Assembly (NCBI GenBank): GCA_902596605.1
Contig: CACJUU010000013.1
Span: 22,501-59,075, forward strand
Reading direction: 5' to 3'
Length of the DNA stretch: 36,575 nt
From: an uncultured Alphaproteobacteria bacterium
GTDB lineage: Bacteria > Pseudomonadota > Alphaproteobacteria > Rhodobacterales > Rhodobacteraceae
The position numbers and the translations under genes were made by a program. The notes below the pieces were generated by a model. The model was not told where the DNA came from and ran no database searches. It saw only the letters and a program-made list of their open reading frames with translations. Below are positions 1 through 36,575 of the stretch, piece after piece. How positions within the stretch are numbered: position 1 is the stretch's first letter; every line of letters begins with the position of its first letter.

Positions 1-1983
1 TAAAGCGCCTCCTTCTTCAAAACCAACGTATCCAGGCGGTGAACCAATTAGCCTAGCAACAGAATGTTTTTCCATATATTCAGACATATCTATCCTAGTC
101 ATCGCCTCTCTATCTTGAAATAAAAATTCCGATAAAGCTTTACTTAACTCCGTCTTTCCCACACCAGTTGGTCCTAGAAATAAAAAGGACGCAAGAGGCC
201 TTTTTAAGTCAGACAGGCCTGCTTTTGCACGTCTAATTGCTTTTGAAACGCATTCCACCGGTTTCTTTTGTCCAATGACACTTTGTGAAAGCAACTCTTC
301 CATATCCATTAATCTGGATTGCTCGCTTCCTAAGAGCTTTTCGACGGGTATACCTGACCACTTTGCAACGACATTTGCTATATGATCCTCTGAAACTCTT
401 TCAGGGTTAATTTGCTTCGCGTTCAGGGATCGTTTTTCGGCCTCCTTAATTTCCATTTCTAATTTAGGAATTACAGAGTAAGTCAACTCACCCGCGCGTT
501 GAAGATCTCCATTTCTTTTCGATTCCTCTAACTCTGACTTAAATTTTTCAAGCATTTCTTTATTGGAGCTTAGATCCTTTACATTTACTATTTCTGTTTT
601 CCACTGTTCATTTAATTTATTTGATCTTTGTGAAAGCATCTTAATATCATTAATCAATTCTGTAAGCCTAGCCCTAGACTCAAAATCATTCTCTTTTTTT
701 AGTGCCTCACGTTCAATTTCTTTTTGGAGAATCTCTCGCTCCAAATCCTCCAACTCTATTGGCTTGCTACCCAATTCCATTTTAAGCTTGGCGGCAGCCT
801 CGTCTACCAAGTCGATAGCTTTGTCGGGCAAAAATCGATCAGTAATGTAACGATCAGACATTTTTACAGCAGCTGCCAAGGCGCTGTCGCTTATTGAAAC
901 ACCATGATGCACTTCATATTTGTCTTTTATACCTCTTAATATCGATAAACACTCTTTTGTATTCGGTGGGGTTATCATAACCGGCTGAAACCTTCTGGCC
1001 AATGCCGCATCCTTCTCTATATATTTTCTATGCTCATCCAGCGTTGTTGCTCCTATGCATCTTAAACTTCCTCTTGCTAATGCCGGTTTCAGAAGATTTG
1101 AAGCGTCCATCGAGCCTTCTGACCTCCCTGCCCCTACTAGAAGGTGAACTTCATCAATAAAGAGTATAATTTCTCCTTTACTTCTCTCAATGGCTTGAAG
1201 GACACTCTTTAATCGCTCTTCAAATTCTCCTCTATATTTTGCACCAGCTACTAAAGACCCCATGTCAAGTGAAAGAAGTTTTTTGTCCAATAAGACTTCT
1301 GGAACATCTTCTCTAAATATTCGAAGTGCGAGCCCTTCAGCGATTGCCGTTTTTCCAACTCCAGGAAAACCAATTAAAATTGGGTTATTTTTGGTTCTTC
1401 TACTCAAAACTTGAATAGTCCTACGGATCTCCTCATCTCTGCCAATAATAGGGTCAATACTCCCCTCAGAGGCTTTGCTCGTTAAATTTACGGTGTAATC
1501 ATCTAGAATATTATCACCTTCTTGGTGACTCTGGCTTTCAATCTTATTCCCATTTCTTTCTGCAGTTACTAACTCTTCTAGCTGATTAATATCTTTCATT
1601 TTGTTGACTAGTTTTTTGGAGATTTCACTTTTACCTAAAAGAATTCCTAAAAATAAGGCCTCTAGGCCAATAAACTTGTCACCAAACCTTTGTGCATAAA
1701 TCTCTGCATTCTTAATTGATTCAGACAAGTTTGCATCTATAAACAGGTTCCTATGTCCTTCAACTCTGGGGAGGGAAATTAATATTTTGTCGGTCTCTTG
1801 TATGACCCAATAATAGTTTCCACCTACTAATTCAATTAGCTTTCTAAACCTATTTTTATTATTTAGTAGGATAGCTTTCATTACATGAGCTGTGGTAATC
1901 GTCTGATGGTCTAGTGCTCTAGCACTTTCCATAGCCTCTACCATTGTTTCTTTTGCTTTATCAGTATATTGTTCCAAATCCAT
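1..1983 (-). CDS. clpB: ClpB disaggregase (AAA+ chaperone), 3' end cut by window edge
   Basis: ClpB is a cytosolic hexameric ATPase that threads proteins out of aggregates together with DnaK. About 661 N-terminal residues are visible of a family norm near 860. The order is an N-domain (about 1-145), the first AAA+ module with Walker A at 205-212 and Walker [10 protein letters not shown], the coiled-coil M-domain (about 400-520) and the start of the second AAA+ module with Walker A GPTGVGKT from residue 604. The remainder lies beyond position 1. The first Walker A reads GFPGVGKT, where most ClpB proteins have GEPGVGKT; the catalytic Lys and Thr are intact. The ATG at 1983 has AGGAGG upstream at a rather long spacing of about 13 nt. 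The gene diverges from pyrF. The call is firm; only the missing C-terminus cannot be judged. Confidence 0.96.
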
Positions 1984-2029
1984 ACGACTACAATTCCCTC
2001 CTGTATCACTTATAGATGTGGTCTTATTC

Positions 2030-2058
2030 TTGATATACAACCGTAAGATTGATATTTT
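2030..2058 (+). promoter_or_regulatory. Possible pyrF promoter overlapping the clpB promoter
   Basis: TTGATA (2030-2035) and TATTTT (2053-2058) are 17 nt apart on the plus strand. A start about 7 nt downstream would fall at or next to the pyrF ATG at 2066, implying a leaderless or nearly leaderless transcript; no Shine-Dalgarno precedes that ATG. The -10 box is only moderate, and AT-rich DNA yields chance matches. Confidence 0.3.
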
Positions 2059-2062
2059 TCAA
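2034..2062 (-). promoter_or_regulatory. Probable clpB promoter
   Basis: On the minus strand TTGAAA (2057-2062) and TGTATA (2034-2039) are separated by exactly 17 nt, placing transcription start about 40 nt before the clpB ATG. clpB genes are usually under the heat-shock sigma factor, and the -35 half CTTTGAAA is near the CTTGAA such factors use, but the -10 half fits the housekeeping sigma factor better. Which one reads it is inference. Confidence 0.5.
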
Positions 2063-2065
2063 AGA

Positions 2066-2761
2066 ATGAGTAACAAAGATAAAATAATCGTAGCTTTAGA
2101 TTTCGAAAGTTGCGACAAGGCACTAGCACTTGTTGAAAGCTTAGATGGATACGCAAATTTTTTCAAAATTGGATTAGGTTTGATTGGTAGGGGCGGCCTA
2201 GAGCTTGCTTGTGAGTTAAAAAAACGAGACCTTCATGTTTTTTTGGATTTAAAATTATTCGATATCTCAAATACTATAAAAAACGCAGTGAGTGGGCTGT
2301 GTGAGGCTAAATTTGATTTTTTAACGGTTCAAGGTGACCCACAGGTTATCAAAGCCGCTGTGGAAGGCCGAGGAACAAGTGATACCAAAATACTGGCGGT
2401 TACATTCCTTACAAGTCTAAACAGGGAAGATTTAGATCAAAATTTAATAAAACCTGGAGAAATTCAGACTCTAGTTTGTAGTAGAGCGGAAAAAGCAATC
2501 TTAGCAGGAGCAGACGGTGTAATTACTTCACCTCAGGAATTATCAGTAATTAGGGAAAATCCTCTTTGCATGAAAAAGATTATTGTAACCCCGGGTATAA
2601 GACCAACCAAATCCGCCGTCGATGATCAGAAACGCGTCGCGACACCTTATGACGCCCTTAAAATGGGAGCTTCACATCTTGTTATTGGAAGACCTATCTA
2701 CCAGGCAAAGGATCCCGTTGCTGCATATGAAGAAATAAAAATTCAGATTTTGAATACCTAA
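2066..2761 (+). CDS. pyrF: Orotidine 5'-phosphate decarboxylase
   Basis: Catalyses the last step of de novo UMP synthesis, decarboxylation of OMP, in the cytosol. The 231-residue TIM-barrel protein has the usual family length. The catalytic Asp-Lys-Asp set is visible in LDLKLFDISNT (D61, K63, D66), with the phosphate-binding segment TPGIRP near residue 190 and IGRPI near the C-terminus. An upstream in-frame start at 2018 would add 16 residues with no homology to the family, so ATG 2066, opening MSNKDKIIVALD, is preferred. The gene diverges from clpB, and its 3' end overlaps that of the convergent amidohydrolase gene by 4 bp. Confidence 0.95.
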   Translation: MSNKDKIIVALDFESCDKALALVESLDGYANFFKIGLGLIGRGGLELACELKKRDLHVFLDLKLFDISNTIKNAVSGLCEAKFDFLTVQGDPQVIKAAVEGRGTSDTKILAVTFLTSLNREDLDQNLIKPGEIQTLVCSRAEKAILAGADGVITSPQELSVIRENPLCMKKIIVTPGIRPTKSAVDDQKRVATPYDALKMGASHLVIGRPIYQAKDPVAAYEEIKIQILNT

Positions 2762-3585
2762 TCCGCAAAACGCTTAATAAACTCTTCAATTACGTCTATG
2801 AGTCTTTTTTGGATTTTTGCAAATTCACTATTTTTTATTTGCTGTTTTTCATGACTATAAAGCGATCGCAAAATCTCAATCTGCAAAACGTGTATATTAT
2901 TTGGGGGACTTGCATAATTTTTAGTAATAAATCCCCCGGAGAAAGGACTGTTTAGGCTGACTTTAAATCCCACCTCTGTTAATAAAGTCTTCAACTCAAC
3001 TACAATTTTATGTTCACAAGAGCGACCGAAACAATCGCCAAGGACAACCTCCACTGGATTTTTTTTACTAGCTAAATTTACAGAGCTCAGAGGCATTGAG
3101 TGGCAATCTAAAAGTATAACTTTTTTAAATGAGGCCTCTGTTTGTTTTATCAGTGATTTTAGCTTGTCATGATATGGGAAGTAAAAACCTTGAAGTCTTT
3201 CATTGGCATCGTCAATTGAAAGTCTGTGATTGTAAATTGGCCTTTGGTCCGCAACGACACGTGGTATCACTCCTAGACCTGCTGATACCTTAAGTGTATC
3301 TTTATATGCTATAAGATCTTCGATTAATAGTGGATCTAGCTCTGCACAATCTCTATTTAGATCAATAAATGCCCTTGGAAATTTTGCTGAAAGCATTGGT
3401 GACCCTAAACCAACCACCGGAGAAAAAAGCTGATCCACAAACAGATCCTCAGATGATCTTAAGGTGCGTAATGATAAATCAGTCAGTTGCATAAATTTAT
3501 CGGTGTAAATATTACCACTATGAGGTGAGTTGAAAAGTACGCAATTTGTTTGTTTTAGGGGTAATGAAAGTTTATATGGCTTCAT
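2758..3585 (-). CDS. N-formylglutamate amidohydrolase family protein
   Basis: The 275-residue protein matches the N-formylglutamate amidohydrolase (FGase) family: FNSPHSG near residue 18, the central segment AFIDLNRD followed by an acidic stretch, GVIPRV near 105, and LLDCHSMP near 160, whose acidic and His residues would bind the metal. Family members hydrolyse N-formylglutamate to glutamate and formate at the end of one histidine-degradation route. No hut genes are nearby, so the substrate here is open. The 3' end overlaps pyrF by 4 bp in convergent orientation. No good Shine-Dalgarno precedes the ATG at 3585. Confidence 0.88.
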   Translation of the reverse strand: MKPYKLSLPLKQTNCVLFNSPHSGNIYTDKFMQLTDLSLRTLRSSEDLFVDQLFSPVVGLGSPMLSAKFPRAFIDLNRDCAELDPLLIEDLIAYKDTLKVSAGLGVIPRVVADQRPIYNHRLSIDDANERLQGFYFPYHDKLKSLIKQTEASFKKVILLDCHSMPLSSVNLASKKNPVEVVLGDCFGRSCEHKIVVELKTLLTEVGFKVSLNSPFSGGFITKNYASPPNNIHVLQIEILRSLYSHEKQQIKNSEFAKIQKRLIDVIEEFIKRFAD

Positions 3586-3624
3586 AATATGAACAAAAAA
3601 GATCTGGTTTGATTAATTTTAACC

Positions 3625-3652
3625 TTGACCCTTCTTAGACTTTTTATATAGA
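3625..3652 (+). promoter_or_regulatory. Promoter of tRNA-Val(GAC)
   Basis: TTGACC (3625-3630) and TATAGA (3647-3652) are separated by 16 nt. The predicted start falls a few bases before the mature tRNA 5' end at 3664. Position and box quality make this one of the better promoters in the window. Confidence 0.6.
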
Positions 3653-3663
3653 AAAAACAATAG

Positions 3664-3738
3664 GGGCGTATAGCTCAGCGGGAGAGCACTTCGTTGACAT
3701 CGAAGGGGTCACTGGTTCAATCCCAGTTACGCCCACCA
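3664..3738 (+). tRNA. tRNA-Val (anticodon GAC)
   Basis: A full cloverleaf can be drawn. The acceptor GGGCGTA pairs with TACGCCC (3728-3734), followed by discriminator A and an encoded CCA (3736-3738). The D-arm begins TAGCTCAGC, the anticodon stem CTTCG/CGAAG encloses loop TTGACAT with anticodon GAC, and the T-loop contains GGTTCAATCC. It reads GUC and GUU valine codons. rpmJ follows 56 bp downstream with no convincing terminator between them, so co-transcription is likely. Confidence 0.97.
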
Positions 3739-3794
3739 AAAAAATTGTTGTTTTTTTGTGAATAATCTTTAGAAGATCAAAATCGGAGAGAAAA

Positions 3795-3920
3795 ATGAAA
3801 ATACGAAACTCATTAAGATCATTGAAACAACGACATAGAAACTGTCGAGTAGTAAAGAGACGAGGCAAGGTCTATGTGATCAACAAAGTTCAACGCAGGT
3901 TTAAGGCTCGACAAGGCTGA
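3795..3920 (+). CDS. rpmJ: 50S ribosomal protein L36, zinc-free form
   Basis: This 41-residue basic protein begins [11 protein letters not shown] and ends RFKARQG, the standard alphaproteobacterial L36. Only one Cys is present, so the zinc-binding Cys/His set of the other L36 class is missing; this form works without zinc. L36 binds 23S rRNA in the large subunit. GGAG stands 6 nt before the ATG. The gene lies between tRNA-Val and an FMN dehydrogenase gene 13 bp downstream. Confidence 0.95.
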
Positions 3921-3933
3921 CCACAAAATATAG

Positions 3934-5082
3934 ATGAACCTGAATAATTGTAACAACTTCAAAGACTTTAGAGAACTTGCAAAAAGAAGTTTGCCCAGAC
4001 CTATATTCGATTATATAGATGGGGCCGCAGATGATGAACTCACATATGCAAGAAATACAGAGAGTTTCAACTCAGTGTCTTTAATACCTAGCGTATTAAG
4101 GTCAGTAAAAGACGTGGATATGTCCACAACGATATTTGGCAAGAAAATTTCTATGCCAGTATATTGCTCTCCAACGGCTGTTCAGAGACTTTTTCATTAC
4201 CAAGGAGAAAGGGCAGTTGCTAAAGCTGCTAATAAACTTAATACAATGTTTGGTGTATCCTCTTTAAGCACAGTAAGTGTTGATGAAATAGCATCAATTT
4301 CGGAGTGCCCAAAAATGTTTCAGTTTTATTTTCATAAGGACCGTGGTTTAAACAAATATATGCTTGAAAGAGCAAAAAAAGCTAAATTCGATGTATTAGC
4401 ATTGACTGTTGATACAATTACGGGAGGGAATAGAGAAAGAGACTTGAAAACAGGATTCACGATTCCTCCAAAACTTAACTTTAACAGCATGCTTAGCTTC
4501 GCAATAAAGCCTTCATGGTTATTCAATTTTCTTACCTCACCACCATTTGAACTGCCACACCTTCAGAACCACGTTGACGAAGGAACTAGTGCCGTAACAT
4601 CTATTGGCTCTTATTTTTCAAACATGCTAGACCAGACAATGAGCTGGAAAGATGCCGAACACTTGAGATCAAATTGGGACGGGCCTTTTGCCCTTAAAGG
4701 AATCGTTAGTGTTGAGGATGCTAAGAAAGCTGTGGATATAGGATGTGATGGGGTAATAGTATCAAATCATGGTGGAAGACAGTTAGATGGCGCTGTATCA
4801 CCATTCGATCAGTTAGCAAGAATTGTTGATGCTGTTGGAGACAAAACGGACGTTATATGTGAGGGAGGTATTCAAAGAGGGACACATGTGCTCAAAGCTC
4901 TATCCTTAGGAGCGAAAGCTTGCGCTGGAGGTCGTCTATATTTATATGCGCTGGCAGCTGCTGGGCAAAAGGGTGTGGAAAAAGCACTGACTAATCTTCG
5001 AAACGAGATAGAAAGAGACATGAAACTTATGGGAGTCACAAGTATCGATCAACTTTCGAGAGGAAATTTAAACTTCAAGTGA
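3934..5082 (+). CDS. lldD: FMN-dependent alpha-hydroxy acid dehydrogenase, L-lactate dehydrogenase type
   Basis: The 382-residue protein has the full length of the FMN-dependent 2-hydroxyacid dehydrogenase family, which oxidises L-lactate or similar acids to 2-oxoacids and passes electrons to quinone or oxygen. Visible marks are RPIFDYIDGAADDE near the start (flavin region), the PTAVQRL segment (the family has PxGxxxL), and the signature SNHGGRQLD with the catalytic His at 279, followed by a phosphate-binding GGIQRG and a Gly-rich GGR segment. L-lactate is the likeliest substrate, but glycolate or other acids cannot be excluded. No clear ribosome-binding site precedes the ATG, which lies 13 bp after rpmJ, so coupling is possible. 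The DUF1285 gene follows after 3 bp. Confidence 0.88.
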   Translation: MNLNNCNNFKDFRELAKRSLPRPIFDYIDGAADDELTYARNTESFNSVSLIPSVLRSVKDVDMSTTIFGKKISMPVYCSPTAVQRLFHYQGERAVAKAANKLNTMFGVSSLSTVSVDEIASISECPKMFQFYFHKDRGLNKYMLERAKKAKFDVLALTVDTITGGNRERDLKTGFTIPPKLNFNSMLSFAIKPSWLFNFLTSPPFELPHLQNHVDEGTSAVTSIGSYFSNMLDQTMSWKDAEHLRSNWDGPFALKGIVSVEDAKKAVDIGCDGVIVSNHGGRQLDGAVSPFDQLARIVDAVGDKTDVICEGGIQRGTHVLKALSLGAKACAGGRLYLYALAAAGQKGVEKALTNLRNEIERDMKLMGVTSIDQLSRGNLNFK

Positions 5083-5085
5083 TAT

Positions 5086-5652
5086 ATGCATCCGAGTGAC
5101 TTTGAAAAGAACGTAGCGAAACATATAAAGGGCAGCAAACCCGCACCAGTTCACCTATGGAACCCACCTTTTTGTGGAAACCTCGCAATTCACATTGATT
5201 CAAATGGACGCTGGTATTATCAAAAGTCAGAGATAAAACGAGAAAGACTAATTAAGCTTTTCGCAAATATTTTAAAAAGAGAAAAAGATAAATATTACTT
5301 GGTAACACCAGTTGAGAAAGTTGGAATTACAGTTGAAGATGTACCATTTATAGCTACAGATATTGATATAATTAACAAAGGAAAAATAGCGCTTTTTAAA
5401 TTTACAACTAACATAGGAGACTTTACCTATTTAGAGGAAAATAATCAGTTCAAAATTTTATTCAAGGAGTCCAGTAATGAGCCTCAACCATACGTAAATG
5501 TGAGAACCAACCTGTTTGCTAAAATTGACAGAAAAAGCTTTTACCGGCTAATTGATTTTTGTATCGAAACTACCTACAGGGGCGAAAATTGGCTTGGGTT
5601 TCATTCTAATGATATGTTTTTTCCTTTAATAAAGTCCCAAAAACTGTACTAA
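5086..5652 (+). CDS. DUF1285 family protein
   Basis: The 188-residue protein matches the DUF1285 family of proteobacteria: the opening WNPPFCG, the segment DSNGRWYYQKSEIKRERLIKLF, a central PVEKVGITVEDVPF and the C-terminal WLGFHSNDMFFPL. Its biochemical role is not established. It starts 3 bp after the lldD-type gene, so the two are probably co-transcribed, although functional linkage is not shown. Its stop overlaps the end of the convergent rppH by 4 bp. Confidence 0.85.
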   Translation: MHPSDFEKNVAKHIKGSKPAPVHLWNPPFCGNLAIHIDSNGRWYYQKSEIKRERLIKLFANILKREKDKYYLVTPVEKVGITVEDVPFIATDIDIINKGKIALFKFTTNIGDFTYLEENNQFKILFKESSNEPQPYVNVRTNLFAKIDRKSFYRLIDFCIETTYRGENWLGFHSNDMFFPLIKSQKLY

Positions 5653-6122
5653 TTTTTAAAATCTATATCGAAATCTTTAAGAACAGAGTGATAAAGAGAC
5701 CTTTTAAAAGGTACTATAGAATCAAGCATATCATTTTTTTTTGACCATTTCCAATCTGAAAACTCTTGGTATTTTGTATGTATGTTTACGTCTTCGTCAG
5801 ATCCATTAAATCGGAATAAAAACCACTTCTGACTTTGGCCTCTGAATTTTCCTCCCCAAAACTTACCTTGTATTTCTTTAGGTAGGTCATAGCGATGCCA
5901 AATCTTAGATTGTTTAAGAAGAGATACTTTGCACTTTTCTATACCTGTCTCCTCAAACATTTCTCGATATGCCGCTTCCAAAGGAATTTCATTATCATCA
6001 ATACCCCCTTGCGGCATTTGCCATGCCTTGGTGCTATCTAGGCGGCGACCCGTGAAAATTTTTGATTGATCATTTATAATCACTAAACCAACGCCTAAAC
6101 GGTATGGAAGTGTGTTAATCAT
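5649..6122 (-). CDS. rppH: RNA pyrophosphohydrolase (Nudix)
   Basis: RppH removes pyrophosphate from the 5' triphosphate of mRNAs, which triggers decay by RNase E. The 157-residue protein carries the Nudix box at residues 39-61 (GGIDDNE, then REMFEETGI), with the Glu residues needed for Mg2+ binding. The N-terminal LPYRLGVGLVIIN and the PQGGI motif are typical of RppH rather than of other Nudix enzymes. The ATG overlaps the ctpA stop as ATGA, so its translation is likely coupled to ctpA, an arrangement common in alphaproteobacteria. Confidence 0.93.
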   Translation of the reverse strand: MINTLPYRLGVGLVIINDQSKIFTGRRLDSTKAWQMPQGGIDDNEIPLEAAYREMFEETGIEKCKVSLLKQSKIWHRYDLPKEIQGKFWGGKFRGQSQKWFLFRFNGSDEDVNIHTKYQEFSDWKWSKKNDMLDSIVPFKRSLYHSVLKDFDIDFKN

Positions 6123-7423
6123 TCTTTTAAGGAATAGACCGATAGGCCTTCTATCAAATCAATTGCGTGAGCTAATTGGTTATCTTTATTTCTTCTCTTG
6201 GTTGTTTCTTGAAAACTCATCTCCTCTTTTCTTAGCATCTCTTTTTCAGATTCTGTTAAGCTATCATTACTTAGAGCACCCTCCAGGTCAGCTTCCGAAA
6301 ACGTTTTCCTATTTTCCTCTTCACTCTTCTCAACTCTTTTGAACTCTAAGAAAACATCGGGCGTCACTCCGAGTGCCTGAATAGACCTACCTGATGGCGT
6401 ATAATATCTCGCCGTAGTAAGTCTAATACCACCACTTTGGCCCATTGGAAGCACTGACTGAACTGAACCCTTTCCAAAACTCTTAGTTCCCAAAACAATA
6501 GCTCTGCGATGATCTTGAAGGGCTCCTGCAACAATCTCTGATGCTGACGCTGAGCCTGCATTTATAAGAATAACAAGAGGTTTTCCTTCCGCAATGTCAC
6601 CTTTGGAAGCTTTATAACGCTCTCCTTTACCCTCTCTATCTCTCGTTGACACAATCTCTCCTTGGTCTAAAAAAAGATCTGTAACGGATATAGCTTCAGA
6701 TAGCAAACCTCCAGGGTTATTTCTCAAATCAAGTACAAACCCTTTTGGTTCCGCTTCACCTAATTTTTTAACTGCCTTTTTCATGCCCTCATCAAGGTTT
6801 GGAATAGTTTGTTCATTGAAGGTGGTTACTCTCATAATTATTATGTCATTCTCTGTTCTTACCTTTGCCGCTGTAAGTTTTATTACGGCTCTTGTTACTA
6901 GAACTTCAATTGGATCTTCTAAACCTTCTCTAACGATGGTTAACTTAACAGATGAACCGACAGGACCACGCATTATATCCACGGCTTCAGATAAGGTTAG
7001 ACCGAGCATAGGCTTGTCATCCACAAATGTAATAAAGTCACCAGCTAACACTCCAGCTTTAAAGGCTGGCGTATCGTCCATAGGTGATACGACTTTTACA
7101 AAACCATCTTGTTGAGTAACTTCAATTCCTAAACCTCCAAAAGATCCTTTGGTATCAACTTGCATGTCATCGTAATTTTTTGGCGCTAAAAAGCCTGAGT
7201 GAGGGTCCAGAGAAGAAAGCATTCCATTTATTGCTGCCTCTATTAATTCCTTGCTTTTTACTTCTTCAACATATTTGGACTTTATTAGATCAAAAACTTG
7301 ACCGAAAAGATCTAGTTGCTCATAGGTCTCTTTTTTATTTTCTTTGGAGAGGACGGGATTAAGAGTGAAAAAGCTTAAAAAAAATAAAATAATTAATAGA
7401 TACTTACTCATTGAATTTGACAT
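6119..7423 (-). CDS. ctpA: C-terminal processing peptidase (S41 family)
   Basis: A periplasmic serine protease that trims the C-termini of envelope proteins and often controls murein hydrolases. From ATG 7423 the protein has 434 residues: a signal peptide or anchor (about 5-25, ending near PVLSKE), a PDZ domain (about 85-170) and the S41 peptidase domain with GSASASE (catalytic Ser, about 291-295) and FGKGS (catalytic Lys, about 318). A longer reading from 7513 adds 30 residues that would bury the signal sequence, while AGAGAAGA-like pairing precedes the ATG at 7423, so the shorter form is chosen. Many alphaproteobacteria have an envC-like murein hydrolase activator between gpmI and ctpA; here there is none. 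Confidence 0.92.
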   Translation of the reverse strand: MSNSMSKYLLIILFFLSFFTLNPVLSKENKKETYEQLDLFGQVFDLIKSKYVEEVKSKELIEAAINGMLSSLDPHSGFLAPKNYDDMQVDTKGSFGGLGIEVTQQDGFVKVVSPMDDTPAFKAGVLAGDFITFVDDKPMLGLTLSEAVDIMRGPVGSSVKLTIVREGLEDPIEVLVTRAVIKLTAAKVRTENDIIIMRVTTFNEQTIPNLDEGMKKAVKKLGEAEPKGFVLDLRNNPGGLLSEAISVTDLFLDQGEIVSTRDREGKGERYKASKGDIAEGKPLVILINAGSASASEIVAGALQDHRRAIVLGTKSFGKGSVQSVLPMGQSGGIRLTTARYYTPSGRSIQALGVTPDVFLEFKRVEKSEEENRKTFSEADLEGALSNDSLTESEKEMLRKEEMSFQETTKRRNKDNQLAHAIDLIEGLSVYSLKE

Positions 7424-7523
7424 TTTTAATCTTCTCTTTTCTATGTTAATAAATAAAAGGTAACTCAGAACAGTTCGCACTGTTGTTTTACTTGAGTTAA
7501 TTAGATAAATCAAATAATCAATT

Positions 7524-9056
7524 CTACCACCGAAGAAGTGATTTACCAGTCATTTGCCTAGGCTTGTCTTGGCCCAATAACTCCAAGATTGTTGGAGCTA
7601 TGTCTATTAACGAGCCTGAACTTATACTCACTTTTTCCCTATCACTATATAGAATGCAAGGAACAGGATTTAGTGTATGGTAGGTATGTGGATTTTCTGT
7701 GTCTCCAATGTACATTTGTTCGCAGTTTCCATGATCAGAAATAATCAATGCTTCCCCACCAACCGAATCTAAACAAGTACATATCCTACCCAACATTTTG
7801 TCTACAGTTTCAACGGCCACTCTTGCTGCACTCAAACTCCCTGTATGTCCTACCATGTCAGGGTTAGCAAAATTCACAATAAGCAAATCGAAAGAATTTC
7901 TTTCCAGTGCAGATATTAGATTGTTACATACTTCTTCTGCTGACATTTGCGGTTTTTGTTCATATCCGTTAACTTGTGGACTTTGTACCAAAAATCTTTC
8001 TTCACCCTCATATTCATATTCGCTTCCACCATTAAAAAAATACGTGACATGTGGATATTTTTCTGTCTCTGCTATTCGAAATTGCTTGAGACCATTTCGA
8101 CTTACCCACTCTCCAAGGCCATTTTTTATCTCTTTTTTCTCAAAAAGCACATTAAATTTTTGCTTAAAATTAGTATCATACTCAATCATACCAACCGCTT
8201 TATTAAACATTTTCCCATTAGGACGTGAGAAACTTATAAAATTCTTATCGGTCAGTGCGTGTACGATTTGTCTTGCTCGGTCAGCTCTAAAATTACAGAA
8301 AATCAGACTATCCTCTATCCCTTTTATGCCATTGTATTCGCTAAATATTAACGGCTCTATAAATTCATCTGTCACTCCCTTGTCATGAGAGTCTTTAATA
8401 GCTTTTAGTGGATCTCTATAATTCTTGCCTACACCATTTGCAATTGCCTCATAGGCTTTATGAGTTCTATCCCAACGTTTATCTCTATCCATTGAATAAT
8501 ATCGTCCCATTAGTGTTGCGATTATTACATTCGAAGGAAGTTCGGAGATCAAGTTCTTCAGGTCGTTTAGACTAGTTTTTGTGTCAACATCTCTACCATC
8601 AGAAAATAAATGCAAGTTGACCTTTAAACTTTTTTTTGAGGCGACCTTCATCAAACACTTAAGATGCCTAGCGTGTCCATGCACACCTCCATCCGAGATC
8701 AGTCCAGCAATGTGAGTTTCACCTCCACTTAACTTTGTATCCGACAGTATTTCTAATAAATCATCATTGTTAATTAAAGCCCCACTGGATATCGCATCAT
8801 CTATCCTTGGCAACATACTTTGAATTATTCTTCCCGCGCCTATATGCATGTGGCCAACTTCAGAATTTCCCATTTGATTTTCAGGCAGACCGACTTCTTT
8901 ACCATACGTTGTTAAAGTACTATTGGGAAAATTTCTAAGAAGTCGGTCTATATTTGGTGTGCTCGCGACGTATACTGCATTCCCTCTTTTTTTTTCTCTT
9001 AATCCAAACCCGTCGAGGATACACAAAACAACGGATTTCTTTCTAGCCTTATACAT
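7524..9056 (-). CDS. gpmI: 2,3-bisphosphoglycerate-independent phosphoglycerate mutase
   Basis: Interconverts 3- and 2-phosphoglycerate in glycolysis and gluconeogenesis, using two Mn2+ ions and a phosphoserine intermediate. The 510 residues match the family length. CILDGFG holds a metal-binding Asp (D15) and GNSEVGH the nucleophilic Ser (S65). GHARH, GRDVDTKT and ISDHGNCE supply further metal and substrate ligands. rlmH ends 7 bp upstream and ctpA starts about 100 bp downstream, all on the same strand. Confidence 0.96.
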   Translation of the reverse strand: MYKARKKSVVLCILDGFGLREKKRGNAVYVASTPNIDRLLRNFPNSTLTTYGKEVGLPENQMGNSEVGHMHIGAGRIIQSMLPRIDDAISSGALINNDDLLEILSDTKLSGGETHIAGLISDGGVHGHARHLKCLMKVASKKSLKVNLHLFSDGRDVDTKTSLNDLKNLISELPSNVIIATLMGRYYSMDRDKRWDRTHKAYEAIANGVGKNYRDPLKAIKDSHDKGVTDEFIEPLIFSEYNGIKGIEDSLIFCNFRADRARQIVHALTDKNFISFSRPNGKMFNKAVGMIEYDTNFKQKFNVLFEKKEIKNGLGEWVSRNGLKQFRIAETEKYPHVTYFFNGGSEYEYEGEERFLVQSPQVNGYEQKPQMSAEEVCNNLISALERNSFDLLIVNFANPDMVGHTGSLSAARVAVETVDKMLGRICTCLDSVGGEALIISDHGNCEQMYIGDTENPHTYHTLNPVPCILYSDREKVSISSGSLIDIAPTILELLGQDKPRQMTGKSLLRW

Positions 9057-9063
9057 AGAAGTC

Positions 9064-9522
9064 TCAAGCTTTATGGTAAGGATGTTTATTTATGATACAT
9101 TTAGCTCTGTAAAGCTGTTCGACAAGGATCAGTCTGGCAATTTTGTGAGGAAAGACCATTTTGGAAACTGCCAAAATCTTTTTAGCTTTTGAGGTGACCA
9201 GTTTTGGAAATCCCTCTGATCCTCCAATAATAAAAGAAATCTGATTAATACCCTTTTCTGAAAATGTATTTAAGAGTTTTGCAAAACCTTCTGAGTCAAT
9301 ATGTTCGCCGCTTTTATCAAGTAACACCATTGTCTCCTTGCCATCCAACATTTGTGACACCTTTTTGTTAAATGTTCCTTCGATATCATTTGACTCTGAG
9401 ATCTCTAAAGCGGTCAAGAAATCGTTATTAAATTGCTTATTAAAACGTGTCACATAGTCCGCAATTAGTTCAAGTTCAGGTCCTTTTTTTATCTTACCAT
9501 GTGCAACTATAATTATTTTCAT
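9064..9522 (-). CDS. rlmH: 23S rRNA (pseudouridine1915-N3)-methyltransferase
   Basis: RlmH is a SPOUT-fold enzyme that methylates pseudouridine 1915 in helix 69 of 23S rRNA. The 152-residue protein shows the S-adenosylmethionine knot motif FIIGGSEGF and the highly conserved C-terminus EQLYRAKCIINKHPYHK. rsfS lies 10 bp upstream, as in most proteobacteria. The usual partner order is kept, apart from the absence of nadD further upstream. Confidence 0.96.
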   Translation of the reverse strand: MKIIIVAHGKIKKGPELELIADYVTRFNKQFNNDFLTALEISESNDIEGTFNKKVSQMLDGKETMVLLDKSGEHIDSEGFAKLLNTFSEKGINQISFIIGGSEGFPKLVTSKAKKILAVSKMVFPHKIARLILVEQLYRAKCIINKHPYHKA

Positions 9523-9532
9523 TTTTATAAAA

Positions 9533-9925
9533 CTAACTTGAGATCTGTGTGAGATGCCCTTTCCACATTTTTTCTATCTGGTAATACTCTCTTACCTCTG
9601 GTTTGAAGATGTGAACTATCACTGCTCCAAAATCTAGCAAAACCCAATCTGCATTCTCCTTTCCCTCTACTTTGCAGTTAATGCGGAACAAACCTTTAAC
9701 ACCTTCTTGAACCTTCTCGGCTAAGGCAATAACTTGTCTTTTAGAAGATCCTGAAGCAATTAATATTTTTTCAAATTCAGAAAAGCTTTGATCTACCTTA
9801 ATTTCGGTTATATCGACTGCTTTGTTTTGGTTCAAAGTTTTTTTTATATAGCTAAGTAGGTCTTTAGCCGAGTCCTTATCATGTATTTTGGGTTTTAATC
9901 CTTTTTCTCTTTCTTTATTTTTCAG
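9533..9925 (-). CDS. rsfS: Ribosomal silencing factor RsfS, probable CTG start
   Basis: RsfS binds L14 and blocks subunit joining when nutrients are short. The core is clear: LIASGSSKRQV, ENADWVLLDFGAVIVHIF and EVREYYQIEKMW. The only ordinary start is TTG at 9835 (100 residues), which has no ribosome-binding site and cuts the family's first helix. In frame upstream are LLSYIKKTLNQ and a lysine-rich stretch, back to a stop at 9943-9945. Within it, CTG at 9925 sits 6 nt after AAAGGAG, the best ribosome-binding site available, giving 130 residues. I chose CTG on those grounds; automated annotation would likely give 9533-9835. The function is firm, the start is not. Confidence 0.85.
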   Translation of the reverse strand: MKNKEREKGLKPKIHDKDSAKDLLSYIKKTLNQNKAVDITEIKVDQSFSEFEKILIASGSSKRQVIALAEKVQEGVKGLFRINCKVEGKENADWVLLDFGAVIVHIFKPEVREYYQIEKMWKGHLTQISS

Positions 9926-9957
9926 CTTTTTCTCCTTTGGATACTATGTCATCGAAA

Positions 9958-10899
9958 TTATATTTCTAAATTAAGTACATTATTCAATACAGTTTCAAAG
10001 AATTCATTCTCTTTTACTTCGTTAATGTAGTATGCATTCGGTCGACGGTCGGTTACATGCCACCAATCCACAACTGTCATGCCCCTTGTTAATTCTGAAT
10101 TTACTTCAACCTCAACATTAACTAGCCTTCCGTTATATATTTCTGGATTAAGTAAGTACACTATTACATTAGGATCATGTAAAGGACCACCTTGACTTCC
10201 ATATTTTTCCACATCATATCTTTCAAAAAAATCTAAAAGCTTAGCGGCTTGTATAGCACTATTCTTTCCCGACTCACGCAATTTCTCAAGAAAATTTCTT
10301 TGGACCAGTGTCTTATGTGTAACGTCTAACGGAAGCATTGTTATCTTCAGTCCACTTTCCAAAACTATTTTTGCTGCCTCTGGGTCCACGTAAATATTGA
10401 ATTCTGCCGCGGGAGTAATATTTCCACCCTCAAAAAAGCCCCCACCCATTAATACAATCTCTTCTATGGACTCAATCAAAACAGAGTCTTTTTTGAGTAC
10501 TTTTGCCACGTTTGTCAGCGGGCCAAGAGCACAAATAGTAATTTTTTCATCTCTATATTTTTCTGTACACTCAATTATAAAATCCACAGCATCTTTCGAT
10601 TCAAGTTCTTTTTTTTTAACCGATAGATCGGTTCCATCAAGTCCTGTTTTTCCATGCACATGCTCAGCAGTTATTAATTTTCTTTTCAGTGGAGCTGGAC
10701 TACCCCTAAACACCGGGACACTAAAAAAACCGCTCAGTTCGCATATTTTGAGTGCATTTACAGAAGTAAAGTCTAGAGGCACATTACCAGCAACACAAGT
10801 AACACCCAAGACATTTAAATCTTTCTTCGCGCCAAAAGCAGTCATCATTGCTAACGCATCATCTTGACCAGGATCGGTATCAATTATTATTTTTCTCAA
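9958..10899 (-). CDS. Inosine-uridine-preferring nucleoside hydrolase family
   Basis: The 313-residue protein opens with IIIDTDPGQDDA, the Ca2+-binding Asp cluster (D7, D9, D13, D14) that defines nucleoside N-ribohydrolases. Further family segments are LGPLTNVA, LMGGG, AEFNIYVDPEAA and, near the end, GPLHDP, which supplies another Ca2+ ligand. These enzymes split nucleosides to base and ribose for salvage. Which nucleoside is used cannot be read from the sequence. It lies between ilvE (31 bp upstream) and rsfS on one strand, the position where nadD often stands in this neighbourhood. Confidence 0.9.
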   Translation of the reverse strand: MRKIIIDTDPGQDDALAMMTAFGAKKDLNVLGVTCVAGNVPLDFTSVNALKICELSGFFSVPVFRGSPAPLKRKLITAEHVHGKTGLDGTDLSVKKKELESKDAVDFIIECTEKYRDEKITICALGPLTNVAKVLKKDSVLIESIEEIVLMGGGFFEGGNITPAAEFNIYVDPEAAKIVLESGLKITMLPLDVTHKTLVQRNFLEKLRESGKNSAIQAAKLLDFFERYDVEKYGSQGGPLHDPNVIVYLLNPEIYNGRLVNVEVEVNSELTRGMTVVDWWHVTDRRPNAYYINEVKENEFFETVLNNVLNLEI

Positions 10900-10930
10900 A
10901 TCAATTTTTCCAAACTGAAGGCAATATCCC

Positions 10931-11800
10931 TCAAGATCTCACTTCTTTTTCATATTTATTAGCAACTTGCTTGGCTAATTCGCCGACCTCGAAATTAAAT
11001 CGATCTATTTGTCCAACTGGTGTTACCTCGGCCGCCGTCCCGGTTAACCAGCACTGCTCAAAACCCTCAAGCTCAGAGAGTTCAATATGTCTTTCAATAA
11101 CTTGGACCCCAGCCTTTTCAAGAATTCCAATGACTGTTTGTCTAGTGATACCATTTAAAAAGCAATCTGGCTTCGGGGTGTGTACTTTATTGTCTTTTAC
11201 AAAAAATATATTTGCGCCGGTTGCTTCCGCTACGTAACCTCTATAGTCCAACATTAAGGAGTCAGAGCACCCTTTAGCCTCCGCTGCATGTTTCGACATT
11301 GTACAAATCATATACAGTCCAGATGCTTTTGCAAAGCAAGGTATTGTCTCTGGACTTGGCCTCTTCCAATCTGAAATGTCAAGCTTTGCGCCTTTCATTT
11401 TGGCGTCTCCATAATAAGCTCCCCATTCCCATGACGCAACTGCGACCCTGACAGGATTTCTAGATGACGCCACGCCCATATCGGGACCGGATCCACGCCA
11501 TGCCACAGCCCGTACATAAGCATCCTTTTGTTGATTTGCGTCAAGAACTTGATTTTTGGCTATTTCAAGTTCTTCAGCACTGTAAGGGACTTCCATATCG
11601 ACATACTCTGCAGACTTTCTCAACCTAACTGAGTGCTCATAACTTTTATATATTTTTCCCCCGTAAGCTCTTTCACCTTCAAATACAGATGAACCATAAT
11701 GAAGAGCATGAGTGAGTAAGTGGAACTTCGCTTCTTGCCACTCCACTAGTTCCCCATCAATCCAAATTTTTCCCTTTAAATTTTCATAAGAATCAACCAT
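10931..11800 (-). CDS. ilvE: Branched-chain amino acid aminotransferase
   Basis: A PLP enzyme performing the final transamination for Ile, Leu and Val, and the first step of their breakdown. The 289 residues match the class IV aminotransferase fold: HYGSSVFEGERAY near residue 35, the PLP Lys at K158 in CFAKASGLY, EATGANIFF and the phosphate-binding GITRQTVI and LTGTAAEVTPV segments. GAGGT precedes the ATG with 8 nt spacing. The gene is divergent from the PetR-like regulator gene; the same pairing is known in other alphaproteobacteria, often with a MarR-type gene between, which is absent here. Confidence 0.94.
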   Translation of the reverse strand: MVDSYENLKGKIWIDGELVEWQEAKFHLLTHALHYGSSVFEGERAYGGKIYKSYEHSVRLRKSAEYVDMEVPYSAEELEIAKNQVLDANQQKDAYVRAVAWRGSGPDMGVASSRNPVRVAVASWEWGAYYGDAKMKGAKLDISDWKRPSPETIPCFAKASGLYMICTMSKHAAEAKGCSDSLMLDYRGYVAEATGANIFFVKDNKVHTPKPDCFLNGITRQTVIGILEKAGVQVIERHIELSELEGFEQCWLTGTAAEVTPVGQIDRFNFEVGELAKQVANKYEKEVRS

Positions 11801-11857
11801 TAAAAGTTACCTCACTATTTTACTTAACACTGCATACCGAAATTTTCTTAATTTTTC

Positions 11858-11872
11858 CAGAATTTGATTCTG
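11858..11872. promoter_or_regulatory. Inverted repeat between ilvE and the response regulator gene
   Basis: CAGAAT (11858-11863) and ATTCTG (11867-11872) form a perfect dyad around TTG in the 163-bp divergent intergenic region. It could be an operator for either gene. A dyad of this size also arises by chance in AT-rich DNA, so it is listed only as a candidate. Confidence 0.3.
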
Positions 11873-11963
11873 TGGCCATGTAAACTTTTCTGTGCATTGA
11901 GTATATTATAATGATATTGGTAAAAAGATAAAGATACTCCAAGTTAATCGAAGGAGGATTAAT

Positions 11964-12665
11964 TTGCCTCGAAACAAAGCACATTTATTGCTCGTTGATG
12001 ATGATAAGCGTATTTTATCCCTGCTCAGTGCTTATTTGAGCAAAAATGAGTTTCTAATATCGAGTGCACGGAATTCTACAGAGGCTAGATGTCTTTTAGA
12101 TTACTTTGAATTTGATTTATTAATAATAGACATAATGATGCCAGGGGAAAGTGGCCTTGATTTGTTGGAGAGCATTAGGAAACAAAAAAGCGTCCCAGCT
12201 ATTTTTCTATCGGCAAAAGGAGAGTCCAAAGACAAAATTTCTGGTCTAGAAATAGGTGCCGATGATTATCTGTCGAAACCCTTTGAGCCAAAAGAACTCT
12301 TGCTTAGATTGGAAAGATTGTTGATAAGAAATGGAAAGGAAGGTTCCAATAAATCTGGAAAGAGTATTGAGATTGGAAATAAAATCTTTGACTTGCAAAG
12401 ATTAGAGCTCTACCACGAAAACTATTTAATAAAGCTAACAAACCTTGAAGCTAGCCTACTAAATTTATTCGCGCTTAATCCCGAAAAAATAATTAGTAGG
12501 GAAATGGTCATCAATGAATTAGATCTAAGTCAGGGAAGACAAGATCTTAATGAAAGAAATGTTGATGTACAGATTACGAGGCTACGTAAAAAAATAGAAC
12601 CAGACCCAACAAACCCACGGCATTTGAAGACCATTAGAGGCAGAGGCTACCGCTTTCTTCCATAA
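11964..12665 (+). CDS. petR: OmpR/PetR-type response regulator, no kinase nearby
   Basis: The 233-residue protein has a receiver domain (about 5-120) with the acidic pocket LLVDDD, the phospho-acceptor Asp in LLIIDIMMPGESGLD, and Lys in DYLSKPFEPKELLLR. A winged-helix DNA-binding domain (about 135-230) ends HLKTIRGRGYRF. The LSKPFEPKELLLR stretch and the location beside ilvE match PetR of Rhodobacter-type bacteria. Start is TTG at 11964, fixed by AAGGAGG 6 nt upstream; a TATAAT at 11907-11912 is a plausible -10 box without a good -35. No histidine kinase gene is in the window, so it is an orphan here. Confidence 0.87.
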   Translation: MPRNKAHLLLVDDDKRILSLLSAYLSKNEFLISSARNSTEARCLLDYFEFDLLIIDIMMPGESGLDLLESIRKQKSVPAIFLSAKGESKDKISGLEIGADDYLSKPFEPKELLLRLERLLIRNGKEGSNKSGKSIEIGNKIFDLQRLELYHENYLIKLTNLEASLLNLFALNPEKIISREMVINELDLSQGRQDLNERNVDVQITRLRKKIEPDPTNPRHLKTIRGRGYRFLP

Positions 12666-12672
12666 ATCAGTA

Positions 12673-13215
12673 TCATTTATCTCTACTGGTTCCCCAAATA
12701 TGCTCGGCAAGCACATACCCACGAATATTTTTTATTCTAATGAAACACCATAAACCCTCACATTTGATTAACTTTCCAATTACTTCTCTTTTCAAAATTG
12801 CTTTACCTAAAGAGTCAAAACCTGCTTTGTTTCTTAAAAGAGTTTCTTCCTTGTTTACGATAATATATCTTGATCCAGAAAGTAGATCTTTATATATCCA
12901 GCCTGTATAGCCTTCAAAATCAGTTACCTTTCTCCAGTGACCAAACTCACTCACAATCATGACTGGCAAGTGCGTTCTTTGGTAAACCCAGTCAATTTTA
13001 TAATCTAAACTGGGCCCTCTTCTCAAATTTACTTTATTACCTTTCAGAGATACAAACCTAGGTAGTGGAAGTCCTGTTTTTTTGCTAATTATAGACGCGC
13101 TGCTTGCAGACATAGCGTTGACTATGAGAAATAAATTAATTAACAGTGTTATGAGAATTATTTTTGAAAACGTTTTGATATTAGATAAAATATCTCTATT
13201 ACTTGTTATACACAT
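12673..13215 (-). CDS. Exported SH3-domain protein
   Basis: From ATG 13215 the product has 180 residues: a hydrophobic segment (about 15-35, rich in Ile and Leu) ending in an AMSASSAS stretch that looks like a signal peptide, then two bacterial SH3-like repeats. The first has VNLRRGPSLDYKIDWVYQR and GHWRKV...GYTGWIY; the second ends LWCFIRIKNIRGYVLAEHIWG. Such repeats bind peptidoglycan or peptides in the envelope. A longer reading to 13293 would run into the divergent dehydrogenase gene and hide the signal sequence, so it is not used. The neighbouring 2-hydroxyacid dehydrogenase is a frequent companion in alphaproteobacteria. It is convergent with the response regulator gene, 7 bp apart. Confidence 0.82.
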   Translation of the reverse strand: MCITSNRDILSNIKTFSKIILITLLINLFLIVNAMSASSASIISKKTGLPLPRFVSLKGNKVNLRRGPSLDYKIDWVYQRTHLPVMIVSEFGHWRKVTDFEGYTGWIYKDLLSGSRYIIVNKEETLLRNKAGFDSLGKAILKREVIGKLIKCEGLWCFIRIKNIRGYVLAEHIWGTSRDK

Positions 13216-13254
13216 AATAAAAAAATAACAAAAAAGATCACATAAGCAACAGCA

Positions 13255-14235
13255 ATGAAAAAACCCAAAGTGATAATTACAAGGAGGTTGCAAGACCGGG
13301 TCGAAAAGAGAATGAAAGAGCTATTCAACGTTGATCTTTCTAGTGCAGAATATCCCATAAGTAAGCAAGAACTATTATCAGCTGTAAAAGATGCAGAAAT
13401 TCTTGTGCCCACAATCGGTGATAAAATAGACGCCAGTATTTTGAGTGCAGCAAGTTCTAACCTAAAGCTGATTGCAAACTATGGGGCAGGCTATGATCAT
13501 ATTGATATAAAAACGGCTTTACAAAGAGGTATCATTGTTACCAATACCCCTAGTGTTTTAACCACTGACACAGCTGATATGACAATGGCTCTGATTTTGG
13601 CAATTCCAAGAAAGTTAAGAGAAGGTCACGAAGAGATGCAGTCTGGTAACTGGAAAGGCTGGAGCCCATCCGCGATGATTGGGATGAGGATTACAGGAAA
13701 AAAACTGGGGATTCTAGGAATGGGTAGAATTGGCCAGGCAATTGCAAAAAGAGCAAGAGCTTTTGATCTGAATATAAACTACCATAACAGGAGACGCCTA
13801 CACAAAAATATTGAAAAAAGCTTATCAGCAACGTACTGGGAAAATTTAGAAGAAATGCTGTCAGCGGTTGATATTTTAGTTGTAAGCGCCTCACTAAATT
13901 CATCTTCTTTATATTTGCTAAATGCAAAAAGTCTTGGGAAAATGAAGCGCGATGCATATTTAGTGAATATTTCTAGAGGAGAGATCATAGATCAGAAAGC
14001 TTTAGTAAGACAACTGAAAGATGGGCGATTGGGAGGAGCTGGACTTGATGTTTATGACAGCGAAGAAGTAATAGGTTCTGACTTTAAAAGTTTGAAAAAC
14101 GTTTTCCTTTTGCCTCACATGGGGTCTTCTACATTAGAAGGAAGAATAGAGATGGGAGAAAAAGTAATAATTAATATAAAAACATATTTAGATGGTCACC
14201 GCCCCCCTGATCAAATAGTGCCGAGTATGCTATAA
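13255..14235 (+). CDS. D-isomer 2-hydroxyacid dehydrogenase (glyoxylate/hydroxypyruvate reductase type)
   Basis: The 326-residue protein has the two-domain fold of NAD(P)-dependent D-2-hydroxyacid dehydrogenases. Visible are NYGAGYDHID in the substrate domain, the Rossmann motif GMGRIG (155-160), and the catalytic Arg241 (NISRGEIID), Glu270 (LDVYDSE) and His288 (LPHMGSST). The basic HNRRR after the second strand suggests NADPH use. Glyoxylate and hydroxypyruvate are the likely substrates. It diverges from the SH3 gene by 39 bp and ends directly against the convergent moeB-like gene. Confidence 0.88.
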   Translation: MKKPKVIITRRLQDRVEKRMKELFNVDLSSAEYPISKQELLSAVKDAEILVPTIGDKIDASILSAASSNLKLIANYGAGYDHIDIKTALQRGIIVTNTPSVLTTDTADMTMALILAIPRKLREGHEEMQSGNWKGWSPSAMIGMRITGKKLGILGMGRIGQAIAKRARAFDLNINYHNRRRLHKNIEKSLSATYWENLEEMLSAVDILVVSASLNSSSLYLLNAKSLGKMKRDAYLVNISRGEIIDQKALVRQLKDGRLGGAGLDVYDSEEVIGSDFKSLKNVFLLPHMGSSTLEGRIEMGEKVIINIKTYLDGHRPPDQIVPSML

Positions 14236-14997
14236 CTAAACCACGTTTTGACACGTACTACATTGTTCACTTTTTTTTGTATATAAAATCTCTGTCGCTC
14301 CATATAGAGCATCACAAATTAGAAGCCTATTTGTTAGCTGTTGCCCTGTATCGCATATGAGCTTAATTGTCTCAGCTACCATGAAAGTTCCGACCAAAGA
14401 GGTGGTTACGCCCAGAACACCCTCTGAGCTACAATCAAAAAAAGAAGAGCTTGTTTCGGAACTTGTAAAGACGCAGTCAAAGCACGCACTATTCTTATAA
14501 ACAAACAAACTCACAAGACCCTCCCAACCAGAGACTCCTCCGAATATGAGAGGTTTACACTCCTCAACGCAGTGCTTATTAATAAGTTTTCTAGTCTCGA
14601 AATTGTCAGTACCATCCAAAACTACATCGTATTCACTTATTATTTTTGAAGTGCTGTCTCCACTTAAAAAAAAGCTATACTCAGATATTTCAACATTTTT
14701 ATTCAGTTTTTTAACAAAATTTGATGCAACACTCACTTTCTTTCTTCCAATATCTTCATATTTATAGATTGTCTGTCTCTGTAAATTGGATAGTGAAACA
14801 GTATCTTGATCAACTAAGCCAATTTTACCAATTCCTGCAGCAGCTAAGTGTTGAAGAACAGTGGAGCCTATTCCCCCTAAACCAATAAGAAGAACCTTAG
14901 CTTGCCCCAATTTTTTCTGACCTTGACCACCAATATTCTTTATTAAAATATGCCTTTTATAGCGTTCAAAATATTCATTATCTATTTGACTATCCAT
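14236..14997 (-). CDS. moeB: E1-like adenylyltransferase, MoeB/ThiF family
   Basis: MoeB-type enzymes adenylate the C-terminal Gly of a ubiquitin-like sulfur carrier such as MoaD or ThiS. The 253-residue protein has RYKRHILIKNIGGQGQ at the start, the ATP loop GLGGIG (39-44), the Asp of LDGTDNFETRKLIN (about 128-131), and two zinc pairs, C172/C175 (CFDC) and C246/C249 (CSTC), close to the zinc-ligand positions I recall for E. coli MoeB. A Cys at 189 (DCSSEGVLG) sits where related enzymes have a functional Cys. Whether it serves molybdopterin, thiamine or another pathway cannot be decided. It is the last gene of the rpoH-coaC-coaB run. Confidence 0.88.
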   Translation of the reverse strand: MDSQIDNEYFERYKRHILIKNIGGQGQKKLGQAKVLLIGLGGIGSTVLQHLAAAGIGKIGLVDQDTVSLSNLQRQTIYKYEDIGRKKVSVASNFVKKLNKNVEISEYSFFLSGDSTSKIISEYDVVLDGTDNFETRKLINKHCVEECKPLIFGGVSGWEGLVSLFVYKNSACFDCVFTSSETSSSFFDCSSEGVLGVTTSLVGTFMVAETIKLICDTGQQLTNRLLICDALYGATEILYTKKSEQCSTCQNVV

Positions 14998-15039
14998 TTA
15001 TAAATTCTCAACAATTTCACCCATACCAAACAAAAAATT

Positions 15040-15690
15040 CTAACCTGAAAATTCCTCAACTATTTTTCTACAAATTAACTTTGCGATCCCTTCTTTGCTC
15101 TGTCGCGCAACTTTAACTTCTTCATTTTTTTTTATTATAATCACTTCGTTCTCCCCACCACCCATATTATTGCTTTCAGCAGTTACTTTATTAGCCACAA
15201 TCCAATCACATCCTTTATTTTTCAACTTCAATCGAGCATTAATTAACAAATCATTAGTCTCAGCCGCAAAGCCAATAACCAGATTAGGTCTATTTTTGGC
15301 GACGCATATGTTTTTTAAAATATCAGGATTCTCTACTAATTCCAAAAATTGTGGTTTACTTGTCGAGCTTTTCTTTATTTTTGTTTTTGCCTTTTCTTTT
15401 GGCCGCCAATCGCTAACTGCTGCTGCACATATTGCAATATCAAATGGCCCCATTTCAATAACCGCCTCATTCATTTGCATGGCACTTTCTACTCTAATAA
15501 CCTTACTCAAGCTGGAAAGGTCCAGGTTCACCGGACCTATTACTAATGTAACGTCCGCATTAAGCTTCTGAAGACACTTTGCAATTTCGGTTCCTTGTTT
15601 ACCAGAGCTTCTATTTCCAATAAACCTTATATCATCTAAATATTCATAGGTTGGCCCAGCGGTAACCAAAATTTTTTTTGATTTCAACAA
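15040..15690 (-). CDS. coaB: Phosphopantothenate-cysteine ligase domain as a separate ORF
   Basis: CoaB joins phosphopantothenate to cysteine with CTP. The 216 residues cover the whole CoaB domain: ILVTAGPTYEYLDDIRFIGNRSSGKQG at the start, CAAAVSDW, the ENPDIL stretch, VIGFAAET and DWIVANKV. In most bacteria it is the C-terminal half of a CoaBC fusion of about 400 residues. Here it is in the same frame as coaC but separated by two tandem TAA codons (15696-15691). Its first possible start is TTG at 15690, directly after the stops, with GAAG about 9 nt before it. Termination-reinitiation or readthrough would both make CoaB. The domain shows no decay. Confidence 0.88.
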   Translation of the reverse strand: MLKSKKILVTAGPTYEYLDDIRFIGNRSSGKQGTEIAKCLQKLNADVTLVIGPVNLDLSSLSKVIRVESAMQMNEAVIEMGPFDIAICAAAVSDWRPKEKAKTKIKKSSTSKPQFLELVENPDILKNICVAKNRPNLVIGFAAETNDLLINARLKLKNKGCDWIVANKVTAESNNMGGGENEVIIIKKNEEVKVARQSKEGIAKLICRKIVEEFSG

Positions 15691-15693
15691 TTA

Positions 15694-16224
15694 TTAATAC
15701 TTCGTAACTAATGATTGAAAAATTTGTTGTGGTTCCATCATTCGACCCATTCCAAACTCACCACAGGCCATTTCACCTTCAGAAGGACCCAAAAATTCAC
15801 ATCCATTTGATATCAAAGTATCGATATTTTTTTGAAATAATTTATTTTCCCACATTCTAACATTCATTGAGGGGGCAAAAACTATCTGTTTAGTGGTTGC
15901 CATCAATAGTGTTTGTGCAAGATCGGCTGCTAGTCCATTAGCAACTGACGAAATGATGTTAGCTGTTGCTGGAGCCACTAAAATCAAGTCGGGCCATCTT
16001 GCTAATTCTATATGGCCCATTTTCATTTCTTGTTCACGATCTTCAAGACTTATTCTCAATGAGTTGCCGGATAGGTATTCTACGGATGCAGACGTGACAA
16101 ACGTCATGGCATTTTCAGTAGCAACACATTTTATTTCCTTGCCAGCCTTTTTAAAAAGCCGTATCAATTCTAAAGACTTGTAGGCGGCTATTCCCCCAGA
16201 TATAACTAATAAAATTTTATCCAT
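15694..16224 (-). CDS. coaC: Phosphopantothenoylcysteine decarboxylase domain as a separate ORF
   Basis: CoaC is an FMN flavoprotein that decarboxylates phosphopantothenoylcysteine to phosphopantetheine. The 176 residues include ISGGIAAYK (FMN phosphate), the active-site His in GHIELARW, LVAPATAN, APSMNVRMWEN (usually APAMN) and MACGEFGMGRM with the catalytic Cys. All elements for activity are present. The ORF ends in TAA TAA exactly where the linker to CoaB would begin in a fused protein. It follows rpoH by 65 bp on the same strand. Confidence 0.9.
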   Translation of the reverse strand: MDKILLVISGGIAAYKSLELIRLFKKAGKEIKCVATENAMTFVTSASVEYLSGNSLRISLEDREQEMKMGHIELARWPDLILVAPATANIISSVANGLAADLAQTLLMATTKQIVFAPSMNVRMWENKLFQKNIDTLISNGCEFLGPSEGEMACGEFGMGRMMEPQQIFQSLVTKY

Positions 16225-16289
16225 GTTCTCGCTATTTAAGTTATTACACTAATGTAAGCGGAAAATGCTTGGTATTCAATATTTTGTAG

Positions 16290-17165
16290 CTAAATGATTG
16301 ATGCCGATCTAATACCCTTACGAGTTTCGAAGTGCTTTCTCAGCTTTTTTAAAGCCTCAGCTTCCAATTGTCTTACTCTTTCTTTGGATACTCCAAGTTC
16401 GCCACCAATAGAATCAAGCGTCCGAGGTTTATCACGTAGCTTACGTTCAACGACAATGGTTTTTTCTCTATCATTTAAAGTTTCTATTGCTTCCGCGATC
16501 CAAGATTTTACTGTTCCGTCGTCCTTATTTCTCTCAACTCTATGAGCTCCATAAGAATTTTCGTCTTCAATCGTCTCAATCCATTCTCTACCCTCTTCTC
16601 CCTGTTGAAACGAATTTAGCGAAAAGTCACCCCCTGAAAGTCTTGTATCCATCATTTCTACATCTCTAAGCGATACTCCCATCTTTTCTGCGACCATTTT
16701 GTTCAGAGAGCCATAATCTACTGTGGCTCCTGAGCTATCGAATTCGCGCTCTATTTGGGATCTGACGCGTTTTAAATTGAAGAACAGAGACTTTTGCGAG
16801 GCTGTCGAACCTGTCCTTACCAAGGACCAATTTCTTAGTACAAAGTCTTGTATAGATGCTTTAATCCACCAAGTAGCGTACGTTGAAAATCGTACACCTC
16901 TCTCTGGATCAAATTTTTCAGCAGCTTTCATCAGCCCTATTCCAGCCTCTTGGATCAATTCGTTAGTATCTACACCATATTTTACATACTTTGATGCCAT
17001 AGAGACTGCTAATCTCATATAAGCGTTAACCAATCTGTGTAGTGACTTCTCACAACCATCTCTATGCCATTTTCTAGCTAAATCGAGCTCCACGTCTGGC
17101 TCAAGCATCTCGGCTTTCATTGCCATAGAGGTTAAAGATTGAAAACCTTTTTTTAATTTAGTCAT
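16290..17165 (-). CDS. rpoH: RNA polymerase sigma-32 family factor (RpoH, second-paralog type)
   Basis: From ATG 17165 the protein has 291 residues, the usual length for RpoH. Region 2 contains RLAVSMASKYVKYG, ELIQEAGIGLMKAAEKFDPERG and RFSTYATWWIKASIQDFVLRNWS, followed by the RpoH-box segment QKSLFFNLKR. Region 4 has ERKLRDKPRTLDSIGGELGVSKERVRQLEAEALKKL, split here only by description. The wording NWSLVRTGSTASQKSLFF is closer, as I recall, to RpoH-II of Rhodobacter, which serves singlet-oxygen and stress responses, than to classical RpoH. A longer ORF runs to 17240, but GGAGAGG lies 8-11 nt before 17165, which decides the start. Confidence 0.9.
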   Translation of the reverse strand: MTKLKKGFQSLTSMAMKAEMLEPDVELDLARKWHRDGCEKSLHRLVNAYMRLAVSMASKYVKYGVDTNELIQEAGIGLMKAAEKFDPERGVRFSTYATWWIKASIQDFVLRNWSLVRTGSTASQKSLFFNLKRVRSQIEREFDSSGATVDYGSLNKMVAEKMGVSLRDVEMMDTRLSGGDFSLNSFQQGEEGREWIETIEDENSYGAHRVERNKDDGTVKSWIAEAIETLNDREKTIVVERKLRDKPRTLDSIGGELGVSKERVRQLEAEALKKLRKHFETRKGIRSASII

Positions 17166-17274
17166 GACTATGCCCTCTCCAAATTGTAAGATAAAGGTAA
17201 CTCGCCTATTTTTGAATAGCGCAAGATGCATATCATTCATGCGTTTTTAGCATATCGTCAACGTTTCATTTATT

Positions 17275-17406
17275 CTAATAGCCTGCAATAGCGCCCCCTA
17301 CCATGTCAAGGTCAGCACCCAAACCGCTTATTGCTCCACCAACAGTACCGCAGCTAGGCAGACATAGAATGGCAAGAAACAAACCGCATAACACTAGTTT
17401 TTTCAT
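17275..17406 (-). CDS. Small lipoprotein, entericidin-like
   Basis: A 43-residue ORF with a good ribosome-binding site (GGGAG, 6 nt before ATG 17406). It has a Lys-Lys start, a hydrophobic stretch and a lipobox LPSC at residues 16-19, so the mature lipoprotein would begin at C19 and have about 25 residues: CGTVGGAISGLGADLDMVGG plus five more. Length, lipobox and the Gly/Ala-rich tail with a spaced Asp resemble entericidin peptides, but the similarity is loose. It lies between rmuC (20 bp away) and rpoH on the same strand. It is too short for most gene finders. Confidence 0.7.
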   Translation of the reverse strand: MKKLVLCGLFLAILCLPSCGTVGGAISGLGADLDMVGGAIAGY

Positions 17407-17426
17407 TTTTTACTCCCATTTTTTGA

Positions 17427-18593
17427 TCAAATTAATTTTATTTTTTTTGAGTCTTCATCATCTGATATTTTTCCAACCTCAGACGTATCTGCTTTATCTC
17501 TTTGGTCAGATTGCGATAATTCTTCAAACTCAAAACGCTCGATGTTAAATACCCGCTTAGATGCTTTTTTTGCTGAAATTTTTATTTCGTCAACATCTTT
17601 TGATGCTAGCGTAAAATGTTTATCTAAATTGATAATCCGTCCCTCCAATCGCAGCATATCTTTATACAGTAAGTCTAACTCTGCTCTAATGCGACTAGTG
17701 TGACGACGCAATCTCTCGTCTTTCAGAATAGCCCTCATAGTATTTAATGTTGCCATCAAAGTAGTAGGTGAAACAATCCAAACACGTGACTCAAATCCTT
17801 CATTCACCAAATTTGAAAAATTTGCGTGAAGCTCAGCATAAATTGCCTCAGAAGGTAGAAATAGTATTGCTCCATCTGCAGTCTCTCCCTCAATAATATA
17901 TTTTTCAGAGATGTCTTTTATATGAGTTTTTATTGAGCTCTGGAATAATTGCATGTTTTTGCTTTTATCAACTTCGTTTGTGTTTGATATCATGGCATTG
18001 TATGCCTCTAAAGGAAACTTACTATCTATAACTATATTGCCTTGAGGTTCCGGAAGGTAAATTATACAGTCAGCCCTTTTACTGTTAGACAAAGTATATT
18101 GGAAATCATAAGCATCTGACGGAAGAGCTTTACTAACAATATCCTTAAGCTGGATTTCACCAAAAACACCTCTGGCCTGCTTATTGGACAAAATTTCTTG
18201 CAAGCCCAAAACCTCACCAGACAACTTTTCTATATTTGTTTGCGCTTTATCTATAGTTTGTAGTCTCTGCTGCAACTCCCCTAAAGTCTGCGCAGTTTTT
18301 ACAGAACTTCCCGACAACGAAGAGGATATTGATTTCTGTATCTCCTCCAATCTACTCTCAACGTGTTTAATAATCGCTGCCTGCGAAGTAGTTTGTGTAT
18401 CTGTAATCACCTTTATACTGCCCACAATCTGCTGTTGATTTACCGATAGATCTCTCAAAGCTTCTTTAAGGGACTCACTATTATCTTGCCCATCCTTATC
18501 TGAAGGTCGAATCTGCTTAAATACTAAAAAGCCTGCTACAAAAAATAGAGCGCTTGTTAACCCAATAAATAATAGTGGGTCAATACTACTCAT
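17427..18593 (-). CDS. rmuC: DNA recombination protein RmuC
   Basis: The 388-residue protein begins with one transmembrane helix (about 7-25), then a long coiled coil (about 40-140) and the RmuC domain. The latter contains ARGVFGEIQLKDIV, VIDSKFPLEAYNAM, GAILFLPSEAIYAE and SPTTLMATLNTM, all hallmarks of RmuC. The family is related to nucleases and limits inversions at short inverted repeats; its exact reaction is not settled. The ATG overlaps the mutL stop by one base (TAATG), so translation is likely coupled with mutL. Confidence 0.93.
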   Translation of the reverse strand: MSSIDPLLFIGLTSALFFVAGFLVFKQIRPSDKDGQDNSESLKEALRDLSVNQQQIVGSIKVITDTQTTSQAAIIKHVESRLEEIQKSISSSLSGSSVKTAQTLGELQQRLQTIDKAQTNIEKLSGEVLGLQEILSNKQARGVFGEIQLKDIVSKALPSDAYDFQYTLSNSKRADCIIYLPEPQGNIVIDSKFPLEAYNAMISNTNEVDKSKNMQLFQSSIKTHIKDISEKYIIEGETADGAILFLPSEAIYAELHANFSNLVNEGFESRVWIVSPTTLMATLNTMRAILKDERLRRHTSRIRAELDLLYKDMLRLEGRIINLDKHFTLASKDVDEIKISAKKASKRVFNIERFEFEELSQSDQRDKADTSEVGKISDDEDSKKIKLI

Positions 18594-20428
18594 TATGTTC
18601 GCCCAAATAATTTATTTATTTTCTCTAAGTCCAATTTTAAATAAGTAGGTCTGCCGTGGTTACATTGATCACTATTTGGCGTATTTTCCATTTCTCTCAG
18701 TAGAGCATCCATTTCCTCGTATTTAAGTATTCTGCCAGACCTTACAGACCCATGACACGCCATACTAGAAAGAACTTTATCAATTTTGTTTTCTAAACTC
18801 TCTGGTGAATAAAAATTTTCCAAATCATTCAAGAGATCGATAAGCAGTGTTTTTGGGCAAATATCTCCTAACACCGCAGGTATTCCTCTTATACATATTG
18901 ATGCTGGCCCAAATCTTTCTATTTCTAAACCTAATTGCTTCATAATACTCTTTTTTTCAATAATGGCATCTACTTCAACACTAGTAAATTCTAATATTTC
19001 AGGAACTAATAACTCTTGGATCGCAATCCCTTGATCGTTTTTCTGTGACTTAAGTTTTTCGTACAGAATTCTTTCATGTGCTGCATGCTGATCAACTATA
19101 ACTAACTCGTTATCATTCTGTGCAACTATAAAATTCTTAAATAAATGTGCTTTAGGTGTACCTAGTCTATTGTTGTCAGGGCTTTGCGCATATTTAATCT
19201 TGTGAGTAATATCATCTTTTGGATCAACTCCGGTAGCTAAATTCAGAGTTTCTTCTAGATCAAGGCTTTCTCTCCTACTCCTGGAAAAATCAGTTCTCTG
19301 ATTATTTTTAAAACTCGATTCTTTTCTAAAATAAGAGTAAGCCTGTTTGCTTAAGTGGCTTCTTGCATTAAATCTCTCGACACTCAGACTATTGCGCACT
19401 GCTGTTTTAAGACATGTTCTAATTAAATTAAGTTTTTTAAACTTGATTTCCATCTTTGAAGGGTGGACATTTACATCTATTTCCTCACCCGGAACATTGA
19501 AAAAAAGTATTGCAGAGGGGAAACTGCTCTTTTCCAATAGATCCCCATACGCCAATCTTGTAAAGCTGAGCAAGGACCGGTCTCTTACAAACCGTCCATT
19601 TACAAAAAAATAGCAACCACTAGCTTTTCCAGAGATAAAAGTGGGAGAACCGATATAGCCTGTAACTTTTACACTTTCACTTTCGTAGTCAACTTGGTGG
19701 GAATTGTCCATGAATGAATTTTTAAGCACTTCTTGTATTCTTTTGCTCAAGCCATTAGAGCCTGCGGATTTTTCCAGCCGTAGAATTTCTCTTGGGTTTC
19801 CTGCATCTTTAATTTCATAAAGCCTAAAGCTAATCTCTGGGTGTGATAATGCTAATTTCTTCACAACTTCTAGAATGGAAATTCCTTCTGCTCTGTCGGA
19901 TTTCAAAAATTTTAATCTCGCAGGAATAGATTTAAAAAGATTTTTGATTTCTATAAGAGTACCTTCGAGATACTGAGAGGGCTTAATCTGTTTTAATTCT
20001 CCATATATACTGGAAATCTCAAACGTCTCACTCGCTTCAATAAACTTTGATTTTATTTTTAACTCAGAGACTGACCCAATAGAAGCAAGCGCTTCTCCCC
20101 TGAACCCCAGACTATTTACGGTTATAAGATCACTAATCGTATTTATTTTAGAGGTTGCGTGCCTTGATATAGCTAATGATAAGTCCTCTTTATTAATTCC
20201 ATGGCCATTATCCTTTACACTTAAAAAAGACTTTCCACCATTTGAATAAACTATTTCAATTAAGTTTGCGCCAGCGTCTATTGAGTTTTCAACTAACTCC
20301 TTCAAAGCTGAACTAGGTCTTTCAATAACTTCACCTGCAGCGATTTGGTTGCTGGTATGAATATCGAGTTGCCGTATCCGATTCGGCTGTATATTTTTAG
20401 AAGATAACCCAAGGTTCTCTAGGTTCAT
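18593..20428 (-). CDS. mutL: DNA mismatch repair protein MutL
   Basis: MutL links MutS mismatch recognition to strand incision and excision. The 611-residue protein has the GHKL ATPase: ELVENSIDAGAN, DNGHGI, TSKI and GFRGEALASI. The C-terminal dimerisation domain carries the endonuclease motif DQHA-xx-E-xxxx-E starting at residue 446, plus ACHGSVRSGR and CNHGRPTYL. This indicates the nicking form of MutL found in bacteria without MutH, as expected outside the gamma group. Short first residues up to the RQLDIHTSNQIAAGEVIERP segment are normal. rmuC follows with a 1-bp overlap. Confidence 0.96.
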   Translation of the reverse strand: MNLENLGLSSKNIQPNRIRQLDIHTSNQIAAGEVIERPSSALKELVENSIDAGANLIEIVYSNGGKSFLSVKDNGHGINKEDLSLAISRHATSKINTISDLITVNSLGFRGEALASIGSVSELKIKSKFIEASETFEISSIYGELKQIKPSQYLEGTLIEIKNLFKSIPARLKFLKSDRAEGISILEVVKKLALSHPEISFRLYEIKDAGNPREILRLEKSAGSNGLSKRIQEVLKNSFMDNSHQVDYESESVKVTGYIGSPTFISGKASGCYFFVNGRFVRDRSLLSFTRLAYGDLLEKSSFPSAILFFNVPGEEIDVNVHPSKMEIKFKKLNLIRTCLKTAVRNSLSVERFNARSHLSKQAYSYFRKESSFKNNQRTDFSRSRRESLDLEETLNLATGVDPKDDITHKIKYAQSPDNNRLGTPKAHLFKNFIVAQNDNELVIVDQHAAHERILYEKLKSQKNDQGIAIQELLVPEILEFTSVEVDAIIEKKSIMKQLGLEIERFGPASICIRGIPAVLGDICPKTLLIDLLNDLENFYSPESLENKIDKVLSSMACHGSVRSGRILKYEEMDALLREMENTPNSDQCNHGRPTYLKLDLEKINKLFGRT

Positions 20429-20448
20429 ATGTTTTTATCCACAAGATT

Positions 20449-20474
20449 TAGTATGTTATAAAAATAGCATACTA
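20449..20474. promoter_or_regulatory. Inverted repeat upstream of mutL
   Basis: TAGTATG (20449-20455) and CATACTA (20468-20474) are perfect 7-bp arms with a 12-nt centre, lying between the lspA stop and the mutL start. There is no T-run on either side, so a standard terminator is unlikely. It could be an operator or a weak hairpin in the lspA-mutL transcript. Confidence 0.3.
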
Positions 20475-20508
20475 TTATTAGTACATCAAAGAAGATTCGA
20501 CAACCAAT

Positions 20509-20976
20509 CTAGTTATGTTTTTCGTCGTAATTGAAAATTAATAGCCCTATTAGCCCAATAAATATAAATATGTCGGCTAAATTAAAAGAATAAGGGTTCC
20601 TAATTCCGCAGCAGGTAAAATTTATGAAATCAGCAACCGCTCCATATAGAAGTCTATCTATCGCATTACCCAAGGCACCCCCAATAACCAAGGACGCCAT
20701 TATTTGCATTAGAAGACTTGTCGAATTTCTTAACCAGATAAAAAACACCGTAGAGATAGCAATCGAAATTCCAGTCAAAATGTATGCTTGAACGATACTA
20801 TCCCCTTCGAATAGGCCGAAATTTATACCCTTATTCCAGGCCATGTAGAAATTCATAAACTGATTGTTAAGGTTTAGATAAAGTTTTTGTTTTAATTCCA
20901 AATAAAAAACTACAAACCATTTAGACAATTGGTCTAAAGCCAAAAAAACAAATGAAAACAATAGAATTTTGTACAT
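20509..20976 (-). CDS. lspA: Prolipoprotein signal peptidase
   Basis: LspA is an inner-membrane aspartyl protease that cuts lipoprotein signal peptides before the lipidated Cys. From ATG 20976 the product has 155 residues and four membrane helices. Conserved pieces are LALDQLSKW in helix 1, the AWNKGINFGLF loop, GGALGNAIDRLLYGAVADFINF with the first catalytic Asp, and PYSFNLADIFIFIG with the second. A TTG at 21015 would add 13 polar residues before the first helix and has no ribosome-binding site. The small lipoprotein at 17275-17406 is a plausible substrate. Confidence 0.93.
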   Translation of the reverse strand: MYKILLFSFVFLALDQLSKWFVVFYLELKQKLYLNLNNQFMNFYMAWNKGINFGLFEGDSIVQAYILTGISIAISTVFFIWLRNSTSLLMQIMASLVIGGALGNAIDRLLYGAVADFINFTCCGIRNPYSFNLADIFIFIGLIGLLIFNYDEKHN

Positions 20977-21087
20977 TCCTATATTGATAACGCGCTGCTG
21001 TAACAAAGGCCACAAATAAAAATTAAATGTCAGAAAAGAAGCTTTTTATCCTTGAACAGAAACGAATAGCATTGTAACCCTTTACGT

Positions 21088-21177
21088 GGACAGGTGGCCG
21101 AGTGGTTTAAGGCGCTCCCCTGCTAAGGGAGTGAGGGGGAAACTCCTCCGTGGGTTCGAATCCCATCCTGTCCGCCA
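21088..21177 (+). tRNA. tRNA-Ser (anticodon GCT)
   Basis: A class II tRNA with a long variable arm. The acceptor GGACAGG pairs with CCTGTCC (21167-21173), then discriminator G and an encoded CCA (21175-21177). The anticodon stem CTCCC/GGGAG encloses loop CTGCTAA with anticodon GCT. The variable arm holds GAGGGG and CTCCTC-type complementary runs, and the T-loop GGTTCGAATCC. It reads AGC and AGU. The 11 bases at its 3' end recur at 30999-31009. The 249 bp after it hold no gene I can support, only a duplicated AATAAAGTTT (21404-21413 and 21416-21425). Confidence 0.97.
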
Positions 21178-21426
21178 CACCATATGGATTACTGATTATT
21201 ATTCAATCACTTAGGATTTACAGAGCTATTCTATCCCCCAATCGGTATGAATTCAGACCAAAAAAGATATAACATTTCCCAGAGATAAAGGGGGTGGGTC
21301 AAAAGTCCTACCCTTCTTAATGCAAGGGATAGTGGTCACACATTTTTTCGCTGTGAAACAATTTAGCAAATTGAATTCTAACTCAATTCATGTGTCTGAT
21401 ATAAATAAAGTTTCCAATAAAGTTTA

Positions 21427-22338
21427 TTATTCCGATGCTAATACTTTAAACTCAAAACCGCCAAGACCATATCTGGGAATATAGTGAGTTCCCCCATTTT
21501 TTGTGGTTTCCATAGAAAAGGTATCTTCCAATCTAAACCCAACATCCAAATTAGATGTTTTTGGCGTGATACTTACAGCAGTATTGAATTTTTGTATTCC
21601 CAAAAAATAACTCGCTGTGCCAAAAGAACCATAGTTACCTGGCGTCCCCGTATTTATTGTCTCATCGGCTTTAAGTAAATAAACAGACCAAGTTGTCGAC
21701 GCCGTTGTTCCTGTTTCATAATTATCAAAACGGCCTCCACTAGCAGTACTCCACACCGCGTTTTGGTTGGCAGTATGTGTCCCTATAGTTGTCGGTTCGT
21801 CAGCGCCACATTCAGCTATCCACGTAGATCTTTGAGCGAAACTCAAACCTACGGTCGTCGTTTCACCATCTAAAGTCCAGCACCACTCTCCAGTTCCTGT
21901 TTTACCGGACCTCGCTGGTGAGAATTTCTTTTTCACACTAAAGCCTATATTATTTTTTATCAATATCGCAGCATGAGTGTAATTTCCTTCTGTAATAGTG
22001 ACATCGTTCATGAGGTTAGCTGATGATGTAGTCGTAATTTTTTTCGACTCACCTGTACTAGATGAGAATAAGGATGAGCACGCTGTCCTAAAGTTGGCAA
22101 TAGTTGGTTCTGAGGTGCATAAGCCAATAAAATGCAAAATAATAGTCATACTATCGGGCGTTAGATTACATGCGGTTGATGCTCCACTGGAGTCGTCCGT
22201 GTAAGTGATAGTACCATCTGCATTTGTGTAATTGCTACATAGAAGTTGGGCATGTCCTTTATCGAAAATGAAAAACCCTGATAAAAAAATTAATACAAAG
22301 ATAAACTTTAAAAGAGAAATTCTTGGATTAATAGCCAC
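21427..22338 (-). CDS. Secreted protein of unknown function, partner of the barrel gene
   Basis: Not assigned to a named family. The 303-residue product starts at GTG 22338 (AGGAG 9 nt upstream), 11 bp inside the end of the barrel gene and in a different frame. A signal peptide is clear: hydrophobic 10-25, then KGHA before QLL at about 31. The mature part is Ser/Thr/Gly-rich, with segments such as HFIGLCTSEP, ITEGNYTHAAIL and, at the end, YIPRYGLGGFEFKV, reminiscent of surface or fibre-like proteins in marine bacteria, from memory. At least six Cys suggest disulfides. Overlap with the barrel gene implies joint expression; it may be the surface component that replaces a fused passenger (inference). 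Confidence 0.75.
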   Translation of the reverse strand: MAINPRISLLKFIFVLIFLSGFFIFDKGHAQLLCSNYTNADGTITYTDDSSGASTACNLTPDSMTIILHFIGLCTSEPTIANFRTACSSLFSSSTGESKKITTTSSANLMNDVTITEGNYTHAAILIKNNIGFSVKKKFSPARSGKTGTGEWCWTLDGETTTVGLSFAQRSTWIAECGADEPTTIGTHTANQNAVWSTASGGRFDNYETGTTASTTWSVYLLKADETINTGTPGNYGSFGTASYFLGIQKFNTAVSITPKTSNLDVGFRLEDTFSMETTKNGGTHYIPRYGLGGFEFKVLASE

Positions 22339-23290
22339 TTACCGTCACTCCTAGTTTGATTGATTTTTTCATAATTCTATTCTCACGCTGAACAGGTTTA
22401 TACAATTCTGACCTTACTGACTTTAATTTGAGGGTAAACTCTCTATCAGCTTTACTATCTACAGTCGATGCTTTAGCGCCAAGAGGAATAGAGTAGTTAA
22501 GTGCAATTACGCCCACAGCATCCTTTGATTCCTTTTTTTGTTGTGCAACAGTGAGTGTTAGATTTTTTGCTATTTCTGCAGAAATACCTAATTCTTCGTT
22601 GTTTGTTTTGTAACCACTATTGTCTGTCCAATAGCTCTTTTCAAAGTAGATATCAGCATAGGGTATTTTACCAGTAAACTTGACGTCATAACCATCGAGT
22701 GCCGTTTCATCGACACCCTTGTAGCTAATTGTTCCTGATTGAGCATCATATGAATTGGCTCTTACATCAAGTAGCGAAGTAATAAGCTCGGCTCCAAAAC
22801 CAAGACGTCTGTGTGCGGAGTCTAATTCATAATCAAAAAATGTGTTGGCTCCTAATATAGTCGTATCAGCATTGAAAATATAGCGCGCACCAATACCAAT
22901 ATTCACAGTATTACGCCCATCAAAATTAGATAGTGAGGTCTGATTGAAAAAAAACGTATTTGGTGTTTCGTACAATCTATAAACCGCCATTAACTCAGTA
23001 AGAGCAGAGGAACCATTTCTTAGCCCAAGGCTGTCACTGCCAATGTTGAGATTTAGGTGTGTAAAGTTGGTGCTACTTTCTATTTGTCGTTCTGTCTTAT
23101 CAATCTCAGAATTAATAAGCCCAAAAGAATAGCGAGATAGGTAACTGCGGATCGTATTACCCTGGTTTTCGCTTTGCGCTAATTCTTTTGCTGAGCTGGC
23201 TATAGTTGCTGCAGCAGAGTTGCTAACCTCTGCTACACCTTGGGAAAATATGAAAACAAAAATACAAATAGTATGAACGATAATCTTCAT
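22328..23290 (-). CDS. Inverse autotransporter (intimin/invasin-type) beta-domain protein without passenger
   Basis: The 320-residue protein has a signal peptide (about 1-20) and a helical linker. The outer-membrane barrel domain is like that of intimin and invasin: VNIGIGARYIF, LGANTFFDYELDSAHRRLGFG, and LDGYDVKFTGKIP followed by alternating strands. The C-terminal RSELYKPVQRENRIMKKS matches the plug/linker end of such barrels. In known members this linker leads into Ig-like passenger domains; here the ORF stops a few residues later at 22328. The start has AAGG 6 nt upstream. The next gene, with its own signal peptide, overlaps by 11 bp. Confidence 0.82.
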   Translation of the reverse strand: MKIIVHTICIFVFIFSQGVAEVSNSAAATIASSAKELAQSENQGNTIRSYLSRYSFGLINSEIDKTERQIESSTNFTHLNLNIGSDSLGLRNGSSALTELMAVYRLYETPNTFFFNQTSLSNFDGRNTVNIGIGARYIFNADTTILGANTFFDYELDSAHRRLGFGAELITSLLDVRANSYDAQSGTISYKGVDETALDGYDVKFTGKIPYADIYFEKSYWTDNSGYKTNNEELGISAEIAKNLTLTVAQQKKESKDAVGVIALNYSIPLGAKASTVDSKADREFTLKLKSVRSELYKPVQRENRIMKKSIKLGVTVSGY

Positions 23291-23468
23291 GAGAAACCTT
23301 CAAGACTGATTTTTACCATTAACGCAAATATTAAATTTGAAAAAAATATAAATATTTACTATCAGTTTTTGACCTCATTTTTTGGCTACTAAATTTGCTA
23401 AAATTTGGTTGTAAATTTTTATTATATGTTTAGCTTTTTTGTCGTGGGATTATTTTTAAGTTGAAAAA

Positions 23469-23837
23469 ATGAACTATAAAAACACTGCAGGAAGACTTTT
23501 CGAAGCTTTAATACAAAACTCTACCTCTAGCGCATTTAAACAGTTCTTCTACAGATCACGTTCGACAGTTCTTGTGACCCTATTAGTTGCATCAGCAAAA
23601 GATGGTGAACAATATTCTTTAGAAAATATATTGGAACGAATACCAAGGAAATTGGTGAGTAGAACCTCACTAAAAAATATTTTGGATGAAGCGGTGACAC
23701 AAGAATTTTATTTTAAGGCCCTGGATAATAAAGATAATCGTAGACGGGTATATTCCATAAATTCCAAATACGAAGAAGAAATTATTGGTTTAATGGCTCT
23801 ATACCAAGATATTTTCGGAGAATTGAGGCAGACATAG
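23469..23837 (+). CDS. Winged-helix protein, MarR-like
   Basis: A 122-residue protein with a likely winged-helix fold: helices around SRSTVLVTLLVASA and LENILERIP, a recognition helix SRTSLKNILDEAVTQEF, and a basic wing NKDNRRRVYSINSKYEEE that reads like the wing of MarR-type repressors. Probably a DNA-binding regulator. It stands divergent from the barrel/secreted-protein operon across 178 bp, so it could control that operon (inference). No clear ribosome-binding site is seen before ATG 23469. Confidence 0.65.
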   Translation: MNYKNTAGRLFEALIQNSTSSAFKQFFYRSRSTVLVTLLVASAKDGEQYSLENILERIPRKLVSRTSLKNILDEAVTQEFYFKALDNKDNRRRVYSINSKYEEEIIGLMALYQDIFGELRQT

Positions 23838-24030
23838 AACCGATGGTAAATAGTTGCTAGCGTCTCTGGGGCCTTCTTTTAATAGTACCTTGTGATGCTA
23901 CGTTAGTAACATTGTAAATAATTTATAAGTTTTGAATAGAGTTTTATAGAGGGGTATAAGAAACTTGGGATTGCTACTGTTTACATGTAAGAAAAATAAT
24001 AAAAGTTGTTAGTTAGATTATAATGTTGGT

Positions 24031-24090
24031 GATATGCCTGATATACTTGATATATGAAGACTAATTTATATCAGATATATCAAGGATATC
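24031..24090. repeat. 60-bp dyad array: three GATAT then three ATATC half-sites, 9-bp period
   Basis: GATAT occurs at 24031, 24040 and 24049, and ATATC at 24068, 24077 and 24086, all mirrored exactly about 24060/24061. Because of the 9-bp period, a second pairing register also forms: 24039-24055 against 24075-24091, 16 of 17 bases paired with a 19-nt loop. It lies in the 297-bp gap between two convergent genes, with no T-run after it. The rest of that gap holds nothing I can name. Confidence 0.75.
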
Positions 24091-24134
24091 ATTGGTTTAG
24101 TTTATATGTCTCGAACAGTTAGAAACGAATTTTC

Positions 24135-24779
24135 TTAAAGTTTCTTAAATAACATAACTAACCCTACATCTTTCGAGTGGGTGTGATCGTCTTTAGAATA
24201 AATTCTTATCTCTTTAAAGTCTAAAGAGGAAATTCTTCTTTCTGCAACTAATCTTGCCAATGTTGAGCCAAATCCCAGTTCATCAAAAACAGAGTAAATT
24301 GTTCCACAACAAAAAAGAGCTTCTTTTTTTACAATCCGCAAAAGCTCTTCCAAACACTCTGAACCGACTAAACCATGAGTGAATGTACCGCAGGAAACTA
24401 TCCCATTATATTTCGCATCTTGTATCTCAAGCCTTTTAGTCAAATCTCCTTCAATAACGTTTCTATAAACCATTTTACTCTTTGCTATTGAAAGCATTTC
24501 CTTACTTATATCTAAGCCATCAACATCTAATCCCGTCAGATTTTCAGCTACTAAACCTGTCCCTGCTCCTATATCCAAAACCGGACCAGACCCTTGAAAG
24601 TTTTTCAAAAAAAGATTTGCTATCTTATTAGGAGCTACATATCCCCATTTTTCTGCAAAGTTATCTTCGTAGGAAGGAGCCCATTTACGATAAATATCTT
24701 TTATATCATCAGTACCAGATGGCACCCTTCCCCAAATTGTTTTGCTTACACTAATTTCTCTATCCTTAAAAATATCCAT
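24135..24779 (-). CDS. Class I SAM-dependent methyltransferase
   Basis: The 214-residue protein has the Rossmann methyltransferase motifs: IYRKWAPSYEDNF near 30, motif I VLDIGAGTGLVAENL near 68, an acidic end of strand 2 in VDGLDISKEML and motif IV at YNGIVSCGTFTHG. The N-terminal YRKWAPSYE is common in UbiE-like small-molecule methyltransferases, but the substrate cannot be predicted. It follows the secreted winged-helix gene by 43 bp on the same strand and faces the dyad array at its 3' end. Confidence 0.82.
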   Translation of the reverse strand: MDIFKDREISVSKTIWGRVPSGTDDIKDIYRKWAPSYEDNFAEKWGYVAPNKIANLFLKNFQGSGPVLDIGAGTGLVAENLTGLDVDGLDISKEMLSIAKSKMVYRNVIEGDLTKRLEIQDAKYNGIVSCGTFTHGLVGSECLEELLRIVKKEALFCCGTIYSVFDELGFGSTLARLVAERRISSLDFKEIRIYSKDDHTHSKDVGLVMLFKKL

Positions 24780-24822
24780 TTTAATTTCAATTAAGCCTTT
24801 GACAATAGGCTTAGTGATTTTT

Positions 24823-25503
24823 TTATAAATTTTTAGAGATCGGGAAATAACTGTTGTTCAACTTGTGAATACATTTTTTTTCCTCTAACTTTCCTAAATC
24901 TCTACTAACGTTTGATTGGTGAGAGGGTTTGCCCTCATCGTTTAGTTTTTTTATTATCTCGCTTTGTGAAATTCCAGTATCTCTATAAGCAATAATTATG
25001 TTGAGTATATCTTCCTGCTTTTCGCCTAGCGTTGGTCCAGTCTCTTCAATCACAGCACTACTTAATTCATCGCCATCATCATCCTCTCCGATAACAACTT
25101 TTTGTACCTTAAAGTTAAGTTCTTTATCCCCTTCCAATGATATGGAGCAAGTGTTGTTTCTAATTGATACTAAAAACGAATTTAATTGATTATTTGGTAT
25201 CTCCTCATAAGGATTTTCATAATAAAGTGGAATATTCTTAAAGAATATTTTATCTGGCTTATTGCAATAGAGATTAATCGATAAATTATTATCCAAGTTA
25301 ATTTTACTTCTCTTGCATACTCGATGCATGGGAACTTCATATCTTTTCCATATCCAGTTATCAAAAAACGTGTAACCCTCGCCTTCATAATTTTTACACT
25401 CAAATTCAGTGGGTAAGTGGGGGAGAGGCTCTTCCCAAGCTTTTAGCGATGTAGCTGTCAGTAGAAGTGCTAGAGTCAACATGAATATTTTTTTTTTATC
25501 CAT
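24823..25503 (-). CDS. Exported protein with C-terminal winged-helix-like domain, unknown function
   Basis: Not recognised. Residues 1-22 form a signal peptide (KKK, hydrophobic core, SLKA before WEE). A Cys-containing middle region (about 35-140) has four or five Cys that could form disulfides, an acidic GEDDDGDE linker follows near 150, and the last 60 residues read as a winged helix: QEDILNIIIAYRD, then ISQSEIIKKLND, then SNVSRDLGKLEEKKCI and a short wing. A DNA-binding-like domain behind a signal peptide is odd: either the N-terminus is an uncleaved anchor, the fold is used for another purpose, or the start is wrong. No ribosome-binding site is evident at ATG 25503. Confidence 0.65.
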   Translation of the reverse strand: MDKKKIFMLTLALLLTATSLKAWEEPLPHLPTEFECKNYEGEGYTFFDNWIWKRYEVPMHRVCKRSKINLDNNLSINLYCNKPDKIFFKNIPLYYENPYEEIPNNQLNSFLVSIRNNTCSISLEGDKELNFKVQKVVIGEDDDGDELSSAVIEETGPTLGEKQEDILNIIIAYRDTGISQSEIIKKLNDEGKPSHQSNVSRDLGKLEEKKCIHKLNNSYFPISKNL

Positions 25504-25593
25504 TGTTTATTATTACATGTCTTGTTTTTTATTAACAATCTTAGCCATCATTTTTCTAAAAAAAATTAAAAGTCTTTATCTCAAAAAATGCAT

Positions 25594-25680
25594 TTTGTAT
25601 GACTATTTGTGGGTAAAAAAACTATCTGATAAAATATTGTAAATTTAACAGAGACTTACTGATGAGTGTGGTAGAGGGTC
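25594..25680 (+). repeat. Dispersed intergenic repeat, full copy A
   Basis: This 87-nt segment aligns without gaps to 30914-31000 with 69 of 87 identical bases (hand count). The best conserved parts are the first 20 nt (19 identical) and the end GAGTGTGGTAGAGGG. It lies in the 400-bp gap upstream of the GAF gene. In the best reading frame both copies have stops, so it is probably not coding. Confidence 0.7.
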
Positions 25681-25796
25681 AATCCACTAGACAAAACTGC
25701 TAAAAACTTTGATCAAAATGCATAGTTTTAAAAACTCTATGCTTAATTTTACGATTTGTGGAGGATTGGTTTTGTCGAGTTGACATCGTCTGATGT
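25680..25796 (+). promoter_or_regulatory. Structured leader region upstream of the GAF gene
   Basis: Several pairings compete. GACAAAAC (25690-25697) can pair with GTTTTGTC (25769-25776), while CAATCC (25680-25685) can pair with GGATTG (25763-25768); the two are not nested, so they exclude each other or form a pseudoknot. Between them are a palindrome TTTGATCAAA (25708-25717) and a hairpin GCATAG/CTATGC (25720-25742). After them comes ACATC-GTCT-GATGT (25783-25796). Together with repeat copy A this fills most of 25504-25903; the remainder up to the AGGAG before ATG 25904 shows nothing else. Confidence 0.45.
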
Positions 25797-25903
25797 AAGC
25801 AAATTCAGCATTCTGGGCGATTAAGTGCAAAATCTGTACTAATACACCTTTAATTTGAAAATTTTATCTGTTACAAATACATGGTTTTTACAGGAGAAAT
25901 AAT

Positions 25904-26725
25904 ATGAATTTTATCGCAGCACCAATGCCAGCTAACGAAAGTAGAAGGCAAGAAGCAGTTGAGCGGTTGAAAATAAAGGGCACAGATCAACACGACGTTA
26001 TGATTGTGTATAGTGAAATGGCGCAAGAATTAACTGGGTTTGCAGCAGTTGCAGCAACTTTATTTGATGCTGATAGCCAATATTCACTAGCATCCTGCAA
26101 TTTCCCTGGGAAAAGCGGCGATATATTGATGGATAGAGCACAGAGTATATGCTCTTACACTCTACTCAGCAGCGAACCTACTTTAATACCTGACACAGTG
26201 TCTGATGAAAGAACAGCTAATCATCCAGCAGTTACGTCAGGGATGTGTGGATCATATGCAGGCTTTCCAATCATAAATAAAGATAATTATGCTCTTGGTA
26301 GTTTTTGCTTAGTCCATCCAGAAAAGAAGAAGTTGACTGAAGATCAAATTGTTTTAATTCAAAAACTGGTAGCTCGCCTTGCTCATCAATTAGATACGCA
26401 GAGTGAGCAGAGGGAAATAACTTCAAATAAAATGCAAGATGCAATTAATGAATTTTCTAAAGTTGCTCCAAATGCATCTTTAAACGATTTTAAGTATTTT
26501 ATAAGTTTATGCAGTGACAAAGAGGTATCTTCTCCATTATTAAAAAACTTAATAGAGCTAGAGCTATGTATTGTTGAAGACTCTAAAACTTCATTGACGC
26601 AAAAAGGAAGAGAGACCCAACAAAAGATGGGGTTGCAAACTCAAATTCTTCAAAAAATGAAAGTTGAGGGAGACGCAGCAAATAATATGGTTAACGATAT
26701 GTTATCACAGTTGGGAGAAATATAA
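25904..26725 (+). CDS. GAF-domain sensory protein
   Basis: The 273-residue protein has a GAF domain over about 5-170, with the family's typical opening PMPANESRRQEAVERL, then LTGFAAVAATLFDAD, ICSYTLLSSEPTLIPD, AGFPIINKDNYALGSFCLV and a closing helix. Such stand-alone N-terminal GAF domains bind small ligands or tetrapyrroles in signalling proteins; no kinase, cyclase or EAL part follows. The last 95 residues are helical and unassigned. AGGAG lies 7 nt before the ATG. The next gene overlaps by one base (TAATG), so the two are translated together. The repeat copy and leader upstream may regulate it. Confidence 0.8.
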   Translation: MNFIAAPMPANESRRQEAVERLKIKGTDQHDVMIVYSEMAQELTGFAAVAATLFDADSQYSLASCNFPGKSGDILMDRAQSICSYTLLSSEPTLIPDTVSDERTANHPAVTSGMCGSYAGFPIINKDNYALGSFCLVHPEKKKLTEDQIVLIQKLVARLAHQLDTQSEQREITSNKMQDAINEFSKVAPNASLNDFKYFISLCSDKEVSSPLLKNLIELELCIVEDSKTSLTQKGRETQQKMGLQTQILQKMKVEGDAANNMVNDMLSQLGEI

Positions 26726-27066
26726 TGTATGCCAAAGTCTACCAGTATAAATTCCCTGGCATAAGTGAAGCTAAAGTCGCCGCCGCATATTGCTCTGACA
26801 AATTAGGTCAAAAAATTGATGAACATAATTTTCACGGTCTAGGTATATTAATAAGTCAGGAAGGAGACTTAACTATATTAATAAAGTTTGATGACGTAGC
26901 AAAATTGAAATCATTTGATAAGGCTGCAGATCAATTTGTTCATGATCTTAAAACTTCATTTGTCTTTAAAGAAAATAAATATGCAGGGATATATGTTTAT
27001 AACTATGAAAAAGAAGCCACAATAAATGAGATTAAGCTAACTGGCCCCGCAAAAGTATCAAATTAA
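26725..27066 (+). CDS. Conserved-looking small protein of unknown function
   Basis: Not recognised. The 113-residue protein has no signal or membrane segment. Alternating strand and helix pattern (VYQYKF, then an alpha stretch, GLGILISQEGDLTILIKF, a helix, AGIYVYNYE) suggests a ferredoxin-like alpha/beta fold, as in antibiotic-monooxygenase-like or GYD proteins; a GYD protein is encoded downstream. Its start overlaps the GAF stop by one base, so it is a likely functional partner of the GAF protein (inference). Confidence 0.6.
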   Translation: MYAKVYQYKFPGISEAKVAAAYCSDKLGQKIDEHNFHGLGILISQEGDLTILIKFDDVAKLKSFDKAADQFVHDLKTSFVFKENKYAGIYVYNYEKEATINEIKLTGPAKVSN

Positions 27067-27118
27067 TTATAAATGTTTTAAGTGAGAGCATAAGAATTAT
27101 TGCCTATGGCTTATTAAG

Positions 27119-27155
27119 CCTTACAGCTAACTGTGGCAGAGGGCCACTATGCCAA
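27119..27155 (+). repeat. Dispersed intergenic repeat, partial copy C (3' module)
   Basis: CCTTACAG, five variable bases, then TGTGGCAGAGGGCC correspond to CTTACAG and TGTGGTAGAGGGCC in copy B, with one mismatch in the second block, followed by a shared GCC. The 5' module is not recognisable here. GGCTTATTAAGCC (27108-27120) just before it can form a small hairpin. It stands 130 bp upstream of the GYD gene. Confidence 0.5.
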
Positions 27156-27285
27156 AAAGGTCTTCAACTATTGGTTCATCTTTGAGTAGTTTTATTATAA
27201 AGTAGATATGGAGAAAAATTTTTTAAATTTTAGCTCCATTTTTGAATAACGTTAGAAAAATTGGCTAAACGCACGGAGAAAAAGA

Positions 27286-27609
27286 ATGAAATTTATAGTT
27301 TTAGGAAAATATACCAAACAAGGAACTGATGGCTGGTTGGACAATCCAGATGAAGATCGTCATGCAATGCTAAGCGGACTCTCAAAAAAAATTGGAGGAA
27401 ACCTACTAGATCTCTCTTATACACGTGGAGAATATGACGTCGTTGCTACCGTCGAAGCGCCTAGTTTAGACACTATGACCGCTTTGAAGTTATCCATGAT
27501 GAAAACTGGAGCTATTGCTGAGTTGACTATTCTGGAAGACATAAACTTAAACGCAATCGCAAAGCAGGGGGCGGAGATGATTGGGTTGTATAAGGCACCA
27601 GGAAAATAA
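27286..27609 (+). CDS. GYD domain protein
   Basis: The 107-residue protein matches the GYD family of small alpha/beta proteins: FIVLGKYTKQG at the start, LLDLSYTRGEYDVVATVEAP in the centre (GxYD is the name motif) and MKTGAIAELTILED near the end. The family's role is unknown; it has the dimeric ferredoxin-like fold. GGAG precedes the ATG by about 8 nt. It is preceded by repeat copy C and followed by the GFA-family gene. Confidence 0.82.
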   Translation: MKFIVLGKYTKQGTDGWLDNPDEDRHAMLSGLSKKIGGNLLDLSYTRGEYDVVATVEAPSLDTMTALKLSMMKTGAIAELTILEDINLNAIAKQGAEMIGLYKAPGK

Positions 27610-27706
27610 AATACTAAAATAACGCGCTTTAAATACAACGTTGGTTTAGATCTGGGTAACTGTTGTTTTTTTATTCGACATAAAACAGAATGTATGGAGG
27701 CAAACA

Positions 27707-28300
27707 ATAAGCAAAATAAAGTGTCATTGCGGTAAATGTGAGATTACTCTTGCCGCAGACAAAGCTCTTGGGTATTTTCTGTGCGGTTGCCAAGATTGTC
27801 GCCAAGCGGTTAAATGGGCGGAATTTAAAGGAGGGCAAAAGGGCGAAGACTTGCAGAAAGCTATTTATGTTCCATCAGATATTTTAGACGTTAGCGGCAA
27901 AGAATACATGAAGCCCTTTCTGCTTCGAGAGGGTGGGCAATCGACAAGAGTTTACTGCGTTTCATGCTATTCGTTACTAGGTATTGATTTTCCTGCATAT
28001 AATGACCTAAGATTTATGTTTATTGGGGATCACTGCTTGACAGATATTGATACTTCAATGGACCCAGCTGTTGCAATTAATATGGTCGATTATCCTAAAG
28101 ATAAGGAGCTTAATTTACCCAATGGAATTACTATTGTGAATTCTATTCATGACGCTGACAGAAGTTGGACTCAAATACCTGAAGTAAAGAAAATTAGAGA
28201 AACACCTCCGTCAAATAAGGGTATACGTTTCTCAGAACTTATTAAAGAGCTAGGAAGCCCAATAATTCTTGGGTTAGAGCCAGGTGCCCTTCCAAGATAG
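27707..28300 (+). CDS. GFA-family (glutathione-dependent formaldehyde-activating enzyme-like) zinc protein, ATA start
   Basis: The zinc ligands of the GFA/Mss4-like fold are complete: CHC and C at 6, 8 and 11, CGCQDC at 26-31, and YCVSC near 87-91. Between the in-frame stop at 27647-27649 and TTG 27851 there is no ATG, GTG or TTG. The TTG would remove all but the last zinc pair. GGAGG (27696-27700) stands exactly 6 nt before ATA at 27707, giving a 197-residue protein that opens (M)SKIKCHCGKCEI, as family members do. So the start is either a true AUA or a lost ATG. The substrate is uncertain; GFA proteins are diverse. Confidence 0.8.
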   Translation: MSKIKCHCGKCEITLAADKALGYFLCGCQDCRQAVKWAEFKGGQKGEDLQKAIYVPSDILDVSGKEYMKPFLLREGGQSTRVYCVSCYSLLGIDFPAYNDLRFMFIGDHCLTDIDTSMDPAVAINMVDYPKDKELNLPNGITIVNSIHDADRSWTQIPEVKKIRETPPSNKGIRFSELIKELGSPIILGLEPGALPR

Positions 28301-28340
28301 AAGCTATGTGCAAGTGTGTGGGATAAGTTGTGGTTAATAA

Positions 28341-28946
28341 TCAAGTTTTTCTGTAAACATAAGCTAGTATGGCTCCTGTACAGAACGCTCCCAAGTGTCC
28401 CTGCCATATAACAGATACAGGCATTATGGCAGAGAACGCATAAAAATATAAAATATGCGCAAAAACAAAAATGAACAAAACATAGATTATCTGAGAAATA
28501 GAACGTCTTCTTCTTAATCTCTTTATTAATTCTTCATTCAGAACAAATGCTAATAAACCAAAAGATGCACAGTTAGCTCCTAACAACGGCACTGGATTAG
28601 TTGGTTTGAGGAAATAGTAAAAAGTTGCCCCACCAAGTATAGATAAAAAAAATATCAAAAAGGTTAGGTTGTCTTTTCCTAACTTTCTCAGAATTCTCCC
28701 TAGCAAAAACAGAGCTATAACATTTATTAATAAGTGGATTACGTTCGAATGAATAAATTCATAAGAAACAAACATGAGATATTTTTGGAAAAAAAATACC
28801 TCTTTGTATGGACGCGTCAAATCCAATGGAGCGAATGAGAAATAGAAGACAGCGCTTTGTCTGTAACCAGGTCCCAAAAACAGTAACAATATTTCAATCG
28901 CAGTGATCGCTAATATAAAGGGGGATATACGTTGTGATTGGGTCAT
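28341..28946 (-). CDS. Rhomboid-family membrane protein lacking the catalytic serine
   Basis: The 201-residue protein has about six membrane helices and the rhomboid layout: FEFIH-like YEFIHSNVIHLLINVIALFLLG around 62-83, the helix-4 segment LLGANCASFGLL, and the helix-6 WQGHLGAF with the catalytic-type His184. At the place of GASG, which holds the nucleophilic Ser, the sequence is GANC (123-126), so Ser is replaced by Asn. The bases read AAC TGT. This predicts no protease activity, as in pseudo-rhomboids such as iRhoms and derlins, unless Cys126 takes over. It is convergent with the GFA gene. Confidence 0.78.
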   Translation of the reverse strand: MTQSQRISPFILAITAIEILLLFLGPGYRQSAVFYFSFAPLDLTRPYKEVFFFQKYLMFVSYEFIHSNVIHLLINVIALFLLGRILRKLGKDNLTFLIFFLSILGGATFYYFLKPTNPVPLLGANCASFGLLAFVLNEELIKRLRRRRSISQIIYVLFIFVFAHILYFYAFSAIMPVSVIWQGHLGAFCTGAILAYVYRKT

Positions 28947-29017
28947 AAAGTTATAATTCTAGAATAATTTGGACAGGTTAGGTCGAGTTGATCAATTAAT
29001 TTTTTTCAAGTTACATT

Positions 29018-29046
29018 TTGACGCAATTTTACTGCAATATTTAGAT
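29018..29046 (+). promoter_or_regulatory. Possible promoter of the fasciclin gene
   Basis: TTGACG (29018-29023) and TTAGAT (29041-29046) are 17 nt apart. The leader after it contains AAGGCCAA/TTGGCTT, which can form a small hairpin, before the AAAGGAA ribosome-binding site. The -10 box is weak. Confidence 0.4.
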
Positions 29047-29124
29047 ATCTAATCTGCATTGTTTTCAATTGAAACCTGTAAGGCCAACAATACTTCTTGG
29101 CTTCGTTAATTGAAAGGAAATTAA

Positions 29125-29613
29125 ATGAAAAAGTTTAGCATCATATTATTTTTTGTAAGTTCATTATTTACTGGCCTTACCAGCATTGGACATGCGGGAG
29201 GGCATTTGCCTGATCTAGTTGAAACAGCTGTAAAAGGTGGAAAGTTCAAAACCTTGGTAACCGCTGTAGAGGCTGCTGGTCTTGTAGATACATTGAAAGG
29301 CAAAGGTCCATTTACCGTGTTTGCACCAACAGATGAGGCATTCGCAAAAATAGACTCAGCAACACTTACTGATCTATTAAAACCAGAAAACAAGGATAAG
29401 CTTGCTGCAATTTTGACCTATCATGTGGTAGCGGGTAAGGTTATGTCGTCTGATATTAAAGGCGATATGGAGGCGCCAACAGTGAACGGTAAGTCGCTCT
29501 CTATAAAGTTAATGGGCAGAAAAGTAATGATAAATGACGCCACTGTCGTAGTACCAGATGTCAATGCAGACAATGGAGTGATACACATCATTGATACAGT
29601 TTTGCTTCCATAG
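29125..29613 (+). CDS. Secreted fasciclin (FAS1) domain protein
   Basis: The 162-residue protein has a signal peptide (1-24, ending GHA before GGH) and one FAS1 domain. Its two hallmark boxes are GPFTVFAPTDEAFAKI near 70 and, near the end, DVNADNGVIHIIDTVLLP; the central YHVVAGKV matches the conserved YH motif. Such proteins act in adhesion or as envelope proteins, and single-domain forms are widespread in marine bacteria. AAAGGAA stands 5 nt before the ATG. A strong hairpin follows its stop. Confidence 0.92.
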   Translation: MKKFSIILFFVSSLFTGLTSIGHAGGHLPDLVETAVKGGKFKTLVTAVEAAGLVDTLKGKGPFTVFAPTDEAFAKIDSATLTDLLKPENKDKLAAILTYHVVAGKVMSSDIKGDMEAPTVNGKSLSIKLMGRKVMINDATVVVPDVNADNGVIHIIDTVLLP

Positions 29614-29621
29614 TCATTTAC

Positions 29622-29649
29622 GGCTTGATCAACGGAAGTTGGTCAAGCC
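29622..29649 (+). terminator. Hairpin after the fasciclin gene
   Basis: GGCTTGATCAAC (29622-29633) and GTTGGTCAAGCC (29638-29649) pair over 12 bases with one G-T wobble and a GGAA tetraloop, 9 bp after the fasciclin stop. No T-run follows, so it may act as a 3'-end stabiliser or a Rho-dependent end rather than an intrinsic terminator. Confidence 0.55.
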
Positions 29650-29683
29650 AACTTGCACCAATTGCAACACGCATCGACAAACA

Positions 29684-29724
29684 GTTCGTATAAGATTTAT
29701 GGGTGAAGAGATTATTTGGTAAAA
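29684..29724 (+). repeat. Dispersed intergenic repeat, partial copy D (5' module)
   Basis: This segment resembles the first 43 nt of copies A and B, allowing a one-base shift: shared blocks include GTAT, TTTATGGGT against TTTGTGGGT, and GATTATTTGGTAA against GATTATCTGGTAA. Roughly three quarters of bases agree. The 3' module is missing; the crotonase gene ends directly after it. Confidence 0.45.
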
Positions 29725-29725
29725 A

Positions 29726-30481
29726 TCATGCAGGTTTCTTACTCTGAAAATTTGCAAAAGCAGCTTTAGCTTCATCTGAATTTAAGAGCTTCCATAGCAT
29801 ATCACCCTCGTCTTTCATTCTCTCCTTCATTCCCTCTTTGATTTCAGACTTGAGGAATTTTTTTGATATCCTCAATGAATTTGAAGGTAAAGCAATTAGC
29901 TTATCGCAAGTTGACTTTACTGCGCCTGATAATTCTGCCGCTTTGAAAATTCTAGTAACAATACCCATATCTAAGGCATCCGATGCGTCAAAGTTGTCTC
30001 CTAGTAAAAGCTTTTCAGCTGCCTTAAGATAACCTGAAATCCTTGGTAGAATAAGAGTTGACGCAGCCTCGGGGCACAATCCCAACTTTACAAAAGGCAG
30101 GCTAAATTTTGTTTCTCTTTCAGCATATACAAAATCACAATGCAGTAAACATGTCACCCCTACTCCGACTGCTAGCCCAGATACTTCAGCAACAATGGGC
30201 TTTGGAAAAGAACTAATTTCATACAAAAACCCCATAACTTCTGTCTCATCACTCACTGTATTGGGATTTGCGTTTGCGAAAGAAGTTATATCGTTACCCG
30301 CAGAAAAAATACCCCCCTCACCACATAAATGAACTACTTTAATGTCGTCTCTGTTCCGTGCTTCCTTAAAAGCATCATCCATAGTTTTGTACATATGTGC
30401 CGTTAAAGAGTTTTTCTTATTGGGACGGTTTATTGAAACTTTTGCTACTCCAGCATCAAAGGAAACTAGAATATTTTCCAT
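29726..30481 (-). CDS. Enoyl-CoA hydratase/isomerase family protein
   Basis: The 251-residue protein has the crotonase fold: INRPNKKNSLT near 20, the oxyanion-hole segment FSAGNDITSF near 60, and PIVAEVSGLAVGVGVTCLLHCDFVYA around 94-120. The second oxyanion Gly is in place. In the position of the first hydratase Glu the sequence is VGVGVTCL, and LCPEAASTL keeps the second Glu region, which fits an isomerase-like member better than a true hydratase. AAGGAG precedes the ATG by 7 nt. A perfect palindrome overlaps its putative promoter. Confidence 0.88.
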   Translation of the reverse strand: MENILVSFDAGVAKVSINRPNKKNSLTAHMYKTMDDAFKEARNRDDIKVVHLCGEGGIFSAGNDITSFANANPNTVSDETEVMGFLYEISSFPKPIVAEVSGLAVGVGVTCLLHCDFVYAERETKFSLPFVKLGLCPEAASTLILPRISGYLKAAEKLLLGDNFDASDALDMGIVTRIFKAAELSGAVKSTCDKLIALPSNSLRISKKFLKSEIKEGMKERMKDEGDMLWKLLNSDEAKAAFANFQSKKPA

Positions 30482-30517
30482 AGATAAACTCCTTAAAAGA
30501 TAGATTACTTGGGTAAG

Positions 30518-30560
30518 TGTATAGCAAATATTTTAAAAGTCCAATTCATGGACTTTTAAA
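30518..30560 (-). promoter_or_regulatory. Promoter and overlapping palindromic operator of the crotonase gene
   Basis: On the minus strand TTGGAC (30539-30544) and TATACA (30518-30523) form a promoter with a short 15-nt spacer. TTTAAAAGTCCA (30532-30543) and TGGACTTTTAAA (30549-30560) are perfect 12-bp arms around a 5-nt centre and cover the -35 box. A repressor bound there would block the promoter. As RNA on the plus strand it could instead be a hairpin, but no gene on that strand ends there. Confidence 0.55.
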
Positions 30561-30700
30561 TACAAAGTAAGTCATGAGTACGCACTTTCATTTTATATGA
30601 TTACTCATCAAAAAATGAATAACAATGCCGCAATATGAAGACAAGGCACAAAAAGACCCTTAACATTTGAAGCCATTTTTTTTTGAACTATATCTATGGC

Positions 30701-30832
30701 ATGATACATACACTAGTAAAACTTAAGTTTTTAAAGCTAGCATTACTCGGTGCTTTTGGAGCTGGCGTTTTAGCTACGCTTATAGCAAAAGAAGTGCGTA
30801 ACAAGAAAAAAACAGAAGATACAGACGATTAA
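30701..30832 (+). CDS. 43-residue membrane peptide, unknown function
   Basis: The ORF encodes MIHTLVKLKFLKLALLGAFG followed by AGVLATLIAKEV and a charged tail rich in Lys, Glu and Asp: one transmembrane helix (about 10-30) and a hydrophilic C-terminus, in the manner of small bacterial membrane proteins. No ribosome-binding site is visible, but a textbook terminator follows 28 bp after the stop, which supports a transcribed unit on this strand. Not recognised as a family. Confidence 0.5.
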   Translation: MIHTLVKLKFLKLALLGAFGAGVLATLIAKEVRNKKKTEDTDD

Positions 30833-30860
30833 GTTAAAATGTTCGCATGTCTCCACGTTT

Positions 30861-30883
30861 AAAGCTATATCGTAGCTTTTTTT
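30861..30883 (+). terminator. Intrinsic terminator
   Basis: AAAGCTA (30861-30867), loop TATCG, TAGCTTT (30873-30879), then TTTT: a 7-bp perfect stem running into seven T in all. It is well placed to end the transcript of the 43-residue ORF. Confidence 0.7.
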
Positions 30884-30913
30884 AATGAGACTTTTCCATG
30901 AATTTTAAAACAA

Positions 30914-31000
30914 TTTGTATGAATATTTGTGGGTAGAGTGATTATCTGGTAAGATAGTGTCAAGATAACAAAGGCTTACAGTGGAGTGTGGTAGAGGGCC
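30914..31000 (+). repeat. Dispersed intergenic repeat, full copy B
   Basis: The second complete copy, 87 nt, gap-free against copy A. It stands about 80 bp upstream of the thioesterase-like gene, and its last two bases begin the 11-nt copy of the tRNA-Ser 3' end. Beyond it, AAAGCAAAC is repeated at 31028-31036 and 31058-31066 before the TTG start at 31083. Confidence 0.7.
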
Positions 31001-31009
31001 TGTCCGCCA
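30999..31009 (+). other. Copy of the tRNA-Ser(GCT) 3' end, possible attachment-site remnant
   Basis: CCTGTCCGCCA is identical to 21167-21177, the last 11 bases of tRNA-Ser including CCA, and in the same orientation. Integrated islands leave such a copy at their far end. Flanking bases on both sides differ, and no integrase gene lies between the two copies, so this is a suggestion only. Confidence 0.3.
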
Positions 31010-31082
31010 TGATACAAAGAATATATGAAAGCAAACCTTGTTATATAGTTTAGATTTAAAGCAAACATTTTATTAAAGTGAT

Positions 31083-31499
31083 TTGGCTAGAGAATATAAA
31101 TATAAGGTAGAGAAATCATTTATTGATTTTAATGGCCACCTTGCGGAATTTGGTTACTATTATTATGGTGTCGATGGGTTAAGGAAACTTTGTGAAGATA
31201 AAGGTTGCTCACCGAAGCTTTATGAAGAATTGAAGATTGGTCCCATTACCTTCCAAACAACAGTATCTTTTAAAAAGGAAGTTCGAGAGGACTCAATGAT
31301 TATCGTAAGTCCAAGAATTATATCAATATCAGAAAATTGCAAAAAATGGTCTAGTCAATCTGATATTATGAATGCAACACGGGAACTTTGTGCTTCAATC
31401 GTAAGTAACGGAGCTTTCATGGACCACGTAAGCAGAAAAGTGGCCCCGCCTCCAAAAGAATTACAAGAAAAATGGAAACTGTTATTAGAAATTGAATAA
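31083..31499 (+). CDS. Hotdog-fold thioesterase-like protein
   Basis: The 138-residue protein matches the 4-hydroxybenzoyl-CoA thioesterase type: DFNGHLAEFGYYYYGVDG near 16 (family pattern D-x-N-G-H with a long helix after it), then ITFQTTVSFKKEVREDSMIIV and RELCASIVSNGAFMD, the beta-sheet part. The substrate is unknown. The start is TTG 31083, the only candidate before the conserved helix; no ribosome-binding site is visible. The gene stands between repeat copy B and the M20 gene. Confidence 0.75.
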   Translation: MAREYKYKVEKSFIDFNGHLAEFGYYYYGVDGLRKLCEDKGCSPKLYEELKIGPITFQTTVSFKKEVREDSMIIVSPRIISISENCKKWSSQSDIMNATRELCASIVSNGAFMDHVSRKVAPPPKELQEKWKLLLEIE

Positions 31500-31679
31500 A
31501 AAATGTCTGATTTTTTCGTTGTAAACTAATAATTAAAAAGTTAACACAGTGTACGAAATATGTTAATACAAAGAGGTGTCTTCCCAGACATAGTTACTGC
31601 AAAATATAAAACCCTTGGGAATGAAAAATTATGCTTAAATAATCTGCATAAGAAAATTTTTTATGGTCGTAGGGAAAAT

Positions 31680-31707
31680 AAATAGGACTCTTAGCCCCTA
31701 TTTTTTT
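31680..31707 (+). terminator. Terminator-like hairpin before the M20 gene
   Basis: AAATAGG (31680-31686) and CCTATTT (31697-31703) pair perfectly over 7 bases with a 10-nt loop, followed by TTTT. An alternative stem TAGGG (31670-31674) with CCCTA (31696-31700) would disrupt it. It may end the thioesterase transcript or act as an attenuator in the M20 leader. Confidence 0.45.
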
Positions 31708-31742
31708 AGACAGTGCGTTTGTGGTCGGAAAGGAAAAAACAG

Positions 31743-32912
31743 ATGAATATTTTGCCTGAAATTAGTGTAAATTCTAATCACCTAGAGGAGATTTATAAAG
31801 ATCTTCATTCTCACCCAGAGCTTGGATTCGAAGAAGAGAGGACATCAAAGATTGTGCAAGAGAAATTGAAGGAATACGGAGTAGACGAAATACATACGGA
31901 GATCGGAAAAACTGGAGTAGTAGGTATAATTAGAGGTAATGATGGTGGAGGAAATAGGAGAATTGGCTTAAGGGCTGATATGGATGCTCTTCCAATTCAA
32001 GAAGATACTGGACTTTCCTATACATCAAAAGTTGATGGAAAAATGCACGCATGCGGTCATGATGCACATACAACGATGCTTCTTGGAGCGGCGAAGTATT
32101 TAGCTAAGACCAGAAATTTTAGTGGGACAGCAATTTTAATATTCCAACCAGCAGAAGAAGGTCAGGGCGGTGCAGTAAAAATGCTCGATGATGGATTATT
32201 CAAACAATTTCCATGTGATGAGATATATGGCATACATAACTTCCCTAATGGGAAAAACGGAGAGATAGGTATTTGTAAGGGTAAAGCTATGGCAGGCGCG
32301 GCCATTTTTGATATTAATATTGACGGGATAGGTAGTCACGCAGCAATGCCTCATCAATCAAAAGATCCGATCATTATCGCGCATGAGCTTATTACCCAAA
32401 CTCAAAGCATCTTAAGTCGAAATGTTCCTCCTTTAGAAACGATAGTTTTATCAATTACAAAAATTAATGCGGGATCTGCCTTCAACGTCATACCAAATAA
32501 ATGTTCTATTGCTGGAACCATTAGATATTTTTCCGACGAAGTTTACGAAATGGTTGAACAGCGTTTCAAAAATATATGTAAGGGATTAGAATTAAGTAAC
32601 GATGTGAAAATCCAGCTGAGTATTAAAAAGCTTTTTGATGTTTTAGTTAATGATGATGAAATATCAGATTATTATATGGATGCTGCTGAAAAAATTGTTG
32701 GAGGAGAAAATATCGATAGAAATCAGCTGCCCTCCACTGGCTCCGAAGATTTTGCCGATATGCTACGGCATGTAAAAGGAGCATATTGCTTCATAAGCCA
32801 TTCTGGGAAAGCGCCTCTTCACAGTCCTCACTTTACTCTCGATACGAGCATACTTCCAATTGGAGCTTCAGTATTAGCCAAGGTGGTTGAAGACAGATTA
32901 ATAAAAAGCTAA
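31743..32912 (+). CDS. M20 family amidohydrolase (hippurate hydrolase / amino-acylase type)
   Basis: A dizinc or dimanganese hydrolase that removes acyl groups from amino acids or related amides. From ATG 31743 the product has 389 residues: SHPELGFEE near 24, the first domain with metal ligands C104 and H106 in HACGHDAHTT, Glu138/139 in QPAEEGQGG, the His of GIHNFP, the dimerisation insert starting GIGSHAAMPH, and the C-terminal His in LHSPHF. These match the IAA-amino-acid hydrolase/hippurate hydrolase subfamily. AAGGA lies 8 nt before 31743; a TTG start at 31713 would add 10 polar residues and is not preferred. Confidence 0.92.
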   Translation: MNILPEISVNSNHLEEIYKDLHSHPELGFEEERTSKIVQEKLKEYGVDEIHTEIGKTGVVGIIRGNDGGGNRRIGLRADMDALPIQEDTGLSYTSKVDGKMHACGHDAHTTMLLGAAKYLAKTRNFSGTAILIFQPAEEGQGGAVKMLDDGLFKQFPCDEIYGIHNFPNGKNGEIGICKGKAMAGAAIFDINIDGIGSHAAMPHQSKDPIIIAHELITQTQSILSRNVPPLETIVLSITKINAGSAFNVIPNKCSIAGTIRYFSDEVYEMVEQRFKNICKGLELSNDVKIQLSIKKLFDVLVNDDEISDYYMDAAEKIVGGENIDRNQLPSTGSEDFADMLRHVKGAYCFISHSGKAPLHSPHFTLDTSILPIGASVLAKVVEDRLIKS

Positions 32913-33044
32913 ATAGGCAAACCTAACTTTTTGAGAAGTATAGTTTGAGAAGATTAGGTAGAAAAAACTTAAGATATTGATCTATCAGCAAATCATTCCA
33001 TAATAAGCCATCAGAAATGCGAATTATTTGATAAGCTAACTTAA

Positions 33045-34361
33045 ATGGCAGAGATTCTAGAATTAAAACTTGAAGATGCATCATTGGGTGAGATTGCAGA
33101 GTTAGCGTTAAAAGCAATTGGGGCAAATGCTTCAGCAAAAAAAAACATAGATGTTAAAGATGTTTCTGGAAATAGCGGTGCCAAAACGTATGTCTGTTCC
33201 CTCCACAAGGTTCCAAAGTGCATAGTCAAAGTCAGCAGTTCTAAAAGCATTATGAGTTCACAACCAATAACGCAAAAGAGAGTATCGCTCGCTACCGAAG
33301 TTCTTCGACATCAAAAACTTGCTCCCCCAATTATTTTAAAAGGAACTGACTTTCATATTGAGCGCTCAGCTGGAATTTCCGTAATGCAGGATTTTTTCCA
33401 TTTCAACGAAGAGTTAGCGCCACCTGATAAAATAGCTGAAGTTTTAGCAAAATTGCACTCAGCACCAACAAACTGGTATGATCAATTGAGAGCTGAATTT
33501 TTAAATGGAGATAAATTTTTGTCTTCAGCATTACATTCGGTTGCACCTCATGCCCCATTTTGGTGTCTGCCATGGTCCGGGATTGATACAAAAATGCCGG
33601 TACTTGGAGTAGGTAACCCAGATCCAAAAATTGCAAAAAGAATTTTTGACCTTGGTGTAAAAACTGGAGTTTTTGAAAAAATCATACAGTGTGAGGCCTT
33701 TTCCCCTGTTTCGGAAGCCGCAAGACGGCAGGTGGTCGTTCATAATGATTTTAAGCCAGATAACGTATTATATAATCCTGAGTCCAAAGAGCTTACGGTC
33801 ATAGACTATGATCTGGTTCAAGTTGGAGCAGCAGTAATGGATTTTGGATTGCCATACATGATGTGGCTAGGGTCGAGGTTTACGGACTATGCATATAGAA
33901 GAGATTTTATAAAATCATATCTTCATCATTCTAACCTTCCAACAGACGAAAAAAGTGTTAGGGATATGATGATTGATTGTGAAATAAATACTATAGTGGC
34001 ATTTCCTGGACTATTAGCAAATATTTATGATGCAGAAATTCCACTGCTCCGTGGGGTTGATCACCCTACAGCTAAATCAGGATATATAGCCCAGTCATCT
34101 GAAGCTTCTCCTACGGGATTGGAACTTATAGACCTTCTAGCTGAAGCTGTTTTAAAAGTTAAATCAAACGCAGATTTAATCACTTCGACCCTTGAGCAAG
34201 GGCTAGTGGTAACGATTTTCAAGAATAAGGGCTTGGGATCAAATTTGCTCTATTCCTGGCTAAAAGAAATGCAAGAAAATAATATGCTCCGGCTTTTTGG
34301 CATCGCAGAGACTGATGGAGCTGAACTATTTGTTTCAGATCACGCCAGAAAGAAAAAATAG
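33045..34361 (+). CDS. Choline kinase/aminoglycoside phosphotransferase-fold protein
   Basis: The 438-residue protein has the protein-kinase-like fold of small-molecule kinases. The catalytic loop VVHNDFKPDNVLY has its His at 233 (Brenner motif H-x-D-x4-N), and the metal-binding loop is VIDYDLVQVGAAVMDFG. An N-lobe with KCIVKVSSS (ATP Lys) and LAPPIILKG precedes it. This layout is that of choline/ethanolamine kinases and APH enzymes; the precise substrate is unknown. The last 100 residues look like a helical extra domain, longer than in typical choline kinases (about 300-360 residues). No ribosome-binding site is seen at the ATG. Confidence 0.82.
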   Translation: MAEILELKLEDASLGEIAELALKAIGANASAKKNIDVKDVSGNSGAKTYVCSLHKVPKCIVKVSSSKSIMSSQPITQKRVSLATEVLRHQKLAPPIILKGTDFHIERSAGISVMQDFFHFNEELAPPDKIAEVLAKLHSAPTNWYDQLRAEFLNGDKFLSSALHSVAPHAPFWCLPWSGIDTKMPVLGVGNPDPKIAKRIFDLGVKTGVFEKIIQCEAFSPVSEAARRQVVVHNDFKPDNVLYNPESKELTVIDYDLVQVGAAVMDFGLPYMMWLGSRFTDYAYRRDFIKSYLHHSNLPTDEKSVRDMMIDCEINTIVAFPGLLANIYDAEIPLLRGVDHPTAKSGYIAQSSEASPTGLELIDLLAEAVLKVKSNADLITSTLEQGLVVTIFKNKGLGSNLLYSWLKEMQENNMLRLFGIAETDGAELFVSDHARKKK

Positions 34362-34412
34362 ACGATTATATTTTCGATCGTGAATTAAAAATGATATCAA
34401 AATTCAACTAAC

Positions 34413-35261
34413 TTATTTATTCGCCGATACGTAATTGAGGCATGCCTTATAAGTAATTTCGTTGCCATTTTGTCGTTGTTCACATAATTGAATAATTTCA
34501 TTTTTTATCATTGAGATTTTTTCGCTTGATAAATTTTCTTCTGATAAAATCCTTGCTCTTGGACCAATCCCCATGAGAAGTTCAGCATCTTGCTTGGCGC
34601 TATCTTTTGTTGAGATAGATGTATATACCTTATCTATATTTATATTTTTAAATCCCGCTGATTCTAAGACTTTGTTAATATATTCAGGGTCACTGAATGC
34701 AAAGGGCCCTGGGTCCTTTGTTACCTTTGGCAGAACTTTTTCAGTATATTTAGTGATAATATCCATACCTTCAACTATAAACTCATTCTCCATCATATTT
34801 GTCCAACACACAAAATTTAGAGAACCGTTTGTCTGCATAGAACCATAAATATTTTTGAAGGCTTCTGAGGGACTTTCAAAAAACATTACACCAAATCGAG
34901 ATATAACTTTATCAAAGTAATTTTTATCAAAAGAATAATTCTGAGCATCACAATGCACAAATGTCATTGTATCGATATCTGAAAATTTACTTTTTGCATG
35001 ATCAAGCAAAGTTTTAGAAATATCGGCTCCAACAACATGGCCAGCATCAGCCAATAATTTTGATACTCGAAAAGTTGTATCACCACCTCCGCACCCGATA
35101 TCTAAAACTTTATCCGATGCCTTTATCTTCACTCTCGAAAAAAATTCGTCAGTTAGTATTGATAATCGCTCATTTAGTGCATCCTCATTTTTGACCCACT
35201 TAGGCCCAGATTTATCGTTCCAGTATTCGGATTGTTCTATGTTAATAATGTTTTGTTTCAT
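34413..35261 (-). CDS. SAM-dependent methyltransferase, UbiE-like
   Basis: The 282-residue protein has methyltransferase motif I VLDIGCGGGDTTF near 52, the acidic end of strand 2 in VVGADISKTLLDHA, an FVHCDAQNYSF segment and DKVISRFGVMFFESP (motif IV and following helix). The opening SEYWNDKSGPKWVKN is common in a family of UbiE-like enzymes that act on small molecules. The substrate is unknown. It follows the cyclase gene by 14 bp and is probably translated from the same message (AGG about 7-8 nt before the ATG). Confidence 0.85.
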   Translation of the reverse strand: MKQNIINIEQSEYWNDKSGPKWVKNEDALNERLSILTDEFFSRVKIKASDKVLDIGCGGGDTTFRVSKLLADAGHVVGADISKTLLDHAKSKFSDIDTMTFVHCDAQNYSFDKNYFDKVISRFGVMFFESPSEAFKNIYGSMQTNGSLNFVCWTNMMENEFIVEGMDIITKYTEKVLPKVTKDPGPFAFSDPEYINKVLESAGFKNINIDKVYTSISTKDSAKQDAELLMGIGPRARILSEENLSSEKISMIKNEIIQLCEQRQNGNEITYKACLNYVSANK

Positions 35262-35275
35262 ATCGTGCCCTGCTT

Positions 35276-36575
35276 TTAAGATTTCTGAATCCAGATGTAG
35301 CTATCTGCTTCCTGTGTAGGAATAACTGTAAGTGGCTCGCAATCTTTTTCTACTTCTTTCGGTTGTAGTCCAACCCATTTTCTCACTTCACCTGATCTAA
35401 AACAAAACTCACTATTATGATAAGGACATAAGATAGTTCCTTCATCCGTTATCTGACCTATGTCCAATGGTAAATTCATATGAGGACATAAATTCTCAAT
35501 AGCAAAGATTCCTTCCTGATTTATGAGAAGAAATTCTTTTCCATTATATTCAAACTTTTTCTTTTCTCCGACATCGAGCTCACTGATAGGCAAAGTCCTT
35601 ATCCAAGTGTTGCCATCAATCTCTTTTACTTTAATATCAACGTGATCTATTAACTTATCTTTGTTTAGACCGCTAACCTCATGCAAGGTAATTAAGTTAC
35701 TAGATCCCCTTAATTTCAATCGCACAAAATTTCTTACATCAACAGCGTCTTTAATTCTTTCATAAGCGACATCGGAAATAAGAAAACGTGTTCCCGCCTC
35801 TTTATTTATAGCTTCAATTCTACTGGCGATATTTACAGTGTCTCCAATTATGGTAAATTTTTTGTCTTCGCCAAAACCAACAGAACCTAGAATGGCTTCA
35901 CCATAATGAACACCTATTCGTATATCAAAATCTCTACCGTAAGCTTGAGACAGATAATCCTTAAATTCGTCCATAGCTTGTAGCATTTCTAACGCTGTAT
36001 TTGCTGCTCTAAGTGTCTGTTGTCTTGAGTCTTTGAGACCAAAGATAGCCAGAATTGCATCACCAATATAATTATTTATCTCCCCACCATTTTTAATGAT
36101 GATTTCGCGCATTATAGAGATGTATCTATTTAAAATGAATATCACATCATAAGCAGCAAGCGCCTCGGAAAAAGGGGTAAAACCCTTTATATCGCAAAAC
36201 ATTACCGTCAAATTTCTTATAGTACCCACGGACTCTAGTTTCGTATCGGACAATTTATTTGAATTGCTCAAATCCCTCTTGTCGAGGAGAAGCCTTCTGT
36301 ACGAAACAGGTCCACTTATTGTGGTCTGGCAGGCTAGTCTTATATTGTTCGGAAAGGAAAGCTTATCAGATAGCTTTCTCTCAGGATCTGATCTCGGAGA
36401 ACAATTTTCTAATCCTTCTGTAATTTCAACTCTGCAAGTAGAGCATTTTCCAGTACCTCCGCAAGCACTTAAGTGTGATATATTATTTCTAATTGATGCT
36501 GTGAGTATTGTTTCATTTACACCTACCTCTATTTTTTTCTTGTCAGGTTGTACTAGTGCAGAAAAGAGATCTCCA
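35276..36575 (-). CDS. Ferredoxin-cyclase-Rieske fusion: redox-linked class III nucleotide cyclase, 5' part cut by window edge
   Basis: About 432 residues are visible and the ORF is open at 36575; a TTG at 36271 is internal. First comes a [2Fe-2S] ferredoxin domain with CGGTGKCSTC (CX5CX2C) and a fourth Cys in RLACQT. Then a class III cyclase: VMFCDIKGFTPFSE (metal Asp), YIGDAILAIFG (second Asp), and IIGDTVNIASRIE (Asn and Arg), all catalytic residues kept. Last is a Rieske domain: ICPH-like LCPHMNLPL, 17 residues between CPH and CPYH, then FCFRSGEVRKW. It would make cAMP (or cGMP) under control of iron-sulfur redox state (inference). Ferredoxin-cyclase fusions are known; the added Rieske domain seems unusual. 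Confidence 0.88.
   Translation of the reverse strand, partial: GDLFSALVQPDKKKIEVGVNETILTASIRNNISHLSACGGTGKCSTCRVEITEGLENCSPRSDPERKLSDKLSFPNNIRLACQTTISGPVSYRRLLLDKRDLSNSNKLSDTKLESVGTIRNLTVMFCDIKGFTPFSEALAAYDVIFILNRYISIMREIIIKNGGEINNYIGDAILAIFGLKDSRQQTLRAANTALEMLQAMDEFKDYLSQAYGRDFDIRIGVHYGEAILGSVGFGEDKKFTIIGDTVNIASRIEAINKEAGTRFLISDVAYERIKDAVDVRNFVRLKLRGSSNLITLHEVSGLNKDKLIDHVDIKVKEIDGNTWIRTLPISELDVGEKKKFEYNGKEFLLINQEGIFAIENLCPHMNLPLDIGQITDEGTILCPYHNSEFCFRSGEVRKWVGLQPKEVEKDCEPLTVIPTQEADSYIWIQKS

Follow-up and report, generated by a model that had tools for sequence, protein, structure and literature searches.

A conserved class III nucleotide cyclase predicted to combine three types of [2Fe-2S] site in an uncultured alphaproteobacterium

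The window, i.e. the whole stretch of 36,575 nucleotides analysed here, corresponds to bases 22501-59075 of a contig of 59,075 bases and closes with a single open reading frame of 432 amino acids on the minus strand (35276-36574), which runs off the window. Since the window edge is also the contig end, the 5' end of this gene is cut, in agreement with a previous sequence-only reading of this DNA that had placed the gene start beyond the window. The following features were assigned:

35276-36574, minus strand: multi-cluster cyclase gene, 432 codons plus stop; the 5' end (CDGSH blocks) lies past the contig end, with complete copies elsewhere
36299-36565, minus strand: Fer2 [2Fe-2S] ferredoxin-type domain, C-x5-C-x2-C-x34-C (PF00111, 1.9e-10; solved ferredoxins; Cys columns)
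36221-36325, minus strand: Fer2-to-cyclase linker with motif [RK]RL[VIL][LV]D, the proposed transducer (from conservation; overlaps the drawn Fer2 end)
35696-36220, minus strand: class III nucleotide cyclase domain with D128, D172, N168, T241, N248 and R252 (PF00211, 1.1e-25; alignment with CyaB, 3r5g)
35375-35605, minus strand: C-terminal Rieske [2Fe-2S] domain, C-x-H plus C-x2-H (PF00355, 1.1e-14; solved Rieske ferredoxins)

In the 432-residue frame, Pfam places Fer2 at residues 9-86, Guanylate_cyc at 119-293 and Rieske at 324-400, all above the curated cut-offs. When compared separately with solved structures, the Fer2 piece matched [2Fe-2S] ferredoxins (7wff, 1.6e-9; 1i7h, 2.2e-7) and NqrF at 0.005, and the Rieske piece matched the Rieske ferredoxins 8jng (2e-9) and 3dqy (8.1e-7). 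All four cysteine ligands of Fer2 are present (C38, C44, C47, C82) and, barring one ambiguous base, are kept in 28 of 28 rows of the clade of CDGSH-carrying homologues described below; these 28 rows represent 17 distinct records, window included, as for instance the gene of L052 is identical to that of L013. Alignment with solved Rieske ferredoxins likewise identified the C-x-H and C-x2-H pairs as C363/H365 and C383/H386. Hence, the sequence-only reading was right in describing Fer2, class III cyclase and Rieske domains in one frame, with both Cys-His pairs of the latter. Its further claim, that Fe-S clusters of more than one type are joined here to a cyclase, finds support and even fell short, as complete copies of the gene add CDGSH sites.

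These complete copies open with a block of about 80 residues that holds two CDGSH motifs and is present once or twice, and the full domain order, found in the genus as well as in two genomes of another family, is CDGSH(2 or 4)-Fer2-cyclase-Rieske. Against solved tandem CISDs, the CDGSH block aligned over the module length with 3tbn (1.7e-22) and human CISD3 (3.1e-17). From the presence of its code in PMC3174974 and its length, 3tbn would be MmCISD, the type 6 CISD of that paper. Two CDGSH motifs per module, as in type 6 CISDs, occur in the complete copies; the window copy lacks this part owing to the contig end. The complete protein is thereby predicted to contain three [2Fe-2S] ligand types and four to six clusters. 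A simple hydropathy count detected no TM-like segment, and thus no CyaC-type anchor, in four whole proteins of the clade. Four CDGSH motifs are present in 8 of the 12 further genus genome copies and in 7 of 13 named GTDB contigs, which mostly duplicate them; the remainder have two. Within seven of the four-motif copies, the paired blocks show 90-98% DNA identity across 67 codons, and the offset from the first block to the second is 82 residues in six of them and 100 residues in L045; this differing spacing suggests that the block was duplicated on at least two separate occasions. The window contig stops directly after the CDGSH repeat, which probably broke the assembly. A zf-CDGSH family search of the window genome (G000) for the missing piece did not find it elsewhere in the same assembly and returned one match only, a stand-alone protein of 72 amino acids (L039, from 1477, G000:C7), which has apparently lost its second motif.

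Among 61 genomes searched (the window's own plus 60 relatives), 12 other genomes of the genus gave matches at E < 1e-200 that are 83-98% identical, so that the protein occurs in 13 of 22 genus genomes, the window's own included. Eleven of these 12 copies read through the end of the Rieske domain, and in the remaining one (L021) the contig stops short of the Rieske ligands. The cyclase was not found in the other nine of the 22, of which two are 90-91% complete and the others only 58-87%, so some of these absences may be gaps. A scan of GTDB contigs yielded 13 named contigs with the protein, eleven of which bear AG isolate titles ('uncultured Alphaproteobacteria'; three of these eleven begin with MAG), one TMED198 and one NAT185 ('Rhodobacteraceae bacterium'). 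The AG names we take to denote marine single-cell genomes, and TMED presumably is likewise a marine collection. Eleven of the 13 contigs repeat genus genomes already counted, leaving L048 and L049 as two additional assemblies. Outside the genus, two of the ten f29 family genomes encode the four-part protein, which is 59-60% identical there and has one CDGSH pair. In wider samples it appeared in 2 of 385 genomes of the class (the window's own and G294), in 1 of 390 of the order and in 1 of 398 of the phylum (each time the window's own). The threshold for presence was E 1e-50 or 1e-60, mostly three candidates were scored per genome, and the samples overlap and are drawn from larger groups. Two matches considered as CDGSH-type copies, in G842 and G827, were rejected, as they start at query residues 100 and 118 with two and three internal stops, respectively, and a transporter gene rather than a CDGSH block lies upstream. 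Three pattern matches in viral contigs were all unrelated.

Three of 87 family f179 genomes (L078, L092, L093; L091 is the same protein as L078) encode a Fer2-cyclase-Rieske protein without CDGSH, as do plasmids of Rhizobium etli 8C-3 and R. gallicum R602sp (L094, L095), and Pfam confirmed all three domains in all five proteins. The two Rhizobium plasmids head a list of 345 matching plasmid records, in none of which the match spans as much as 80% of the query. As it is present in named, complete public records, the Fer2-cyclase-Rieske order, which had been thought possibly new, is not.

The catalytic residues expected of a class III cyclase were located as the metal-binding aspartates D128 and D172 and the transition-state residues N248 and R252, all invariant in the 28 rows of the clade. 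Base recognition differs. It involves a lysine together with Asp or Thr (for the role of Lys/Asp, see PMC4215837), and in all 28 rows the substrate-specifying lysine of canonical adenylate cyclases is replaced by asparagine (N168), with the second substrate residue kept as threonine (T241). The earlier description of the catalytic residues as complete therefore holds for metal binding and transition-state stabilization and fails for base recognition. The substrate site was placed by alignment to 3r5g (CyaB, Lys), 2w01 (Glu) and 1wc1 (Lys), of which 2w01 is, we assume, the guanylyl cyclase Cya2. Of the membrane-type rows, 28 of 29 retain the lysine, as do 15 of the 17 further cyclases in the data set; other soluble relatives have K, N, D or L at this site. 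The plain Fer2-cyclases of family f188 and of a Hymenobacter plasmid (L079-L081, L083, L085, L086, L089, L097) mostly have aspartate there, and 7 of 14 plain Fer2-cyclase rows carry alanine as second substrate residue, giving unusual base-recognition pairs. The product of the window enzyme is probably cAMP, and the asparagine would leave cGMP or a relaxed specificity possible.

In L058-L077, the sole pair usable across the four domains as most other values are saturated, all four domains are under purifying selection, with dN/dS values of 0.05-0.14. Between families, the cyclase is the best conserved domain (71% identity) and the Rieske domain the least conserved of the four (50-51% identity; dN/dS 0.27-0.40 in two comparisons). 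Of the three linkers, that between Fer2 and cyclase is much the best conserved: in a within-genus pair (L010-L020) it is 86% identical, the others 25% and 43%, and in a between-family pair (L010-L058) it is 54% identical, the others 25% and 30%. These figures stem from one pair per level and from short linkers of 8-28 residues. All 28 clade rows and all six Fer2-cyclase-Rieske rows carry the linker motif [RK]RL[VIL][LV]D, as do 11 of 14 Fer2-cyclase rows, the other three of which have variants of it; none of the 29 membrane-type rows has the motif. Judged from the aligned rows, it is a mark of the soluble forms. An AlphaFold2 model of L047, computed with 15 other rows, reached a mean pLDDT of 52.4 and is unusable for the domain arrangement.

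The ancestry of the Fer2-cyclase region was addressed by a maximum-likelihood tree of 64 distinct rows, 16 of them from the CDGSH clade, with L049 (ambiguous bases) and 17 loci lacking Fer2 left out. The 16 CDGSH rows fall on one side of a branch with support of 100/100, and the five Fer2-cyclase-Rieske rows group together at 100/97. Both form a joint group with the plain Fer2-cyclase L059 at 100/96, in which L059 joins the five at only 96/75. A branch supported at 100/100 separates the soluble forms (35 rows) from the membrane type (29 rows), and Fer2-cyclase is the core common to both. The tree program flags long branches, so the deeper nodes deserve less trust than the clade itself. The simplest history would comprise a single Rieske fusion (lost in L059, or else gained twice) followed by a single CDGSH fusion.

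Downstream of the gene, a methyltransferase starts 14 bp from the cyclase stop, exactly as first noted. The proposal that it may belong to the same unit could not be maintained, however, as it adjoins the cyclase in only 8 of 16 distinct neighbourhoods and is absent beside L041, L045, L048, L049, L050, L051, L058 and L077. As compared, the count was 9 of 17, but L014 and L040 are one record, and the downstream span covered only about 400 bases for L048 and about 500 bases for L077. No fixed partner gene was found among the 16 distinct neighbourhoods. In eight of them, a small protein (L040 7578-7976 and equivalents; DUF2846, 6.5e-5, below the cut-off) lies directly upstream of the cyclase, a position beyond the reach of the window. 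In family f29 (L058 1492-3000, L077 1492-3000), the cyclase is located between genes for IMP dehydrogenase and GMP synthase, identified by Pfam for L058 (G294) and by reading for L077, an arrangement that may be coincidental or may be relevant to GTP as substrate. The small genome of the window (G000, 1.97 Mb) has 17 class III cyclase domain matches, all above the cut-off, and seven cNMP-binding matches, six of them above it, which renders cNMP signalling in this organism plausible. One further cyclase of this genome, outside the window, is a 581-residue membrane-type Fer2-cyclase of CyaC-like order with the substrate lysine kept (L098 353-2095, G000:C8), and offers a natural comparison for the soluble enzyme within the same genome. 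Elsewhere in the window, at 22331-23290, an inverse autotransporter beta-domain (IAT_beta, 7.3e-32) is followed by a 303-residue frame without Pfam match.

Domains, ligands, conservation, domain order and ancestry are observed here; a coupling of the clusters to cyclic nucleotide synthesis is plausible. From the anatomy of the protein and the analogy with quinone-regulated CyaC, we lean, with modest confidence, towards a soluble multi-cluster Fe-S sensor cyclase responding to redox or cluster state, in which Fer2 would be the proximal switch and CDGSH and Rieske would serve as tethered inputs. Cluster binding, electron flow, switching and its direction, as well as the product, are inferred. 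The cyclase is expected to act as a homodimer, and the Fer2 cluster beside the catalytic domain would most likely act as this switch: depending on whether the cluster is oxidised, reduced or absent, the linker and, in turn, the cyclase dimer may change, comparable to the switching of CyaC by its diheme anchor. The loosely tethered CDGSH and Rieske clusters, with other expected potentials and sensitivities, could pass electrons to or from Fer2 or, alternatively, signal that clusters have been lost when iron is scarce or NO or oxidants are present. Fer2 is favoured as the switch because of the common Fer2-cyclase core, the best-conserved linker and the linker motif of the soluble forms. Counting against a sensor function are the patchy presence in the genus, the lack of a fixed partner gene, the replaced lysine, the weak conservation of the Rieske domain and the low pLDDT of the model.

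Other explanations have to be weighed against this redox-sensor reading. That adjacent genes were fused by a frameshift or assembly error might be suspected, since the window copy stops at a contig end, and a stop or gap in a second assembly had been named at the outset as the sign of such an artefact. The fusion proved genuine: the same order recurs in the 12 other genus genomes (11 of them through the whole Rieske domain), in L048 and L049 and in the two f29 genomes, and Fer2-cyclase-Rieske is collinear in complete Rhizobium plasmids. These copies refute an artefact, the probability of which is negligible. It is also quite improbable that the cyclase domain is poor or inactive and the protein mainly an electron-transfer scaffold. 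The asparagine in place of the substrate lysine throughout the clade, at a site variable among other soluble relatives, would fit such a role, but the metal aspartates and the catalytic Asn and Arg are invariant, and the cyclase is the very domain that is best conserved between families.

A closer competitor, although we regard it as unlikely, dispenses with an electron path altogether and assumes that iron shortage, NO or oxidants remove or damage a labile CDGSH (or Rieske) cluster and that the cyclase is thereby destabilised or activated. According to PMC10937110, the tandem CDGSH protein CISD3 (-31 mV) loses its clusters upon iron chelation and binds NO in its reduced form. A sensor of cluster occupancy would also agree with the varying CDGSH motif number (2 to 4) and the weakly conserved CDGSH-Fer2 and cyclase-Rieske linkers. 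However, it leaves unexplained why Rieske and Fer2 clusters are jointly retained and why the Fer2-cyclase core is common with redox-regulated CyaC-like proteins.

If the redox-sensor reading is true, the protein would be a soluble second-messenger enzyme that reads the Fe-S state directly, and Fer2, being common with CyaC-like membrane cyclases, would be indicated as a common redox switch. Three [2Fe-2S] types per chain would further make a natural test case of whether clusters of different potential can act as a graded sensor. More tentatively, and with some doubt on our part, a single cytosolic enzyme uniting the three classical [2Fe-2S] coordination types (3Cys-1His, 4Cys and 2Cys-2His) might read redox poise, iron supply and NO together. 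Its four to six clusters would then form a graded array feeding one cyclic-nucleotide output, and the fixed Lys-to-Asn exchange would alter base recognition.

A multi-cluster cyclase of this kind was not found described among the open-access titles and abstract openings listed. The terms ferredoxin, Rieske and 2Fe-2S do not occur in the accessible part of a survey of actinobacterial cyclases (PMC2447327), nor does 'cyclase' occur in the main text of PMC3174974, in which CISD fusions to a glutamate synthase domain (type 5) and to DUF1271 (type 7) are reported. The type 6 CISDs MmCISD and human CISD3 consist of the same tandem CDGSH module, but are stand-alone proteins. CyaC-type membrane cyclases carry Fer2 directly before the class III cyclase, as in the window protein, yet differ in having a hydrophobic anchor instead of CDGSH, no Rieske domain, a substrate lysine in 28 of 29 rows, another linker (motif in none of 29) and a place on the separate side of the tree, split off at 100/100. 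Their label as six-TM proteins is an analogy, as hydropathy indicates three to six segments before the matched core, and four in the window genome's own copy. The characterised case, CyaC of Sinorhizobium meliloti, is redox-regulated: the redox state of its diheme anchor switches this quinone-regulated enzyme (PMC10463352), and in the text of that paper on CyaC, 'ferredoxin' and '2Fe-2S' are absent. In an annotated cyaC product encoded on an S. meliloti plasmid, which may or may not be the characterised CyaC (SMc01818), Fer2 lies between the anchor and the cyclase domain. The soluble Fer2-cyclases L059, Hymenobacter L097 and those of family f188 have the same Fer2-cyclase core and a related linker, but neither CDGSH nor Rieske. 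Nearest on the tree, together with L059, are the R. etli, R. gallicum and f179 proteins, which possess the same three-domain order and linker motif, but differ by lacking the CDGSH block, by an identity of only about 37%, by a longer Rieske domain with an insertion between the ligand pairs, and by N, K or L at the substrate site. The window protein is a genuine, conserved extension of the ferredoxin-linked class III cyclases, in which one chain is predicted to hold three types of [2Fe-2S] site.
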